Shown here one piece after another: positions 1 through 64,000 of a DNA stretch of 64,000 bases (the stretch's first letter is position 1; each line of letters begins with the position of its first letter). The notes below the pieces were generated by a model, which had not been told where the DNA came from, did not search any database, and saw only the letters and a program-made list of their open reading frames with translations. Origin of the DNA: an uncultured Coriobacteriaceae bacterium. GTDB taxonomy: Bacteria; Actinomycetota; Coriobacteriia; Coriobacteriales; Coriobacteriaceae. The position numbers were made by a program, and so were the translations under genes. The stretch covers positions 1 through 64,000 of the forward strand of contig CASFXG010000015.1 in NCBI GenBank assembly GCA_949298635.1, in the 5' to 3' direction.

Positions 1-11
1 CATCGATGGGG

Positions 12-47
12 AAATGAGTCAAAACGACCCCGTCCCCAAATGAGTCA
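12..47. repeat. Short repeat element beyond the gyrB stop
   Basis: Two direct copies of AAATGAGTCA lie at 12-21 and 38-47. Between them, 26-40 (GACCCCGTCCCCAAA) is identical to one arm of the long hairpin at 36463-36516. This looks like a degraded member of the same intergenic repeat or terminator family. It lies just downstream of gyrB. Confidence 0.5.
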
Positions 48-63
48 CCCGATCCCATCTGTC

Positions 64-2139
<2,076 letters not shown>

Positions 2140-2145
2140 TTATAT

Positions 2146-2174
2146 ATGATAGCTGAATATATAGCTTCTCTAAA
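2146..2174 (-). promoter_or_regulatory. Probable gyrB promoter
   Basis: Read on the minus strand, a TTTAGA -35-like box (2169-2174) and a TATCAT -10-like box (2146-2151) are separated by 17 bases. They sit in the AT-rich gap between dciA and gyrB. This is a pattern match only. Confidence 0.4.
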
Positions 2175-2212
2175 GTAGTTAAGAATAGCTCTACAAGGCC
2201 ACCAGATTCGAT

Positions 2213-2776
2213 TTACGCCTTGTTTTGAGCCTCACGACCCTTTTTCCACTCAACCGAAGCAGATATTGCCATTTTCAGGGATTCCCGAAGCTTTCTGTCC
2301 TCGATGGGCGCGACCTTGTCCTCAATCGCGCGCGCCTCGGCATCCGTGAGCTCCGCACGGGGTACCGGCGCGGGCACACGGCCGCTGGGTGCGGTCACGC
2401 GCCGCGCGGCCTCGCTCGCCTGGTAGCCCTCGCGCGACGTCCTGAACACGAACCCGTCAATCTTCGCGCCCGCGCGTTCCATGCGCGCACGGATAATCTC
2501 GCGAAACATCATCATCTCTTGCGTCCACACCGAACCGTCGAGGTACACGAGCAGCTCGTTGGTGTCGGGCAGGAACTTCAACCCCGTCACGTGCTCCCCC
2601 TCGCGGGTGCCGGCGCACACGGTATTCCATGCACGATACACGGCGCGCGCTCGCTCCGCCTCGCCCATGCGCTCCCGCTGCTCGGGCGTGGCGCCCGCGA
2701 TGATGCGCGAGCGCTCAACATCGACCATGCTCGAGATCGAGGCCAGCCCCTGGCGCTCACCGCTACCCGCAGGCAT
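2213..2776 (-). CDS. dciA: DciA (DUF721) helicase-loading protein
   Basis: DciA-type proteins help load the replicative helicase DnaB in bacteria that lack DnaC or DnaI. The conserved DUF721 core is visible in the middle of the protein (GLKFLPDTNELLVYLDGSVW, then MFREIIRARMERAGAKIDGFVF). Helical, charged flanks lie on both sides. The position directly after recF is typical in actinobacteria. The start is uncertain. The ATG at 2776 overlaps the recF stop and has a purine-rich AAGGGGAG immediately before it. A GTG at 2788 and an ATG at 2728 are alternatives. No zinc or KH extension is obvious. Confidence 0.85.
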   Translation of the reverse strand: MPAGSGERQGLASISSMVDVERSRIIAGATPEQRERMGEAERARAVYRAWNTVCAGTREGEHVTGLKFLPDTNELLVYLDGSVWTQEMMMFREIIRARMERAGAKIDGFVFRTSREGYQASEAARRVTAPSGRVPAPVPRAELTDAEARAIEDKVAPIEDRKLRESLKMAISASVEWKKGREAQNKA

Positions 2777-3908
2777 GCTCCCCTTCACCGATCATCACCA
2801 CCTTCGCGCGCTCGAGCGTCTCGGTATCGAAATACCCGAGATTCGTCGTCGTGATAACCGTTTGCACGCCATCCTCGATCTGAGCGATGAAGGCGGCGCG
2901 GCGCGCGGCGTCGAGCTCGCTCATCACATCATCGAGCAGCAAAAGGGGCGGGCGGGACAGGATATCGCGCGTCACGGCGACCTCGGCCATCTTCCATGCA
3001 AGGACGAGGCTGCGCTGCTGACCTTGCGATGCGAAGGCGCGAGCGTCGCGTCCGGCGATAGTGAACGTGATCTCGTCGCGATGCGGCCCCACAAGCGTGA
3101 TCCCGCGGCGAAACTCCTCCTCAGCACGCTCCTCATATGCTTCCTCAAGGCGCGACCGCACGGTCTCAATCGCGTGCGCACGTTCATGTTCCTTCGATGC
3201 CACCGTCGCGATTACATCTTCTTCCCCACACTCCCAGGTGGGAGCGTAGGAGATATCCGCCTCCTCGCCGCCCGCGAGCGAGGCGTAGAAGGCGCGGACA
3301 TAGCCGCGGATGCGGTCGAGCAGCGCGAGCCGGTGAACGGTGAGGGCGGCGCCCGTCGCGGCAAGCGACTCATTCCATGCACCCATGAGATCGCGGGTCG
3401 TATATGCTTCTTTCAACAGGGCGTTGCGCTGCTCGACAGCGCGCTCATAGGTTCCCTCGAGCTGTGCGTAGCTTTCGTTCAGCTGCACACCGAAGCCGTC
3501 GATCGCATCGCGCCGCACGCGCGCGCCGCGCTTCACCATATCGAGGTCGTCGGGGCAGAAAAGTACCGAGGGCACCACGCCGCGCATACCCGAAGCGGGG
3601 CAGCGCTTGCCGTTTCGGCTGAAGGAGCGCCTCCCCTCTTCCACGCGGCAACCATGATCGATGACGCGCCCTTCCCCCTCGAGATCGAGTTTGAGCGCGC
3701 AACGATCCTGCCCTTCCAGCACCATCTCCGCAGGCGCGGGACGTCTGAACGACCTTCCCGCGGTAAGCAGCTGCAGTGCCTCGACGAGATTCGTCTTGCC
3801 CACGGCGTTTCGCCCCACGAGCATGGTGAGGCGCTCGTCGAGCTCGAGCTCGAACGAAGCGAAGTTGCGATAGTTCTCGACGGTGAGGCGCCGCGCGAAG
3901 ATCGACAT
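2763..3908 (-). CDS. recF: DNA replication and repair protein RecF
   Basis: RecF is an SMC-like ABC ATPase that loads RecA at single-strand gaps with RecO and RecR. The N-terminus MSIFARRLTVENYRNF leads into Walker A GRNAVGKTN near residue 32. The Walker B region LLLLDDVMSELDAARR and the QQRSLVLAWKMAE signature segment lie in the C-terminal third. At 381 residues it has normal family length. It starts 3 bases after the dnaN stop and overlaps dciA at its end, so the genes are translationally coupled. Confidence 0.97.
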   Translation of the reverse strand: MSIFARRLTVENYRNFASFELELDERLTMLVGRNAVGKTNLVEALQLLTAGRSFRRPAPAEMVLEGQDRCALKLDLEGEGRVIDHGCRVEEGRRSFSRNGKRCPASGMRGVVPSVLFCPDDLDMVKRGARVRRDAIDGFGVQLNESYAQLEGTYERAVEQRNALLKEAYTTRDLMGAWNESLAATGAALTVHRLALLDRIRGYVRAFYASLAGGEEADISYAPTWECGEEDVIATVASKEHERAHAIETVRSRLEEAYEERAEEEFRRGITLVGPHRDEITFTIAGRDARAFASQGQQRSLVLAWKMAEVAVTRDILSRPPLLLLDDVMSELDAARRAAFIAQIEDGVQTVITTTNLGYFDTETLERAKVVMIGEGEHACG

Positions 3909-3911
3909 GCG

Positions 3912-5018
3912 CTAGACCCGCATCGGCATGATGAGGTAGAGGTAATTCACCTTGTCGTACGACTTGAACACGCCCATCTTCGAATAGCTCTGGAGCTCGA
4001 GCGTGATCTCCTTCTCCTGATGGCCGAGCGCGCTCAGGCAATCGTGGATGAAGCTGTTCTTGAACGCGATGGTTCCGCCCTCTCCCTCGACCTCGATGTC
4101 GATTGTCTCGCTCGCGCGACCCTGGTCCGCGGAAATGACGGTGAGCGTGAGGGTGCCGGCATCCGCGTCGATGGTGAAGCGCACGGGGATATCGGGCTTC
4201 GCGATCACCGCGACGCGCTTGAATGCCGCGGAGAACGCCTCGACGTCGATCTTGGCGCGCACGACGCAGTCGGCCGGGATGAGCTGGCGGACGTTGGGAT
4301 ATTCACCTTCGAGGCGGCTCGCCACATAGCAGGTATTGCCTGCCTCGAACACAATCTGCTTGCCCGAGACGCCGATGAAGATGGAAGGCGCGCTCGCCAT
4401 GATGGACAGCGCATCATTCAAGGCGGGGGCGGGAATGTTCAGCTCGAAGTTACCCTCGAGCGAGGACGTCTCGACGTTGGTGTCGCACATCGCGAGACGC
4501 ATCGAGTCGGTCGCCGCGAGGGTAAGTGTGTTGTTGCCCACCGTGGTATGCACGCCGCCGAGGATCGGGCGAACGGTGTCTTTGGACGTCACACGCCACA
4601 CACGCGCGACCATTTCGGAAAGGACACCCACGGGGAGCTCGACGCCGGCCTCGATGGCATAGACGGGGAACTCCGGGAAGTCGCGCGGGTCGAGCGCGCT
4701 CAAGGTGAAGTTGCTCTTCTCGCACGAGATGAGCGCCTGACGGTCGACCGATTCAATGTGCACGGGGGCGTCGGGCAGCGCCTTCGCGATGTTGGACAGC
4801 AGCTTGCAGGGCACCACGAGCTGGCCGGCCTCTTCGACATGCGCGGCGATGCGATGGCGCACCGACGTCGTGTAGTTTGAGGTCTGTAGCTCGATGAGGC
4901 CGTCTTCGGCTTTGATGAGCACGCATGAGAGGATGGGGAGCGTCGAGGTTCCCGATGTACCCTTCGACACGATGGACAGGGCATCGGATAGCGAATCTTG
5001 GCTAACGGTGAACTTCAT
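3912..5018 (-). CDS. dnaN: DNA polymerase III beta subunit (sliding clamp)
   Basis: This protein forms the ring clamp that tethers DNA polymerase III to DNA. At 368 residues it matches the three-subdomain clamp family. It begins MKFTVSQDSLSDALSIVSKGTSG and ends in the typical YLIMPMRV tail. AAGGAG lies 5 bases before the ATG at 5018. It follows dnaA after a 255-base gap with DnaA-box-like sequences and an AT-rich stretch, and precedes recF by 3 bases. Confidence 0.98.
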   Translation of the reverse strand: MKFTVSQDSLSDALSIVSKGTSGTSTLPILSCVLIKAEDGLIELQTSNYTTSVRHRIAAHVEEAGQLVVPCKLLSNIAKALPDAPVHIESVDRQALISCEKSNFTLSALDPRDFPEFPVYAIEAGVELPVGVLSEMVARVWRVTSKDTVRPILGGVHTTVGNNTLTLAATDSMRLAMCDTNVETSSLEGNFELNIPAPALNDALSIMASAPSIFIGVSGKQIVFEAGNTCYVASRLEGEYPNVRQLIPADCVVRAKIDVEAFSAAFKRVAVIAKPDIPVRFTIDADAGTLTLTVISADQGRASETIDIEVEGEGGTIAFKNSFIHDCLSALGHQEKEITLELQSYSKMGVFKSYDKVNYLYLIMPMRV

Positions 5019-5085
5019 GGCCGCTCCTTATTCTTATACCTATAGATATATATATAACTCATCATAATAATAAGGCCGTTGATGG

Positions 5086-5250
5086 TGTTGAAAGCTGCTC
5101 GCGCAACAGGTCAACCTATCTGTATATCTCTACACCCGCTTGTTGAGATCTCGTGCGCGTAGGGGAGAGAACATGGTAGGCGTGCGATTTTCCCGCTCTG
5201 TCCCCGCTCAGTACACAGGATTTCCCTTCCTTTCCAACAGGTTTTCAACA
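5086..5250. promoter_or_regulatory. dnaA-dnaN intergenic region with DnaA-box-like 9-mers
   Basis: The 255-base gap 5019-5273 holds TTTTCAACA at 5242-5250, the related TTTCCAACA at 5231-5239, and the reverse complement of CTTTCAACA at 5086-5094. An AT-only run (repeated TA and TAA) lies at about 5035-5072. The same TTTTCAACA form recurs in the main cluster at 8216-8335. The region may be a second origin half, an autoregulatory site for dnaA, or the dnaN promoter region. Confidence 0.5.
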
Positions 5251-5273
5251 TCCACCCCCGTTGCATGTCGCCG

Positions 5274-6890
5274 CTAGGACTTCAAGATGATCTTGTTGCG
5301 CAGCGCTTGGAGTTCGCGCGCGAGGGAATGGTCGTGTGCGAGCTGCTTCTCAATCTTCTTGATCGAGTAATGGACGGTGGAGTGGTCGCGCCCGTCGAAT
5401 TCCGCCCCGATCGCGACGTTGGTCATCTCGCACATGTCGTAGGCGAGGTAGATGGCGACGTGGCGCGCCTGCGTGATGTTCTTCATGCGCTTCTGACCGC
5501 AGAGGTCCTCATGGCTCACGTGGTAGAACTCCTCGACCACCGCTTGCACGGTGCCGATCTGGATGCGTTTGTGTGCGCGGTCGAAATACTCGTCTGCGAT
5601 GCGGTCGATCTCGTCTGCTTCGAGCGTCTGCCCTTTCTGCTCGCGTTCATACGATGCTCCGGCGCAGCGCTCGCAGAAGCTCTCGAGTTCGCGGATGTTC
5701 GTGCCGGACACCTCGGCCATATGGCGCAGTTGCTCGTCGGTGAGGGTGCCGCCGCCGGTGCGCAGGGCGTTCAAGATAGAGCCTGATGTGTCGAGGGCGG
5801 ACGCCGAACCCTGGAGCTCGGCATCGGGAAGCACGGTGTGCTCGTAGTAGCGCTTCAGGATCTCGTATTTCATCTCGAAGCCCGGCTCCGAGACGAGGCA
5901 GAGCATGCCAGCGTTGAACCGGCTCGTGAGGCGCTCATCCATTCCGAGGTTCTTCGGTGCGCGGTCGCTCGCGATGGCGATCTTCTTGTTGTTGCGGATG
6001 AACTCGTCTACGAGTGAGAAGAAGTTCTCGATGCTCTGGGTCTTGCCGATGATGTTTTGGATGTCGTCGATGATGAGCACGTCGGCGTCATGGTATTCGC
6101 GCAGAATCCTTCCGCCGCTCGTCTTCTGCACCCGCAGCTCGTTGATGTAATCCTCCACGTAGGTCTGCGAGTTCGCGTATTTCACGCGGATGCCGGGGTT
6201 GTGCTCGGAAAGGTAGTTCTCGATGGCGAGCAAGAGGTGTGTCTTGCCCAGGCCGGATTTTCCATAGATGAAGAGCGACGTGTAGATGCCGGGCTCGTCC
6301 GCCATGAGGGCGAATCGCACCGAGGACTGGTAGGCGTGCTTGTTCTCGTCACCGTAGACGAAGTTCTCGAAGGTGAATTTCGAGTTGATCGGCACGGAAG
6401 GACCCGTTGCGACGCGTTCCTTCCGCGCTTCGACCTCTGGCGCCGCGGCGGGTTCGTGGTGCTGCACGCTCGCCGTGAGCTCGCGCAGGGCGTCGGGTGA
6501 GATGATGTTCTTGACCTTCACCCGATCGCGGGACTCGGGTGAGGGGGTGTCCCAATCGAGCGCGGGGATGCGCGGGCGCTCTTCGGACGCGCGATCGTTT
6601 GTTGCTTGCTCGGAGGCGGTGTGCTCCTGCGGTGCGGTGATCGCCTGCGATACGGTGATGTTGAGCGCGAGCGGCGTGAAGGCGATGTCCTCGAGGTAGC
6701 GCTCCACGATGGCGCGCTGCTTTACGAGGTATGAGTAGGCGAAGCGCGTGGGCACCTCGATCGAAAGGTCGGTGTCGGTGAGCTCGAGCGCCTCGCTCTG
6801 CTTGAGAATCTGTATGAGGCGCGCGTCGCGGCCGTCCCGCTCGCAGAACGAGATGGTGTCATCTAGGATGATCTTCGCCTCGGTATCCAT
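5274..6890 (-). CDS. dnaA: Chromosomal replication initiator DnaA
   Basis: DnaA binds DnaA boxes at oriC and melts the origin with ATP. At 538 residues it shows domain I at the N-terminus, a Pro/Glu-rich linker (about 95-170), then the AAA+ domain with Walker A YGKSGLGKTH near residue 210 and Walker B DVLIIDDIQ near residue 270. The C-terminal DNA-binding domain carries the DnaA signature GAEFDGRDHSTVHYSIKKIE. AAGGAG lies 6 bases before the ATG. It follows the GHKL ATPase gene after 52 bases, so the two are probably co-transcribed from the oriC side. Confidence 0.98.
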   Translation of the reverse strand: MDTEAKIILDDTISFCERDGRDARLIQILKQSEALELTDTDLSIEVPTRFAYSYLVKQRAIVERYLEDIAFTPLALNITVSQAITAPQEHTASEQATNDRASEERPRIPALDWDTPSPESRDRVKVKNIISPDALRELTASVQHHEPAAAPEVEARKERVATGPSVPINSKFTFENFVYGDENKHAYQSSVRFALMADEPGIYTSLFIYGKSGLGKTHLLLAIENYLSEHNPGIRVKYANSQTYVEDYINELRVQKTSGGRILREYHDADVLIIDDIQNIIGKTQSIENFFSLVDEFIRNNKKIAIASDRAPKNLGMDERLTSRFNAGMLCLVSEPGFEMKYEILKRYYEHTVLPDAELQGSASALDTSGSILNALRTGGGTLTDEQLRHMAEVSGTNIRELESFCERCAGASYEREQKGQTLEADEIDRIADEYFDRAHKRIQIGTVQAVVEEFYHVSHEDLCGQKRMKNITQARHVAIYLAYDMCEMTNVAIGAEFDGRDHSTVHYSIKKIEKQLAHDHSLARELQALRNKIILKS

Positions 6891-6942
6891 GTGCTACTCC
6901 TTAGTCGTCGCGCGCGATGGGCGGCGCGGGTGCTCGGTCGGG

Positions 6943-8127
6943 CTAGCGGGTATCGCCGCGGTGGGAGGTGACCCACGCGGCGCCCTGGTCGGTGAGGACG
7001 CGCTTCCTCCCGTGCTTTTTCACCAGGCCGTAGGCGTCTAGTGTAGCAAGCACGCGCGACCATGTTGGGACGGAGCTGCCATATGTCTCGGCAAGGTCCG
7101 ACGGGCCGCCTTGGCCGGCATCGGCGATATAGAAGAGAGCGCATGCAGCACGCTCGTCTATGAACGGCGTGCTTGCCGCGTGTGCGGCGGCCGGCTGCGG
7201 GATATAGGGGCTCGCTGCCCCCATGGTCGTAGGCATTCCGTACGGGTTCGGCATCCCTGCATTCGCGGGGACCGCATACGGTGAAGATGCGCCGGGCACC
7301 GCGGGAGCCATCGCTTCGGGAGCTGCTGCACCCGCTATGGGGTAGCCCTGCCAGGGGTTCCACGCCGGCGCCATACCGGGGTACGGATAGCCGGCCGGGT
7401 AGGCTTGCGTGGGGTATGTTCCAGAAGGTATGCCTGGGAAGGAAGGTGCCGCGGGCATGCCCTGCCCCTCCATGGTGTGAACATCCTCCGAGGTGAACGA
7501 CGATGCCCGTACCGCGGCACCTCGTTTCGCGTGTCCTTCAATCTCGCGCACGCGGGCGGCATCGATGCTTACGGTGACGACCGTGCCACACCCTAGGTTG
7601 TCTTCGATGGAGATGGCGCCGCCGGCGCGCTCGAGATACTGCTGGACCATGGGAAGGCCTGCTCCCGTACCGCGGATGTAGCGCTTCATAGAGCGATCCG
7701 CCGAGGTCACGCCGAACTCGAACGCGCGCTCCTTGTCGGCGATGCCGGGGCCTAAGTCGGCGAAGCGGATGGTGTTGCCGCCATCTAAGATGGAGACGAT
7801 GGGTTCCGTGAAGTGGGCGTGGATGAAGTTTTCCACCAGCTCGCGAATGATCATGAGCGGCAGCGCCCCGCCCTGTTCCTTCATGGAGCGGTATACCGTG
7901 TTCGTGACCTCTTCGAGGTAGGTACGCGGATCGCTTGGCTGTATGACGAGGATGCGCGGCGTGGACAGCAGGTCGTCATAGATGGAGATGCGGGTTGCGA
8001 AGACGGTGCTTTCCACGGCGCCTTCTCGCGCGCTGGCGTTGTCGCTCACAGGGTGCTCGCCGGTGATATGGGTGTTATCGGGTGCGGGGTCGCCGGAATC
8101 GACGAAGGGGTAGAAATCATCTGCCAT
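6943..8127 (-). CDS. GHKL-type ATPase with C-terminal winged-helix-like region
   Basis: The N-terminal half (about residues 45-195) carries the histidine-kinase type ATP-binding motifs: N-box IIRELVENFIHA, G1 box FADLGPGIAD, and G2 box RGTGAGLPMVQQYLERAGG. No phospho-accepting histidine domain, sensor or membrane segment is visible. Then comes a Pro/Met/Ala/Tyr-rich low-complexity linker (about 235-315). The final ~80 residues look like a winged helix (ERAACALFYIADAG, then SRVLATLDAYGLVKKHGRKR). It sits between oriC and dnaA on the same strand as dnaA. The domain layout suggests an ATP-dependent regulator or anti-sigma-like protein. The true role is unknown, and a link to initiation control is only inferred from position. 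Confidence 0.75.
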   Translation of the reverse strand: MADDFYPFVDSGDPAPDNTHITGEHPVSDNASAREGAVESTVFATRISIYDDLLSTPRILVIQPSDPRTYLEEVTNTVYRSMKEQGGALPLMIIRELVENFIHAHFTEPIVSILDGGNTIRFADLGPGIADKERAFEFGVTSADRSMKRYIRGTGAGLPMVQQYLERAGGAISIEDNLGCGTVVTVSIDAARVREIEGHAKRGAAVRASSFTSEDVHTMEGQGMPAAPSFPGIPSGTYPTQAYPAGYPYPGMAPAWNPWQGYPIAGAAAPEAMAPAVPGASSPYAVPANAGMPNPYGMPTTMGAASPYIPQPAAAHAASTPFIDERAACALFYIADAGQGGPSDLAETYGSSVPTWSRVLATLDAYGLVKKHGRKRVLTDQGAAWVTSHRGDTR

Positions 8128-8215
8128 AGAGCCATCCCTGGTGCCGGTGTGTTCGTGCTGCGTTTCGTTTCAGCTATCTGCCTGTTGATGGTACCGCAAA
8201 TTGTGGTCCGTGAAG

Positions 8216-8335
8216 CTTTCCACAAGTTTTCAAAAGATGTTGAAAACTAATGAAATCACATGAAAAGTTATCAACACCAGTGCATAACGTGTTGAAAAGT
8301 TTGAAACGAACCTGAAAAGAAGGGTTGAAACCATT
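8216..8335. other. Predicted replication origin (oriC) with DnaA-box cluster
   Basis: This AT-richer gap in a GC-rich region contains many DnaA-box-like 9-mers: CTTTCCACA (8216-8224), TTTTCAAAA (8227-8235), TTTTCAACA on the minus strand (8238-8246 and 8290-8298), TTATCAACA (8268-8276), TTATGCACT on the minus strand (8279-8287), and a weaker GTTTCAACC near 8323. Genes on both sides point away from it. dnaA, dnaN, gyrB, rpmH and parAB all lie nearby. The whole gene-free gap is 8128-8481. The remainder holds the rpmH promoter. Confidence 0.85.
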
Positions 8336-8396
8336 TGAAAATCATACGGCGCACGGATGGTGTGTGGTGAGTTTTCGACTAGAACGCTCCTGCTTA

Positions 8397-8426
8397 TTGA
8401 CATTGCTCCCCGCAGTTCCCTACAAT
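8397..8426 (+). promoter_or_regulatory. rpmH promoter
   Basis: A perfect TTGACA -35 box (8397-8402) and a TACAAT -10 box (8421-8426) are separated by 18 bases. They lie 55 bases before the rpmH start. This is a strong sigma-70 type promoter match. Confidence 0.8.
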
Positions 8427-8481
8427 TTTGAAGCTCACGAGCCTTATACGATTGCTTTTAAGCAACAGGAGGATAGAAAAC

Positions 8482-8616
8482 ATGAAGCGTACGTATCAGC
8501 CGAACAAGCGTAAGCGCGCCAAGACCCACGGTTTCCGTGCCCGTATGGCAACCAAGGGCGGCCGTGCCGTTCTCGCCCGTCGTCGTGCCAAGGGTCGCAA
8601 GCGCCTCACCGTCTAG
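8482..8616 (+). CDS. rpmH: 50S ribosomal protein L34
   Basis: This is a 44-residue basic ribosomal protein with the invariant start [19 protein letters not shown] and end [15 protein letters not shown] lies 10 bases before the ATG at 8482. It is the first gene to the right of oriC, and is followed by rnpA, as in most bacteria. An upstream in-frame extension exists but is not part of the gene. Confidence 0.98.
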
Positions 8617-8635
8617 CTTCGACGCGCGTCTGTGT

Positions 8636-8968
8636 ATGAGGACCATCAAGTCCCGGTTGGATTTTGAGCGCGTATTCAAGCAAGGGCGGAGATACAACCA
8701 CCCCTTGATACGCATGGTCATATGCGATGGTGAATGTGAAGGCGGCTCCGGGCGGGTCGCCTTCGCTGCACCTAAGCGGTTGGGGAATGCCGTGGTACGC
8801 AACCGTTCCAAGCGCAAGCTCCGCGAAGCGGCCCGTGCGTGCGCGCTCCCCGTGGCAGGTGTCGACATGATTCTCTTCGCAACGAAGGGGACGCGTGATG
8901 CCGGTGATGGAGAGCTTGCAGACGCACTCGAGACGCTCTTGAAGCGAGCTGGTCGTCATGATGGGTAG
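8636..8968 (+). CDS. rnpA: Ribonuclease P protein component
   Basis: This is the protein subunit of RNase P, which matures tRNA 5' ends with the catalytic RNA. It has 110 residues starting [20 protein letters not shown]. The RNR motif appears as [17 protein letters not shown] near residues 58-72. No clear Shine-Dalgarno is seen, and the start lies 19 bases after the rpmH stop, so translational coupling is likely. A longer in-frame extension upstream overlaps rpmH and is rejected. Confidence 0.95.
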
Positions 8969-9191
8969 CGTGAGGAGCCTTCTTCGGGCGTGCCTCATCG
9001 CGCCGATCCGTGCGTATCAGCGCTTCATCTCTCCGCTTCTTCCTGCGGCGTGTATCTATACGCCGACGTGCTCTCAATACGCGGTCGAAGCCATCTCGAA
9101 GCACGGTGTGCTACGCGGCAGCTGGCTCGCACTGCGTCGCATCATTCGCTGTAATCCGTTTCATGACGGTGGATATGATCCGGTGCCGTAA
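8958..9191 (+). CDS. yidD: Membrane protein insertion efficiency factor YidD
   Basis: YidD is a small membrane-associated protein that aids YidC-dependent insertion. Its 77 residues carry the family core [30 protein letters not shown] and [17 protein letters not shown]. It overlaps the end of rnpA by 11 bases and sits directly before yidC, the conserved context for this gene. Confidence 0.95.
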
Positions 9192-9217
9192 GGCTCGATA
9201 TTCGGAGGAAACCTTAG

Positions 9218-9988
9218 ATGTGGGATGCAATCGTTAACGTTCTCTTCCAGATTCTGCGGCTCATCCAGAGCTTCGCGACCGACTGGGGTCTCTCGATCAT
9301 CATCTTGACGATTATCGTGCGCCTCATCTTGACGCCGCTCGTCTTGAAGTCGACGAAGTCTACGGCGCGCATGCAGGTGCTCCAACCCAAGCTCATGGAG
9401 ATTCAGCAGCGCTACGCCGATGATCCCCAGCGCCAGGCCGAGGAGATGCAGAAGTTCTATGCCGAGAACAAGTTCAGCCCCTTCGGTGGCTGCCTTCCCC
9501 TCCTCATCCAGATGCCGATCCTTATCGCGCTCTTTACCCTCCTGCGTGACCTGCCCAACTACTTTGAGGGCACGAGCTTCTCGTTTTACGGGATCCTCCC
9601 CGACCTCACGGTCACCCCGGGTTCCATGTGGGCGCAGGGAATCGGCATCGCCCTCCCCTACCTCATCTCGCTCGTGCTTTTCGCGCTGCTTACCATCATT
9701 CCTACGCTCTATCAGTCGCGTAACCAGACCGGCCAGCAGGCGTCGAGCATGCGCACGATGTCCATTGTGATGTCGATCATGATGCTCTGGATGGGTTGGA
9801 ATCTCCCCGCCGGTGTTCTGCTGTATTACGATGTCTCCACCATGTGGCAGGTTATTCAGCAGGTCTTCGTGACGCGCCGCGTCATGGAGAAGGCGAAGGC
9901 CGAGGAAGAGGAGCGCCTCGCGAATGCTCCCATCGAGGTCGATGTGGTGCGCCGTGAGCGCAAGGCTCGCCCCCACAAGAAGAACTAA
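9218..9988 (+). CDS. yidC: Membrane protein insertase YidC/OxaA
   Basis: YidC inserts and folds membrane proteins with or without the Sec translocon. Its 256 residues give the short Gram-positive form with about five membrane segments. The conserved first segment has the hydrophilic-groove arginine (LTIIVRLILTPL). The cytoplasmic hairpin QPKLMEIQQRYADDPQRQAEEM and FSPFGGCLPLLIQMPI follow, and the protein ends in a basic tail. GGAGG lies upstream of the ATG at 9218. It forms one operon with rpmH, rnpA and yidD. Confidence 0.96.
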   Translation: MWDAIVNVLFQILRLIQSFATDWGLSIIILTIIVRLILTPLVLKSTKSTARMQVLQPKLMEIQQRYADDPQRQAEEMQKFYAENKFSPFGGCLPLLIQMPILIALFTLLRDLPNYFEGTSFSFYGILPDLTVTPGSMWAQGIGIALPYLISLVLFALLTIIPTLYQSRNQTGQQASSMRTMSIVMSIMMLWMGWNLPAGVLLYYDVSTMWQVIQQVFVTRRVMEKAKAEEEERLANAPIEVDVVRRERKARPHKKN

Positions 9989-10002
9989 CTGGTCGTAGCA
10001 CT

Positions 10003-10020
10003 TATTTAGGTACCTAAATA
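10003..10020. repeat. 18-base perfect palindrome before jag
   Basis: TATTTAGGTACCTAAATA is a perfect palindrome ending 15 bases before the jag start codon. A related TTAGGTACCT core recurs at about 13584-13593 after parB. It could be an operator or a weak hairpin. Confidence 0.4.
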
Positions 10021-10034
10021 TTTAGGAGCTTACT

Positions 10035-10628
10035 ATGGACGAAGAGCTCGTACTCGATACTGAGGTCGATGAGATCGAGATTGATTCCGCCGAGGATGCC
10101 GATCAGATTGTCGGTGCATATCCTGAGCTTGCCCGCAAGTACAAGGCTGGCGAAGAGCTGAGCGACCAGGATCTCGATCAGATCGCTGATGTGTCCATCA
10201 CGGTGCTGCGCAACATCCTTGACCAGTTCGATGCTGAAGGTGCTCCCATCGATGAGTATGAAGGTGATGAAGGAGAGTTAATCCTCGATGTCACGGCACC
10301 CGATCTTGCTGTGTTGATTGGTCGTCATGGACGCACGCTTGAGTCTCTTCAGACCATGGTGTCGCTCATTATGAGCCGCAAGCTCGGCTTCCGCTATCCT
10401 GTGGTGGTGGATATCGAAGGGTATAAGAGCCGCCGTAATGAGAAGGTTGCTTCCATGGCTCGTTCTGCTGCTGCCCGTGCTGTGAAGCAGCATACGACGG
10501 TGAAGCTTCCTCCCATGAGTGCTTATGAGCGTCGTCTTGTTCACATTGCGCTTCGTGACAACGATGCAGTCGAAACCCATTCTGAGGGCGTTGATCCCGA
10601 GCGTCGTGTTGTCATCTCGCTCGTGTAG
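10035..10628 (+). CDS. jag: Jag/KhpB-type RNA-binding protein (KH and R3H)
   Basis: This cytoplasmic RNA-binding protein (also called KhpB or EloR) is linked to cell elongation and division in Gram-positive bacteria. An acidic N-terminal ~75 residues is followed by a KH domain with the GxxG loop at IGRHGRTLESLQ. A C-terminal R3H domain shows MSAYERRLVHIALRDNDAVETHSEG. AGGAG lies 6 bases before the ATG. Its place between yidC and rsmG is conserved. Confidence 0.93.
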   Translation: MDEELVLDTEVDEIEIDSAEDADQIVGAYPELARKYKAGEELSDQDLDQIADVSITVLRNILDQFDAEGAPIDEYEGDEGELILDVTAPDLAVLIGRHGRTLESLQTMVSLIMSRKLGFRYPVVVDIEGYKSRRNEKVASMARSAAARAVKQHTTVKLPPMSAYERRLVHIALRDNDAVETHSEGVDPERRVVISLV

Positions 10629-10651
10629 TAGTTTTACGTGCATGTGATTTG

Positions 10652-10684
10652 AGAAGGGTGCAGCTATGCTGTACCCTTCTTTTA
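10652..10684 (+). terminator. Rho-independent terminator after jag
   Basis: A 13-base-pair stem (AGAAGGGTGCAGC with its partner, one G-U pair) and a 3-base loop are followed by TTTTA. It separates the rpmH-jag operon from rsmG. Confidence 0.85.
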
Positions 10685-10731
10685 TGACAAAACTCTCTGT
10701 CTCGTGAATTCTTGTCGGAAAGGAGGGATTT

Positions 10732-11469
10732 ATGAACCTGAGCAATGAGGTCTTAGATGAATTGACCAAGGAGCTTATTGCGTATTGCAATGAATATCAC
10801 CTTGAAGTTTCCTCTGATGTAGCACGTCGTTGTGTTGAGCATTTCTTCATGGTGGTTGAAGTGAATCAAACAATGAACCTTACGCGTATCACCGACGAGC
10901 ATTCCGGTCTGATTCTCCATATACTTGATTCATTGCTTCTACTCCCCTTTGTGAATAACGCTCCTGAAGGAACGTTACTCGATATTGGAACGGGCGCTGG
11001 ATATCCTGGTATCCCGCTTCTACTTGCTACGAAGCGGCCTGGTGTTCTTCTCGATTCTGTTGCTAAGAAGATCAGGGCTGTCGATAGTTTTCTGCAGAAC
11101 CTCAATATCACTCATGTTCAGACTTCTCACGAACGTGTCGAGGCATTTGCACGTGATCATCGTGCTTCTTGTGCTTGTGTTGTTGCTCGTGCTGTTGCTC
11201 CCCTATCCGTGTTGGTTGAATATGCTTCTCCACTTTTGTGTATTGATGGGCGTCTTGTTGTTACTAAGGGTGTTCCTTCTTCTGAGGAGCTTTCTGCTGG
11301 CTTGCGTGCCGCTAAGCTCTGTGGTTTTGAGTTCGAGGATTCTTTGCATATCGAACTTCCCGACGGTCTTGGTGAGCGCACGATTCTTTCATTCGTTAAG
11401 AAATATGAAGCAAAACTTGGTCTGCCCCGCAAAATCGGTGTTGCAAAGAAACAACCCCTTGGATATTGA
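10732..11469 (+). CDS. rsmG: 16S rRNA (guanine-527-N7)-methyltransferase RsmG
   Basis: This is the S-adenosylmethionine-dependent methyltransferase for G527 of 16S rRNA. It has 245 residues. The SAM-binding motif is LLDIGTGAGYPGIPLLLA, and the downstream VVARAVAPLSVLVEYASPLL segment is also family-typical. AAAGGAGG sits 5 bases before the ATG. Base usage is less GC-rich than in the neighbours (many third-position T), as in jag and parAB. It is followed by the parS palindromes and parAB. Confidence 0.95.
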   Translation: MNLSNEVLDELTKELIAYCNEYHLEVSSDVARRCVEHFFMVVEVNQTMNLTRITDEHSGLILHILDSLLLLPFVNNAPEGTLLDIGTGAGYPGIPLLLATKRPGVLLDSVAKKIRAVDSFLQNLNITHVQTSHERVEAFARDHRASCACVVARAVAPLSVLVEYASPLLCIDGRLVVTKGVPSSEELSAGLRAAKLCGFEFEDSLHIELPDGLGERTILSFVKKYEAKLGLPRKIGVAKKQPLGY

Positions 11470-11488
11470 TTCTCCTTAAGTTTGCCTT

Positions 11489-11530
11489 TGAAATAGCCCG
11501 ATGTTTCACGTGAAACATCGGGCTATTTCA
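11489..11530. promoter_or_regulatory. 42-base perfect palindrome containing parS site 1
   Basis: A perfect 42-base palindrome is centred on TGTTTCACGTGAAACA (11502-11517), which is the parS consensus. Each flank adds 13 more self-complementary bases (TGAAATAGCCCGA on the left). It lies 19 bases after the rsmG stop, so as RNA it would be a long hairpin and could also end rsmG transcription. Confidence 0.9.
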
Positions 11531-11543
11531 GTTTCATGCTTGT

Positions 11544-11569
11544 CATTATGTTTCACGTGAAACATAATG
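11544..11569. promoter_or_regulatory. parS site 2
   Basis: A second perfect TGTTTCACGTGAAACA lies at 11549-11564 inside a 26-base palindrome (flanks CATTA and TAATG). It is 31 bases from the first site. Both lie just upstream of parA and are expected ParB-binding and nucleation sites. Confidence 0.92.
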
Positions 11570-11653
11570 TGTACAAGGTGCTTACCTAGTGGCTTGAATT
11601 GCCGATTTAGCCGTCTGCACCGAACTGTAGCTGAAACGAACAAGGGAGGTCAG

Positions 11654-12457
11654 ATGGGTTACACCGACACTCAGCGCAAGACATCGGGATTCCCGCGCAC
11701 TATCGCGATCATCAATCAAAAAGGTGGTGTTGGAAAGAGCACAACTGCGGTAAACCTGTCTGCAGCATTGGCAGAGAAAGGAATGAAAGTCCTCTTAGTG
11801 GACTTCGATCCGCAGGGAAACAGCACCAGTGGCCTTGGAATTGAAAAAGAAGAGCTTGAACAATGTGTCTACGACGCATTGATTCACGACGTTCAGGCGT
11901 CTGAGCTGATTCTCGAAACAGAAACATCTGGTGTTTATGTAATCCCGGCAACCATACAGCTTGCTGGTGCAGAAATCGAGCTCGTTTCTGCGATGGCGCG
12001 TGAAACGCGTTTGAAGGAACTTATCAGACCGGTCGCTGAGTACTTCGATTTCATATTCATCGATTGTCCACCGTCGCTCGGCCTTCTCACGATCAACGCC
12101 TTGGCGGCAGCGGATAGCGTGCTCATCCCCATCCAATGCGAGTATTATGCTCTGGAAGGAGTTACCAAGCTCCTTGAGTCAATGAAGATGGTCAAGGAAA
12201 GAATCAATAGGGATCTTGAGGTGTATGGCGTGCTCATGACGATGTACGATTCGCGTACATCGCTGGCCAACCAGGTCGTTGAGGAAGTACGCAATTACTT
12301 TGGTGAGGATGTCTTCCAGACGCTCATTCCTCGAACCGTCAAGATTTCAGAAGCTCCTTCATTCGGCGTGCCGGTCACCACCTACGCACCGCAGAATAAG
12401 GGAGCAGAAGCATACCTTGAGCTTGCAGATGAGGTGATCGCACGTGCCAGCCGCTAA
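11654..12457 (+). CDS. parA: Chromosome partitioning ATPase ParA (Soj)
   Basis: ParA is a Walker-type ATPase that moves or positions ParB-parS complexes and can affect initiation. It has 267 residues from the ATG at 11654, which is preceded by GGGAGG at 4 bases. The deviant Walker A IINQKGGVGKST lies near residue 24. Also visible are VDFDPQGNSTSGLG and the FIFIDCPPSLGLLTINAL Walker B region. An upstream in-frame extension to 11567 would overlap parS 2 and is not supported. The gene overlaps parB. Confidence 0.97.
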   Translation: MGYTDTQRKTSGFPRTIAIINQKGGVGKSTTAVNLSAALAEKGMKVLLVDFDPQGNSTSGLGIEKEELEQCVYDALIHDVQASELILETETSGVYVIPATIQLAGAEIELVSAMARETRLKELIRPVAEYFDFIFIDCPPSLGLLTINALAAADSVLIPIQCEYYALEGVTKLLESMKMVKERINRDLEVYGVLMTMYDSRTSLANQVVEEVRNYFGEDVFQTLIPRTVKISEAPSFGVPVTTYAPQNKGAEAYLELADEVIARASR

Positions 12458-13310
12458 GAAAAAGGTCGCCCTTGGGAAAGGTCTCAATGCACTCATGGGC
12501 GAAGCGCAGCATGAAACTGGCCAGATAGCGAGTGAAGCCCTGGTCAACATTGAAACAATTCATCCAAATCCTAATCAACCGCGCACACATTTCGATGAGA
12601 AGGAACTGCAAGAGCTTGCGGAGTCAATCCGAGAGCATGGTGTATTGCAGCCGTTGCTCGTGAGGAAGGATGGCAAGGGGTATCAGATCATTGCGGGCGA
12701 ACGGAGATACCAGGCTTCGAAGCTTGCAGAGATCACCGAAGTGCCTGTTATCGTCAAAGATGTTGATGAGACAGAAGTGCTCGCCCTCGCTCTCGTCGAG
12801 AATCTTCAACGCTCAGATTTGAATCCTATCGAAGAAGCGCGCGGGTATAAGCAGCTGATTGACGCGAGCGGCATGACGCAAGATGCCTTATCCAAGGCAG
12901 TATCGAAATCGCGCTCTGCCATTACGAACGCGCTGCGCCTTCTCGATCTGCCCGACCCTGTCCAACAGATGCTCTTCGAAGGAAAGCTTACCGCAGGACA
13001 CGCTCGTGCAATTCTTGCGGTTCCATATGAAGATGCGCGAATCAAGCTGGCGGAGAAAGTCGTCCAAGATGGTTTGTCGGTGAGAGCGACAGAACATCTT
13101 GCTCCGTTATTTTCTGTCACCGAAGAGCCGCGAGCGCCGCGTCCTGTTACTCCACAATCTTATAAACGGGCGGCACGCATCTTGCGCCAAGCATTCAACA
13201 CGAACGTACGAGTAAAGAATACGCGCGGCAAAAACAAGATCGAAATTGAGTTCAAGGATGAAGATGAGCTTTCGAACATCATCGAGCGGATCGTGGGTGA
13301 GCAAGCATGA
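12444..13310 (+). CDS. parB: Chromosome partitioning protein ParB
   Basis: ParB is a CTP-dependent clamp that loads at parS and spreads on DNA. Its 288 residues begin at a GTG overlapping parA by 14 bases. The ParB/Srx N-domain runs from about residue 33 with NPNQPRTHFDEKELQELAESI. The CTP-binding box is GERRYQA, and ENLQRSDLNPIEEARGY follows. The helix-turn-helix region is QDALSKAVSKSRSAITNALR. Its partner parS sites are right upstream of parA. Confidence 0.97.
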   Translation: MPAAKKKVALGKGLNALMGEAQHETGQIASEALVNIETIHPNPNQPRTHFDEKELQELAESIREHGVLQPLLVRKDGKGYQIIAGERRYQASKLAEITEVPVIVKDVDETEVLALALVENLQRSDLNPIEEARGYKQLIDASGMTQDALSKAVSKSRSAITNALRLLDLPDPVQQMLFEGKLTAGHARAILAVPYEDARIKLAEKVVQDGLSVRATEHLAPLFSVTEEPRAPRPVTPQSYKRAARILRQAFNTNVRVKNTRGKNKIEIEFKDEDELSNIIERIVGEQA

Positions 13311-13570
13311 AAAACACGGGATCGTTAGTACTCGGTGTCGTCGTGAGCGTAGCCGCCGTTGCGATTGGTGTTGCCGTGGGATATAAGATCACAACTGACC
13401 CGGAGTTGAGGTATAGGTTCAGCAGGAGTGCTCGCGACGCCTATGAGACGTCAAAGAAGAAGATCGTGAACATGTCGGAGGATGTCGCGGTTCGTACGGC
13501 ACAGATGACGAAGAATCCTAAGATCAACCAGGAATGGGTTGCCCATCAATGGGAGAGTGTAGGATATTAA
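13307..13570 (+). CDS. Small single-span membrane protein downstream of parB
   Basis: The protein has 87 residues with one N-terminal membrane segment (about 6-26, SLVLGVVVSVAAVAIGVAVGY), followed by a basic, probably helical cytoplasmic tail. It resembles YtxH-like proteins in layout, but no firm family is recognised. It overlaps the parB stop by 4 bases (ATGA), so it is translationally coupled to the partition genes. Confidence 0.7.
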   Translation: MKNTGSLVLGVVVSVAAVAIGVAVGYKITTDPELRYRFSRSARDAYETSKKKIVNMSEDVAVRTAQMTKNPKINQEWVAHQWESVGY

Positions 13571-13587
13571 GAAGAATAATTAATTAG

Positions 13588-13684
13588 GTACCTTACTAAA
13601 TAGTAATAAGGTACGCTTCTCACACAATCTGTCATACCTAGAACAATAAAGGGCTCCCCCGCCAAATTATGCGAGGGAGCCCTT
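13588..13684. terminator. Two hairpins between convergent genes
   Basis: Hairpin 1 has arms GTACCTTA (13588-13595) and TAAGGTAC (13607-13614). Hairpin 2 has arms AAGGGCTCCC (13649-13658) and GGGAGCCCTT (13675-13684), with A-rich sequence on its left and T-containing sequence on its right. It is a likely bidirectional terminator between the parB operon and rlmN. Confidence 0.75.
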
Positions 13685-13725
13685 CACATATCTACCTTGT
13701 GGTTGTATATGCAAGCGAAACGTGT

Positions 13726-14778
13726 CTACGAACGGTGCGAACCAATCTTGCGTTGTTTCAGCTGGCCGCAGGCAGCATCGATATCGGAGCCACGGGAGTT
13801 GCGGATCGTGGTCTCGATACCGCGGGAAGCAAGCCGACGCTGGAGGTCTTCAACCTTCTTCATGGGAGAGGGTTTGAAGGGGCTATCGGGAATGTTGTTG
13901 AGTTGGATGAGGTTCACATGGCAGAGCGTGCCCTCGCAGAAGTCGCAGAGTGCCTGCATCTCGGGGTTCGTATCGTTCACGCCTTCAATCATGGCAAACT
14001 CGTACGTCGGGCGGCGGCCAGTGGTCTCGGTATAAAAGTGAAGCGCTTCATGAAGGCGAAGGAGCGTGTATTTCTTCACGCCAGGCATGAGCTGGTTACG
14101 CGTCGATTGAACGGCGGAGTGCAAAGAGACGGCGAGCGTAAATTGCTCCGGAATGCGCGCGAAGTCGCGGATACGCGGAATGATGCCGCAGGTGGAAACT
14201 GTGAGATGACGAGCTCCGATGTTGAGCCCGTTCTCGTCGTTAAGCATGCGCAACGCCTGGATGGTGGCGTCGTAGTTCGCAAACGGCTCCCCCTGTCCCA
14301 TGAACACGACGCTCGTCACGCGCTCCCCGAGGTCCTGTGCAACATGCGTCACCTGGTCGACCATCTCCTGGGCGGTAAGCGAGCGCGTGAGGCCGGCGAG
14401 GCCGGTTGCACAGAAGGAGCAGCCCATGGCACACCCAGCTTGCGTGGAGATGCATACCGCGAGGCGGTTACGCGTAGGCATGCCGACCGTCTCGACTGCG
14501 ACGCCGTCTGCGAACTGCAGGAGGTACTTGCGCGAACCGTCACGCGAGACTTGCTTCACCGCTTCTGTGGGACGCGCAATGCAGTATGTTTCGGCAAGCT
14601 GCTCGCGAAGCGCCTTGGGGACATTCGTCATCTCGTCGAAGGAGGCGGCGTTCTTTTGATGCAGCCATTCGCTCACCTGTTTGGCGCGAAACGCCGGTTG
14701 TCTCAGCTCGGAGATAACCTCCTGCAGCTCGGGTGTGGTGAGGGAACGAATATCGACGAGGCCATTCGTGCGTTCCAT
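13726..14778 (-). CDS. rlmN: Dual-specificity RNA methyltransferase RlmN
   Basis: This radical SAM enzyme methylates C2 of A2503 in 23S rRNA (and A37 of some tRNAs). It has 350 residues. The 4Fe-4S ligands are the cysteines of CAMGCSFC (C116, C120, C123). Also present are the VVFMGQGEPFANYD motif, STCGIIPRI, and a C-terminal catalytic cysteine region DIDAACGQL. The gene is divergent from ddl and convergent with the parAB operon. Confidence 0.96.
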   Translation of the reverse strand: MERTNGLVDIRSLTTPELQEVISELRQPAFRAKQVSEWLHQKNAASFDEMTNVPKALREQLAETYCIARPTEAVKQVSRDGSRKYLLQFADGVAVETVGMPTRNRLAVCISTQAGCAMGCSFCATGLAGLTRSLTAQEMVDQVTHVAQDLGERVTSVVFMGQGEPFANYDATIQALRMLNDENGLNIGARHLTVSTCGIIPRIRDFARIPEQFTLAVSLHSAVQSTRNQLMPGVKKYTLLRLHEALHFYTETTGRRPTYEFAMIEGVNDTNPEMQALCDFCEGTLCHVNLIQLNNIPDSPFKPSPMKKVEDLQRRLASRGIETTIRNSRGSDIDAACGQLKQRKIGSHRS

Positions 14779-14891
14779 GGAATGCCTTTCTCAAAGATGT
14801 GAACTGTCCGGACGAGCGCGTACCATTCATATATACAATAAGGGAATCGAGAATCCGACGGGTTTGGCGTCGAACAATAAAGGAGCAGACC

Positions 14892-15845
14892 ATGACAGAG
14901 ATCAACCGGGGTGCCCTGCGTGTAGCGGTGCTCGAGGGCGGTATTTCCGACGAGCGCGACATATCGTTCGACTCCGGCCATGCCGTCGCGAAGGCGCTGC
15001 GCGGCGTGGGCTACGAGTCTGTAGATGAGCTCGACCCTGCCGACGATGAGTTTCTAGGGGAGCTCGCGAACGGGAACTACGACGTCGCCTTTATCGCGCT
15101 CCACGGCCGCGGCGGCGAGGATGGCATGATCCAGAGCATCCTTGAGTACTTCGGCATCCCCTACACGGGTTCGGATGTCATTGCGAGCGCGTGCGCCGCA
15201 GACAAGACGGTATCCAAGGCGCTCTACGCGCGCGCCGGAATCCCCGTCGCCCGCGATATCGTGCTCCACGACGACGATGACGTGTGCATCGCGGATATCG
15301 TCGATGCGGTGGGGGAGGAGTGCTTCGTGAAGCCCGCGGTGAACGGGTCGAGCTTTGGCGTGACGCTCGTGCATAACGAGGAAGAGCTCCCTGACGCGCT
15401 CGAGCTCGTGTTCGAACACGATTCGAAGGCGCTCATCGAGGAGCGCCTCGTGGGAACGGAGATTACCGTTGGCGTGTTCGGGGACCCCGCACAGGCGCTT
15501 CCCATCGTGGAGATCCTGCCCCAGGAAGGCTCCGAGTTCTACGGGCTCGACGTGAAGTACATCGATCCGTCGCTCGTTCACCGCATCCCCGCGGAGATTT
15601 CCAAAGAGGATTATGTGCGTGCCCAGGAGCTCGCCGTCCAAGCGCATGAAGCCCTTGGCTGCAGCGGGTTCTCGCGCAGCGACTTCATCGTGTGCGATCG
15701 CGGGCCGGTGATCCTCGAGACGAACACCATTCCCGGCATGACCGAGACCTCGCTTTTCCCCGATGAGGCTCGTCATGTGGGTCTCTCGCTTGGCGAGGTC
15801 GCGGATGAGCTTATCCGCATCGCGCTCGCGAAGGCGGAGGGATAA
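14892..15845 (+). CDS. ddl: D-alanine--D-alanine ligase
   Basis: Ddl is an ATP-grasp enzyme that makes the D-Ala-D-Ala dipeptide for peptidoglycan. Its 317 residues include the GGISDERDISFDSGHAVAKAL N-terminus, HGRGGEDGMIQ, VKPAVNGSSFGVTLV, EERLVGTEITVGV, and the metal-binding ILETNTIPGMTETSLFP. The ATG at 14892 follows AGGAG. An in-frame extension to 14799 covers the probable promoter, which has TACAAT at 14834-14839. The stop codon abuts the GTG start of the next gene. Confidence 0.95.
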   Translation: MTEINRGALRVAVLEGGISDERDISFDSGHAVAKALRGVGYESVDELDPADDEFLGELANGNYDVAFIALHGRGGEDGMIQSILEYFGIPYTGSDVIASACAADKTVSKALYARAGIPVARDIVLHDDDDVCIADIVDAVGEECFVKPAVNGSSFGVTLVHNEEELPDALELVFEHDSKALIEERLVGTEITVGVFGDPAQALPIVEILPQEGSEFYGLDVKYIDPSLVHRIPAEISKEDYVRAQELAVQAHEALGCSGFSRSDFIVCDRGPVILETNTIPGMTETSLFPDEARHVGLSLGEVADELIRIALAKAEG

Positions 15846-18758
15846 GTGTCCGCAGAGCCCATGGGTTCCATGACGATGGAAGAGGCGGTGCTCCCCGGCA
15901 CCCCGCGATTCGTGATCGAGCAGTACAAGACGCTTGCGGAACGCGCGCGGGAGCGCGTATTCGGCATCATCGAGGAAGACGTGGTCATTCTCGATACCGA
16001 GACGACCGGGCTTTCCGTTCGCGATAACGAGTTAATCGAGATCTCTGCCGCGGTGCTCACCCAGCAGGGCATCAAGGAGCGCTTTGATACCTTCGTACAC
16101 CCCACGGGGCCGATTCCAGATGAGATCATCAAGCTCACCGGTATTCGGAATGCGGATGTCATCCATGCCCCCTCGGCTCGCGAGGCGGTGGCGGCACTCG
16201 CTCAGTTCGTAGCGGGCAGGCCGGTCGTCGCGCATAACGCCACCTTCGACCGGTCATTTATCGAGGCGGTGAAGGGTGGCGTCAACGTGAGCGATTTCTG
16301 GATCGACTCGCTGGCGCTCTCGCGCATCGCGCTGCCTCGCTTGGCTTCGCATAAGCTCTCGTCTATGGCCGAACTCTTCGGGTGCGCGGTGGTTTCGCAC
16401 CGGGCAACCGATGATGTGGATGCGCTCGCCGGCATGTGGCGCATCCTGCTCACCGCGCTCACCGACCTTCCTGACGGCTTGCTCCGCCTGCTTGCAGACA
16501 CCCATCCCGACGTTGCCTGGTCGTACCGGCCGGTATTCTCCTTCCTCGCGCAGAACATGACCGACGAGCCATTCTCGCTGCGCGCGGCGCGAGCGCGTGT
16601 GCTCGAGGACGAGCCGGGAGAGGAGCGCTTCGACGCCGATGAGCTGTCCGCGCTTGCTATGCCAAGCGACCAAGCCATCGAGGCGTGTTATGAGCCCGGT
16701 GGCGTCGTGGCGAAGATGTACGAGGCGTTCGAGCCGCGCGCGGAACAGGTTGAGATGTCCTGTGAGGTGCGCGATGCCATCGCGAGCAGCACCAACCGCG
16801 TCATCGAGGCCGGAACGGGCGTGGGAAAGTCCGTCGCCTACCTGGTTCCCCTCGTCGCGGCGGCGAAGGAGAACAACATCACGGTAGGTGTCGCGACGAA
16901 GTCGAACAACCTCGCCGACCAGCTCATGTACCACGAGCTGCCCAAGTTGAGTGACGCGATCGAGGGAGGCATCTCGTACTGCGCGCTCAAAGGGTTCGAC
17001 CACTATCCCTGTCTGCGCAAGCTCGAGCGGCTCGCCCGCAGCACGGCGGAGATTAAGACCGACCGCGATCCAGCGGACACGCTGACGGCGATTGCGGTGA
17101 TCTACGCTTTCGCGTGTCAGAGTCCGAGCGGAGACCTCGATGCACTGGGGATTCGCTGGAAGAGTGTGAATCGGCAAGACCTTACCACGGGTTCGCGCGA
17201 GTGTGCCCGCAGGCTCTGCCCCTTCTTCCCCGATGCCTGCCTCGTGCACGGTGCCCGGCGTCGTGCGGCGCGCTCGGATGTGGTCGTGACCAACCATTCG
17301 CTGCTCTTTAGAAACGTCGCGGCGGAAGGGAAAATCTTGCCGCCCATTCGCCATTGGGTCGTCGACGAGGCCCATTCTGTGGAGCGTGAGGCGCGTCGCC
17401 AGTGGGCTATCACGGTCTCTGCAGACGATTCGCGTTCCGTGTTCGAACGCCTGGGAGGCGAGGGAGCGGGAACGCTTGGAACCATCGGCAGGGAGTTCTC
17501 GCATCATGAGGCGGCGACCTTGTATATGGGGCTCTGTGCGCGGGCGGTCGCCTGTGCGACGCGCGCTTCGCGCTCCATGGCCGATCTGTTCGATGCGGTG
17601 CGCGAGCTCTCGAAGACCGTGCGCGGCGGCGGGTACGACCAGGTGAACCTGTGGATAGGGGACGAGCTGCGCGAAAGCGAGGGATGGTCTGCGTTCCTGC
17701 CCACGGCGTTCGGCGCCGTCGATGCGCTCGAGGAGGCAGAGAAGGCGCTCCGCGCACTCGCAGACGCGCTCGCACAAGATGCTCCCGAGCGCGCCGCCGA
17801 TGTCTCCGAGCACGCACGGCGGATCGCCGATCTGAAGGACGGCCTTGCCCTCATTGTGCGCGGCGAGGACGATCGCTACGTCTATTCCCTGCAGGTGAAC
17901 CGCCGGCTGCGCGCGGGCGGGGAAGCGCTCACCGCGGAGCGGCTCGATATCGGCGAGGCACTTGCCGAGCAGTGGCTTCCCGAGCTCCACACGGCGATCT
18001 TCACTTCGGCGACGCTTTCGGTATCGGGCGACTTCAAGCACTTCGAGCACGCGGTCGGCCTCGATCGGCTGCCGAGTGGTTTCTCGAAGTCGCTTCACCT
18101 CGATTCGAGCTACGATTTCGACGCGAACATGTCGATCGTGGTCGCTTCCGACTTGCCCGATCCCCGGAACCGCGATGCCTACATCGACGCGCTCGAAGAT
18201 CTGCTCGTCGACGTCCATGTCGCCATGGAGGGTTCGGTGCTCACGCTCTTCACCAACCGTCGCGACATGGAGGAGCTGTTCGAGCGCGTGAAGCCGCGTC
18301 TCGCCGCTGCGGGGCTTGAGCTCGCTTGCCAGCTGCGCATGAGCTCGGCGCGGCGCCTGCGCGACCACTTCGTGGCCGAGCGCTCGTCGTCGCTCTTCGC
18401 CCTGAAGGCGTTCTGGGAGGGGTTCGATGCGTCGGGGGAGACGCTTCGCTGCGTCATCATCCCCAAGCTTCCGTTCGCGAGCCCCACGGATCCGTTGGCG
18501 TGCGAGCGCGCGCGCCGCGAGGAGCGTGCATGGGCTCGCTACGCACTCCCCGACGCCGTACTCGAGGTCAAGCAGGCGGCGGGCAGACTCATCCGTTCGT
18601 CGACGGATACCGGCGTGCTCGTGCTGGCAGACTCGCGGCTCGTGACCAAGGGATACGGGAAGAAGTTCCTCTCGTCGCTGCCGACGGCGATGTATCAGCG
18701 GATCGACGCCAAGCAGGTGGGTCGTTACCTCGAACTCTGGCGCCGCTCCCACGAATAG
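15846..18758 (+). CDS. DinG-family helicase with N-terminal 3'-5' exonuclease domain
   Basis: The protein has 970 residues. Residues 40-210 form a DnaQ/epsilon-like exonuclease (DTETTG with D50 and E52, then the NATFDRSFIEAV and HRATDDVDALA motifs). From about residue 290 there is an XPD/DinG superfamily 2 helicase: Walker A EAGTGVGKS near 323, a cysteine-containing stretch compatible with an iron-sulphur cluster, the VVDEAH box near 507, and motif VI-like QAAGRLIRSSTDTG at the end. The domain order is that of DinG of Firmicutes type. It starts at the base after the ddl stop, so it is co-transcribed. Role inferred: repair of replication-blocking structures. Confidence 0.88.
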   Translation: MSAEPMGSMTMEEAVLPGTPRFVIEQYKTLAERARERVFGIIEEDVVILDTETTGLSVRDNELIEISAAVLTQQGIKERFDTFVHPTGPIPDEIIKLTGIRNADVIHAPSAREAVAALAQFVAGRPVVAHNATFDRSFIEAVKGGVNVSDFWIDSLALSRIALPRLASHKLSSMAELFGCAVVSHRATDDVDALAGMWRILLTALTDLPDGLLRLLADTHPDVAWSYRPVFSFLAQNMTDEPFSLRAARARVLEDEPGEERFDADELSALAMPSDQAIEACYEPGGVVAKMYEAFEPRAEQVEMSCEVRDAIASSTNRVIEAGTGVGKSVAYLVPLVAAAKENNITVGVATKSNNLADQLMYHELPKLSDAIEGGISYCALKGFDHYPCLRKLERLARSTAEIKTDRDPADTLTAIAVIYAFACQSPSGDLDALGIRWKSVNRQDLTTGSRECARRLCPFFPDACLVHGARRRAARSDVVVTNHSLLFRNVAAEGKILPPIRHWVVDEAHSVEREARRQWAITVSADDSRSVFERLGGEGAGTLGTIGREFSHHEAATLYMGLCARAVACATRASRSMADLFDAVRELSKTVRGGGYDQVNLWIGDELRESEGWSAFLPTAFGAVDALEEAEKALRALADALAQDAPERAADVSEHARRIADLKDGLALIVRGEDDRYVYSLQVNRRLRAGGEALTAERLDIGEALAEQWLPELHTAIFTSATLSVSGDFKHFEHAVGLDRLPSGFSKSLHLDSSYDFDANMSIVVASDLPDPRNRDAYIDALEDLLVDVHVAMEGSVLTLFTNRRDMEELFERVKPRLAAAGLELACQLRMSSARRLRDHFVAERSSSLFALKAFWEGFDASGETLRCVIIPKLPFASPTDPLACERARREERAWARYALPDAVLEVKQAAGRLIRSSTDTGVLVLADSRLVTKGYGKKFLSSLPTAMYQRIDAKQVGRYLELWRRSHE

Positions 18759-18774
18759 GAGCGTCTCGCGGCGC

Positions 18775-19710
18775 TTAGGCCTGCGGTGTGTCGATGGTTT
18801 CGGCGAGGAGGTTTCGGGCGTACCTCACAAAGGCGCAGACGAAGCCACTCGGCGAGATGATTTTCATATCGCCCGCCGCAGCAAGTACCTCGTCGAAGAG
18901 CCAGTGTTCCGATGCGACGTGAACATCCAGGCGTACCCGATCGGGGTCTTCGGGTGCTGCAGACACCGAGGCGATACCCGCCCAGGTGAGCTGCATCGCC
19001 CGCGCGTGTGAGCACTCGACGGTGACGAGGGTGCCGCTGGAGCTCAAGCTCGCGGTGAGCGAGCGCTCGCTCCACACGTGGCGCGTGACAGAATCTTCGG
19101 TGAATTCGACGCTCGAGACGCGGTCGAGCCGATACCGGCGTTCTTCGTCCTTTTCAACATTCCAAGCGATGAGGTATGCGGCGGCGTCTTCTGTGTCGAT
19201 ACGGGCGGGGTCGATGAGGCGCGGTGCGGCGGCGGCATCGTCGTGTGCCCGGTACCAGACCCGGCAGCGCACGCCGTCTTCGATTGCTTCGGAGAGGCGC
19301 TGGTAGCACGTACCGTAGGAGGTCGTGCTCGCGATGAGCGTCTGCGAGCTGCCGAGCGCATCCTGTTTGCTCAGCAGGGAGCTCGTGAGCCGCTCAGATG
19401 CGTCGCGATCGATATTGAGCGCTCCCAAAACGTGGGACAGCGCGATGCCTTCTTCCAGGCTCAGGCGCAGCGGTTGGAGCGCGCCGGCAGTGCCGGTGAG
19501 AGAGACGGCGTCTTCTGTGCAGGTGACGATTGCACGAGCGCCGGTTTCGCGATCCGCGAGCGTCGACAAGAGCTCGCAATAGCTTTCGAGCTCGGGAGTC
19601 GTGCAGGAGAGTAGGTCGCATGCGTACGCACGCTCGATGGCGTGCTCGGGGGAGGCGGTGAGCGCTTCGAGGAGTCGAAGGGCTGCGCGCACGCGGTCAT
19701 CATGCTTCAT
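18775..19710 (-). CDS. WYL-domain transcriptional regulator (PafC-like)
   Basis: The protein has 311 residues with an N-terminal winged-helix-like part, a central WYL-type ligand-sensing segment (VRCRVWYRAHDD, AAYLIAWNVEKDEERRYRLDRVSSVE), and a C-terminal WCX-like region. The WYL motif is degenerate. Its start overlaps the end of the preceding WYL gene by 11 bases. Tandem WYL pairs in actinobacteria are PafB/PafC, the DNA-damage activators. That assignment here rests on the pairing and on the neighbouring helicase gene, not on a sequence search. Confidence 0.75.
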   Translation of the reverse strand: MKHDDRVRAALRLLEALTASPEHAIERAYACDLLSCTTPELESYCELLSTLADRETGARAIVTCTEDAVSLTGTAGALQPLRLSLEEGIALSHVLGALNIDRDASERLTSSLLSKQDALGSSQTLIASTTSYGTCYQRLSEAIEDGVRCRVWYRAHDDAAAAPRLIDPARIDTEDAAAYLIAWNVEKDEERRYRLDRVSSVEFTEDSVTRHVWSERSLTASLSSSGTLVTVECSHARAMQLTWAGIASVSAAPEDPDRVRLDVHVASEHWLFDEVLAAAGDMKIISPSGFVCAFVRYARNLLAETIDTPQA

Positions 19711-20704
19711 GGGTTTCGACCGCCTCTCTGATCTGAGCCTCCCAAGCGTCGATGAGTGCCTGCGGTGCGCACGGCCTCATGCCATCCCGCGCGTGTCCGA
19801 GCGCGAACGCCGCCGCCGCATCGAGGTTGAGCACCCGGACCGTCCACCGCAGGGATCCGTCGGGAGCGGGGGACACGGCGCCCCTGCCGTGTGTGAGAGC
19901 GTGCGCGTCGCTTTCGGCCGGGAACGAGAACGTGGCGTCGATCCCCTCCTCGCCGCCGAAGTCGAACGGCATGAAGAGGAACTCGTGAATATCGAAGTCG
20001 TCGGGTATGCGGTAGGATGCGCCGGGGCGCAGGGCTTGCTCCATGCGATCGGTGCGGAAGGTGCGCAGCGCGTGCGAGGCATCGTCGAGGCCGACGATGT
20101 AGGTCGCCCCCTCATGGGTGAAGATGCCGAAGATCTGCACGGAGCGGCGCGAGGTCTCTCCGCGCGCGTTGGTGTAGGAGAAGCTAAGCGTGCGGTGCAG
20201 GGAAAACGCGAGCCAGATGGTATCCAGCATGGCCTGATGCGCGTTCGCGGGCGCAGCCTCCGCAGGGGGTTCCTGAGGGCTTCGTGCAACCTCCGCCACC
20301 TTCGTGCGGACGCGCATGAGAGGGGTCCTGAGGGGGCTCGTTTTACCGGAGAGGTACTCGTCGATTGCTTCGGCGAGAAGCGCCGCATCGGCAGGTGTGA
20401 TGATGCCGCCTGCGGCGAAGGTGTTCTCGCGATCAAGCACCCATAGCGCCGCTTCGTTTTCTGCGCCGAGCTCAGTAGGTGCAGGGATGATCTCAATGCC
20501 CTGTTCGGAAAGCTTCTTCCTATCGCGGTTGAACTTCCTGACCTCGGATTCGCGACTTGTCGACCCGTAGCCCAGATCGGAGTCGCTCACGATCTCATCT
20601 GTTGAGATCGGCCGGGTCGAGGTGTTGAAGATAAAGGCGAGGTTGAGGAGGCGCTGCGCCGTCGCATCGTCTGCGATCCGGTCGCGTGTATCTTTTGCCG
20701 ACAT
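19700..20704 (-). CDS. WYL-domain transcriptional regulator (PafB-like)
   Basis: The protein has 334 residues. The N-terminal HTH region (about 14-75) has TAQRLLNLAFIFNTSTRPIS and FNRDRKKLSEQGIEI, typical of WYL regulators. A WYL-like core follows at about 170-240 (RTLSFSYTNARGE, GATYIVGLDD, RTFRTDRM). AAGGAGG stands 7 bases before the ATG. It is the first gene of an overlapping two-gene unit transcribed away from the M28 gene. Confidence 0.78.
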   Translation of the reverse strand: MSAKDTRDRIADDATAQRLLNLAFIFNTSTRPISTDEIVSDSDLGYGSTSRESEVRKFNRDRKKLSEQGIEIIPAPTELGAENEAALWVLDRENTFAAGGIITPADAALLAEAIDEYLSGKTSPLRTPLMRVRTKVAEVARSPQEPPAEAAPANAHQAMLDTIWLAFSLHRTLSFSYTNARGETSRRSVQIFGIFTHEGATYIVGLDDASHALRTFRTDRMEQALRPGASYRIPDDFDIHEFLFMPFDFGGEEGIDATFSFPAESDAHALTHGRGAVSPAPDGSLRWTVRVLNLDAAAAFALGHARDGMRPCAPQALIDAWEAQIREAVETHEA

Positions 20705-20832
20705 GCCCTCACCTCCTTGGTTTTCTCATTCTACATGAGCGCCGCGCGCCGTCTTATGGAGATAGAAAGGTGCAAATCGTATGCGTGATGCAGATAACCT
20801 GCGGCAACGCGACAGAAATAGCGCAAGAGCGG

Positions 20833-20838
20833 TATACT
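20833..20838 (+). promoter_or_regulatory. -10 box in the divergent gap before the M28-like gene
   Basis: TATACT lies 71 bases upstream of the gene start, in the 205-base divergent gap. No good -35 box is seen, so this is weak. Confidence 0.3.
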
Positions 20839-20909
20839 TTGCAAGATAGAGACATCACCCATGCGTCCGCGAGCGGACACCGCACGACGAACAGGGATAG
20901 GATAACCCG

Positions 20910-23789
20910 ATGGCTACTACCCGGAAATACCTTGGACACCTGCTGCAGAACACGGGCATCACGCCGGCATGCAGCGAGGAGGAACGCGTCGCCGCCGAGG
21001 ACATCGCGGCGATCTTCACTGCCCACGGGTTCGAACCCGAGGTACAGGAATTCAATGCATCGCCTACGCCGCGCGTCATGCGCTCCGCGCTCGGCATCGG
21101 GCTCTTTTTGGGGTCGGTGCTCATGGGGATCGGCGGCGCGGTCGGCATCATCGGCGCGCTCATCGCCATCGCTATGGCGGTGCTCTTCGTGCTCGAGCGC
21201 ATGGGGAAGGTTGTACTTCCCAGTGCCGGCGGTGCGGGCGTATCGCAAAACGTGATTGCCTACCACCAGGCGGAGGGTCCCCTCGCCTCGCCGCGCAACC
21301 GTCCAGTCGTCGTGGTGGCGCATTACGATTCGCCGCGTGCGGACCTGTTCGCGAGCATGCCATACGCTACCTACCGCCCGATTATCTCGAAGCTCATGCC
21401 CTACATGATGCTCGTCCCCGCCGTCATCGCCGTGCTGCGCCTGTTCCCGTTCCCGCCTGCGGCGAAGATCGTGCTGTGGATCCTTGCGATCGCGGCGGCG
21501 CTTGTTCCGTTGGCGTATGCGGTCGGCGTGATCGCGAATCGCTACGTGCTGCCCTATACCTCGGGTTCCGTGTGCAATAAATCGTCGGTCGCCGCGATGC
21601 TCGGTGTCATGGACGCCGTCGCCCCATATGCCGGGGACGACGAGTTCCCGCAGGATGTTCCCTTCGACGAATATTTCTCCGAGCAGGTTCGCATGGCGGA
21701 GGAGGAAGAGCTCGCCGCCGCGATCGCTGCGGGAGACCTCCCCGAGGAGGCCGCGGCGGCGGATGCGGGTGACGCTGCATCCGAGCCCGGCGATGATGAG
21801 GACGCGCTCCAGGGGACGGCTTCGATGTCGATTGACGTCGACGAGGCTCCCGTCGACCTCGGGGCGACCGCTGCGATCTCCATGGAGCCGGTGATTGCCG
21901 CTGCTGCCGCGGAGATCGAGGCCAGCAAGGATGAGGGGGCGGACGATTCCGAAGAGCCCTCTGGCGATCTCTCTGAGGCTGCCGAAGACGACGCCTCCGA
22001 AGAGGATGTCGCCGGTGCGGACGAGGAGCCCGAGCTCGTGAATGCGTTCGGCAACTATCGCTTCGGTGAGGATGCGATCCGCTCGATTGGCATGGTGCCG
22101 GAATCGTGCATCATCGTATACGAGGACGACGAGCCCGAGGCCGCGGAAGACGTGCCCGCTCCGGCTGATGATCTTGAAGACGCCGAGGAGAGCGTCGAGC
22201 ATTCCGATGCCGCGCTGTTCGAGCGCGAGCAGACGCCCGAGGATGCCTTTGGTGAGGACGACGCCTACGAAGAGCCATTCGAAGATGAGGGTGGGTTCTT
22301 CCCGCCTGCGGGTCAGGCTGGTATCGCCGGCGCGCTGTCCGCGGTCGGTTCGGGCGCGGCGCGGCTCTTCAACGGCATGAAGCGGCGCGGCAAGGGCGTC
22401 CTCGAATCGCTCGGTACCCATGAGGATGAGGATACGGCGGAAGAGCAGGCAGGCGAGCTTGCGAGCGACGAGGCCGTTGTTCCCCTTGCATCCGACGATG
22501 ATTCCCTGTCGGCGACGATGGGCACAGCGCCCGTCGATACGTTTGAAGAGCCTGTCGCAGCTGAAGAGGAGGCCGAGCCTGCTGTGGGCGCGACTCGTGC
22601 CTTCGAGGTGCCCGAGGTGGTGGCAACAGAACCTGCCGGTGCGCAGGAACCCGTTGCCCCCGGGTCGACGGTTGCCGCGGCACCCGTCCAGGACGCTACC
22701 CCGGCGCAGCCGGTAGAGACGGTCGATTCGCTCATGGCGCAGATCGCGCCGCCGCGCCCGCAGACCCCGCGCGTGCCTCAGCGCACGTTCAACACCGTAC
22801 CCGATCCCTCGATTCCTTCGATTAGCCAGGTCAACGCTTCGAGCCGCGCCTCGCTGTTCGATCTCCCCGACCCATCTTCCGCGGTCGTCGACCCGTTCTC
22901 CGCGGTACCGTCCGTTCCGGACGAGGTCGAGGTGGCGGAGCCGGCACCGTCGGTGCCGGCGATGGAGCCGATTGCGCCGCAGCCCGCTCCAAGCGGGTTC
23001 AGCGTTATCGGGCCGAACGATATCGTGGAGCCGACGGCGTACGACGCCCCCACACCGGCGCCCGGCGTATTCGAGACGATCAGTGCCGATGCGCCGATCG
23101 GCGCCGCCCCGGCGACGCCCGAGCGGCGCCGCGGCCTCGGTAAGCTGTTCGGCAAGAAGAAGCGCCAGGAAGAGAGCATGAGCGATTGGCTGGGAGTCGA
23201 CGAGGGCTTCGACGCCAAGCGTTCCGGCCGCGATATCGGCTCATGGGACAACTTCGAGGGCGATGACTGGAAGGGCGGAGCTGCGGGCGCCGACGGCGTC
23301 TCCGTCGACGAGCTCCGCGATGCCGTCACCTCGATGGGCGACGACGAACTGCTCGGACACGACATCTGGTTCGTGGCGACGGGTGCGTCTGAGTTCGACA
23401 ATGCCGGTATCCAGGCATTCCTCGACACGCATCGCGATAAGCTTCGCGGCGTGTTCCTCATCAACCTCGAGAGCATCGGTGCGGGCGAGCCCTGCATGCT
23501 CGCACTCGAAGGCGAGCGGCGCGTGCTCAAGGGCGATAAGCGCATCATGAATCTGGTGCGCCGTGTGTCTGGTGCGCTGCACGAGGAGTTCGGAGAGATT
23601 GAGGCGCCCTATCTCGCTACCGATGCCTACCGTGCTATGGAGCGCAGCCTGCGCTCGCTCACCATCGCTGGCGTCGAGGATGGCCGCATTGCGTGCTCGC
23701 ATACGGAAGACGACCTTCCGTATCGGGTGAACGCCAAGAACGTGAATATGGTCGCGGATGTCGTGACCGAAGTGATTCGCCGCTCGTAG
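20910..23789 (+). CDS. Membrane M28-like peptidase with a large acidic insert
   Basis: The protein has 959 residues. The first 235 resemble the start of an M28 aminopeptidase (AEDIAAIFTAHGFEPEV, then VVVVAHYDSPRAD with H138 and D140) interrupted by four hydrophobic segments (about 53-90 and 163-208). The usual GANDNASG-like motif is GSVCNKSS, with Cys222 where the bridging Asp is expected. Residues about 235-790 are acidic, Ala/Glu/Pro-rich and low in complexity. The fold resumes at LLGHDIWFVATGASEF (E828), INLESIG (E854) and SHTEDDLPYR (H931). Metal ligands are thus partly altered. It may be an active peptidase, a membrane scaffold or an inactive relative. Confidence 0.7.
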   Translation: MATTRKYLGHLLQNTGITPACSEEERVAAEDIAAIFTAHGFEPEVQEFNASPTPRVMRSALGIGLFLGSVLMGIGGAVGIIGALIAIAMAVLFVLERMGKVVLPSAGGAGVSQNVIAYHQAEGPLASPRNRPVVVVAHYDSPRADLFASMPYATYRPIISKLMPYMMLVPAVIAVLRLFPFPPAAKIVLWILAIAAALVPLAYAVGVIANRYVLPYTSGSVCNKSSVAAMLGVMDAVAPYAGDDEFPQDVPFDEYFSEQVRMAEEEELAAAIAAGDLPEEAAAADAGDAASEPGDDEDALQGTASMSIDVDEAPVDLGATAAISMEPVIAAAAAEIEASKDEGADDSEEPSGDLSEAAEDDASEEDVAGADEEPELVNAFGNYRFGEDAIRSIGMVPESCIIVYEDDEPEAAEDVPAPADDLEDAEESVEHSDAALFEREQTPEDAFGEDDAYEEPFEDEGGFFPPAGQAGIAGALSAVGSGAARLFNGMKRRGKGVLESLGTHEDEDTAEEQAGELASDEAVVPLASDDDSLSATMGTAPVDTFEEPVAAEEEAEPAVGATRAFEVPEVVATEPAGAQEPVAPGSTVAAAPVQDATPAQPVETVDSLMAQIAPPRPQTPRVPQRTFNTVPDPSIPSISQVNASSRASLFDLPDPSSAVVDPFSAVPSVPDEVEVAEPAPSVPAMEPIAPQPAPSGFSVIGPNDIVEPTAYDAPTPAPGVFETISADAPIGAAPATPERRRGLGKLFGKKKRQEESMSDWLGVDEGFDAKRSGRDIGSWDNFEGDDWKGGAAGADGVSVDELRDAVTSMGDDELLGHDIWFVATGASEFDNAGIQAFLDTHRDKLRGVFLINLESIGAGEPCMLALEGERRVLKGDKRIMNLVRRVSGALHEEFGEIEAPYLATDAYRAMERSLRSLTIAGVEDGRIACSHTEDDLPYRVNAKNVNMVADVVTEVIRRS

Positions 23790-23868
23790 GTATAGTTCGC
23801 GCTCCGTCGAGATCAGAGGATTCGGCGGAGCGCGGTATCGGGAGCGCAGGTAAGCACCGGAGGGTTCC

Positions 23869-24024
23869 GTGGGAGAGTTCATCGCGTTTGTAAAGCGGCA
23901 TTGGAAGGCGTATCTCGTGGGCGCGATCGTGGCACTCACGATTGGCTTCGCCGCTGCATATTTCGTGTATTCCATCGGGACGACGGAAGGTGCCGACGCG
24001 CAGGCGGCCGTCAGGGTTCTGTAG
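23869..24024 (+). CDS. 51-residue single-span membrane protein
   Basis: A GTG start at 23869 is preceded by GGAGGG at 4 bases. The product has a basic N-terminus (VKRHWKAY), one membrane segment (about 16-36) and a short polar tail ending in RVL. It follows the M28-like gene by 79 bases and its 3' end overlaps the convergent sortase gene by 14 bases. No family is recognised. Confidence 0.55.
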   Translation: MGEFIAFVKRHWKAYLVGAIVALTIGFAAAYFVYSIGTTEGADAQAAVRVL

Positions 24025-24787
24025 ACTCGTCCTCCTGTGCGCTGCCCTCTTCGCCGGCAACGAAGACCACGATGGTTCTCGTGGCGCTTCTGCCGTTTGC
24101 CTCGGCGCAGGTGATGAGGGTGAGGGCGCGCTCTGCGTCCTCGATGAGCGCCTCCCATTCCGGGCTTCGTGCTGAGGCCGTTTCGACGAGTTCGGTGAGC
24201 CAGGTGCGGAACGCGTCGTCGCTGTCCCAGGAAAAGCGTTGGATGGGCGCGAAATATGCATCGACACGCAGCGCACAGAGCGGGCGGAACCGTTCCTCCT
24301 CGGCTCCCGGCACTTCCCAAACGGCATCCCCTAGCTCATCGAAACGATGTTGTTCATAGCTGTTCCAGAGCGGTGTGAACATCTGGTCCGTCCACCCAAT
24401 GCGGTGGCCGAAGACCATGATGTGGCAGCTGCCGGGACGGGAGCGACGGTCTATGAACGGGCAGCCGAGGCTATTCTGCTTACCCCACAGATCGTGCGTG
24501 AGGTAGTAATCATCTGGCATAGCGTCCTCAAGGGCCGCCACCGGAAGGTCGATCCCGGCTCCATCCACGTGCAACCATGCTGCGGGGAGGCCATCATCCA
24601 CGGGCGACTTGTCTTCAGGTGCCGACTCGTCACGCATGAGCGCGAGCTGCGCATACGCGTGTGCACTCCAGTCGTGGCTTGCGGTGATCGAAGCGGCACT
24701 TCCTATGCAGAGCAGTGCCAGGGCAAGTGTAGCCAGACGCGCGGGGGCAGGCGCGCGCGAGCTCACCCCCGCGAAACGTGTCGTCAT
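24011..24787 (-). CDS. Sortase (class B-like)
   Basis: This membrane-anchored transpeptidase attaches surface proteins to the cell wall. It has 258 residues with an N-terminal membrane segment (about 17-35). The catalytic set is visible as His128 (MVFGHRI), Cys227 (LTLITCAEA) and Arg237 (RTIVVFV). The YYLTHDLWGKQNSLGCPFID region is typical of class B. Its ATG overlaps the stop of the adhesin gene, so the adhesin is its likely dedicated substrate. Confidence 0.88.
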   Translation of the reverse strand: MTTRFAGVSSRAPAPARLATLALALLCIGSAASITASHDWSAHAYAQLALMRDESAPEDKSPVDDGLPAAWLHVDGAGIDLPVAALEDAMPDDYYLTHDLWGKQNSLGCPFIDRRSRPGSCHIMVFGHRIGWTDQMFTPLWNSYEQHRFDELGDAVWEVPGAEEERFRPLCALRVDAYFAPIQRFSWDSDDAFRTWLTELVETASARSPEWEALIEDAERALTLITCAEANGRSATRTIVVFVAGEEGSAQEDESTEP

Positions 24788-27700
24788 GAGCGGCCTCGCT
24801 TCCCAAGGCGTAACCAGACGAGCACGAGGATGATGGCGGTGGAGATGAAGGGCGGCGTGACCATCGCCACACCTGTTTGCGCGAGTTTCTCCGCGAAGGT
24901 GCGCGGCACCTGCACGACGGCATCGACGTCATGGTCTTCAAGCTGGCCGGTCGTGGCGCGCGTGCCGCCGTTGCGATAGAGGTCGACGCGGGCGGCATTG
25001 GTGAGCTCAGCATCCCCGGTGTAGGCTTCCGTGACCTTCATACGTAGCACAAGCGGTGCGTAGACAGCGTCTTCTGCGAGTTCTTCGCCTGCGTGTGCGG
25101 CGGCTATATCGTCGAGGTCGTCATGCTCGTCGTGGAGGTCATCGCGATCCCAACTATCTAAACGGCTCGTGAAGCCGGCGTCGACACGTCCGTATTCAAG
25201 GCGGATGGCAACCACGCGTTCCCCGTCGGGGAGTTCGAGATCTTGTACGTTGAGCTCGGTTGCCGTGGTGGTGTCTACTCCTTCTGCCCAGAGGTGCCAG
25301 CCGGTGTAGTCGAGCGCACGGCCGTCGTCACCCAGGACATCTTCGTTGGAAGGATCGGTGAGCCAGGGGTTCTGATGCCCGTCGGAGAGCGTGGCGTTGG
25401 CGGTCGTGCTGGGAGGTTCCCCGGCATCCAGCCGCGGCTTATCCCGTGCGTCTTCTTCGGGCTTGGTCGCGGTCTCGATAGATGCCGTTCGGTACCATAC
25501 GTTGAGTTTGCCATCGAAGTCGCCAGAAGCTTGCGGCGTCGTGATCGAGACGAGCTCGGCAAGCCCTTCGGCTGCGCCGCTGAGCTCATCGGTCACGGTG
25601 AACTCATCCACCCAGGTTGAACTCGTCGAGCGGAAATCGATCGAGTAGTCGAAGCTCCCCTCGTCGGATACCGTAACTTCCGCACGGTTCTGTCCGTCGC
25701 CGTTCGCCTCGGTTGCATCGGCTACGGGATCGGCGATTTCTTGGCGCTTGTCGATTTCGCCGGAGACTTTGATGGGCTCGTCGTACATGGTGACGTTCTG
25801 CACCTCGCCGGTGGCAAGCACGTGGAACTCGACGGCCGTTGCCTGGTCGTAGTCGTGCGGTGTCATCTCCTCAACGAGGGTGTACGTGCCGGGCTCGAGC
25901 GCTTCGACGCGGTGCGCCTCATCGCTCGATATCCAACGATCGAGCACCGTCCCTTCGCTGTCGAGCAGCACGAGTCGTGCACCCGGGATCTCGGATTCAT
26001 CGGTGACGTCGCGCTTTGAGATATCGACCTTCGTGTAATCGTCTTCGACGGTGATCGTGTAGTTCCCCATGCCTTCGGTCAAACCCTGCTCGTCCACGGT
26101 GAAGTAGTGGATTTCTCCATCTGTGAGATAGCCCGCCGGCGCCTGCTGCTCCTCGATGCGATAGGAACCCGCCCTGAGATGCGCGATGCGAATGATCCCG
26201 TCTGCGTCTGTGGTGAGCTCGATCGCCTCGACGCCCCGTTCGAGAAGGTGGCTTGTTTGAACGAAGGCACCGTCTACAACGACTCCATAGGAGCAGATGC
26301 CGGCCTGGACGTCGATGCATCCGGCAGAGGAACCGTCGACAAGGACGGTGTAGAGGCCGGACGCGATGCCCGTGTCTGTGAACACGGCCTGCTGCTTATC
26401 ATAGGAAAGGGAAATCGATTTGGCGTTTTCACCCTCCGCGTCGTTTGCCGGGAGCAATGCCGTTTCCGCTGCGCCCGCTGCGCGGATGGCCACGGCTCCC
26501 ATACCGTCCTCGGGATCGTAGCGAAGCTCATCCTCCGCCCGCCAGAGCTCGAAGACAGCACCCGCCAGCGGCTCGTCCGTGCCCAGGATATTCTTATCGA
26601 CAAGTGTTTCAGTTGGCGCGTTTTCCACGTTCACATCGGTATAGACGAGCTCCGTCGTCGCGTCTTCGTAGGTGAGCGTGAATTCACGGGGTTCGGTATC
26701 GAGCACATGGCCTGCGGGTGCCTTCGTCTCGACGAGCGCGTAGGTCGCGCTGCCGCAGCCAAGCCAGAGCTCGTCTGTCGCCGCCGCTCCTTCTGAATCG
26801 GTCGTGATGTGGTCGACGACCTCGCCGTCGACGGCGCACACCACGCCATCCGGGCTCACGATATCACCCACCGCGACCACGTCGAATTCCGCCCCCGCAA
26901 GCGAGCAGCCGCCATCATGCGCCGCCGGCGTTCCTGTGCAGGTCTTTTGGATGCGCGCGATGCCCATCGCCTGCTCGTCTTCGACCTCGACCACGGCGAG
27001 CGGGGCTGCGTTCTCGAAGTCGTCGGATAGGGAGATGGACACCTCGCCGCCGAGAAGGTAGGGAGCTTCCGCGGCGACCTCGCGCACGGTATACGTTCCC
27101 GGCGCAAGGCGTTCGGGCAGCGTCACCGATCCATCGTCCGACGTGGTGAACGTATCCAGCTCGGAGGCATCCGGGTACCAACTCGTCATGCTCACCGGTG
27201 CGCCGGTCGCATCAATGATTTGAAACGAGAACCCGGCAAGCGGGATGCGCGCGCCGCTCACCGCATCGACCTTCACGATCTCGAGACGCGTCGAGAGCTG
27301 CTCGTCACGCAGGGAATAGCGCAGCGTCGCGCCATCCGCCATCTGCTCCGCATCGATCTGCCATGGCCCTACGACATCGAAGCCGTCGGGTACCGTGGCG
27401 GGATCTTCGCGCACCGTGTATCCGGCAGCGTCATAGGGGATGGCTCCCGAGACCCCAGCCTGCCGCGTGCCCTCCCCGAACCAAAGGGTTGGGTCGTCCG
27501 CCGTACTTGCGAAACCGTCTTTCCCGGTCGTGATTGCTCCCACCACGGAACCCGTGGTGTTCGAGATGATCTCGAAGCGCACGTCCGCGGCGGGCTCGTC
27601 GTGGCCGTCCGTCCCCTCCCAGGGAGTACCGGAGCCCAGCGTCTTTGCGATCTCGAGGTCGAAGGCGATGACGTCCTCTGCAAAATCATCCACGGGATCG

Positions 27701-29169
27701 AGCTCGACGACGCCGGATGCGTCGAGGTCTTCCGCATGCACGGTATAGGTGTGGACACGGGTGTCGAGCTGGTACCCTTCAGGAGCTTTCGTTTCCGTGA
27801 TGGTGGTCACTCCGAGCGGGAGACCATCGATGCGCACGTGCCCTTGCTCGTCGGTGATGGCCGTGTGAGCTATCCCGTTGGCATCGACCACAGCATATTC
27901 AGCTCCTGCGAGCGTGGCGCCCGGCTGAGCAACCTGCCCGGTCGCGGAATCGCGCTTCTGGATGGTTATGCTCACGGAACCCGGGGTATCGGCGAGTTCG
28001 ACCTCTGCCGTGGCGCTCGATTCAAGAATCTCGAAACGCTGTTGTTCCGGGTTGAGTGCGAAGCCCTTTGGCGCCTCGGTTTCGACGGCGTAGTAGCTGC
28101 CATAGGTGAGGTCGCAGGTCGCGTGCCCGTGCTCGTCGGTGATGATCGTTGCGGCCAGCTTGTCCGTGGCGGCGTCGTAGATCTCGTACGTCGCGCCCGC
28201 GTAGGCGTATTCTCCGTTGCCGGCGGTGAGCGAAGCATCGGCGGAGATCTTCGTAAACGTCACCCGGGCGGATGGTGTCACGGGGATGATGACGAAGATG
28301 CTTTGAGCGTCGGGGTTGGTGATGTTGCGCCGCAGCCACAAGGCGTCATCCCACCATCCGCTCTTTCCGGAATGCGCGAGCGCGTCCTGTGCTAGCTTTT
28401 GGCATTTCGCGAGTTCGGAGGCATCTTTGAGGCGTCCGGTGTCGCTGCCGTCCCAGTTCTCGTACAGTTCGTAGAACTTATAGCCGTGGTACCAGATGGC
28501 ATCTCCTTGGACATACGCTCCGTTCACCAGATGCTTCGTGAATTCCCATGCGGCGCGGAGCTGGTCCTCCCTTCCGGTGAACCCGTAGGTCGCCCGGCCG
28601 AGGGCGGAGGTGGGGGAGTAGGCCGCCGCGTAGGCCATGGCGTGCGCATCGAAGGAAGACGTGACCACCGCGCTGCTCAGCGGCGGGTTGCCGGTGTCGT
28701 GCGTGTCGCTATAGGTGAAGTTCTCGACCGCGATTGCAGGCCCGTAGGTATCTCCGATGGCTGGCGAGCCGGAGTGGACCGATCCACAGACGCACCACGT
28801 GCCGTCAGAGAGGTCCCACCAGGTGATGGGGGATCTCAGGGCACCTGTCGCCGCATCACGCTTCTTCACGGTGACGTTGTTGGCAAACGATGACGGCACG
28901 TTTGCCGTCGCGCCTGCCGGCTGCGGGATGCTCGCGCAGAGCAGGATGAGCGCGACGATGCCCAAGAGCAGGCGTGCGAGGAGCGGCGCGTGCGCACGGC
29001 GCGCAAGGGAGGCAGGCAGGAGGCGTCCCGCTGCTCCGCATGCAGAGGATACGGCTGCAGGTGTGCGGAGGAGCTTGGGAGCGCTTCGCACTCTGCGAAC
29101 GCTGGTGTGGTTGACGGGTGTCTTCGGTCGCTTCGTGGCGCGGTGCCCTGCCTTGTTGTTGCGAACCAT
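24784..29169 (-). CDS. LAQTG-anchored Cna-B repeat surface adhesin
   Basis: The protein has 1,461 residues from the ATG at 29169, which has GGGAGG upstream. A long basic N-region and a hydrophobic segment (about 62-80) make an export signal. Residues about 100-260 look like a thioester-domain candidate (WCVC with C126/C128, and VQGDAIW with Q221). At least seven Cna-B/SpaA-type domains follow, recognised by repeated VxKxD starts and E(T/E)xAPxGY ends. A distinct acidic domain lies at about 1190-1420. The C-terminus has LAQTG (24871-24885), a membrane helix and the tail KRGRS. It shares an operon with the sortase. Confidence 0.88.
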   Translation of the reverse strand: MVRNNKAGHRATKRPKTPVNHTSVRRVRSAPKLLRTPAAVSSACGAAGRLLPASLARRAHAPLLARLLLGIVALILLCASIPQPAGATANVPSSFANNVTVKKRDAATGALRSPITWWDLSDGTWCVCGSVHSGSPAIGDTYGPAIAVENFTYSDTHDTGNPPLSSAVVTSSFDAHAMAYAAAYSPTSALGRATYGFTGREDQLRAAWEFTKHLVNGAYVQGDAIWYHGYKFYELYENWDGSDTGRLKDASELAKCQKLAQDALAHSGKSGWWDDALWLRRNITNPDAQSIFVIIPVTPSARVTFTKISADASLTAGNGEYAYAGATYEIYDAATDKLAATIITDEHGHATCDLTYGSYYAVETEAPKGFALNPEQQRFEILESSATAEVELADTPGSVSITIQKRDSATGQVAQPGATLAGAEYAVVDANGIAHTAITDEQGHVRIDGLPLGVTTITETKAPEGYQLDTRVHTYTVHAEDLDASGVVELDPVDDFAEDVIAFDLEIAKTLGSGTPWEGTDGHDEPAADVRFEIISNTTGSVVGAITTGKDGFASTADDPTLWFGEGTRQAGVSGAIPYDAAGYTVREDPATVPDGFDVVGPWQIDAEQMADGATLRYSLRDEQLSTRLEIVKVDAVSGARIPLAGFSFQIIDATGAPVSMTSWYPDASELDTFTTSDDGSVTLPERLAPGTYTVREVAAEAPYLLGGEVSISLSDDFENAAPLAVVEVEDEQAMGIARIQKTCTGTPAAHDGGCSLAGAEFDVVAVGDIVSPDGVVCAVDGEVVDHITTDSEGAAATDELWLGCGSATYALVETKAPAGHVLDTEPREFTLTYEDATTELVYTDVNVENAPTETLVDKNILGTDEPLAGAVFELWRAEDELRYDPEDGMGAVAIRAAGAAETALLPANDAEGENAKSISLSYDKQQAVFTDTGIASGLYTVLVDGSSAGCIDVQAGICSYGVVVDGAFVQTSHLLERGVEAIELTTDADGIIRIAHLRAGSYRIEEQQAPAGYLTDGEIHYFTVDEQGLTEGMGNYTITVEDDYTKVDISKRDVTDESEIPGARLVLLDSEGTVLDRWISSDEAHRVEALEPGTYTLVEEMTPHDYDQATAVEFHVLATGEVQNVTMYDEPIKVSGEIDKRQEIADPVADATEANGDGQNRAEVTVSDEGSFDYSIDFRSTSSTWVDEFTVTDELSGAAEGLAELVSITTPQASGDFDGKLNVWYRTASIETATKPEEDARDKPRLDAGEPPSTTANATLSDGHQNPWLTDPSNEDVLGDDGRALDYTGWHLWAEGVDTTTATELNVQDLELPDGERVVAIRLEYGRVDAGFTSRLDSWDRDDLHDEHDDLDDIAAAHAGEELAEDAVYAPLVLRMKVTEAYTGDAELTNAARVDLYRNGGTRATTGQLEDHDVDAVVQVPRTFAEKLAQTGVAMVTPPFISTAIILVLVWLRLGKRGRS

Positions 29170-29461
29170 GGGTAGCCTCCCTTGCATCGCCGGGAGCCGA
29201 GCATACCGCGCCCGTCTGGCATGGTTCTTGCATCGTTCTAGCAGGAACCTTGTCAAAACCTTGTATAGGGCTGACACGCACGACAGGCGGACTGACGCGA
29301 AGCGCTCGAGCGCGTGGGCATGAAGGGACCTGTGGTTCTTTTTACCGGGAAACCATCATAAAGAGTCCATCGAACCCAGACGGTGCTCGATTCGTTGCCC
29401 TCAGCGGGCGGCGCACCAAAGGACGTTTCCTCGCCGCGCGCCCCTCGATAAAAATTAATGG
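29170..29461. other. Gene-free gap between the adhesin and tRNA-Ile
   Basis: The gap holds the adhesin ribosome binding site and, on the minus strand near 29250, a TTGACA. No convincing -10 box lies at the right distance. I see no gene. Open frames on the minus strand in 29342-30049 are tRNA-derived artefacts. Confidence 0.5.
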
Positions 29462-29490
29462 TTGACGCAGCCGTGCAGGCGGGGTATTAT
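29462..29490 (+). promoter_or_regulatory. tRNA-Ile promoter
   Basis: TTGACG (29462-29467) and TATTAT (29485-29490) are separated by 17 bases, with the -10 box ending 13 bases before the tRNA-Ile gene. Confidence 0.75.
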
Positions 29491-29503
29491 CTCCTGGTGC
29501 GAT

Positions 29504-29580
29504 GGACCTGTAGCTCAGTTGGTTAGAGCGTCCGGCTGATAACCGGGAGGTCACAAGTTCGAATCTTGTCAGGTCCACCA
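29504..29580 (+). tRNA. tRNA-Ile (anticodon GAT)
   Basis: This is a 77-base cloverleaf. The acceptor pair is GGACCTG with CAGGTCC, the D-loop segment is AGCTCAGTTGGTTAGAGC, the anticodon loop is CTGATAA, the T-arm contains GTTCGAATC, and CCA is encoded (29578-29580). Confidence 0.98.
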
Positions 29581-29590
29581 ACTCTTTCGC

Positions 29591-29635
29591 AATAAACACC
29601 CCAGCGAGAGCCGAGTCGCCGCTGGGGTGTTTATT
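29591..29635 (+). terminator. Hairpin between tRNA-Ile and tRNA-Ala
   Basis: A perfect 16-base-pair stem starts AATAAACACCCCAGCG (29591-29606) and is matched at 29620-29635. It separates the two tRNA genes and could terminate or mark processing. Confidence 0.75.
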
Positions 29636-29641
29636 CCTAAA

Positions 29642-29772
<131 letters not shown>

Positions 29773-29783
29773 GAGACCACATC

Positions 29784-29807
29784 GACCCCGCTGCCGCGGG
29801 GTCTTTT
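29784..29807 (+). terminator. tRNA operon terminator, copy 1
   Basis: GACCCCGC pairs with GCGGGGTC around a 4-base loop, and TTTT follows. Confidence 0.85.
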
Positions 29808-29971
29808 CGTATCCGGGGGCATGACGGGGGTTCGAACCCCGGTGGGGGCGCGGAGCGGTGCAAACGGCGCGAGCCGTTTGCCGCGGAGCGCGCAAGGCGG
29901 CGCAGCCGCCGCAGCGGAGGGAGCGAGCGCAGCGAGCGGCGAACCCCCTTACCTCCACCAGAGACCACATC

Positions 29972-29995
29972 GACCCCGCCGCCGCGGGGTCTTTT
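29972..29995 (+). terminator. tRNA operon terminator, copy 2
   Basis: This is the second copy of the GACCCCGC / GCGGGGTC hairpin followed by TTTT, with loop CGCC instead of TGCC. Confidence 0.8.
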
Positions 29996-30143
29996 CGTAT
30001 TTAGCGCAGGGCGGGCCCGAACCTCGGCGCGTGTAGTCCTGGCTGGCACTCAACCGTTCGACAACATCATTTGCAGGGGTAGAGTCGGTCGCGATAAGAT
30101 GGTACCCGCAACATCCCGTCGAGCAGGTTGGTAACGAGACGTC

Positions 30144-30971
30144 ATGGCAAACAGGCAGCTGAGCGTATCGGGTCCGTTCGTACCCGAGGAGAGCGAAACC
30201 ATAGGATTCGGTGAAGCCCCGGCAGGCTCAGTTCAGCAAAGCCATGCGGAAAAAGCGGCGCCCGCGCTCTATACCCAGCTCACCGACATCATACGTGAGA
30301 AGATCTATTCCCGTGAATGGGCGGTAAAGAGTAAGATCCCCTCGGAACACGAGCTCATGGCGCAGTACCGCCTGGCGCGTGGAACTGTTCGCCGTGCCAT
30401 TAGCGCGCTCGTGGATGAAGGGCTGCTCGTGCGCGAGCACGGACGCGGCACCTTCGTCGCCGAGCCCGGTCTCTCCCATGCCGTGGAGTCCCGCCCCTTC
30501 TCGTTCGCTGAGGCTCTGCACAACCAAGGGAAGGCGTTCAAAACGGTCGTCGTCGACGAATGGGTGACGCCCGCGCCTTCCGATGTGGCGATCGAGCTCG
30601 ACGTCCCGCCCCATAGCGATGTGATGTTCCTGCGCCGCGTGCGCTACGTCGACGATGTGCCCATTATGTGCCAGGAGAGCTGGCTCAGCCTGCAGGAGTG
30701 CCCCGGCCTTTGCGATATCGACTACCGGAATGAATCGCTGTTCGACGCTGTCGAGCGCTGTGCAGGGCGCAAGATCAAATATTCGAAGATGCGCTATGCC
30801 GCACGCATCGCAGGCAAAGAGCACGGAGATCTGCTCGCCTGCGAGGAGACTGCCGCCATCCTTTTGCTCGAGCAGACCATTAGCCTCGCCGATCATCGTC
30901 CCATCGAGTGGGGCACCACCTGGTTCCGCCCCGGACAGTCGATCGTAAGTAACGCGGTACAGCCCGATTAA
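30144..30971 (+). CDS. GntR-family (HutC/UTRA) transcriptional regulator
   Basis: The protein has 275 residues. After a ~40-residue polar N-terminal extension, the GntR winged helix covers about 42-108 (LYTQLTDIIREKIYSREW, IPSEHELMAQYRLARGTVRR, GRGTFVAEPG). A UTRA ligand domain follows to the end. It lies directly upstream of the isomerase-PTS operon on the same strand. Half-sites in the gap between them suggest it is the local repressor, probably responding to a sugar phosphate. Confidence 0.88.
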   Translation: MANRQLSVSGPFVPEESETIGFGEAPAGSVQQSHAEKAAPALYTQLTDIIREKIYSREWAVKSKIPSEHELMAQYRLARGTVRRAISALVDEGLLVREHGRGTFVAEPGLSHAVESRPFSFAEALHNQGKAFKTVVVDEWVTPAPSDVAIELDVPPHSDVMFLRRVRYVDDVPIMCQESWLSLQECPGLCDIDYRNESLFDAVERCAGRKIKYSKMRYAARIAGKEHGDLLACEETAAILLLEQTISLADHRPIEWGTTWFRPGQSIVSNAVQPD

Positions 30972-31017
30972 CGAAATCCATCGACCGCTCACGGAGATTT
31001 GTGCATTTTTGCCTTGC

Positions 31018-31079
31018 AAACTTGTTCAAAAAACTATATAGATGTGTTGAAACTTGTATATAAAAAAATGTACAAGTTT
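31018..31079. promoter_or_regulatory. Candidate GntR operator half-sites
   Basis: The 9-mers AAACTTGTT (31018-31026), AAACTTGTA (31050-31058) and TACAAGTTT (31071-31079) occur in an AT-rich stretch. The last two form a perfect inverted repeat with a 12-base spacer. ACTTGTA/TACAAGT half-sites fit GntR/HutC operators. Confidence 0.6.
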
Positions 31080-31130
31080 GCGCCAACATAGGCGCACTCT
31101 GGTTGGGAGTCGATGGAAGGGATGCTGCCT

Positions 31131-31835
31131 ATGGAGAAGGTACGTCTTAGAAAGCCGTTTTTCGTGGTCAACCCCAAATCGTATCTCTATGGGGACGATG
31201 CCCTCGCGTTGGCGCGGAAGGCGGACGAGCTGGCGGAGCGGTATGACATCGACTGCCTCTTCACCGCACAGCTTATCGATTTGCCGCGCATCATCGCGGA
31301 GTGCCCGCACCTCGTGCCGTGCGCTCAGGCCATGGAGAGCCTGAAGCCTGGCCGCGGCATGGGTCATATCCTGCCCGAGGCGCTTGCCGCTGCAGGCGTG
31401 AAGGCAACGTTCCTGAACCACGCGGAGAATCCCTGCACCGTTCATGAACTCGCCGCGACGATCGCGCGTGCCAACGAAGTCGGTATCCTCACGGTTGTGT
31501 GCGCAGACTCGGTCGAAGAGGGCGAGATGATCGCCTCGCTCAAGCCGGATGTCATGGTCTGCGAGCTCACGAGCCTTATCGGCACCGGCCAGGTTGCCGG
31601 CGAGGACTACATGCGCGGCTCGACCGAGGCTGTGAAGGCAGTCTCGCCCGAGACGCTCGTGCTCCAGGCCGCCGGCATCTCTACCGGCCAGAACGTCTAC
31701 GACGCAATCAGGTACGGAGCCGACGGCACGGGCGGCACGTCCGGTATCGTCGCGGCGGCCGACCCGTTCGCAACCCTCGATGAGATGTTCGCGGCGCTCG
31801 ACCAGGCGCGCACCGATTTCTGCAAGGAGGCGTGA
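31131..31835 (+). CDS. Triose-phosphate isomerase-like TIM barrel protein
   Basis: The protein has 234 residues from the ATG at 31131, which has GGAAGGG 9 bases upstream. ATGs at 31113 and 31122 are alternatives. Triose-phosphate isomerase hallmarks are recognisable: the N-terminal lysine in NPKSYLYG, a histidine in FLNHAEN, and a glutamate in VCELTSLIGTG, followed by a phosphate-binding style GADGTGGTSG. It lies in a PTS-aldolase operon, so a triose- or other sugar-phosphate isomerase acting on aldolase products is likely. It is not the housekeeping TpiA type in length or detail. Confidence 0.7.
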   Translation: MEKVRLRKPFFVVNPKSYLYGDDALALARKADELAERYDIDCLFTAQLIDLPRIIAECPHLVPCAQAMESLKPGRGMGHILPEALAAAGVKATFLNHAENPCTVHELAATIARANEVGILTVVCADSVEEGEMIASLKPDVMVCELTSLIGTGQVAGEDYMRGSTEAVKAVSPETLVLQAAGISTGQNVYDAIRYGADGTGGTSGIVAAADPFATLDEMFAALDQARTDFCKEA

Positions 31836-31838
31836 GCC

Positions 31839-32360
31839 GTGACCGTCTATAAAGGCAAGCTCCAGATGGAGACGCTCGCGGGAAAGCCGACCTACGTGGA
31901 TATCACGGAGGGCGTGCGCGGCGTGATTGCGGAGTCCGGCGTCAAGGAGGGGATCGCCGTCGTTATCTCGTGCCACACGACCTGCGCGGTGTTCTCCGAG
32001 GAATACGACCACGATCACACGCCGGCGGGCGATACGTACCTGCAGGCCGATCTCTCCGATGGCCTCGACAAGATCTTCCCCGAGCAGCATGACTGGAAGA
32101 CGTATCGCTATCCCGGTATCCAGCATTTCGAGGAGGTCGAGTCCTGGCCGAACCTCGATTCGTGGCTGCCCGGCGGCGACCGCACGATGCTCTGGAACGG
32201 CGACGCCCACCTGCGCTCCACGCTCATCGGCAGCAACCAGACGTTCGAGGTCGAGAACGGCGAGCTCCAGATGAACGGCCTCGCGAGCATCTACTTCGTA
32301 GACTTCGATCGCACGCGCGAGCGTACGCGCAAGGTCAAGGTCATCGTCATCGGTGAATAG
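31839..32360 (+). CDS. YjbQ/UPF0047 family protein
   Basis: The protein has 173 residues from a GTG with AAGGAGG upstream. The family core is seen in SCHTTCAVFSEEY, an acidic His-rich YDHDHTPAGDTYLQADLSDGLDKI, the H-containing LWNGDAHLRSTLIGSNQTFEV, and the terminal DFDRTR. YjbQ proteins can show weak thiamin-phosphate synthase activity, but their in vivo role is unsettled. The stop of the isomerase gene lies 3 bases upstream, so the two are co-translated. Confidence 0.8.
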   Translation: MTVYKGKLQMETLAGKPTYVDITEGVRGVIAESGVKEGIAVVISCHTTCAVFSEEYDHDHTPAGDTYLQADLSDGLDKIFPEQHDWKTYRYPGIQHFEEVESWPNLDSWLPGGDRTMLWNGDAHLRSTLIGSNQTFEVENGELQMNGLASIYFVDFDRTRERTRKVKVIVIGE

Positions 32361-32421
32361 GGCAACCCTACAGCATTCGTCCTAGCAGCGAGGGCAGAGC
32401 CCTCGAAGAAAGGGAGCAGCA

Positions 32422-32706
32422 ATGAAGAAGATCGTACTCGCCTGCGGATCCGGCATCGCCACGTCCACGGCTGTCGCCAACAAGGTTGCGGCGTTTCTGA
32501 ACGAGAACGGCATGGCCGGCCAGTACACCATCGTGCAGTGCGCCATCGCCGAGGCGCCGAGCCAGTGCGCCGACGCCGTCATGCTCATCTCTACGACCGT
32601 GCCGCCGGCGGGCATCACCTGCCCGTACGTGAACGGCGTCTCGTTCCTCACGAACATGGGCGTCGCCCAGACCCAGCAGCAGATCCTCGACATCCTCAAG
32701 CAGTAG
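32422..32706 (+). CDS. PTS galactitol-type IIB component
   Basis: The protein has 94 residues with the P-loop and phosphocysteine motif LACGSGIATSTAVANKV (Cys8), typical of the galactitol-family IIB domain. It accepts phosphate from the IIA protein and passes it to the sugar. It is followed by the IIC gene after 73 bases. AAAGGGAG precedes the ATG. Confidence 0.9.
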   Translation: MKKIVLACGSGIATSTAVANKVAAFLNENGMAGQYTIVQCAIAEAPSQCADAVMLISTTVPPAGITCPYVNGVSFLTNMGVAQTQQQILDILKQ

Positions 32707-32779
32707 GGTGCGGTGCGCGGGGGAGGCTTTGGGAGAACGCCCTCCCCGCTGAATGCAAACATAGGAAGAAGGAGGAAAG

Positions 32780-34186
32780 ATGGAAGCTATTACCGCGTTT
32801 TTCAGCTTCATCCAAGGACTGGGCGTCAATGTCATGATGCCGATCCTGCTCACCATCTTCGGCACCATCCTGGGCGCCGGCTTTGGTAAGAGCCTCAAGG
32901 CCGGCCTCACCGTCGGCGTGGGCTTCATCGGCCTGAACCTGATCATCAACAACGTGCTCGGCACGAGCCTCGCGCCCGCCGTCCAGGAGATGACCACCCG
33001 CTTCGGCCTCGCCCTGAACATCATCGATGTGGGCTGGCCTGCGTCTTCGGCCATCGCCATGGGCACGACCATCGGCATGTTCATCATCCCGCTCGGCCTG
33101 CTCGTGAACATCCTCATGCTCGTCACGAACACCACGCAGACGATCGACGTCGACATCTGGAACTACTGGCACTTCGCCTTCACCGGCTCCATCGTCGCGA
33201 TCATCACCGGCGACGTCATGCTCGGCTTCGCAGCGGCCGTCATCAACATGGTCGTCGTGCTCATCCTGGGCGACATCACCGCACCGCAGGTCGAGAAGTC
33301 GCTCGGCATGCCCGGTGTGTCGCTGCCCCACGGCTTCACCGCCGCGTTCGCGCCCATCGCCATGTTCATCAACTGGGTCATCGACAAGATCCCCGGCGTG
33401 CGCGACATCAACCTCGACGTCGAGTCCATGCAGAAGAAGTTCGGCGTCTTCGGTGAGCCGCTCATGGTGGGTACGGTCATCGGCCTCATCATCGGCTGCA
33501 TCGCCTACTTCGACGCCACCGACATCGCTGGTTCCGTGACGGTCATCCTCGGCCTCGGCGTCTCCCTCGGTGCCGTGCTCGTGCTCATCCCGCGTATGGC
33601 GTCGCTCCTCATGGAGGGTCTGCTCCCCATCTCCGATGCCGCTTCCGCGTTCATGCAGAAGCACTTCGCCAAGCGTGGCAAGATCTACATCGGTCTCGAC
33701 TCCGCCGTGGGCGTCGGCCACCCCGTGACCCTGTCGCTCGCGCTCATCCTCATCCCCGTCATGCTGCTGCTCGCCGTGGCGCTGCAGCCGCTTGGCAACC
33801 AGGTCATCCCGTTTGGCGACCTCTCGACCGCGACCTACATGCTCGTGCTCATCACCCCGATCGTGAACAACAACGGCTTCCGCGGCCTCATCGTGGGCAT
33901 CGTCGTGCTCGCCATCGGTCTGCTCATCTCCACGTACATGGCTCCGTTCCAGACCGCCGCTGCTCTGCAGGCTGGTTTCGACGTCGCCTCGTACGCTGGC
34001 AGCGCCGACGCGCTCATCTCGTCGCTCTGCGACGGCGCGAACCCGCTGACCTTCATCTTCGTGTTCCTGTCGAACATCAACGGCTGGGTCTGCATCGGCG
34101 TTACCGGTGTGGCTGCCATCGTGTTCGCCATCTGGAACCGCATGCGCATCCTCAAGGAGGCCAAGGAGCTTCACGAGGAGGCATAA
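32780..34186 (+). CDS. PTS galactitol-type IIC permease
   Basis: The protein has 468 residues, very hydrophobic, with about 10-12 membrane segments. The start MEAITAFFSFIQGLGVNVMM and the LGAGFGKSLKAGLTVGVGFIGLNLII motif are typical of GatC/SgaT-like IIC proteins. GGAGG lies 4 bases before the ATG. The substrate cannot be read from sequence. The adjacent aldolase suggests a hexitol or a ketohexose derivative. Confidence 0.9.
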   Translation: MEAITAFFSFIQGLGVNVMMPILLTIFGTILGAGFGKSLKAGLTVGVGFIGLNLIINNVLGTSLAPAVQEMTTRFGLALNIIDVGWPASSAIAMGTTIGMFIIPLGLLVNILMLVTNTTQTIDVDIWNYWHFAFTGSIVAIITGDVMLGFAAAVINMVVVLILGDITAPQVEKSLGMPGVSLPHGFTAAFAPIAMFINWVIDKIPGVRDINLDVESMQKKFGVFGEPLMVGTVIGLIIGCIAYFDATDIAGSVTVILGLGVSLGAVLVLIPRMASLLMEGLLPISDAASAFMQKHFAKRGKIYIGLDSAVGVGHPVTLSLALILIPVMLLLAVALQPLGNQVIPFGDLSTATYMLVLITPIVNNNGFRGLIVGIVVLAIGLLISTYMAPFQTAAALQAGFDVASYAGSADALISSLCDGANPLTFIFVFLSNINGWVCIGVTGVAAIVFAIWNRMRILKEAKELHEEA

Positions 34187-34248
34187 GCCATCCATGATGA
34201 CCCCCTGGCGGCAGGAGCCGTTGCCCAGGGGATCAAGGTAAGGTAGAT

Positions 34249-34288
34249 GCCCGCGGCCGCAGGCTCCGAGCTGCGGTCGCGGGCTTTT
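34249..34288 (+). terminator. Terminator after the IIC gene
   Basis: A 14-base-pair GC-rich stem (GCCCGCGGCCGCAG with its partner, one G-U pair) and an 8-base loop are followed by TTTT. Some read-through to the downstream genes is possible, because the operon functions continue. Confidence 0.85.
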
Positions 34289-34327
34289 CCTCGAACGAGT
34301 GGCGTAACGGGTCGAAAGCGGGGTGCA

Positions 34328-34990
34328 ATGATGGCTTCTCGACATGATGGAGACGGGGACGCTCTGGCCGGTGATGTCGTGCACGGCGAGGTCGCGGCAG
34401 AAGAACACGGCTCGAGCGAGGATGCAGCGCGCACCTATACGTACGACGCGCGACGCTACCTCTTCGACGTGCAAATCACCGGCGCGGTAGGGGCGCTTGC
34501 GGCCGTTGCGGGCGCGGTGATGGTCGCCACCGGCTTCCTCGCGTTCTTCGGTGCGATCGCGTTCGTGCTGGGGCTCTACACGGCGTTCAACGCGTTCATC
34601 GCGAAATGCTATCCGCGTGTAGCGACTTTGGATGAGGAGTACCTTGTGCTCGAGTCGTTCGGCCGGCGCGACGTGTATCGCATCGCGGACATACACCGCA
34701 TCCAGCTGCGCGAGAACGGCAAGACCCGTTCCATCTACGTGCGCTTCAACGGCGGCGGCGTGTTGCGCGGGCGGTATTTCATCGGGTGCGGCGATATGTA
34801 CGACGAAAACGGGCAGCGAGCGCAGGCGCTCTATGACGCCCTCCTCGACCTGCAGGCGCGCCTCGACCCCGAGAACATCCGCGTCATCGCCCGCAAGCAA
34901 GCGATGCGTGCCGCTGCGCGCGCGGAAGCAGAGGCCGCCGAGCCCAAGTCTGTCTCGCGCAGGCATAACCGCAAGAAGCGCCGTACGTAG
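34328..34990 (+). CDS. Membrane protein with PH-like C-terminal region, unknown function
   Basis: The protein has 220 residues. A polar acidic N-terminus (about 1-40) is followed by two close membrane segments (about 50-95) and a beta-rich segment (YLVLESFGRRDVYRIADIHRI, TRSIYVRFNGGG) that resembles bacterial PH-type domains. The C-terminus is basic (KSVSRRHNRKKRRT). The ATG at 34328 is chosen because an earlier in-frame start lies inside the terminator stem. It sits between the IIC and aldolase genes but has no obvious metabolic link. Confidence 0.65.
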   Translation: MMASRHDGDGDALAGDVVHGEVAAEEHGSSEDAARTYTYDARRYLFDVQITGAVGALAAVAGAVMVATGFLAFFGAIAFVLGLYTAFNAFIAKCYPRVATLDEEYLVLESFGRRDVYRIADIHRIQLRENGKTRSIYVRFNGGGVLRGRYFIGCGDMYDENGQRAQALYDALLDLQARLDPENIRVIARKQAMRAAARAEAEAAEPKSVSRRHNRKKRRT

Positions 34991-35077
34991 CGCGCCTGCG
35001 GCATCGAACGCCCGCTACCGAACGCCTGCCACTGAACGCCCACCACCCTGGCGTGTTCCATATAGAAAGGATTGGAT

Positions 35078-35965
35078 ATGCTGGTAAACCTTCGGGATAT
35101 CTGCGCTATCGCCGAGCAGAACAACATGGCGATCGCCTCGTTCAACGCGCCGAGTATGGAGGCCCTGCGCGCGACGATCGATGCGGCGGAGCAAACGGGC
35201 TACCCCGTCATCCTCTCCCATGCCGAGGCACACGAGAGCGTCATGCCGCTCGATGCCATGGGTCCCGCCATGGTGGCGCTTGCCGAGCGCTCGAGCGCCA
35301 TGGTGTGCGTCCACCTCGATCACTGCGAGCACCTGTCGTACATGCGTCGCGCGCTCGAGATGGGCTTCACCGGAGCCATGTACGACGGTTCCATGGAACC
35401 CTATGAGGTCAACCTTGAGAACTCCGCTCGTGCTGCCGCTATGTGCCATAGCTTCGATTGCGGCCTCGAGTGCGAGCTCGGCTCCATGGGATCGCGCGAG
35501 GGAGGCGAGTCTGCCGAGGGGGGTACCGCTGAGGAGGCTGGAGCCGTCTATACCGACCCCGATCAGGCGCGCGCGTTCGTGAAGGCGACCGACCTCGATA
35601 TCCTCGCGTGCTCGTTCGGTACCGTCCACGGCCTGTACAAGGGCGAGCCGCATCTGCAGTTTGATGTGCTCACCAAGATTCGCTCGCGGGTGAAGGTGCC
35701 GCTCGTGATGCACGGCGGCTCGGGTGTCTCCGACGAGGATTATGCGCGCGCGATCGACGCGGGCATCCGCAAGATTAACTACTATACCTATGGGGCGAAG
35801 TATGCTGGCGATGCCGCCGCGTCTGTCGTCGACGACGTGCGCGCGTCCGCGTCGGGCAAGCCGGTCTACTGGCACGATTTGACGGTAGCGGCGTACGAGC
35901 GCCTGGTAGAGGACTTCTCTTCGGTCATCAAGGTGTTCGCCAACGGCGCGGCGCCGCTTGCATAA
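35078..35965 (+). CDS. Class II fructose/tagatose-bisphosphate aldolase
   Basis: This is a zinc-dependent aldolase splitting a ketose 1,6-bisphosphate into two trioses. It has 295 residues. Likely zinc ligands and motifs are VHLDHCEHL, ELGSMG, CSFGTVHGLYKGEP, and LVMHGGSGVSDEDY. The conserved NYYTYGAKYA region follows. The ATG at 35078 has AAAGGA 6 bases upstream. With the IIA gene 10 bases downstream it completes the sugar-phosphate pathway begun by the PTS. Tagatose- and fructose-type specificity cannot be told apart here. Confidence 0.88.
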   Translation: MLVNLRDICAIAEQNNMAIASFNAPSMEALRATIDAAEQTGYPVILSHAEAHESVMPLDAMGPAMVALAERSSAMVCVHLDHCEHLSYMRRALEMGFTGAMYDGSMEPYEVNLENSARAAAMCHSFDCGLECELGSMGSREGGESAEGGTAEEAGAVYTDPDQARAFVKATDLDILACSFGTVHGLYKGEPHLQFDVLTKIRSRVKVPLVMHGGSGVSDEDYARAIDAGIRKINYYTYGAKYAGDAAASVVDDVRASASGKPVYWHDLTVAAYERLVEDFSSVIKVFANGAAPLA

Positions 35966-35975
35966 GGAGGGTTTC

Positions 35976-36449
35976 ATGGGAAACGTTGATATCGACCTGT
36001 TCAAGCCTGAGCTCGTGTTCTTCGACTTCGAGGCTGCCGACCGCTTTGATTTCTTCAAGAAGATGGAAGCCGTGCTTTTGGAAGGCGGCTACATCAAGGA
36101 CACGTGGTACGACGCGATCACGACGCGCGAGAAGAACTTCCCGACCGGGCTCCAGTTCGAGACCATCTCCGTCGCGCTGCCGCATGTGGATCCCGAGCAT
36201 CTCATCAAGCCCTATATTGCCGTGATTCGCCCGAAGGATCCCGTTGTGTTCGAGGGGATGGCCGGCATCGGTGGCGACATCCCGGCTGAGCTCATCGTGA
36301 ACCTCGGCCTCACCGAGCACGCCGAGGGGCAGGTCGCGGTGCTCCAGGCGCTCATGGGCGTCTTTTTGGATGCGGGCGCCGTCGAAGACATCCGCGCCCA
36401 GACCACGCCCGAAGGCATGGTCGCCACCATGCGCCGTCTCTGCGCCTAA
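35976..36449 (+). CDS. PTS IIA component (fructose/galactitol type)
   Basis: The protein has 157 residues with the EIIA type-2 phosphohistidine motif SVALPHVDPEHL (His70). It receives phosphate from HPr and passes it to the IIB protein encoded 3 kb upstream. The ATG at 35976 follows AAGGAGG by 5 bases. The gene ends the operon and a very strong hairpin follows. Confidence 0.9.
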   Translation: MGNVDIDLFKPELVFFDFEAADRFDFFKKMEAVLLEGGYIKDTWYDAITTREKNFPTGLQFETISVALPHVDPEHLIKPYIAVIRPKDPVVFEGMAGIGGDIPAELIVNLGLTEHAEGQVAVLQALMGVFLDAGAVEDIRAQTTPEGMVATMRRLCA

Positions 36450-36462
36450 AGCCACCTAACAC

Positions 36463-36516
36463 TTTGGGGACGGGGTCAAAAGTGTTCTTTTCAACACTTT
36501 TGACCCCGTCCCCAAA
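36463..36516. terminator. 24-base-pair perfect hairpin, probable bidirectional terminator
   Basis: The arms 36463-36486 and 36493-36516 are perfectly complementary, with a 6-base loop (CTTTTC). The left arm starts TTTGGGGACGGGGTC. Its distal 15 bases also occur at 26-40. It lies just after the PTS IIA gene. Confidence 0.85.
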
Positions 36517-36633
36517 ATACTACGCGACGACGTCGACGTTTTCCGCCATTTTTCTCCTTGCGAACGGCGAAACTGTCGGAAAATGTCGACATCGTTTGCC
36601 ACGACGAGAAGCGCTGCCCTGCGATGGCGCACA

Positions 36634-36664
36634 TGGGACTTTGAGACACGGTGTCAAAGTCCCA
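36634..36664. repeat. Intergenic hairpin repeat, copy A
   Basis: TGGGACTTTGA (36634-36644) pairs with TCAAAGTCCCA (36654-36664). A related 31-base element at 39455-39485 matches at 26 of 31 positions. Copy A ends 27 bases before a TATACT box upstream of the ABC exporter gene. Confidence 0.7.
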
Positions 36665-36690
36665 TTCTCGAGCGGGTGCGGCGGGTGGTA

Positions 36691-36696
36691 TATACT
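36691..36696 (+). promoter_or_regulatory. -10 box of the ABC exporter gene
   Basis: TATACT, preceded by TA (TATATACT), lies 38 bases before the start codon. No clear -35 box is present. The hairpin repeat copy A occupies the upstream region. Confidence 0.4.
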
Positions 36697-36734
36697 GGTG
36701 CGCTGCAACCCTCAACCATGTGAAAGGCGTTTTT

Positions 36735-38525
36735 ATGCGCACCTCTCAGAATCTCCGCCCCACCATGTTTCGCCGCTTCCTGGCGTATTACCGCCCGGAG
36801 CGCGGCCTCTTCATCGCAGACACGGTGTGCGCGCTCGTCATCGCCGGTATCGACCTCGCGTTTCCCGTGATTCTGCGCTCGCTTACCGGCGGGCTCTTCC
36901 TCGAGGGCGCGGACGCGATCATGGCTGCGCTCGGCATGATCGCCCTCGGGCTTGTGGCGATGTACCTCGTGCGCATGGGTTGCCGCTACTTCGTTTCCGC
37001 GCAAGGCCACATCATGGGCGCGCGCATGGAGTCGCGGATGCGCCAGGACCTCTTCGACCAATATGAGCGCTTCTGCTTCACGTATTTCGACCGCGTGAAC
37101 TCGGGCGACATGATGAGCCGCGTGGTGAACGACCTTTTCGACATCTGCGAGGCGGCGCACCATGTACCGGAGTGGATCATCATCTGCGGCGTGGAGATCG
37201 TGGGCGCGTTCATCATCCTCGCAACCATATCGCCTGTGCTCACGGGCATCATGGCGGCAGTGACGGCGGTCTTCGTCGTCGTCATGGTGCGCCAGAACCT
37301 GCGCATGCGCGAGGTGTTCGCCGACAACCGCCGCAAGATCTCCGAGGTCAACTCGCAGCTGCAAGACTCACTCGCAGGGATGCGCGTGGTGAAGTCGTTC
37401 GCTAACGAGGACACCGAGCGCGCGAAGTTCCGTCGCTCCAACGCGCGCTACCTCGATTCGAAGGTCGCGCAGTACCACGCCATGGGTGCCTACCAGGCGA
37501 CGAGCGCCGCGCTCACCGGAGCGCTCTTCACGGTCATCATCGTGGTGGGCGGCCTGCTTGTGGCTGAAGGCCACATGACCGCGGTCGACATGGCGACGTT
37601 CGCCCTGTACATCAGCCTCTTCACCACCCCCATCGAGACGCTCGTGAACTCCACCGAGAACATCCAGAAGGCCATCGCCGGCTTCAAGCGCATGGACGAG
37701 GTCATCCTCACCATGCCCGACATCGAGGATGCGCCCGACGCCTGCGAGCTCACCGTGAGTGCAGGTGCCATCGAGTATCGCGACGTCTGCTTCAGCTATG
37801 AAGACGAGGAGTTGGGAAGCGACCGCGCCGGACGTCCGGTCATCGACCATATGGATCTCTCCATCCGCCCGGGCGAGACCATCGCGCTCGTGGGGCCATC
37901 GGGCGGTGGCAAGACCACGACCTGCTCGCTGCTGCCGCGCTTCTACGACGTAACGAGCGGCTCGATTACCATCGACGGGCAGGACGTGCGCTCGGTCACG
38001 CAGCAGAGCCTGCGCCAGGCTATCGGCCTCGTGCAACAGGACGTGTACCTCTTCGACGGGACGATCGGCGAGAACATCGCCTACGGACGTCCTGGTGCCA
38101 CGCAGGAGGAGATCGTCGAAGCCGCGCGTCGTGCGAACATCCACGAGTTCATCGAGACGCTTCCCGCCGGCTACGATACCGTGGTGGGCGAGCGCGGCAG
38201 CCGTCTTTCCGGCGGGCAGAAGCAGCGCGTGGCCATTGCGCGCGTATTCTTGAAGAACCCCGCCATCCTCATCCTCGACGAGGCGACGTCCGCCCTCGAC
38301 AACGAGAGCGAAGAAGCGGTTCAGGAATCGCTCGAGCGGCTTGCGCGCGACCGCACGACCATCATCATTGCGCACCGGCTCTCCACCATCAAGAATGCGG
38401 ACGAGATCGCGACCGTCGAGCGTGGGCGTGTTGTGGAGCGGGGCACGCACGACGAGCTTCTCGCCCGCAACGGCACGTATGCTCGCTACTATCGAATGCA
38501 GTTCGAAGGCGCTCGTGCGCAGTAA
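36735..38525 (+). CDS. ABC transporter with fused permease and ATPase (exporter type)
   Basis: This is a 596-residue half-transporter of the MsbA/LmrA/MdlB type. Six membrane segments lie in residues 1-320, with the coupling region SQLQDSLAGMRVVKSFANED. The ATPase has Walker A GPSGGGKTTT near 385, the Q-loop QQDVYLFDGTI, signature LSGGQKQR, Walker B ILILDEATSALD, and the H-loop IIIAHRLSTI. It probably works as a homodimer, because only one such gene is present. The substrate is unknown. The ATG at 36735 is preceded by GAAAGG. Confidence 0.9.
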   Translation: MRTSQNLRPTMFRRFLAYYRPERGLFIADTVCALVIAGIDLAFPVILRSLTGGLFLEGADAIMAALGMIALGLVAMYLVRMGCRYFVSAQGHIMGARMESRMRQDLFDQYERFCFTYFDRVNSGDMMSRVVNDLFDICEAAHHVPEWIIICGVEIVGAFIILATISPVLTGIMAAVTAVFVVVMVRQNLRMREVFADNRRKISEVNSQLQDSLAGMRVVKSFANEDTERAKFRRSNARYLDSKVAQYHAMGAYQATSAALTGALFTVIIVVGGLLVAEGHMTAVDMATFALYISLFTTPIETLVNSTENIQKAIAGFKRMDEVILTMPDIEDAPDACELTVSAGAIEYRDVCFSYEDEELGSDRAGRPVIDHMDLSIRPGETIALVGPSGGGKTTTCSLLPRFYDVTSGSITIDGQDVRSVTQQSLRQAIGLVQQDVYLFDGTIGENIAYGRPGATQEEIVEAARRANIHEFIETLPAGYDTVVGERGSRLSGGQKQRVAIARVFLKNPAILILDEATSALDNESEEAVQESLERLARDRTTIIIAHRLSTIKNADEIATVERGRVVERGTHDELLARNGTYARYYRMQFEGARAQ

Positions 38526-38545
38526 CCGGGTTCGACGGGAACACG

Positions 38546-39415
38546 ATGGCGAAGGGATCTAAGCTCGCGCCTGAAGAGGTAGAGGAGCTTTTTTCAAAAA
38601 TCGATGCATCGGGTGTCGTGCGCTCCGAGCGCAGCGAGCCTGCTGTCGACCCGCTTTCCGACGAGGATCCCTCGGGTTCGAAAGTGGCGAGCTCCATCTC
38701 GCGCATGGGCATCGCGTTCATCGCGGGCATCATCATCTTCGTGGTGGGCATGCAGGTGGGCTACGGCGTGATGCGCCGCCTCAATACCGCGAACCTGTCC
38801 GATACCGTGACGACGGAGACCGTCTCGCGCGCGCTCGAGGGCGGCGTCGAGTGGGGTAACGGCTTCACGCAGTTCCCCGCCGATTTCACGGTGGATGAGG
38901 CGGACGAGCTCACCGGTGTCGTGGAGGTGAGCGTTGTGTCCGCCGAGGCGGAAAACGAACTCGAGCTCTTCTCCAACAGCCAGATCGAGGCGGCGGCGCT
39001 CGCAACGAACGCCCTGCTCAACGACAACATCAACCGCGTGGTCTACAACGTTTCAGCGTATGTCGACGAGGGCGGGAACATCGTCGCCGGCAACGGCGAG
39101 GATCGAGAGGCGCGCCTCGTCTTCACCTTCATCTGGACGAAGAACAAGTCTGAGGCGTCGAGCAACATCGACTGGGAACTGCGCATCGTGGGCATGGACG
39201 AGGAGATCGCCGGCAGGATTCAGACGCAGGTGAACTCGGTGTCCTCGCTCATCGAGACGCCGAGTGTGGACGACGCCGATATCGACGCGCACGAGCGGGA
39301 GCTCCTGAGTGCCCAGGAGCAGAAGGGCGAGGAGCTCTATTTGGGCGACGATGGCGGCGCCACGCTCGATGCCGCACGGGAGCGCGCGCAGGAGGATGCG
39401 AGTACCTCGCACTGA
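38546..39415 (+). CDS. Single-span membrane protein of unknown function
   Basis: The protein has 289 residues. A cytoplasmic N-terminus (about 1-50, acidic and serine-rich) and one membrane helix (about 54-74, GIAFIAGIIIFVVGMQVGYG) lead to a soluble ~200-residue domain with alternating beta and alpha prediction, acidic overall. There is no recognised family motif. It starts 20 bases after the ABC exporter stop, so it is probably in the same operon, which is the only clue to its role. Confidence 0.7.
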   Translation: MAKGSKLAPEEVEELFSKIDASGVVRSERSEPAVDPLSDEDPSGSKVASSISRMGIAFIAGIIIFVVGMQVGYGVMRRLNTANLSDTVTTETVSRALEGGVEWGNGFTQFPADFTVDEADELTGVVEVSVVSAEAENELELFSNSQIEAAALATNALLNDNINRVVYNVSAYVDEGGNIVAGNGEDREARLVFTFIWTKNKSEASSNIDWELRIVGMDEEIAGRIQTQVNSVSSLIETPSVDDADIDAHERELLSAQEQKGEELYLGDDGGATLDAARERAQEDASTSH

Positions 39416-39427
39416 CGTCGGGAAAAT

Positions 39428-39440
39428 ACCCCCAGGGGTT
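39428..39440. repeat. Degenerate CCCC/GGGG palindrome copy
   Basis: ACCCCCAGGGGTT, with AAAAT upstream and TTTCGACA downstream, resembles the core of the element seen intact at 40590-40618 and 58134-58163. Confidence 0.45.
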
Positions 39441-39454
39441 TCGACATGAGCAGG

Positions 39455-39485
39455 TGGGACTCAGAGACCTGGTGTCAAAATCCCA
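39455..39485. repeat. Intergenic hairpin repeat, copy B
   Basis: This 31-base element starts TGGGACTCAGAGACC and ends TCAAAATCCCA. It matches copy A at 36634-36664 in 26 of 31 positions, with weaker self-pairing. Confidence 0.6.
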
Positions 39486-39504
39486 CTCTCCCGATACACA
39501 GAGC

Positions 39505-39540
39505 GACCCGGCGGGAAACGGAGCCCCGCCGGGTCGATTT
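39505..39540. terminator. Terminator between convergent genes
   Basis: GACCCGGCGGG pairs with CCCGCCGGGTC around a 9-base loop, and GATTT follows. It separates the exporter operon from the convergent kinase gene. Confidence 0.8.
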
Positions 39541-39571
39541 CGTTCGCCGATAGCCTGGTAGTGCGCAGCGG

Positions 39572-40465
39572 TTATCCGAGCAGTGCGGCCACCTTGCCCA
39601 GAAGCGGCTCAAAGCTCACGCCACGCTCTTGGAAGTGGGGCTGCTGCGAAGAGACCGTCATCGCGTCGTGCACGAGGTCGCCGGCGAAGCGCACCGCCTC
39701 CTCGAGCGTGCGACCCGCCATGATCGCAGCGAGCAGGCACGAGCAGTACAGGTCGCCGGTGCCGTGGAGCATGTAGGGCAGGAGCTCATTATGCACCTCG
39801 AGGAAGGCTCCGTCGCGCGTGCCCACGAAGTTCCTAATGAGCCCGTCGCCGCGCTGGATGCCCTTGAGCACGACCGCCTTCGTGCCCTTCTCGATGAGCG
39901 CGTCCACGAGGCGGTGCGCCTCGGTGTCGTCGATGTTCTCGCCCGCCCAAGCGTCGCCGATGGGTTCACCCAAGATAATCGCCGCCTCGGTGAGATTCGG
40001 GGTGAGGACGTCGGCTCCTTCGGCGAGTTCGGCCATGGCGTCGCAGAGCTCGGGCGTATAGGTGGGATAGATCTTTCCGTGGTCGGCCATGACCGGATCG
40101 ACGACGCGAAGCGCCTCGGGGAACATCGCGTAGATGTCGCGGATGCGGTCTACTTGCTCGGGCGCGCCAAGAAAGCCGGAGTACACGGCATCGGCCTCCA
40201 CGCCGATCTTCTGCCAAGCGGCGAGGTAGTCAGGGAGGATATCGGTCGTATCGTGCATATACCAGCCGGGAAACGCCGTGTGGCTCGAGAAGACGCCCGT
40301 GGGGACCGGGCAGACGTCGCATCCGGCGGCGGAGAGCACGGGGATGGCGATGCCGAGCGAACACTTGCCGTAGCCGCAGAGGTCGTGGACGGCTGCCACG
40401 CGCGGGATGTATGCCCCTTTGCGCTGGTATAGGGGCATGGCGATGCCATTGATTTCGTTTTCCAT
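39572..40465 (-). CDS. pdxY: Pyridoxal/pyridoxamine kinase (PdxY/ThiD superfamily)
   Basis: This ribokinase-fold enzyme phosphorylates B6 vitamers in salvage. It has 297 residues. Family features are the N-terminal VHDLCGYGKCSLGIAIPVLSA, FSSHTAFPGW, VVDPVMADHGKIYPTYT, DVLTPNLTEAAIILGE, and the catalytic GTGDLYCSCLLAAIMAG (the general-base Asp of GTGD). Annotation as pyridoxamine kinase is the common call for this subfamily. Hydroxymethylpyrimidine kinase activity cannot be excluded. An inverted-repeat element lies upstream of its start. Confidence 0.85.
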   Translation of the reverse strand: MENEINGIAMPLYQRKGAYIPRVAAVHDLCGYGKCSLGIAIPVLSAAGCDVCPVPTGVFSSHTAFPGWYMHDTTDILPDYLAAWQKIGVEADAVYSGFLGAPEQVDRIRDIYAMFPEALRVVDPVMADHGKIYPTYTPELCDAMAELAEGADVLTPNLTEAAIILGEPIGDAWAGENIDDTEAHRLVDALIEKGTKAVVLKGIQRGDGLIRNFVGTRDGAFLEVHNELLPYMLHGTGDLYCSCLLAAIMAGRTLEEAVRFAGDLVHDAMTVSSQQPHFQERGVSFEPLLGKVAALLG

Positions 40466-40579
40466 GATTGCCTTCTTTCATCGCGGACTTATGGACCAGC
40501 GTGCGAGAACAGCATAGTACCTCCCGCAGCGGGGCGCCGCGTGAGAGGGCATTCTTAGTCGTTTCGTCACAAAGGCGGA

Positions 40580-40697
40580 CGCGGAAGGATGTAAAAACAC
40601 CCCAGGGGTTATTTTACATCTGTAGTTATGTTGCCCAGGCAGCGCATGATACCGCAGATGTAAAATAACCCCTGGGGTGTTTTTACATCCTTCCGCG
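40580..40697. mobile_element. 118-base element with 43-base perfect inverted arms
   Basis: Arms 40580-40622 and 40655-40697 are exact reverse complements, with a 32-base loop. Each arm carries one CCCC/GGGG palindrome (40590-40618 and 40659-40687; halves TGTAAAATAACCCC and GGGGTGTTTTTACA). No coding capacity is seen. It may be a MITE-like insertion or a fusion of two repeat copies. It lies between the LacI gene and the kinase gene. Confidence 0.65.
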
Positions 40698-40740
40698 GCA
40701 CTACGGGCGGCGACATCCTTCCGCGGCACTACGGGCGGCG
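40685..40740. repeat. 28-base exact tandem duplication over the lacI-family gene end
   Basis: The unit 40685-40712 (starting ACATCCTTCCGCGGCACTAC) is repeated exactly at 40713-40740. The second copy includes the last 12 bases of the LacI-family gene (Arg-Arg-Pro-stop). The first copy overlaps the right arm of the inverted-repeat element. Confidence 0.85.
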
Positions 40741-41739
40741 GGTGGTGGATTCGCGAACGATAAGCTCGGTCTCCAACACCATCGAGCGCGTGGGGCCGCC
40801 GCCGTTCATGCGCTCGAGCAGCAGGTTGCAGGCTGAGTATCCCATGCGGTAGCGCGGCTGGTTCACCGTGGTGAGCGCGGGCGTGGTCATGGTGGCGATG
40901 TCGATGTTGTCGAATCCCACGACCATGAGGTCGTCGGGGACGGAAAGCCCGGCGCGTCGTGCCGCGCGGATTACCGCGGCACCGTACGTGTCCGAGCAGG
41001 CGAACACGCCGTCGGGCGGATTCTCGGATTCGAGCATGTGGCACGCGGCCGAGCAGGCGAGGTCGTAATTGTTGTCGGGCACTTGGAGAATCCAGCTGGA
41101 GTCGAGCTCGATGTCGTGCTCGCGCGCCATGGAAAGGAACCCCTCCATGCGCCCGCGCGCATACTTATACGATTCCGGGCCGCTCACGATGGCGAGGCGG
41201 CGGCACCCGCATGCGATGAGGTGTCCCACGGCGGTGCGCGCGGCGGCGCGGTCGTCGATCGTCACGTAGGGGACATCGGTTTCGGGGTTGTTCTCGGCAC
41301 ACTGGATGGTGGGGAGCGTCGAGTCGATGCGCTCGATGGTCTCGGTGGAAAGCGAGCACATCGTGATGAGGCCGCTCGCGTTGCAACGGCGCAGGCTCGC
41401 ACAATAGGCGTCGACTGTCGCCTGCCGCGGGATATCCCACGAGATGAGCACGTCGTAGCCGGCAGCCCGTGCCGAGGCGCGCACGCCGTGGACGATCTCG
41501 CTATAGAAGGGGTTGTCGAGCCAGGGGATATTCACCACGATGGGGCCGCGCTCGTCGGAGGGCTTCGCGAGGCGGTAGCGGTCGAGGAGGCTCGCATAGC
41601 CGAGCTCGCGGATAATTGCGTTCACACGCGCGATGGTCTTGGCGCTCACGAGCTCCGGGTGGTTGATGACGCGCGAGACGGTCGCGGGGGAGACATTGGC
41701 ATGCTGGGCGACAAGATCGATGGTCATCTTCTTTGCCAT
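40729..41739 (-). CDS. LacI-family transcriptional regulator
   Basis: This is a 336-residue repressor. The N-terminal HTH is TIDLVAQHANVSPATVSRVINHPELVSAKT, followed by the hinge (NAIIRELGYASLLDRYRLA), then a periplasmic-binding-protein-like core with GPIVVNIPWLDNPFYSEIVHGV, YVTIDDRAAARTAVGHLI, GVFACSDTYGAAVIRAA and VVGFDNIDIATMTTPALTTV. The ATG at 41739 has GAGGAG upstream. It is divergent from the oxidoreductase/ABC operon, which it probably regulates. Confidence 0.9.
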   Translation of the reverse strand: MAKKMTIDLVAQHANVSPATVSRVINHPELVSAKTIARVNAIIRELGYASLLDRYRLAKPSDERGPIVVNIPWLDNPFYSEIVHGVRASARAAGYDVLISWDIPRQATVDAYCASLRRCNASGLITMCSLSTETIERIDSTLPTIQCAENNPETDVPYVTIDDRAAARTAVGHLIACGCRRLAIVSGPESYKYARGRMEGFLSMAREHDIELDSSWILQVPDNNYDLACSAACHMLESENPPDGVFACSDTYGAAVIRAARRAGLSVPDDLMVVGFDNIDIATMTTPALTTVNQPRYRMGYSACNLLLERMNGGGPTRSMVLETELIVRESTTRRP

Positions 41740-41826
41740 GGGCGCTCCTCTCCCCTGCACATCATGCTGCTCTTTTTCATTCTAACGACCAAAGGGTAAG
41801 ACTTGTGTATTTTTCCGTCAACGGAA

Positions 41827-41996
41827 TGAAAAAATTTCAGTCCTACGTTCACCGACGTTTTCTTACCGCTCATGCCTTGTCTTTTACCGTTCGCAGATTG
41901 AAATTTCGAGCGACGCCACACCCTCGTTATTATCAAAAATGAAAGAAGCGTCGAAGAATAATGAAAAAATCTTTCATTATCGTTCGATTTCTTTCA
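41827..41996. promoter_or_regulatory. Divergent regulatory region with inverted repeats
   Basis: The 332-base gap 41740-42071 is AT-richer than its surroundings. It holds TGAAA-AAA-TTTCA (41827-41839), GAAATTTC near 41900, and TAATGAAA paired with TTTCATTA (41959-41979) nested in a longer imperfect inverted repeat (41940-41996). These are candidates for operators of the divergent LacI-family repressor and for the operon promoter. Confidence 0.55.
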
Positions 41997-42071
41997 GATT
42001 CGTTGGGCGGCATCCCCGCATAGTGGGTGGCAGGCGCGCGGCATTGGATCGCGCGAACGGAGAGGAGCACC

Positions 42072-43106
42072 ATGATTCGCGTCGGCGTTATCGGATGTGG
42101 AAAGATCTCGCAGGTGCGGCATCTGCCGGAGTACGAGGCGAACCCCGACGCGAAGATTGTCGCCCTCTACGATGTAAACATGGAGCGCGCGCAGGAGCTG
42201 GCTGAACGCTACGGCGCGACTGCCTATGCTTCGCTCGACGAGCTGCTCGCGGCGCCGGATGTGGACGCCGTGAGCGTGTGCACCTCCAACGCCACGCACG
42301 CCGAGACCACCATCAAGGCGCTCGAGGCGGGCAAGCACGTGCTCTGCGAGAAGCCCATGGCCATTACGCTTGAAGAGTGCGAGCAGATGGTGGCATGTGC
42401 CGAAGAGCACGGGCTCAAGCTCATGATCGACCAGAACCAGCGCTTTGCGAAGGCGCATATCCGCGCCAAGGAGCTCTTGGATGCCGGTCGCATCGGCGAG
42501 GTGCTTACGTTCCATACCACCTTCGGCCACGGTGGCCCGGAGACCTGGAGCGTCGACCCCGGCACCGGCAGCTGGTTCTTCGACCCCAAGCGCGCGGCGA
42601 TGGGTGCCATGGCGGATCTCGGCGTGCACAAGACCGACCTCATCCAGTGGCTCATCGGGCAGACGGTCGTCGCTACCACGGCGAAGGTCACGACGCTCGA
42701 CAAGCGCGATCCGGAGGGCAATCTCGTGGGCGTGGACGACAACGCCGTCTGCATCTACCAGATGAACGGCGGAGCCCTAGGCACCATGACCGCGAGTTGG
42801 ACCTACTACGGCCCCGAGGATAACTCGACGGTCATCTATGGCACGAAGGGCATCATGCGCATCTACGATGACCCGGCGCACTCCATCGTCGTCGACCTGG
42901 CATCCGGCGAGCGCGAGCTCTACGACGTCGAGGCCATTCAGACGAACGACAATCAGACCGCCTCGGGCATCATCGACGCGTTTGTGGACTGCCTCGAGAA
43001 CGATACCGAGCCCGCGATTCCCGCAGCGAGCGTGCTGCCCGCGATGCGCGCGGTTTTCGGCAGCATCGAGTCGAGCAAGACCGGGACGACGATCAAGCTC
43101 AGTTAA
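42072..43106 (+). CDS. Gfo/Idh/MocA-family NAD(P)-dependent oxidoreductase
   Basis: The protein has 344 residues with the Rossmann motif VGVIGCGKISQVRHLPEY at the start. The catalytic-lysine motif CEKPMAITLEECEQM lies near residue 96. The second domain has GAMADLGVHKTDLIQWL, where the histidine is family-conserved. Such enzymes oxidise inositols, sugars or their derivatives. The ATG at 42072 follows GAGGAG. It is the first gene of a catabolic operon with an isomerase/epimerase and an ABC importer. Confidence 0.9.
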   Translation: MIRVGVIGCGKISQVRHLPEYEANPDAKIVALYDVNMERAQELAERYGATAYASLDELLAAPDVDAVSVCTSNATHAETTIKALEAGKHVLCEKPMAITLEECEQMVACAEEHGLKLMIDQNQRFAKAHIRAKELLDAGRIGEVLTFHTTFGHGGPETWSVDPGTGSWFFDPKRAAMGAMADLGVHKTDLIQWLIGQTVVATTAKVTTLDKRDPEGNLVGVDDNAVCIYQMNGGALGTMTASWTYYGPEDNSTVIYGTKGIMRIYDDPAHSIVVDLASGERELYDVEAIQTNDNQTASGIIDAFVDCLENDTEPAIPAASVLPAMRAVFGSIESSKTGTTIKLS

Positions 43107-43113
43107 GCAAAAT

Positions 43114-43144
43114 GATAATTCCAGTACCTGGTACTGAAATTATC
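43114..43144. repeat. Inverted repeat between the first two operon genes
   Basis: GATAATT...CAGTACC pairs with GGTACTGAAATTATC about a single central base, with one mismatch. No T-run follows. It may be an operator or an RNA processing hairpin. Confidence 0.45.
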
Positions 43145-43165
43145 ACTTGGGAAGGAGTAAGCGCT

Positions 43166-44089
43166 ATGAGAATGGGATTCATCACCTCGCTCTTCGATGG
43201 CTGGACGTACGAGGAGATGATGGACGACGTCGCCCGTCTGGGCATCGAGTGTGTCGAGGTTGCTTGCTGGCCGAAAGGCAAGGCCGAGCGCAAGTACGGC
43301 GGCGTGACGCACATCGAGACCGAGCGCGTCCTCGAGGACGATACCTACGCCCAGCACATCCTCGGCTATGCCAAGGAGAAGGGCGTCGACATCTGCGCGC
43401 TTGCGTACTACCCGAACAACCTCGATCCCGACCCCGAGCGCCGGAAGACCTTCAACGATCACCTCATCGCGACCATTCGCGCCGCTGCAAAGCTCGGCGT
43501 GCCGAAGGTCACGACGTTCATCGGCCGTGTGACGGACAAGACCTTCGAGGAGAACCTCGAGATCCTGCCCGGTGTGTGGGGACCCATCCTGGACGTGGCC
43601 GAGCAAGAGGGCATTCGCGTATGCATCGAGAACTGTCCGATGCTCTTCGATGCTTCGAACTGGCCGGGCGGCCAGAACATCATGACCTCGCCCGCCAACT
43701 GGGAGCGCGTCTTTGAGGTGCTGTCGAGCAAGAACTTGGGCATCGCCATCGACCCGAGCCACTTCGTGTGGCAGATGATCGACTGCGACGCGGCGGTACG
43801 CGAGTTCGCCGACCGTATCTACCACGTGCATCTCAAGGATATCAAGTTCAAGCCTGAGGAGCTCGCGTGGCGCGGCACCATGGCCTATCCGCTCGACATC
43901 ATGGACCCGAAGATCCCTGGCTGGGGCGACGTGGACTGGAGCGACTTCATCTCGCAGCTCTCGATGATCGGCTACAACGGCGATTGCTGCCTCGAGGTCG
44001 AGGACCGCTTCTTCGAGGACGGCACACGCGAGAGCCTCGTCAAGGCAGTCGAGCTTTCCAAGCGCTACATGGATCAGTTCATCATTTAG
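43166..44089 (+). CDS. Sugar phosphate isomerase/epimerase (xylose-isomerase-like TIM barrel)
   Basis: The protein has 307 residues of the AP-endonuclease-2/IolE-like fold. It starts MRMGFITSLFDGWTYEEMMDDVARLGIECVEV. Metal-binding glutamate and histidine motifs are visible at VCIENCPM, IAIDPSHFVWQ, YHVHLKDI and CCLEVEDRF. GGAGTAAG precedes the ATG at 43166. With the upstream oxidoreductase it suggests oxidation and epimerisation of an imported sugar or inositol. The exact substrate is unknown. Confidence 0.85.
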   Translation: MRMGFITSLFDGWTYEEMMDDVARLGIECVEVACWPKGKAERKYGGVTHIETERVLEDDTYAQHILGYAKEKGVDICALAYYPNNLDPDPERRKTFNDHLIATIRAAAKLGVPKVTTFIGRVTDKTFEENLEILPGVWGPILDVAEQEGIRVCIENCPMLFDASNWPGGQNIMTSPANWERVFEVLSSKNLGIAIDPSHFVWQMIDCDAAVREFADRIYHVHLKDIKFKPEELAWRGTMAYPLDIMDPKIPGWGDVDWSDFISQLSMIGYNGDCCLEVEDRFFEDGTRESLVKAVELSKRYMDQFII

Positions 44090-44163
44090 GACTTCGCCTC
44101 GTCTGTGAGGAAAGCAGGCGAGTCAAGGTAATGCGGCCAGAGTATGGAAGGAAGGAACGCATT

Positions 44164-45267
44164 ATGAGCAACATTACTCGTCGTTCGTTTGTGGCAGGTA
44201 CGGGCGCGACCGCGCTGGTCGCCGCGCTCGCCGGCTGCTCCGGTGGCACCACCGCCGAGGGTTCTGCCGCGGGTTCCGCAGCCGCTGCCGCCGGTGGTCA
44301 CATCGTCGTGCTGACCGCCTCGCCCGACCATGGCTGGACCGGCCAGGTCGGTGCGTTCGCCCAGGAGAAGGTTGACGAGATCAACGAGGCCGGAGCCTAC
44401 ACCGCCGAGCTCCAGACCGCCGGTGCCGCCTCCGACCAGATCGCCCAGGTCGAGGATATCCTCGCGGGCGACGCTCCCTCCGGCATCGTCATCCAGCCGC
44501 TGGACGACACCGTTCAGTCCGCTATTCAGCAGATCGCTGACGCCGAGATCCCGTACGTCGCCTTCGACCGCATCATCGAGGCCGTCCAGGACACCGCTGT
44601 CGCCAACGTCAAGGGCGACAACTCCGGTATCGGCGCCGGCTCCGCCGCCTACTTCGTCGAGAACGGCATGATGCCCGGCGACGCCGTCTACATCTATCAG
44701 GGCGACACCTCGTCCGTGACGACGCTCCGCGACAACGGCTTCACCGACTACCTCCTCGGCAACCTCGAGTTCGACGGCGCCACCGTGCCCGAGGACAAGA
44801 AGTGGACGCAGGAGCAGATCGACTCCGCCATCACCAAGTCCGGCGCCATGAACTGGAGCCGCTCCGACACCAAGGCCGCCTTCGAGACGCTGCTCGCCGA
44901 TGAGTCCAATGCTCAGATCAAGTGGTGGTACGCCGAGGACGACGAGCTCGCCATGGGCATCCTCGAGGCCCTGAATGGTGGCGGCATCTCCGACTCCACC
45001 AAGGAGGTCTTCTACGAGACCAAGCCGTTCATCACCGGTTGCGGCGGTCTGAACGAGTACTACGAGGTCATCCGCGGCAACTCCTACCAGGACATTACCG
45101 CGAACCTCGGTGGTGTCATGTCCACCACTTACTCGCCGTCCATGATCCAGACGGCCATCCAGGACATGGTCGACCACCTCGACGGCAAGGAAGTTCAGCA
45201 GGATCACGTCATTCCGTGCGAGAACGTCACCGCCGAGAACGTCGACGAGTACGTCGGCTTCGAATAA
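44164..45267 (+). CDS. Sugar ABC transporter substrate-binding lipoprotein
   Basis: The protein has 367 residues. The N-terminus combines a twin-arginine motif (TRRSFVAG) with a hydrophobic stretch and a lipobox LAGC (Cys25), so it is probably a Tat-exported lipoprotein. A low-complexity Ala/Gly/Ser linker leads to a type I periplasmic-binding fold like ribose/galactose binding proteins (IVIQPLDDTVQSAIQQIADAEIP and GDNSGIGAGSAAYFVENG). It is followed by ATPase and permease genes of the same importer. Confidence 0.9.
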   Translation: MSNITRRSFVAGTGATALVAALAGCSGGTTAEGSAAGSAAAAAGGHIVVLTASPDHGWTGQVGAFAQEKVDEINEAGAYTAELQTAGAASDQIAQVEDILAGDAPSGIVIQPLDDTVQSAIQQIADAEIPYVAFDRIIEAVQDTAVANVKGDNSGIGAGSAAYFVENGMMPGDAVYIYQGDTSSVTTLRDNGFTDYLLGNLEFDGATVPEDKKWTQEQIDSAITKSGAMNWSRSDTKAAFETLLADESNAQIKWWYAEDDELAMGILEALNGGGISDSTKEVFYETKPFITGCGGLNEYYEVIRGNSYQDITANLGGVMSTTYSPSMIQTAIQDMVDHLDGKEVQQDHVIPCENVTAENVDEYVGFE

Positions 45268-45348
45268 CGAGCCTCGTCACGCCCGTCCGCTGCAGCACGC
45301 GGGCGGGTGTCCGCTCGTGACGCGCTGATCTAGGCTCGCGCGTCATGC

Positions 45349-45386
45349 GGGGCAGCGCTCCCGCGCAATATGGAGAGCGCTGCCCC
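45349..45386 (+). terminator. Hairpin between binding-protein and ATPase genes
   Basis: GGGGCAGCGCTC (45349-45360) pairs perfectly with GAGCGCTGCCCC (45375-45386). A second hairpin, ACGGGGC/GCCCCGT at 45451-45467, lies further on, with TTTT at 45473-45476. These could give partial termination or mRNA stabilisation, raising binding-protein output over ATPase and permease. Confidence 0.6.
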
Positions 45387-45507
45387 TTCTGGTATGTGTT
45401 GGCCGAAGAGGTGCTGCTTTCGGCGAGCACATATGGGAAGAACGCATCGGACGGGGCGCTGCCCCGTTCGCCGTTTTAGAACACGACCGCACGATGAAAG
45501 GAGCGCT

Positions 45508-47019
45508 ATGGATCTTCTTACCATGAGCGGTATCCGTAAGGCGTTCAGCGGCGTTCCCGTTTTGAACGGTGTCGACTTGCATGTGGAGCCGGGCGAGATC
45601 CATGCCCTGCTGGGTGAGAACGGCGCCGGCAAATCTACTCTCATGAACATCCTCACCGGGTCGTATACCGCCGATGCCGGCACCGTCACCTTCGACGGCG
45701 CAGACATCACGGGTGCGTCGATCAAGGCTGTGGAGAAAGCGGGCATCGCCTTCGTCCACCAGGAGCTCAACCTGTTCAACGACCTTCTGGCGTATGAGAA
45801 CATCTTCTTGGGGCAGGAGGAGACGGGACCGGTCTTCTCGCTCAAGAAGAAGAGCATGATTGCCAAGGCGCGCGACCTCTTCGAGCGCCTAGGCGTGGAC
45901 ATCGAGCCCACCGCGCTCGTCGCCGATCTCAAGCAGAGCCAGAAGCAGCTTCTGGAGATCAGCCGCGCGCTCTTCTTCAACGCGAAGCTCCTCATCTTGG
46001 ACGAGCCTACCACGGCGCTCAACACCGCCGAGGTCGAGCACCTGTTCCAGATCGTGCGCAGCCTGCGCGACCAGGGCACGTCCTTCATCTTCATCTCGCA
46101 CAAGATGCCCGAGATTTTCGCGCTCTGCGATACCTACACGGTGCTCCGCAACGGCACATTTGTGGCGGAGGGCAAGATCTGCGACACCACACCTCGTGAG
46201 GTAACGGGCATGATGGTGGGTGCCACCATCTCCGAACGCGGTGCGTACGAACCGCGCGAGACGGGTGAGACCGTGCTCTCGCTCGACCGCTTCACAGGGC
46301 CGGGGTTCGAGGACATCTCCATGGAGGTGTCGCGCGGGCAGGTTATCGGCCTCACGGGCCTCATGGGCTGCGGCAGCACAGAGCTCATGCAGTGCCTGTT
46401 CGGCATCGGGCGTCCTACGGGCGGTACCGCCACGGTGCTCGGTAAGAAGCTGCATGGTGGCTCGATTCATGAGGCCATGAAGGCGGGCATCGCCATGCTG
46501 CCTTCTGATCGCAAGGAGAACTCCGTTCTGCCCGATATGTCGCTCCTCGAGAACATGTACGTTTCCGAGCACGTGCTTTCGGGGAAGAGCCCCATCATCC
46601 ATAAGGGCAAGGAGCAGGAGCACTTCGAGCACTACCAGAAGCTCTTGAGCATCAAGGCGAATTCGAGTGACGATAGCGTGCTCTCGCTTTCCGGCGGCAA
46701 CCAGCAGAAGGTGTTCATGGCGCGCTGGCTCAACACCGACGCCGAGCTCCTTCTGTTCGACAATCCCACGCAGGGCATCGATGTCGGTGCCAAGGCCGAG
46801 ATCTACCACCTGATTCTCGACCTTGCCCGCGGGGGCAAGACCGTGATCATCAACACGCTCGAGATCCCCGAGCTCCGCGAGGTGGCCGACGTGTGCTACG
46901 TGCTCTACGAGGGGCGCATCGTGAAGCGGCTCGAACATGACGAGATCGACGAGCAGACGGTCATGCTGTACTCGACGAACTCCGTAAGCGATGATCCTGC
47001 GACCGAGATGAATGAGTGA
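45508..47019 (+). CDS. Sugar ABC transporter ATPase (RbsA-like, two ATPase domains)
   Basis: The protein has 503 residues with two nucleotide-binding domains. Domain 1 has Walker A LLGENGAGKSTLMNILTG, the signature-like LKQSQKQLLEISRAL and Walker B LLILDEPTTAL. Domain 2 has a degenerate P-loop at GLTGLMGCGSTELMQCLFG, the LSGGNQQKVFMARWL signature, and DNPTQGIDVGAKAEIYHLI. This is the carbohydrate uptake transporter-2 layout. The ATG at 45508 follows AAAGGAG. Confidence 0.92.
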   Translation: MDLLTMSGIRKAFSGVPVLNGVDLHVEPGEIHALLGENGAGKSTLMNILTGSYTADAGTVTFDGADITGASIKAVEKAGIAFVHQELNLFNDLLAYENIFLGQEETGPVFSLKKKSMIAKARDLFERLGVDIEPTALVADLKQSQKQLLEISRALFFNAKLLILDEPTTALNTAEVEHLFQIVRSLRDQGTSFIFISHKMPEIFALCDTYTVLRNGTFVAEGKICDTTPREVTGMMVGATISERGAYEPRETGETVLSLDRFTGPGFEDISMEVSRGQVIGLTGLMGCGSTELMQCLFGIGRPTGGTATVLGKKLHGGSIHEAMKAGIAMLPSDRKENSVLPDMSLLENMYVSEHVLSGKSPIIHKGKEQEHFEHYQKLLSIKANSSDDSVLSLSGGNQQKVFMARWLNTDAELLLFDNPTQGIDVGAKAEIYHLILDLARGGKTVIINTLEIPELREVADVCYVLYEGRIVKRLEHDEIDEQTVMLYSTNSVSDDPATEMNE

Positions 47020-47031
47020 GGTGCAACTACC

Positions 47032-48087
47032 GTGAATGAGAATGCTTCAACGAAACCGACGGGCTTGGCAAACGTGCTCGGTCTGGTGAAAAAGTACAGC
47101 TTCGTCCTCGTGTTTTTGGCGATTCTGCTCGTGTACGTCATTGCGAACGGCGGCCTCACGCTGAACGCCGGCATGAACGTCCTGCGCCACAGCGCGGTGA
47201 TCGGCACGATCGCCATCGGCATGGGCATCGTGTGCCTCACCGGTGAGATTGACCTCTCCGTGGGCTCGATGCTTGCGCTCGTGGCAGGCTTCTCTGTCGT
47301 GGTCTTCAACATGACGGGCTCCATCCTGCTCACACTGCTCTTTGCCGTGGTGTTCGGTGCGGTGTGCGGTTTGGTGAACGGCTTTTTGGTGGGCGTGGTG
47401 CAGATGCCCGCGTTTATCGTGACGCTCGCGACGATGCTCATCTACCGTTCGGTGGCGCAGTACGCCTGCCAGCTCCTTCCGGGCGAGCTCATCGGCAACG
47501 GCAGTTCCGTGTATCGCATGTCCAACGAGCTCGGTGCATACGACACGCTCTACACCTTTGGCAACGCGCGCGTGGCAGGCGTGCCGATCGTAGGCATCGT
47601 ACTCATCGTCATGGTCGTGCTGTTCGTCTACATCTGCACGTCGACGAAGTTCGGCAAGAAGATCTATGCGGTGGGTTCGAACGCCAAGGCGGCGCACCTC
47701 GCGGGCATTAGCGTGCCGGTCATGAAGACACTCGTCTTCACCATCGCGGGCGCGCTCGTAGGTCTCTCCGCGTTCCTGTGGATTGCCATGAACGCCTCGT
47801 GCGACCCGGCGACGACCGGTTCGAGCTATGAGATGTACGCCATCGCCTCCGTGGTGCTCGGCGGCATCTCCATGAGCGGCGGCCGCGGCCGCATGATCGG
47901 CGTGCTCTTCGGCGCGCTGTCCTACGACGTCATCGACAAGATCATCATCGCGCTCAAGATGGACGCGCTCATCCAGGACACCATCAAGGGCATCATCCTC
48001 ATCATCGTGATCATGATCCAGGTGGCCGGGCCTCAGCTCAAGGAGTTCTTCGGACGCAAGGGTTCGAAGGGCGGGAGCGCCTCGTAG
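47032..48087 (+). CDS. Sugar ABC transporter permease (RbsC-like)
   Basis: The protein has 351 residues with about 8-10 membrane segments and typical RbsC motifs (GEIDLSVGSMLALVAGFSVVV, GLVNGFLVGVVQMPAFIVTLATM, YAVGSNAKAAHLAGI, GSSYEMYAIASVVLGGISMSGG). It starts at a GTG 12 bases after the ATPase stop. It is the last gene of the importer operon, and a GC-rich hairpin follows. Confidence 0.92.
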   Translation: MNENASTKPTGLANVLGLVKKYSFVLVFLAILLVYVIANGGLTLNAGMNVLRHSAVIGTIAIGMGIVCLTGEIDLSVGSMLALVAGFSVVVFNMTGSILLTLLFAVVFGAVCGLVNGFLVGVVQMPAFIVTLATMLIYRSVAQYACQLLPGELIGNGSSVYRMSNELGAYDTLYTFGNARVAGVPIVGIVLIVMVVLFVYICTSTKFGKKIYAVGSNAKAAHLAGISVPVMKTLVFTIAGALVGLSAFLWIAMNASCDPATTGSSYEMYAIASVVLGGISMSGGRGRMIGVLFGALSYDVIDKIIIALKMDALIQDTIKGIILIIVIMIQVAGPQLKEFFGRKGSKGGSAS

Positions 48088-48131
48088 GAGGTCTGCACAA
48101 GACGATTAGGCAAGGTTGCGAACCTTCCTCC

Positions 48132-48167
48132 CAGGGCGGCTCCGTGCATGCGCGCGGGGCCGCCCTG
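48132..48167 (+). terminator. Terminator after the ABC importer operon
   Basis: CAGGGCGGC pairs with GCCGCCCTG around an 18-base region, and CGTTT follows. Confidence 0.65.
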
Positions 48168-48257
48168 CGTTTGCGGTCGCGACGGCTGGCGGCGGTGCGG
48201 GGCGGGCGCCGGTGGGCGTCGCCTAGCAACGCGGGCGTCGCAGTTCGCTTATCGTTC

Positions 48258-48323
48258 AAAAAGCGCAGAAAGTTTCAATAAGAAAGGTCGCGAAGGCGCT
48301 TATTGAGGCGTTCTACGCTTTTT
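48258..48323. repeat. Imperfect 25-base inverted repeat ending in a T-run
   Basis: The left arm begins AAAAAGCG and ends AATAAG. The right arm begins CTTATTG and ends CGCTTTTT. About 20 of 25 positions pair. It could act as a second terminator or be a relic repeat. The rest of the 500-base gap 48088-48587 holds the carA leader, and I see no gene in it. Confidence 0.5.
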
Positions 48324-48549
48324 ACTCAGCAAGAAACGGTGAAGCGGCAGGGAAGGCGTGCGTGGTGTGGCGGGGCGGTGCCGCGCCGCGAGCGTCAGAG
48401 TGCGTCGCAGCCGCGCTCGCATCGCCTCCGCGGCACACTCGACATTCAAGACTGAATATTTCTGCACAATCTTTTCCACTGGATGAATATTTTGTCCGTC
48501 AGCACCCGAATACATGTGCTGCGGGCGTAGAATACGCCAAGCCTATAAA

Positions 48550-48584
48550 CCTTTAATTCGGTCCTGCGAGGCCGGGAAGGAGCG
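48550..48584 (+). promoter_or_regulatory. PyrR-binding-like RNA element over the carA ribosome binding site
   Basis: GGTCCTGCGAGGCCGGGAAGG (48560-48580) matches the conserved PyrR anti-antiterminator loop (UCC-GNGAGG core, then GAAGG). A stem can form from CCTT (48550-48553) with AAGG (48577-48580) and CGG with CCG. The AAGGAG Shine-Dalgarno lies in the motif, 5 bases before ATG. This points to translational repression of carAB by PyrR-UMP. Confidence 0.65.
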
Positions 48585-48587
48585 AAC

Positions 48588-50021
48588 ATGGCATCTTCAG
48601 CATGCACCTGGTCACAGAGTGTCGACGGTGCGCCCCTCGTTCAACGGATGCTCGCGAACACGAGTAAGCAGACGGCGGCACCCGCCCTGCTCATGCTCGC
48701 AGACGGCACCGTGTTCTATGGCCGAGCGTGCGGGGCGCGGGGTACCGCGACAGGCGAGGTGTGCTTCAACACGTCCGTCGAGGGGTACTTCGAGGTCTTC
48801 ACCGATCCAAGCTACGCCGGCCAGATCGTTACCATGACCTACCCGCAGATCGGCAATTACGGCATCGACCTCGCCGATACGCAAATGGCACCCGGCATGC
48901 CCACTGAACACCAGGGTAACCAGCAGCCGGCGCTGCGCGGATTGGTGGTGCACGACCTGTGCCGCACGCCGTCCAACTGGCGCTCCAGCGTCGATGTATC
49001 CGAATATCTGGAAGAGCGCGGTATCATCGCCATCGAGGCCATCGACACGCGCGCGCTCGTACGCCACCTGCGCGACCACGGTGCCCAAAAGGGCATCATC
49101 TCGACCGAGATTCTCGACCGCGCCGAGCTCGCCGCGCTGCTCGATGCCGCGCCGGACTTGGTGGGCGAGAACCTCGTCAAGACGGTGAGCTGCCAGGAGG
49201 CATATCGCTATTATCCCGGCCGTGTCGCCGATGACCATGCGTTCGCGCAGGCAGATGCCGCTTCGGCAAAGCGCAGCGTGGTGGTGTACGACTGCGGCGT
49301 GAAGCGCGGGATTCTTGAGGGGCTCGAGCGCGCTGGTTGCGAGCTCACGGTCGTGCCGTGGGACACGCCCGCTCGCGACGTCCTCGCCCTCCAGCCCGAC
49401 GGCGTGTTCCTCTCGAACGGCCCGGGCGACCCGGACGCTGTGACCGAGACCTACGAACAGGTGCGCGCGCTTATGGGCAAGGTGCCCATGTTCGGTATCT
49501 GCTTGGGGCATCAGATGGTGAGCCTCGCGGCGGGCGGCCGCATGGAGAAGCTCAAGTACGGCCACCGCGGTGGCAACCATCCCGTTATGAACCTCATCAC
49601 CCGCCGCGTTGAGATCACGGCGCAAAATCATGGCTTCAACCTCGTGTTCCCCAGCCTGGGTGCGCTTGTGCCGGAGCTCTCCGGCGGCGTAGCCGAGCAT
49701 CCCGTGGGCGCGGACGGCACGGCGGCCACGGGCGACCTGCGCTTCTGGGTGGAGCGCGGCGTGGCTCCCGTCGTGGAGAACGAGCGCTTCGGGCGCATCC
49801 GGCTCACGCACGTGAATCTGAACGACGGCACCGCCGAGGGCATCCAGCTCCTCGACGCGCCGGTCTTCTCGGTGCAATACCACCCCGAAGCATCGCCCGG
49901 TCCCACGGACGCCCATTACCTCTTCACCGCGTTCGCGCACCTTATGGACGGCGACCCCGACTACCTGGACATCGACATCGCGCGCGACCGCCTCGCTGGT
50001 TGGCGCTTCGGCGCCGCGTAG
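48588..50021 (+). CDS. carA: Carbamoyl-phosphate synthase small subunit
   Basis: This is the glutaminase subunit supplying ammonia for carbamoyl phosphate, used in pyrimidine and arginine synthesis. It has 477 residues, longer than usual because of a ~32-residue N-terminal extension and some inserts. The CarA N-domain is clear (ALLMLADGTVFYGRACGA, GEVCFNTSVEGYFEVFTDPSYAGQIV). The glutaminase triad shows the catalytic Cys in GICLGHQM and the His/Glu pair in YHPEASPGP. It is co-transcribed with carB. Confidence 0.95.
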   Translation: MASSACTWSQSVDGAPLVQRMLANTSKQTAAPALLMLADGTVFYGRACGARGTATGEVCFNTSVEGYFEVFTDPSYAGQIVTMTYPQIGNYGIDLADTQMAPGMPTEHQGNQQPALRGLVVHDLCRTPSNWRSSVDVSEYLEERGIIAIEAIDTRALVRHLRDHGAQKGIISTEILDRAELAALLDAAPDLVGENLVKTVSCQEAYRYYPGRVADDHAFAQADAASAKRSVVVYDCGVKRGILEGLERAGCELTVVPWDTPARDVLALQPDGVFLSNGPGDPDAVTETYEQVRALMGKVPMFGICLGHQMVSLAAGGRMEKLKYGHRGGNHPVMNLITRRVEITAQNHGFNLVFPSLGALVPELSGGVAEHPVGADGTAATGDLRFWVERGVAPVVENERFGRIRLTHVNLNDGTAEGIQLLDAPVFSVQYHPEASPGPTDAHYLFTAFAHLMDGDPDYLDIDIARDRLAGWRFGAA

Positions 50022-50110
50022 GCGGGCAGAACATGGGCTGATTGGGGACGTGTTCCTTCCAACCCATCTAACCCATCGTGGAGAGCAACCGTTTCAAAAG
50101 GAGCGAACAG

Positions 50111-53100
50111 ATGCCCAAACGTGAAGATATCAAGCGCATTCTTGTCGTCGGGTCAGGCCCCATCGTGATTGGTCAGGCGTGCGAGTTCGATTACTCCGGC
50201 GCGCAGGCGTGCAAGGTGTTGAAGGAGGATGGTTACGAGGTCGTCCTGGTGAACTCCAACCCGGCGACGATCATGACCGATCCCGGCCTCGCGGATCGCA
50301 CGTATGTGGAACCGGTCACGCCGGAGTTCATCGAGTCCGTCATCGAGCGCGAGCGCCCCGATGCCCTGCTGCCCACGCTCGGCGGCCAGACCGGCCTCAA
50401 CGCGGCCGTGGAGCTCGCGAAGAAAGGCGTGCTCGAGCGCTATGGCGTCGAGATGATCGGCTGCGATTTGGCGGCTATCGAGCGCGGCGAGGACCGCAAG
50501 CTCTTCAACGAAGCCATGGCAGAGATTGGCCTCGAGGTCGCGCGCTCGGGGTATGCCTATTCCATCGAGGACGCGCTCGAAATCGCCGGGCGCGTAGGCT
50601 ACCCGTGCGTGCTGCGCCCGAGCTACACCCTCGGCGGCGCAGGCGGCGGCATCGCCCACAGCGAGCAGGAGCTTCGCGAGATCGTGCGCCAGGGCCTCGA
50701 GCTTTCCCCGGCGGGCGAGGTGCTTGTCGAGGAATCCATTGAAGGCTGGAAAGAATACGAGATGGAGGTCATGCGCGACCGCGCCGGCAACGGCATCATC
50801 GTGTGCTCCATCGAGAATCTCGACCCCATGGGCGTGCACACGGGCGACTCCATCACCGTGGCGCCCGCGCAGACGCTCTCCGACCTCGAGTACCAGCGGA
50901 TGCGCGTGGCGTCGCTCGCCATTCTGGAGAAGATCGGCGTCGAGACGGGCGGCTCGAACGTGCAGTTCGCGGTAAACCCCAAAAACGGTCGCCTCATCGT
51001 GATCGAGATGAACCCGCGCGTATCGCGTTCCTCGGCGCTTGCCTCGAAGGCGACGGGCTTCCCCATTGCCAAGGCGGCGGCGCGTCTCGCTGTGGGCTAC
51101 ACGCTCGACGAGATCGTGAACGACATCACGCGCGTCACGCCTGCATGCTTCGAGCCGGCGATTGACTACTGCGTGGTGAAGGTGCCGCGCTTCGCGTTCG
51201 AAAAATTCAAGGGCGCCGACTCCACGCTCACCACGCGCATGAAGGCCGTGGGCGAGATCATGGCGATCGGCCGCACGTTCGAAGAGGCGTTCGGCAAGGC
51301 AGTGCGCTCGCTCGAGGACGGCCGCACGGGTCTGCTCACAGGCGGCGACGACCTTGCAGGGATGACCGATGCCGAGCTTGCCGAGAGCATCTCGACGCCC
51401 ACCGAGGATCGCATCTTCTCGGTGGTGGAGGCGCTGCGCCGCAGCTGGGAGACGGCACGCGTCCACGAACTGTGCGGAATCGACCCGTGGTTCATCGAGC
51501 GCATCCGTGACATGGTCGGCGTGCGCATGTGCATCGAGGGGCTGCGCGTCGAGGACATCGATGCGGACGCCATGCGGCTCTTGAAGCAGTACGGCGCGAG
51601 CGATGCCGAGATCGCCCAGCTCACCGGCAGCGACGAGCGCTTCATGCGGGCATACCGCCACGGTCTGGGCGTGCTGCCCTGCATGAAGACGGTCGACACC
51701 TGCGCCGCGGAGTTCGCGAGCACCACGGAGTACCACTACAAGACCTATGAGGGGCTCGTGCGCGCGGCTGGTGGCAAAAAGGCATCCGCACCGAACGAGG
51801 TCACACCCACCACGAAGCCCAAGGTGATGATCTTGGGCGCCGGCCCCAATCGCATCGGCCAGGGCATCGAGTTCGATTACTGCTGCGTGCATGCGAGCTA
51901 CGCACTCGAGGGGCGCGGGTTCGAGACCATCATGGTGAACTGCAACCCCGAGACGGTCTCGACGGACTACGATACGAGTGACCGCCTGTACTTCGAGCCG
52001 CTCACCTACGAAGACGTCATGGACATCGTGGACGTGGAGCAGCCGGACGGCGTGGTGGTCACGCTCGGCGGACAGACGCCGCTCAAGCTCGCCCGCGCGC
52101 TCGCAGATGCTGGCGTGCGCATCTTGGGCACGCAGCCCGATGCGATCGACTTGGCCGAAGACCGTGAGCGCTTCAGCGCTGTCCTCGACGATCTGGGAAT
52201 TCTCTACCCGGCGGCGGGTGAGGCGCGCAGTTTCGAGGAGGCGTGTCGCGTGGCGGCGCGGATTGGGTTCCCGCTGCTCGTGCGTCCGAGTTACGTGCTC
52301 GGCGGCCGCGGCATGATGATCGCCTACGACGAGGAGCACCTGCGCACCTATATGGCGGAAGCGGTGCGCATCTCACCCGATTACCCGGTCTACCTCGATC
52401 GTTTCCTGGAAGGCGCCATCGAGTGCGACGTCGATGCGCTCTGTGACGGCGACGAAGTCTACATCGGCGGCATCTTAGAGCACATCGAGGAGGCGGGCAT
52501 TCACTCGGGCGATTCGGCAACGTGCATCCCGCCGTTCTCCTTCTCCGAGGCGCTCGTGCAGAAGCTGCGCGACACGACGGCGCGCATCGCGCTCGCGCTC
52601 GGCGTGCGCGGCCTCGTGAACGTGCAGTACGCCATCCAAGGCGACACCGTCTACGTGATTGAGGCGAATCCGCGCGCGAGCCGCACCGTGCCGTTCATCT
52701 CGAAGGCGACGGGCGTGCCGCTCGCGAAGTGCGCGGCGTGCATCATGGCAGGCGAGCGCATCGCGGACCTCGGTCTGCCGGCGGACGACCGCGAGCTCGA
52801 CTGGTTCTGCATGAAGGAAGCCGTCATGCCCTGGGGACGCTTCCCGGGTGCGGACGTAGTGCTGGGCCCCGAGATGAAGTCGACGGGCGAGGTCATGGGC
52901 ATCGCAAAGAGCTACCCCGAGGCGTACGCGAAGACGCAGCTCGCCATCAGCTACGAGCTGCCCACGCCCGATTCTGGCAAGGTGTTCATTTCGGTGAACG
53001 ACCGAGACAAGCGCAACATCCTCTCGCTCGCGCGCATCCTGCGCTACCTGGGCTTCGAGATCTGCTCTACGGAAGGCACGGCGCGCGTGCTCGCCGGCGG

Positions 53101-53395
53101 CAACGTGCCGTGCGAGGTCGTGCGGAAGTTTAGCGAGGCGCATCCGAACATCGGCGACATGATTGCGGGTGGGGAGATCGCGTTCATGATCAACACGCCG
53201 TTCGGCCAGGAGGCGCGCGGCGACGGCTATCGACTGCGCACCGAGGCGGTGCGCCGCAGCGTGACCTGCATCACGGCGCTTTCGGCGGCGAACGCCTTCG
53301 TGGCGGCGGTGGAGGCGCTCGAGGCGGCGCGCCGCGAGCAGACCGGCGGCCTCGAGGTTATCGCGCTTCAAGACCTCCCACAGTACGAGGTGTAA
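50111..53395 (+). CDS. carB: Carbamoyl-phosphate synthase large subunit
   Basis: This is the synthetase subunit, with two ATP-grasp halves. It has 1,094 residues. Half 1 begins [30 protein letters not shown]. Half 2 begins near residue 570 with [21 protein letters not shown]. The C-terminal MGS-like allosteric domain follows [22 protein letters not shown]. The ATG at 50111 follows AAAAGGAG, and a small extension to 50078 is not needed. The 89-base gap to carA includes a GATTGGGGACGTG stretch like the local repeat family. Confidence 0.97.
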
Positions 53396-53432
53396 CGCTA
53401 TTCCAGGGGTCTTAAGCGCTGCAACCGTCGCC

Positions 53433-55058
53433 TTACCGCCCCTCGAAGAGGTCGATAAGTTCCTGCTGGCTGTGGATGCCGAGCTTAGCGTAGATGTGAC
53501 GGGTGTGCGTCTTCACGGTGTTTCGCGAGATGACGAGTCGCTCTTGGATGTATGTGCCGTTTCTGCCGCGTGCGAGCATGGTGGCGATCTCCTGCTCGCG
53601 CGCGGTGAGGTCGTAGTCCCGTGCGAGCATGGTGGTGAGGCTCACTTCGTCGGACGCTTCGGCTTCATCGCTCACGTCCCCCTCATCGCTGGTGCCCGCG
53701 CTGGTGCCCGCGCCCGCTCCGTCGTCGTCCGAGCCGGCTGCGTGTACGGGATGCTCGGCCACCCTAGGCCTGCGTGCAGGGGCAATCTCCTGGAAAAAGC
53801 GTGTGAAGCTGAAGTTCCGAAGCGCTACAAACACATACACGATGATGACGAGCGCGATCGTTGCCGTTACGAGCTCCATGGCTTCACCTGGCGCGATGCG
53901 CTCGAGCGGCGTTACGAAACCATGCACCGACGCGCCAATAGCGGAACCGCACGAGGAAAGCGCGGAACCCGTCGCGGCGAAGATGATGGCGCCAGAGGGG
54001 TTGCGCGCACCCATGCACGCAAGGACGGAGAGCATGAAGGCATAAAACGACTGGGAACCAACGGTGAGCAGGCAAAACGAGAGGTCGCCGGCGGCATTGC
54101 CCGCAGGCAGAAAGAGGAAGCCGGCGAGCACGGTGAGGGAGCACCACGCAAAGAGGGTGTCTTCGGTGAAGGCGCGGCTGTACTTGCCCGCTTCGGCGGG
54201 GAGCGTGGTTCCCACGTGCTCATGGGCCTCGGATCGCCCGCCCCTCGGCTCGTCATCCCCTGGGAAGAGCCTCGTCACCCCCGCAAGGCCAACGAGCAGC
54301 ACGCCGATGAGCGCATAGTGTACAGGCAAAAGCTGACCGCGCTGCAGGCTCGTCACAAAGCCGAAGGTCGACTCGAAGAGGAAGATGCAGCCGTACATAT
54401 GACTGATGAGCGGCACGAACGAGAACGGGTTGGTGACTTCAAGCGCATGGGCGCTCGGTTGCTCGCGAATCTCTTGCAGCGTGCTGCGGGCGCCCAGGGT
54501 GCCTAGCGCAAGAAGCATGAGCTGGCAGATGACGAGTGACGCCAGCGGCGCGGCGAGCGCGATGGGGCGCAACGCGATCATAGCCAGATAGGAGAGGCCG
54601 ACGCCTGCACACGCGCAGCCAATGAGCAGGCGTTCGTCCCCAGCTTGCGAAAGCGCGATGATACCGACCACCGTTGCCCACGTACGGGCGGCGTTCAGAA
54701 GGAGGTCGGCCGTGAGGTACCATGCGACCCCTGCATCGCCCGGGGTCTGCGGCAAACCAGATAACCAAAGCGCCGTGCCCAGCGCTAAGAGCGCGACCGA
54801 AACCAAGCTCGCAGCGGGATGCGCGATGAAGCGCGGACGCCGCTGCGCGAGGAAGGCGAGTGGGATGAACAGCAAGCCGGAAATAAAGATGGAGATCGTG
54901 AGCGGTTGGTTGGGAATCGAGAGAAGCAGGCTGTCGTTTCGAAGCATCGTAGAGAGGGAGATGAGCCCCACGCATGCTGTCGCGACGGCGGCGTGCGGAA
55001 ACTTCACGTTGGCCGTGCCGGTTGCGCCGCTTTCTGCCGTGGTGCTTTTCACGCCCAT
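53433..55058 (-). CDS. LuxR-type regulator with about 12 membrane segments
   Basis: The protein has 541 residues. Residues 20-430 are mostly hydrophobic, with about 12 membrane spans. An acidic Gly/Ser-rich linker (about 445-480) then leads to a LuxR/GerE HTH with LTAREQEIATMLARGRNGTYIQERLVISRNTVKTHTRHIYAKLG. This membrane-LuxR layout is abundant in Coriobacteriia. The ATG has GAGGAGG upstream. It is divergent from the M20 amidohydrolase and YfcC-type transporter genes, which are its likely targets. Confidence 0.88.
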   Translation of the reverse strand: MGVKSTTAESGATGTANVKFPHAAVATACVGLISLSTMLRNDSLLLSIPNQPLTISIFISGLLFIPLAFLAQRRPRFIAHPAASLVSVALLALGTALWLSGLPQTPGDAGVAWYLTADLLLNAARTWATVVGIIALSQAGDERLLIGCACAGVGLSYLAMIALRPIALAAPLASLVICQLMLLALGTLGARSTLQEIREQPSAHALEVTNPFSFVPLISHMYGCIFLFESTFGFVTSLQRGQLLPVHYALIGVLLVGLAGVTRLFPGDDEPRGGRSEAHEHVGTTLPAEAGKYSRAFTEDTLFAWCSLTVLAGFLFLPAGNAAGDLSFCLLTVGSQSFYAFMLSVLACMGARNPSGAIIFAATGSALSSCGSAIGASVHGFVTPLERIAPGEAMELVTATIALVIIVYVFVALRNFSFTRFFQEIAPARRPRVAEHPVHAAGSDDDGAGAGTSAGTSDEGDVSDEAEASDEVSLTTMLARDYDLTAREQEIATMLARGRNGTYIQERLVISRNTVKTHTRHIYAKLGIHSQQELIDLFEGR

Positions 55059-55107
55059 GCAAGCCCTCCTCTCTGCCGCCTGCGGGCTAACCCATGCCGC
55101 CCGCCCT

Positions 55108-55130
55108 CACACCCAGGGGGTGATTTTGCA
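55108..55130. repeat. CCCC/GGGG palindrome copy near the LuxR gene
   Basis: CACCCAGGGGGTGATTTTGCA is centred at about 55115, 50 bases upstream of the LuxR start. The right half matches the GGGGTTATTTTGCA half of the family with small changes. Confidence 0.55.
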
Positions 55131-55290
55131 GGTCAAGGCCATTAAATCTTATGTGCGCGACAGAAATGCCGTGCGCAAAGCATACCATGGTCACAGCCGG
55201 CGCGACGAGCTTTCTTGGCGCTCCGCGTAGCGAAAGAGGAGTCGCTATGCGGGGTGGCATACCGCGCTTATGGTTCGGGTGTCGGCTTAG

Positions 55291-55313
55291 TGCAAAACAA
55301 CCCCGGGGGTTGT
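55291..55313. repeat. CCCC/GGGG palindrome copy before the M20 gene
   Basis: TGCAAAACAACCCCGGGGGT, followed by TGTGGA, lies about 40 bases before the M20 gene start. The left half matches the family half TGCAAAATAACCCC with one change. Confidence 0.6.
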
Positions 55314-55353
55314 GGATGGGGTTTGAACGTTTGACGAGTAGATGGGAGCATGC

Positions 55354-56550
55354 ATGCAGCAAATCATCGAAGAGGCCAAGGCGCTCCAAGAGCGCATCGT
55401 CGAGGATCGTCGGTGGCTTCACCAGCATCCGGAACTCGGGTTCGAGCTGCCCGAAACCGTCGCCTACGTGCGCGGCAGGCTCGAGGACATGGGCTATGAG
55501 GTTACGGAACCCTGCGAGGGCGGCTTGCTCACGCAGATCGGCGATCCCGTTGCGGGTTCCTGCGTGCTTCTGCGCGCCGACATGGATGCGCTGCCGGTAG
55601 TGGAGGAGACGGGACTCGCCTTCGCCTCCACGAACGGCAACATGCACGCGTGCGGTCATGACACCCACACCGCCATGCTGCTGGGCGCGGCGCAGATCCT
55701 GAAGAACCACGAGTCTGAGCTCAAGGGTTGCGTCAAGCTGCTGTTCCAGCCCGACGAAGAGGGCTGCGCGCCGGTGGACACCACGGGTGGCGACGAGGTG
55801 CTTGCGGCCGGCGTGCTCGAGGATCCCAAGGTCGATGCCGTCGCATCGCTCCACATCATGACGCCGGACTTCGCCTCTGGTGCCGTGGTGACGCGTCCGG
55901 GCACTATCTTCTCGTCCATCGACGACATCGACATCCAGATTCAAGGCCGCGGCGCCCATGGCTCCACGCCGAACATGGGCATCGACCCCATCAATATCGC
56001 CTGCCATATCTATCAGGGCGTTCAGAATTACATCGCCCGCGAGCTCGATCCCACGCAGGTGTGCGTGGCCACGTTCGGCAAGATCGAGGCCGGCCGCGCC
56101 GCGAACGTGATCCCCGATACCGCGCACATGCTCGGCACGCTGCGCACGCAGTCCGCCGAGGTGCGCAGCCGCTTCAAGAAGCGCGTGACGGCCATGTGCG
56201 AGGATATCGCGCATGCCTTCGGCGGCACAGCGACCGTTCAGTTCCTGCGCGGCGTGCCCAACACCTACAACGACCCCGCGCTCACCGAGGAGCTCGTGGG
56301 GTACGCGACCGAGCTTTTCGGCCAGGACATGGTACAGGAGATGGAGAAGCCCTTCCCCGGTACGGACGACCTCGCCGTGCTCTCGCAAGCCTGCCCCACC
56401 ACGTACTTCGTGCTCGGTGCGCCGGTCGAGGGCACCACGGACTGCGGTATGCATCATCCCGGCGTGCAGTTCGACGAGGGCGTGTTCTGGCGCGGTACGG
56501 CGCTTTTGGCGAATAGTGCCCTCGAGTATCTGAACGCCCGCGCTTCGTAG
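55354..56550 (+). CDS. M20 family amidohydrolase/peptidase
   Basis: This metal-dependent hydrolase of the M20D type acts on N-acyl amino acids, hippurate-like compounds or small peptides. It has 398 residues. Motifs are DRRWLHQHPELGFELPET, VLLRADMDALPV, MHACGHDTHTAMLLGAA, LLFQPDEEG and HGSTPNMGIDP, with the terminal HHPGVQFDEGVFWRG region. I chose the ATG at 55354 because GGGAG lies 5 bases before it. The ATG at 55342 is an alternative. A YfcC-type transporter follows at 56599. Confidence 0.88.
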   Translation: MQQIIEEAKALQERIVEDRRWLHQHPELGFELPETVAYVRGRLEDMGYEVTEPCEGGLLTQIGDPVAGSCVLLRADMDALPVVEETGLAFASTNGNMHACGHDTHTAMLLGAAQILKNHESELKGCVKLLFQPDEEGCAPVDTTGGDEVLAAGVLEDPKVDAVASLHIMTPDFASGAVVTRPGTIFSSIDDIDIQIQGRGAHGSTPNMGIDPINIACHIYQGVQNYIARELDPTQVCVATFGKIEAGRAANVIPDTAHMLGTLRTQSAEVRSRFKKRVTAMCEDIAHAFGGTATVQFLRGVPNTYNDPALTEELVGYATELFGQDMVQEMEKPFPGTDDLAVLSQACPTTYFVLGAPVEGTTDCGMHHPGVQFDEGVFWRGTALLANSALEYLNARAS

Positions 56551-56598
56551 CTCGAGCGCACTATGCAGTGAATAGCCAGGTAGAAGGAAAGGACTCCC

Positions 56599-58062
56599 AT
56601 GGCAGAGGCAACTAAGAAGAAAAAGAAGCGGGGCATGCCCAATTCGTTCACGATCCTCTTCATCTGCCTCATCGCGGTCGCCGCGGTGACGTGGATCGTG
56701 AGCATGTTCTCGCCCGATGTTACGCCCGCTACCCTTGCCGACATCACGACAGCGCCCTTCCTGGGCTTCTCGAGCGCGCTTCAGGTCTGCGTGTTCGTTA
56801 TGGTGCTGGGCGGTTTTCTCGCCATCGTGAACAAGACGGGCGCGCTCGATGCCGGCATCGCGGTGCTCGTGCGCAAGCTCGGCGACCGCGATACGCTGCT
56901 CATCCCCGTGATGATGATCCTGTTTGGCATCTGCGGCTCGACATACGGCATGATGGAGGAGACGGTTCCGTTCTACATCCTCCTCGCTTCCGTGACGTTC
57001 GCGATGGGTTTCGACACCATGGTGGGCTCGCTCATCGTGCTGCTGGGCGCCGGCCTTGGATGCCTGGGCTCTACGGTGAACCCGTTCTCGGTGGGCGTGG
57101 CGACGGCCGCCCTCACCGACATGGGCATCGCGGTGAACCAGGGTCTCGTTATCGCGCTCGGTTTCGTGCTTTTCATCGTGAGCGAGCTCATGGGCATCAT
57201 CTTCGTCATGCGCTACGCCAAGAAGGTCAAGGCGGATCGTTCGAATTCGATCATGCCGCCCGAGCAGCTCGCTGCGGCAGAGGCCGAATATGGCGAGAAG
57301 GACGGCGCGATGAGCGAAGGTGAGCCCAAGGTGACTGGCACGCAGAAGGCGGTGCTCGCGCTCTTCGCCCTCTCCTTCGTGGTGATGATCGTTTCCTTCG
57401 TGCCGTGGGAGAGCTTCGGCGTGAACATCTTTGCCCTGGGTGGCACGGCCGACGATCCCTCCACCGCATGGAGCGCCATCCTCACCGGATTGCCGCTTGG
57501 CCAGTGGTACTTCACCGAGGTGGGAGTCTGGTTCTTCCTCATGGCGATCGTGATTGGCATCATCGCCAAGATGGACGACAACGAGCTTGTCGGTACGTTT
57601 ATCGGCGGTGCGGCCGACATGGTTTCCACCGCGCTCGTCATCGCCGTGGCGCGCGGTATCTCGGTGCTCATGGCTGCAACCGGCCTCGACCTGTGGGTGC
57701 TCAGCACCGCGGCGGCTGCTCTCGAGGGCGTCTCGGCCGCGATCTTCGCTCCCGCGAGCTATGCGCTCTACTACGTCCTTTCGTTCCTCATCCCGTCGAG
57801 CTCCGGCATGGCGACGATGTCCATGCCCATCATGGGTCCCTTGGCCGACAACCTGGGCTTCTCCGTCGAGGCCATGATCATGATCTACGTGGCGGCGCAC
57901 GGCGTGGTGGTGCTCTTCGCCCCCACCAACGGCGTGATCATCGCCGGCCTCGAGCTTGCGAAGACGAGCTACGCGACGTTCATGAAGCTCTGCGCGAAGT
58001 TCTTCGTGGTGCTTACGGTCGCCATCGGCGTGGTGCTCACCGCGATGATGCTCCTGCTGTGA
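56599..58062 (+). CDS. YfcC-family basic amino acid / C4-dicarboxylate-like transporter
   Basis: The protein has 487 residues with a basic N-terminal tail (TKKKKKRG) and about 12 membrane spans. Family-like segments include SSALQVCVFVMVLGGFLAIVNKTGALDAG, GSTYGMMEETVPFY, GSTVNPFSVGVATAAL, and SSSGMATMSMPIMGPLAD. YfcC/DcuC-like proteins carry amino acids, dipeptide-like or dicarboxylate substrates. Pairing with the M20 amidohydrolase suggests uptake or exchange of that enzyme's substrate or product. Confidence 0.82.
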   Translation: MAEATKKKKKRGMPNSFTILFICLIAVAAVTWIVSMFSPDVTPATLADITTAPFLGFSSALQVCVFVMVLGGFLAIVNKTGALDAGIAVLVRKLGDRDTLLIPVMMILFGICGSTYGMMEETVPFYILLASVTFAMGFDTMVGSLIVLLGAGLGCLGSTVNPFSVGVATAALTDMGIAVNQGLVIALGFVLFIVSELMGIIFVMRYAKKVKADRSNSIMPPEQLAAAEAEYGEKDGAMSEGEPKVTGTQKAVLALFALSFVVMIVSFVPWESFGVNIFALGGTADDPSTAWSAILTGLPLGQWYFTEVGVWFFLMAIVIGIIAKMDDNELVGTFIGGAADMVSTALVIAVARGISVLMAATGLDLWVLSTAAAALEGVSAAIFAPASYALYYVLSFLIPSSSGMATMSMPIMGPLADNLGFSVEAMIMIYVAAHGVVVLFAPTNGVIIAGLELAKTSYATFMKLCAKFFVVLTVAIGVVLTAMMLLL

Positions 58063-58093
58063 CCCAAAAAGGGACAGGTGCATTTTGGGACAT

Positions 58094-58126
58094 GGGGGCA
58101 GGGGCTGTGCGGCTCCTGCCCCTTTT
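58094..58126 (+). terminator. Terminator after the YfcC gene
   Basis: GGGGCAGG pairs with CCTGCCCC around a 12-base loop, and TTTT follows. Just before it, CCCAAAA...TTTTGGG (about 58063-58089) makes a weaker hairpin. Confidence 0.8.
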
Positions 58127-58133
58127 GCGTGGA

Positions 58134-58163
58134 TGTCAAAAAGCCCCTGGGGTTATTTTGCAT
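58134..58163. repeat. CCCC/GGGG palindrome copy after the YfcC gene
   Basis: TGTCAAAAAGCCCC is followed by TGGGGTTATTTTGCAT. The right half is the clearest version of the family half-site. Confidence 0.65.
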
Positions 58164-58311
58164 TCCCAAACCTAAGAATTGCTTACCTGCGTATTTGTTT
58201 TACTGCCGGCGGGATATACTCCCACCGTACTCATAAAACAGCAGTACATCGTATTCTTTACTGTGAGCAGCTGGATTCGACAGGATCGTGAGACGAAGGA
58301 GGCGCTGGGCT

Positions 58312-58704
58312 TTGGCGCGTGGCGTACGATACGATGACGATGTGCGTCGTCGGGCGGCCGAGCTCTTCGAGGCGGGGGCGGGACATCGCCTTGTGGCAGC
58401 GGCACTCGAAATCCCCGACGCCACCGCGCGCCAATGGTCGCGGGCGTTCTCGGCGGGAGGGGCGGATGCGGTCCTTGGCGGAGGCAGCCGCCGTATGACC
58501 TACGACCTGGAGACGAAGCTCGATGCCGTGCATGACCACCTCGACCGCGGCAAATCGATCCGCGAGGTCATGGTGAAATACCACATCACCAGCGAGTCTT
58601 CGATCAAGTCCTGGTGCAAGGCGTATCGATGCGAGGGTGCCGAGGCGCTCGAGCCGAAGCGGCGAGGTCGTCCGCCGAAGGGCGAGGCGGACGTACGCGC
58701 GTGA
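58312..58704 (+). CDS. Orphan helix-turn-helix protein, IS3 OrfA-like
   Basis: The protein has 130 residues from a TTG at 58312, placed 7 bases after AAGGAGG. A GTG at 58288 is an alternative without a good site. Two HTH units are suggested (DDVRRRAAELFEAGAGHRLVAAALEIPDATARQWSR, then LETKLDAVHDHLDRGKSIREVMVKYHITSESSIKSWCKAY), ending in a basic EPKRRGRPPKG AT-hook-like tail. The layout is like IS3-type transposase OrfA. No OrfB and no flanking terminal repeats are seen, so it is a remnant or a domesticated regulator. Confidence 0.7.
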   Translation: MARGVRYDDDVRRRAAELFEAGAGHRLVAAALEIPDATARQWSRAFSAGGADAVLGGGSRRMTYDLETKLDAVHDHLDRGKSIREVMVKYHITSESSIKSWCKAYRCEGAEALEPKRRGRPPKGEADVRA

Positions 58705-58711
58705 TGCGAAC

Positions 58712-58740
58712 TTGAACTTCATATGATACTCATTTAATAG
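58712..58740 (+). promoter_or_regulatory. Candidate promoter of the flavodiiron gene
   Basis: TTGAAC (58712-58717) and TAATAG (58735-58740) are separated by 17 bases in an AT-rich patch about 100 bases before the start codon. Confidence 0.4.
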
Positions 58741-58843
58741 CATAACTCTCACCAGCGCAACGTGCTACCATGAGCTGCAGTTATGGGAGAACGCGGCAAC
58801 CTGCATCTGGCTCCGCCGCGCCCAAGCACGAGAAGGGATACAC

Positions 58844-60028
58844 ATGCTCAACGCGATTGAGATTTCACCGAAGGTCTGGTGGGTCGGTGGCCTCGACTGG
58901 AACGAGCGCCAGTTCCACGGCTACACCACCGAGCGCGGCATCACCTACAACGCCTACCTCATCATGGACGAGACCGTGACGCTCATCGACACGGCGAAGT
59001 CGACGTTCACCGACGAGTTCGTGCAGCGCATCTCGCAGGTCGTCGATCCCACGCAGATCGAGCTCGTCGTGACGAACCACGTGGAGATGGACCACTCCGG
59101 AAGCCTCCCCGCGATTCACCGCCTCGCGCCGAACGCCCGCATTGTGGCGAGCGCCCCGGCCGGCGTGAACGAGATCCGCGCGCACTACGGCATCGAGGTC
59201 GAAGGCGTGAAGACCGGCGACTCCATCTGCATTGGCGAGCGCACGCTCCACTTCGTGCAGACGCCCATGGTGCACTGGCCGGATAACATGGTCACGTGGT
59301 GCCCGGAGGACGGTATCCTCTTCTCGAACGACGCCTTCGGCCAACACCTCGCCACCACGAAGCGCTTCGACGACGAGAACGACCTCTGCGAGGTGTTCAA
59401 GCAGGCGAAGAAGTACTACGCGAACATCGTGTGGCCCTATGGTGTCCAGGTGCAGAAGGCTATGGCGGCGCTCGGCGGCCTCGACATTCGCCTCATCGCC
59501 CCCTCGCACGGCGTGATCTGGCGTAGCCACATCTCAGAGATTCTCGAGAAGTACCAGGCGTGGAGCACGTACCAGACCGAGGAGAAGGCCGTCGTGGTGT
59601 TCGACTCCATGTGGCACTCCACCGAGAAGATGGCGCGCGAGATCTGCGACGCGTTCATCAAGGAGGGCGTGACGGCGCAGCTCATCGACGTGAAGACCAC
59701 GCATATCTCCGACATCATGCTGTACCTCTGCGACGCGCGCTACGTGGCGTGCGGCTCGCCCACGCTGAACTCGAACATGATGCCCACCATGGCGAGCTTC
59801 CTTACGTACCTGCGTGGCCTCTCGCCCAAGAACGACCAGCGTATCGGCATCGCGTTCGGCTCCTACGGCTGGGCGCCGCTTGGTCCCAAGCAGGTGTATG
59901 CCGAGATGGAGAACATGAAGTTCAACATGGCGGTGCCTGTGGTCGCTCAGCAGTGGATCCCCTCCGAAGAGAACCTCGCCGAGCTGCAGGCCACCGTGGC
60001 GAAGATCGTCGAGGATGCCCGCGCGTAG
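58844..60028 (+). CDS. fprA: Flavodiiron protein (FprA-type A flavoprotein)
   Basis: This cytoplasmic enzyme reduces oxygen (or nitric oxide) to protect anaerobes. It has 394 residues. The N-terminal metallo-beta-lactamase-like domain carries the diiron ligands: NHVEMDHSG (H, E, D, H), VHWPDNM, LFSNDAFG and PSHGVIW. The C-terminal flavodoxin domain has VVVFDSMWHSTEKMA for FMN phosphate. It is monocistronic, with its own terminator. It precedes an oxygen-sensitive hydrogenase operon, which fits a protective role. Confidence 0.94.
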   Translation: MLNAIEISPKVWWVGGLDWNERQFHGYTTERGITYNAYLIMDETVTLIDTAKSTFTDEFVQRISQVVDPTQIELVVTNHVEMDHSGSLPAIHRLAPNARIVASAPAGVNEIRAHYGIEVEGVKTGDSICIGERTLHFVQTPMVHWPDNMVTWCPEDGILFSNDAFGQHLATTKRFDDENDLCEVFKQAKKYYANIVWPYGVQVQKAMAALGGLDIRLIAPSHGVIWRSHISEILEKYQAWSTYQTEEKAVVVFDSMWHSTEKMAREICDAFIKEGVTAQLIDVKTTHISDIMLYLCDARYVACGSPTLNSNMMPTMASFLTYLRGLSPKNDQRIGIAFGSYGWAPLGPKQVYAEMENMKFNMAVPVVAQQWIPSEENLAELQATVAKIVEDARA

Positions 60029-60058
60029 CCTCCCGTACCAGTACAGGTGATGTAGAAC

Positions 60059-60101
60059 GACCGTTGCAGGCGGCCTCTCCGGCTCCTGCAACGGTCTTTT
60101 T
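60059..60101 (+). terminator. Terminator after fprA
   Basis: GACCGTTGCAGG (60059-60070) pairs with CCTGCAACGGTC (60085-60096), and TTTTT follows. Confidence 0.9.
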
Positions 60102-60209
60102 GCAACATGCGGCCGCGATTGGGGGCTCTGCCCCGGCGTGGTGCCGGAATCAATGTGGATGAAACGGCCGTTCACGGCCGATTATCGACCGTACACCGTG
60201 TGATTTCGC

Positions 60210-60215
60210 TACAAT
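60210..60215 (+). promoter_or_regulatory. -10 box of the hydrogenase operon
   Basis: TACAAT lies 71 bases before the first gene of the operon. A convincing -35 box is not seen. Confidence 0.35.
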
Positions 60216-60286
60216 AGGTAGAAGTTTGGAGTTGTGTGGAGACGCCCCGAGCTACAACTTGATCACCTCGATAGAGGAGGAGACGC

Positions 60287-63163
60287 ATGGGTCTTATTGC
60301 GGCACTCGTCTTCATACCGCTCGCTGTAGCGGTATTGCTTATGCTGTTCCGCACCGATCGCGCGCGCGACGCCATCGTGGTCGTGTCTGCTGCCGCAATC
60401 GGCGTGGTGAGCGTCGCGACGGCGGTGGCCTATCTGGGCAAGCCGACGAGCTTCGCGTTCACGCCAGAGCTCTCGCTTGCAGGGAATTACGTCGCCGTTG
60501 CGGTCGACCTCTTCCTCTGCGGCTTCGTGTTCGTGCAGGCGATTCGCTGCCGCAACCGCACCATGCTCGTGCTCTCTGCTGTCCAGCTCGCGGTTTCGAT
60601 CTGGTGCGGGTCGTTCGCCCTGCATCCGGAAGATGCCAGCGCCGCGCCCATGTACATCGACACCCTTTCGGTCATCATGGTGCTCATCGTGGGTCTCGTG
60701 GGCAGCGCGATCTGCATCTACGCGCTCGGCTACATGAAGGATTTCCAGCATCATGAGGACGAGGCGGCGCAGAAGCGCGGCGAGCAGGCGCAAGACCGTC
60801 GCCACCAGTTCATCGCCCTCATGTTCCTCTTCCTTTCCGCGATGTTCATCATCGTGACGGCGGACAACCTCGACTGGCTCGTCGCGGGTTGGGAGATCAC
60901 CACCGTCTGCTCGTACCTCATGATCGGCTTCACGCGCACGGCGGACGCCAAGCGCAGCGCCACGCTCCAGATCAACCTCAACATGGTGGGTGGTCTGGCG
61001 TTTCACGTGGCGCTCGTGATGCTGCACATCGCGGGCGTGCCGCTTGCAATCAACAGCCTTGCCGATATCGCGGCAGGCCCGCAGGCGTCGCTGCTCATCA
61101 TGCCGCTGCTCATGCTCTCCATCGCCGGCCTCACCAAGGCGGCGCAGATGCCGTTCCACAAGTGGCTGCTCGGCGCCATGGTCGCACCCACGCCCACGAG
61201 CGCGTTGCTGCATTCATCGACCATGGTCAAGGCAGGCGTGTTCCTGCTCGTGAAGCTCGCCCCGCTTTATATGGTGTATCCGGCGGCCTCCATCATGGTG
61301 GTCACTGTGGGCGGCGTGACGTTTGTGCTCTGCAGCTTCCTCGCCATCAGCCAGAGCAACGCGAAGCGCGTGCTCGCCTATTCCACGATCGCGAACCTCG
61401 GCCTCATCTCCGCCTGCGCGGGCGTGGGCACTGCCGAGGCGGTCTGGGCGGCCGTGTTCCTCATCATCTTCCACACGGTGTCCAAGTCGATCCTCTTTTT
61501 GTGCGTGGGTACGGTCGAGCATCGCATCGGCAGCCGCAACATCGAAGACATGGACGGGCTCTTCGCGCGCCTACCGCACCTTACGCGCTTCATGATGCTC
61601 GGCATCCTCGGCATGTTCGTGGCGCCGTTCGGCATGCTCATCTCCAAGTGGGCGACGCTCGTGTCGTTCGCCGAGACGGGCAACGTAATCTTCCTCATTC
61701 TGCTCGCGTTTGGCTCGGCGGCGACGTTCTTCTTCTGGGCGAAATGGCTCGGTAAGCTCGCCGGCGTGCCGCAGCGGGCTGAAAACGTCGAGGGCGCCGT
61801 GCACAAGAGCGAGTGGTTCGCCATCGGCTTCATCGCCGTGCTGCTCCTGGGCTGCTGCTTGGGGCTCCCGGTGATCTCCACGCAGGTTGTAAGCCCCTAC
61901 CTCGAGTACGTGTTCCAGAGCAGCCCGCAGTTCATCGGCGTCGACAACATGGTCATCATGGTCGTCATTGTGGCCTTTATCGCCATCGTGCTGCTTACCC
62001 CGTGGGGGCGCGCGACCAAGAAGCGCCGCGTCGAGGTCTACCTGGGCGGTACCTGCACCGATCCCGACAGCCGCCGCTTCCACGGCGCCATGGGCCGCAC
62101 CATGACGTCCACGAAGCGCAACTGGTACATGGAAGACGTCTTCCCCGAGGGGCTCCTCACGAACATCGGCCTCGTCGTGACGACGGCCATCCTGCTCATG
62201 GCGTTCGCTGCCACCTTCATCTTCGATGCGGACTTCCTCTCGGCGAGCTCGTTCTACATGGAACGCACCGTGCTCCTCGTGGGGCCGGAGCTGCCGGGTC
62301 TTCTGCTGGGCGTCGTCGTGTTTGCCGTGTGCGCACCGGTTCTGGGCTGCCTGCTCGACGGCCTCGACCGCAAGGTGAGTGCGCACATGCAGGGACGCGT
62401 CGGTCCCAAGTTGTTGCAGCCCTACTATGATGTGCGCAAGCTGCTGGGTAAGGAAGACGCAAGCGTCAATGCCGTCGACGAGGCGTACGTGACGTGCGCA
62501 CTCATCTTCTGCATGCTCGCGGGCGGCATGTTCGTCTCGGGCTCGAACCTGCTCATGTGCATCTTCCTCGTGACGCTTGCCACGCTCTTCATCATCATTT
62601 CGGCGTACTCTGCGCGCAGCCCCTTCGCCGACACCGGCGCCGACCGCGAGTGCTTGCAGGTTATGAGCTACGAGCCCATGCTCCTCATCATGTCCGTGGG
62701 CTTCTTCACCGCTACGCAGTCCTTCGACGTGGCGCAGCTCTGGAACCTCGATATGCCGATTATCGTGTCGCTCATGCCGATCTTCTGCGGCCTCTTGTTC
62801 ATCCTCACGATCAAGCTACGCAAGAGCCCGTTCGACCTCTCGTACAGCCATCATGCGCACCAGGAGCTCGTTAAGGGAATTACGACCGAGATGAGTGGCC
62901 GCACGCTCGCCAAGGTCGAGATCATGCACTGGTGCGAGAGCGTGCTCTTCCTCATGTGGGTGGGCATGTTCTTCGTGTGGAACAACCCCGCCTCGATCGT
63001 GCTCGCCGTGGCCGTCGTTGCTGTGACCTGGTTCTTCGAGGTCTTCATCGACAACAACTTCGCCCGCATGAAGTGGCAGAGCTGTCTTAAGTACGCATGG
63101 GTCGTCGCGCTCGTCGTGGGCGTCGTGAACCTGTTCTACGTGCTCATCACCCCGTTCATCTAG
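60287..63163 (+). CDS. Fused EchA-EchB-like membrane subunit of an energy-converting hydrogenase
   Basis: The protein has 958 residues. Residues 1-~650 are a NuoL/HyfB/EchA-like proton-channel subunit (AGWEITTVCSYLMIGF, LTKAAQMPFHKWLLGAMVAP, TPTSALLHSSTMVKAGVFLL). From about 675 the chain continues as a NuoH/HyfC/EchB-like subunit (HMQGRVGPKLLQPYYDVRKLL from residue 700, and AHQELVKGITTEMSGRTLAKVE near the end). No stop or Shine-Dalgarno lies at the junction. GGAGGAG precedes the ATG. Downstream genes match EchC and EchD order, supporting a group 4 hydrogenase rather than complex I. Confidence 0.85.
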   Translation: MGLIAALVFIPLAVAVLLMLFRTDRARDAIVVVSAAAIGVVSVATAVAYLGKPTSFAFTPELSLAGNYVAVAVDLFLCGFVFVQAIRCRNRTMLVLSAVQLAVSIWCGSFALHPEDASAAPMYIDTLSVIMVLIVGLVGSAICIYALGYMKDFQHHEDEAAQKRGEQAQDRRHQFIALMFLFLSAMFIIVTADNLDWLVAGWEITTVCSYLMIGFTRTADAKRSATLQINLNMVGGLAFHVALVMLHIAGVPLAINSLADIAAGPQASLLIMPLLMLSIAGLTKAAQMPFHKWLLGAMVAPTPTSALLHSSTMVKAGVFLLVKLAPLYMVYPAASIMVVTVGGVTFVLCSFLAISQSNAKRVLAYSTIANLGLISACAGVGTAEAVWAAVFLIIFHTVSKSILFLCVGTVEHRIGSRNIEDMDGLFARLPHLTRFMMLGILGMFVAPFGMLISKWATLVSFAETGNVIFLILLAFGSAATFFFWAKWLGKLAGVPQRAENVEGAVHKSEWFAIGFIAVLLLGCCLGLPVISTQVVSPYLEYVFQSSPQFIGVDNMVIMVVIVAFIAIVLLTPWGRATKKRRVEVYLGGTCTDPDSRRFHGAMGRTMTSTKRNWYMEDVFPEGLLTNIGLVVTTAILLMAFAATFIFDADFLSASSFYMERTVLLVGPELPGLLLGVVVFAVCAPVLGCLLDGLDRKVSAHMQGRVGPKLLQPYYDVRKLLGKEDASVNAVDEAYVTCALIFCMLAGGMFVSGSNLLMCIFLVTLATLFIIISAYSARSPFADTGADRECLQVMSYEPMLLIMSVGFFTATQSFDVAQLWNLDMPIIVSLMPIFCGLLFILTIKLRKSPFDLSYSHHAHQELVKGITTEMSGRTLAKVEIMHWCESVLFLMWVGMFFVWNNPASIVLAVAVVAVTWFFEVFIDNNFARMKWQSCLKYAWVVALVVGVVNLFYVLITPFI

Positions 63164-63175
63164 GAAGTGAGTGTC

Positions 63176-63573
63176 ATGGGTTATTCTTCGAAATCGCCGT
63201 CATCGAGGTCCTCGATTCGCTCATGCCGCTCTACGACATCGAGCGCTTTGGCATCATCAACACCGGCAACCCTAAGCACGCCGACATTTTCCTCGTCACA
63301 GGCGCGGTGAACCACCAGAACATGAACGTGGTGAAGCACATCTACGACCAGATGCTCGAGCCGAAGGTCGTCGTGGCGTGCGGCATCTGCGCCTGCACGG
63401 GCGGCGTGTTCCGCGACGCGTACAACGTGATCGGCGGCGTGGACAAGGCGATCCCCGTGGATGTGTATGCGCCGGGCTGCGCGGTGCGGCCGGAGACGAT
63501 CATCGACGCCGTGCTCAAGGCCGTGGAGATTCTCGACGAGAAGGCGGCCAAGCTCGCCCAGGAAAAGAAGTAG
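63176..63573 (+). pseudogene. EchC/NuoB-like hydrogenase small subunit with disrupted N-terminus
   Basis: From about 63190 to the stop at 63573 the reading frame encodes the end of a NuoB/EchC/HycG subunit (IEVLDSLMPLYDIERFGIIN, VVVACGICACTGGVF, VYAPGCAVRPETIIDAV). The ATG at 63176 opens a different frame reading MGYSSKSP, which looks like a normal family N-terminus. The segment that should join them, holding the CxGC ligands before DIEVL, is missing and the frame is broken near 63199-63201. About 40 bases, or another 3n+1 number, may be deleted. It is either a real lesion or an assembly error. Confidence 0.75.
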
Positions 63574-63583
63574 GAGGGCGCGG

Positions 63584-64000
63584 ATGTATACGACCGAATT
63601 CGTTGATATCCCCTTGAGCGAGCTGCTCACGCGCGTGCAGACGCTCAAGCACCAGGGGTTCCGCTTCATCCAGATGTGCGCCGAGACCACGGCCGCCGGC
63701 ATCGATTTGCTCTACACGTTCTACGACGAGACCTGCGACAACGCGCTCAGCCTTTGCGTTTATGGCATCGATCACGACTCCGAGGTGCCGTCGATCCAGG
63801 GGCTCTACTTCGCGGCATTCAGCTACGAGAACGAGACGCACGATCTCTACGGCGTGAACTTCATCAACATGCAGCTCAACTTCGGTGGGAACTTCTTCAA
63901 CGTTGCGTGCGACGAGCCTATGACCATCATCACGCCCGAGATGAAGGCTGAGCGCGAGAAGCTCGCCAAGCAGCAGGCGGCTGCCGCGGCGAAGGCGCGC
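63584..64000 (+). CDS. EchD/NuoC-like 30 kDa subunit, cut by the window end
   Basis: The 139 visible residues start MYTTEFVDIPLSELLTRV, with GGAGG upstream. The complex I 30 kDa motif appears as AAFSYENETHDLYGVNF. The tail after about residue 115 is Ala/Lys-rich and continues past 64000. It follows the small-subunit gene by 10 bases. In Ech hydrogenases this subunit supports the large (NuoD/EchE) subunit, whose gene is expected next. Confidence 0.85.
   Translation, partial: MYTTEFVDIPLSELLTRVQTLKHQGFRFIQMCAETTAAGIDLLYTFYDETCDNALSLCVYGIDHDSEVPSIQGLYFAAFSYENETHDLYGVNFINMQLNFGGNFFNVACDEPMTIITPEMKAEREKLAKQQAAAAAKAR

Follow-up and report, generated by a model that had tools for sequence, protein, structure and literature searches.

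A probable recent 40-bp deletion in the small-subunit gene of an Ech-type [NiFe]-hydrogenase from a member of the Coriobacteriaceae

The hydrogenase operon and its source genome

The stretch of DNA analyzed in this work (the window; 64 kb) corresponds to positions 1–64000 of an 89,867-base contig, which belongs to a 1.93-Mb assembly made up of 83 contigs that is 86.3% complete and that may, in view of its size and completeness, be a metagenome bin. Judged on the small-subunit protein described below, the closest relatives are [Collinsella] massiliensis, Enorma burkinafasonensis, and E. massiliensis, so that the source genome belongs to the genus Enorma within the Coriobacteriaceae. The end of the window carries an operon with the gene order fused AB-C-D-E-F (Table 1), in which subunits of the NuoL-like and NuoH-like membrane types, a NuoC-like subunit, and a ferredoxin-like subunit are encoded together. 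The open reading frame (ORF) for the fused EchA-EchB subunit aligns over its full or nearly full length in three relatives from the genus. The same fusion, uninterrupted by a stop codon, is present in 53 of the 80 relatives that were compared (loci L031–L066 vs. L067–L110), and the exceptions, which are titled Eggerthellaceae, Slackia or similar, have the two parts separate, split by a stop codon, or in a locus that is cut short.

Table 1. Positions of the hydrogenase genes and related features (window coordinates unless stated otherwise).
Feature	Position	Strand	Characteristics
Fused EchA-EchB membrane subunit	60287..63163	+	958 aa, intact; single ORF with both PF00361 and PF00146 (Pfam)
Remnant 5' frame of echC	63176..63310	+	Native start retained, with 8 native residues; the following 36, up to the stop codon, are out of frame
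Junction of the putative deletion	63200..63201	+	40 bp common to every relative absent
Rest of echC	63202..63573	+	123 codons and stop; without CNGC ligands and start codon
echD, NuoC-like	63584..64000 (window end); gene ends at contig 64273	+	Intact; PF00329; 229 aa ORF
echE, large subunit, NuoD/hydrogenase type	contig 64276-65364		362 aa ORF
echF, two-cluster ferredoxin subunit	contig 65371-65922		
[FeFe]-hydrogenase, same genome	G000:C2:56975-57841 (L128)		
[FeFe]-hydrogenase, same genome	G000:C29:17371-18081 (L129)		

The large subunit retains both of the CxxC motifs that provide the Ni-Fe ligands (RTCGIC and, near the C-terminus, DPCISCTER) and it aligns end to end with MbhL of Pyrococcus furiosus; on these sequence characteristics the enzyme is identified as a true group-4 [NiFe]-hydrogenase, to the exclusion of a Ni-free relative. 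The remainder of echC matches the Oxidored_q6/NuoB family, with 92–95% identity to relatives from the genus, and with its Ech-type neighbors it is assigned by homology to the EchC/MbhJ/NuoB-like small subunits of membrane-bound, proton-pumping group-4 (Ech/Mbh-like) [NiFe]-hydrogenases, in agreement with the enzyme class named in a preliminary description of this DNA. Genes for Hyp maturation proteins are also present in the genome, where HypD was recognized by its Pfam family and the adjoining HypE- and HypF-like ORFs were named by inspection only.

Among systems of known structure, the best match is the membrane-bound hydrogenase (MBH) of P. furiosus (MbhJ and MbhL; PDB 6CFW), with E-values of 3e-29 for the small and 3e-67 for the large subunit. 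Further Mrp-like antiporter subunits are also carried by MBH. The small and large subunits of formate hydrogenlyase (HycG and HycE; PDB 7Z0S) are likewise homologous, although they match more weakly than those of MBH, and none of the ORFs adjoining the operon was seen to encode a formate dehydrogenase. The Ech hydrogenase (echABCDEF, group 4e) has its subunits A, B, C, D, E, and F in the same order as found here, whereas in the window A and B form one polypeptide, as in other Coriobacteriaceae, and C is broken.

Directly upstream of the operon, in the window (58844–60028) as well as in the three genus relatives compared, lies a 394-aa ORF that is flavodiiron-like by its sequence alone. Its homologue in [Collinsella] massiliensis (G002) contains a frame switch near residues 306–309 (L126, about 7741–7751), which is found in this species only among the relatives compared and is possibly a draft sequencing error.

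The lesion in echC

The ATG at 63176 opens the sequence MGYSSKSP, which is followed by unrelated residues up to a stop codon at 63308–63310 (44 aa in total), whereas the conserved sequence IEVLDSLMPLYDIERFG...EKK runs in another frame, from 63202 to the stop codon at 63571–63573. Past the junction the coding sequence shares 87–94% DNA identity with genus-level relatives, and its continuation in the second frame is therefore no chance match. In all of the 109 related loci (representing 81 distinct 360-nt sequences) SP and IEV are separated by 14 residues, W[LV]IHYD[GA]SSCNGCD, which correspond to 42 nt; at this place the window contains 2 nt and is thus exactly 40 bp shorter, and the best-fit breakpoint against the genus relatives falls at 63200/63201. 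Naturally short homologues, which might have accounted for this difference, are ruled out, as none of the 109 loci is without these residues. Both CNGC cysteines are among the lost residues and align with SCNGCDIE of the solved MBH small subunit; the block SPW..H...SCNGCDIE is common to MBH and to the relatives of the window and is missing from the window copy. The later two ligand cysteines are retained, so that the four cysteine ligands of the proximal 4Fe-4S cluster are not all present.

The preliminary description had read from the letters alone a split between two frames at this ATG, a junction near 63199–63201, and a loss of the CxGC ligands, with the later cysteines intact, by removal of 3n+1 bases, for which a length of 40 was guessed. 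Alignment with the related loci, none of which starts without CxGC, agrees with it on every one of these points. Its expectation that the neighboring genes are intact is also borne out for echD, echE, and echF.

The 123 codons that follow the junction are open and conserved and they include an in-frame ATG at 63223. A shortened or frame-recovered small subunit, produced by a restart at this codon or by recoding, could thus in principle work without the N-terminal ligands in a variant hydrogenase. We regard such continued use of echC as very improbable, since CNGC is kept by all of the relatives and by the solved MBH subunit, no well-placed ribosome-binding site is apparent by inspection upstream of 63223, and the altered gene occurs in just one genome, where no compensating change was seen. 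Less probable still is that a short subunit from the internal start allows the complex to persist without its proximal cluster in an ion-translocating or scaffold role other than that of a hydrogenase, which would be like an early step towards the hydrogenase-related (Ehr-type) complexes.

Origin of the missing block

The most likely explanation of these observations, to which we assign a probability of roughly 0.6, is a real and very recent 40-bp deletion in the small-subunit gene that has knocked out Ech. It ranks above the other reading of substance, clearly less probable although a serious one, in which the organism's echC is normal. The absence of the block would then reflect either a minority allele in a mixed population or an artefact of consensus or assembly, the assembler having followed a path at a hairpin that was rare, variant, or produced by skipping in PCR. 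Incompleteness of the assembly, with its many contigs and about 86% completeness, is in keeping with this second reading. A k-mer assembler, however, requires reads that span the junction, and a search of the same assembly for the missing CNGC-block motif found no further copy or stray intact fragment; no second echC copy was found in it either, at 86.3% completeness.

The frames of other genes also speak against an artefact. When 485 kb of the same assembly was sampled, full frames with no breaks were found for 96 conserved genes (119 kb), and a generally frameshift-rich assembly is accordingly rejected; the scan flags frame switches inside long alignments, so that short N-terminal losses such as that of echC would escape it, and it also listed 17 partial matches, some of which end at the edges of stretches and one of which is echC itself. 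The sequences flanking the best-fit breakpoints have no repeat in common, and hence the collapse of a repeat does not explain the junction; slippage on a short direct repeat is rejected on the same observation. Two deletions, one small and the other larger and between CATC repeats, could conceivably have given the same result, but this route needs two events.

The ratio of nonsynonymous to synonymous codon changes in the echC tail, in comparison with the relative genome G003, is 0.38, and the values for its operon neighbors range from 0.34 to 0.79. No private amino acid change is present in the tail at sites that are invariant in five relatives. Constraint on the tail is thus not relaxed, which indicates that the event is either very young or not there. 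The recency suggested in the preliminary description is in accord with the first of these possibilities, while the lack of decay elsewhere in echC and its operon is equally what an artefact or minority allele would leave.

In relatives the missing block forms a hairpin (z-scores of -3.5, -1.5, -2.9, and -1.1), and in the closest of them it consists almost wholly of hairpin-forming sequence. Because of this, the 40-bp loss might have arisen by a polymerase skipping the hairpin; such skipping could be favored during library PCR just as well as in the cell, and the hairpin-prone nature of the block is therefore also compatible with an artefact. The literature yielded nothing relevant, either for hydrogenases of Enorma or for frameshifts in echC.

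Consequences for hydrogen metabolism

If the deletion is real, the loss of 40 bp would remove WLIHYDGSSCNGCD-type residues, among which are two of the four proximal [4Fe-4S] cluster ligands, and would also shift the reading frame. With these ligands and the native start gone, no working full-length small subunit is expected to be made. The proximal cluster has a known role in group-4 hydrogenases and in complex I, and on this ground the electron path between the ferredoxin subunit and the Ni-Fe site would be cut, and the Ech complex would lose its ferredoxin-linked H2 evolution as well as its ion pumping. The same genome retains two [FeFe]-hydrogenases, which carry TSCCP and ACPGGC motifs, and hence H2 production need not be lost and would probably still proceed by means of these enzymes. 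The earlier statement that the hydrogenase is disabled thus applies to Ech, provided that the deletion is real, and does not extend to the making of H2. In addition, no match to the small subunit was found in eight near-complete genomes of the family (viz. G007, G015, G023, G042, G044, G049, G051, and G060); Ech is therefore dispensable in the family and its loss is tolerable.

The enzyme belongs to a known type of hydrogenase, and losing it to a deletion this small is gene decay of the ordinary sort. Should the missing block prove to be an artefact, it would serve as a caution against inferring gene loss from a single assembly. A survey of the gut published in 2025 has called for a better characterization of the group 4e hydrogenases (PMC12578642). 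If the deletion is real, the loss of an energy-conserving hydrogenase in a gut actinobacterium has been caught here at its first step, with one small deletion and all of the other Ech subunits still intact, and intact and broken Ech in sister species would provide a natural comparison of the role of this enzyme in fermentation beside the [FeFe]-hydrogenases.
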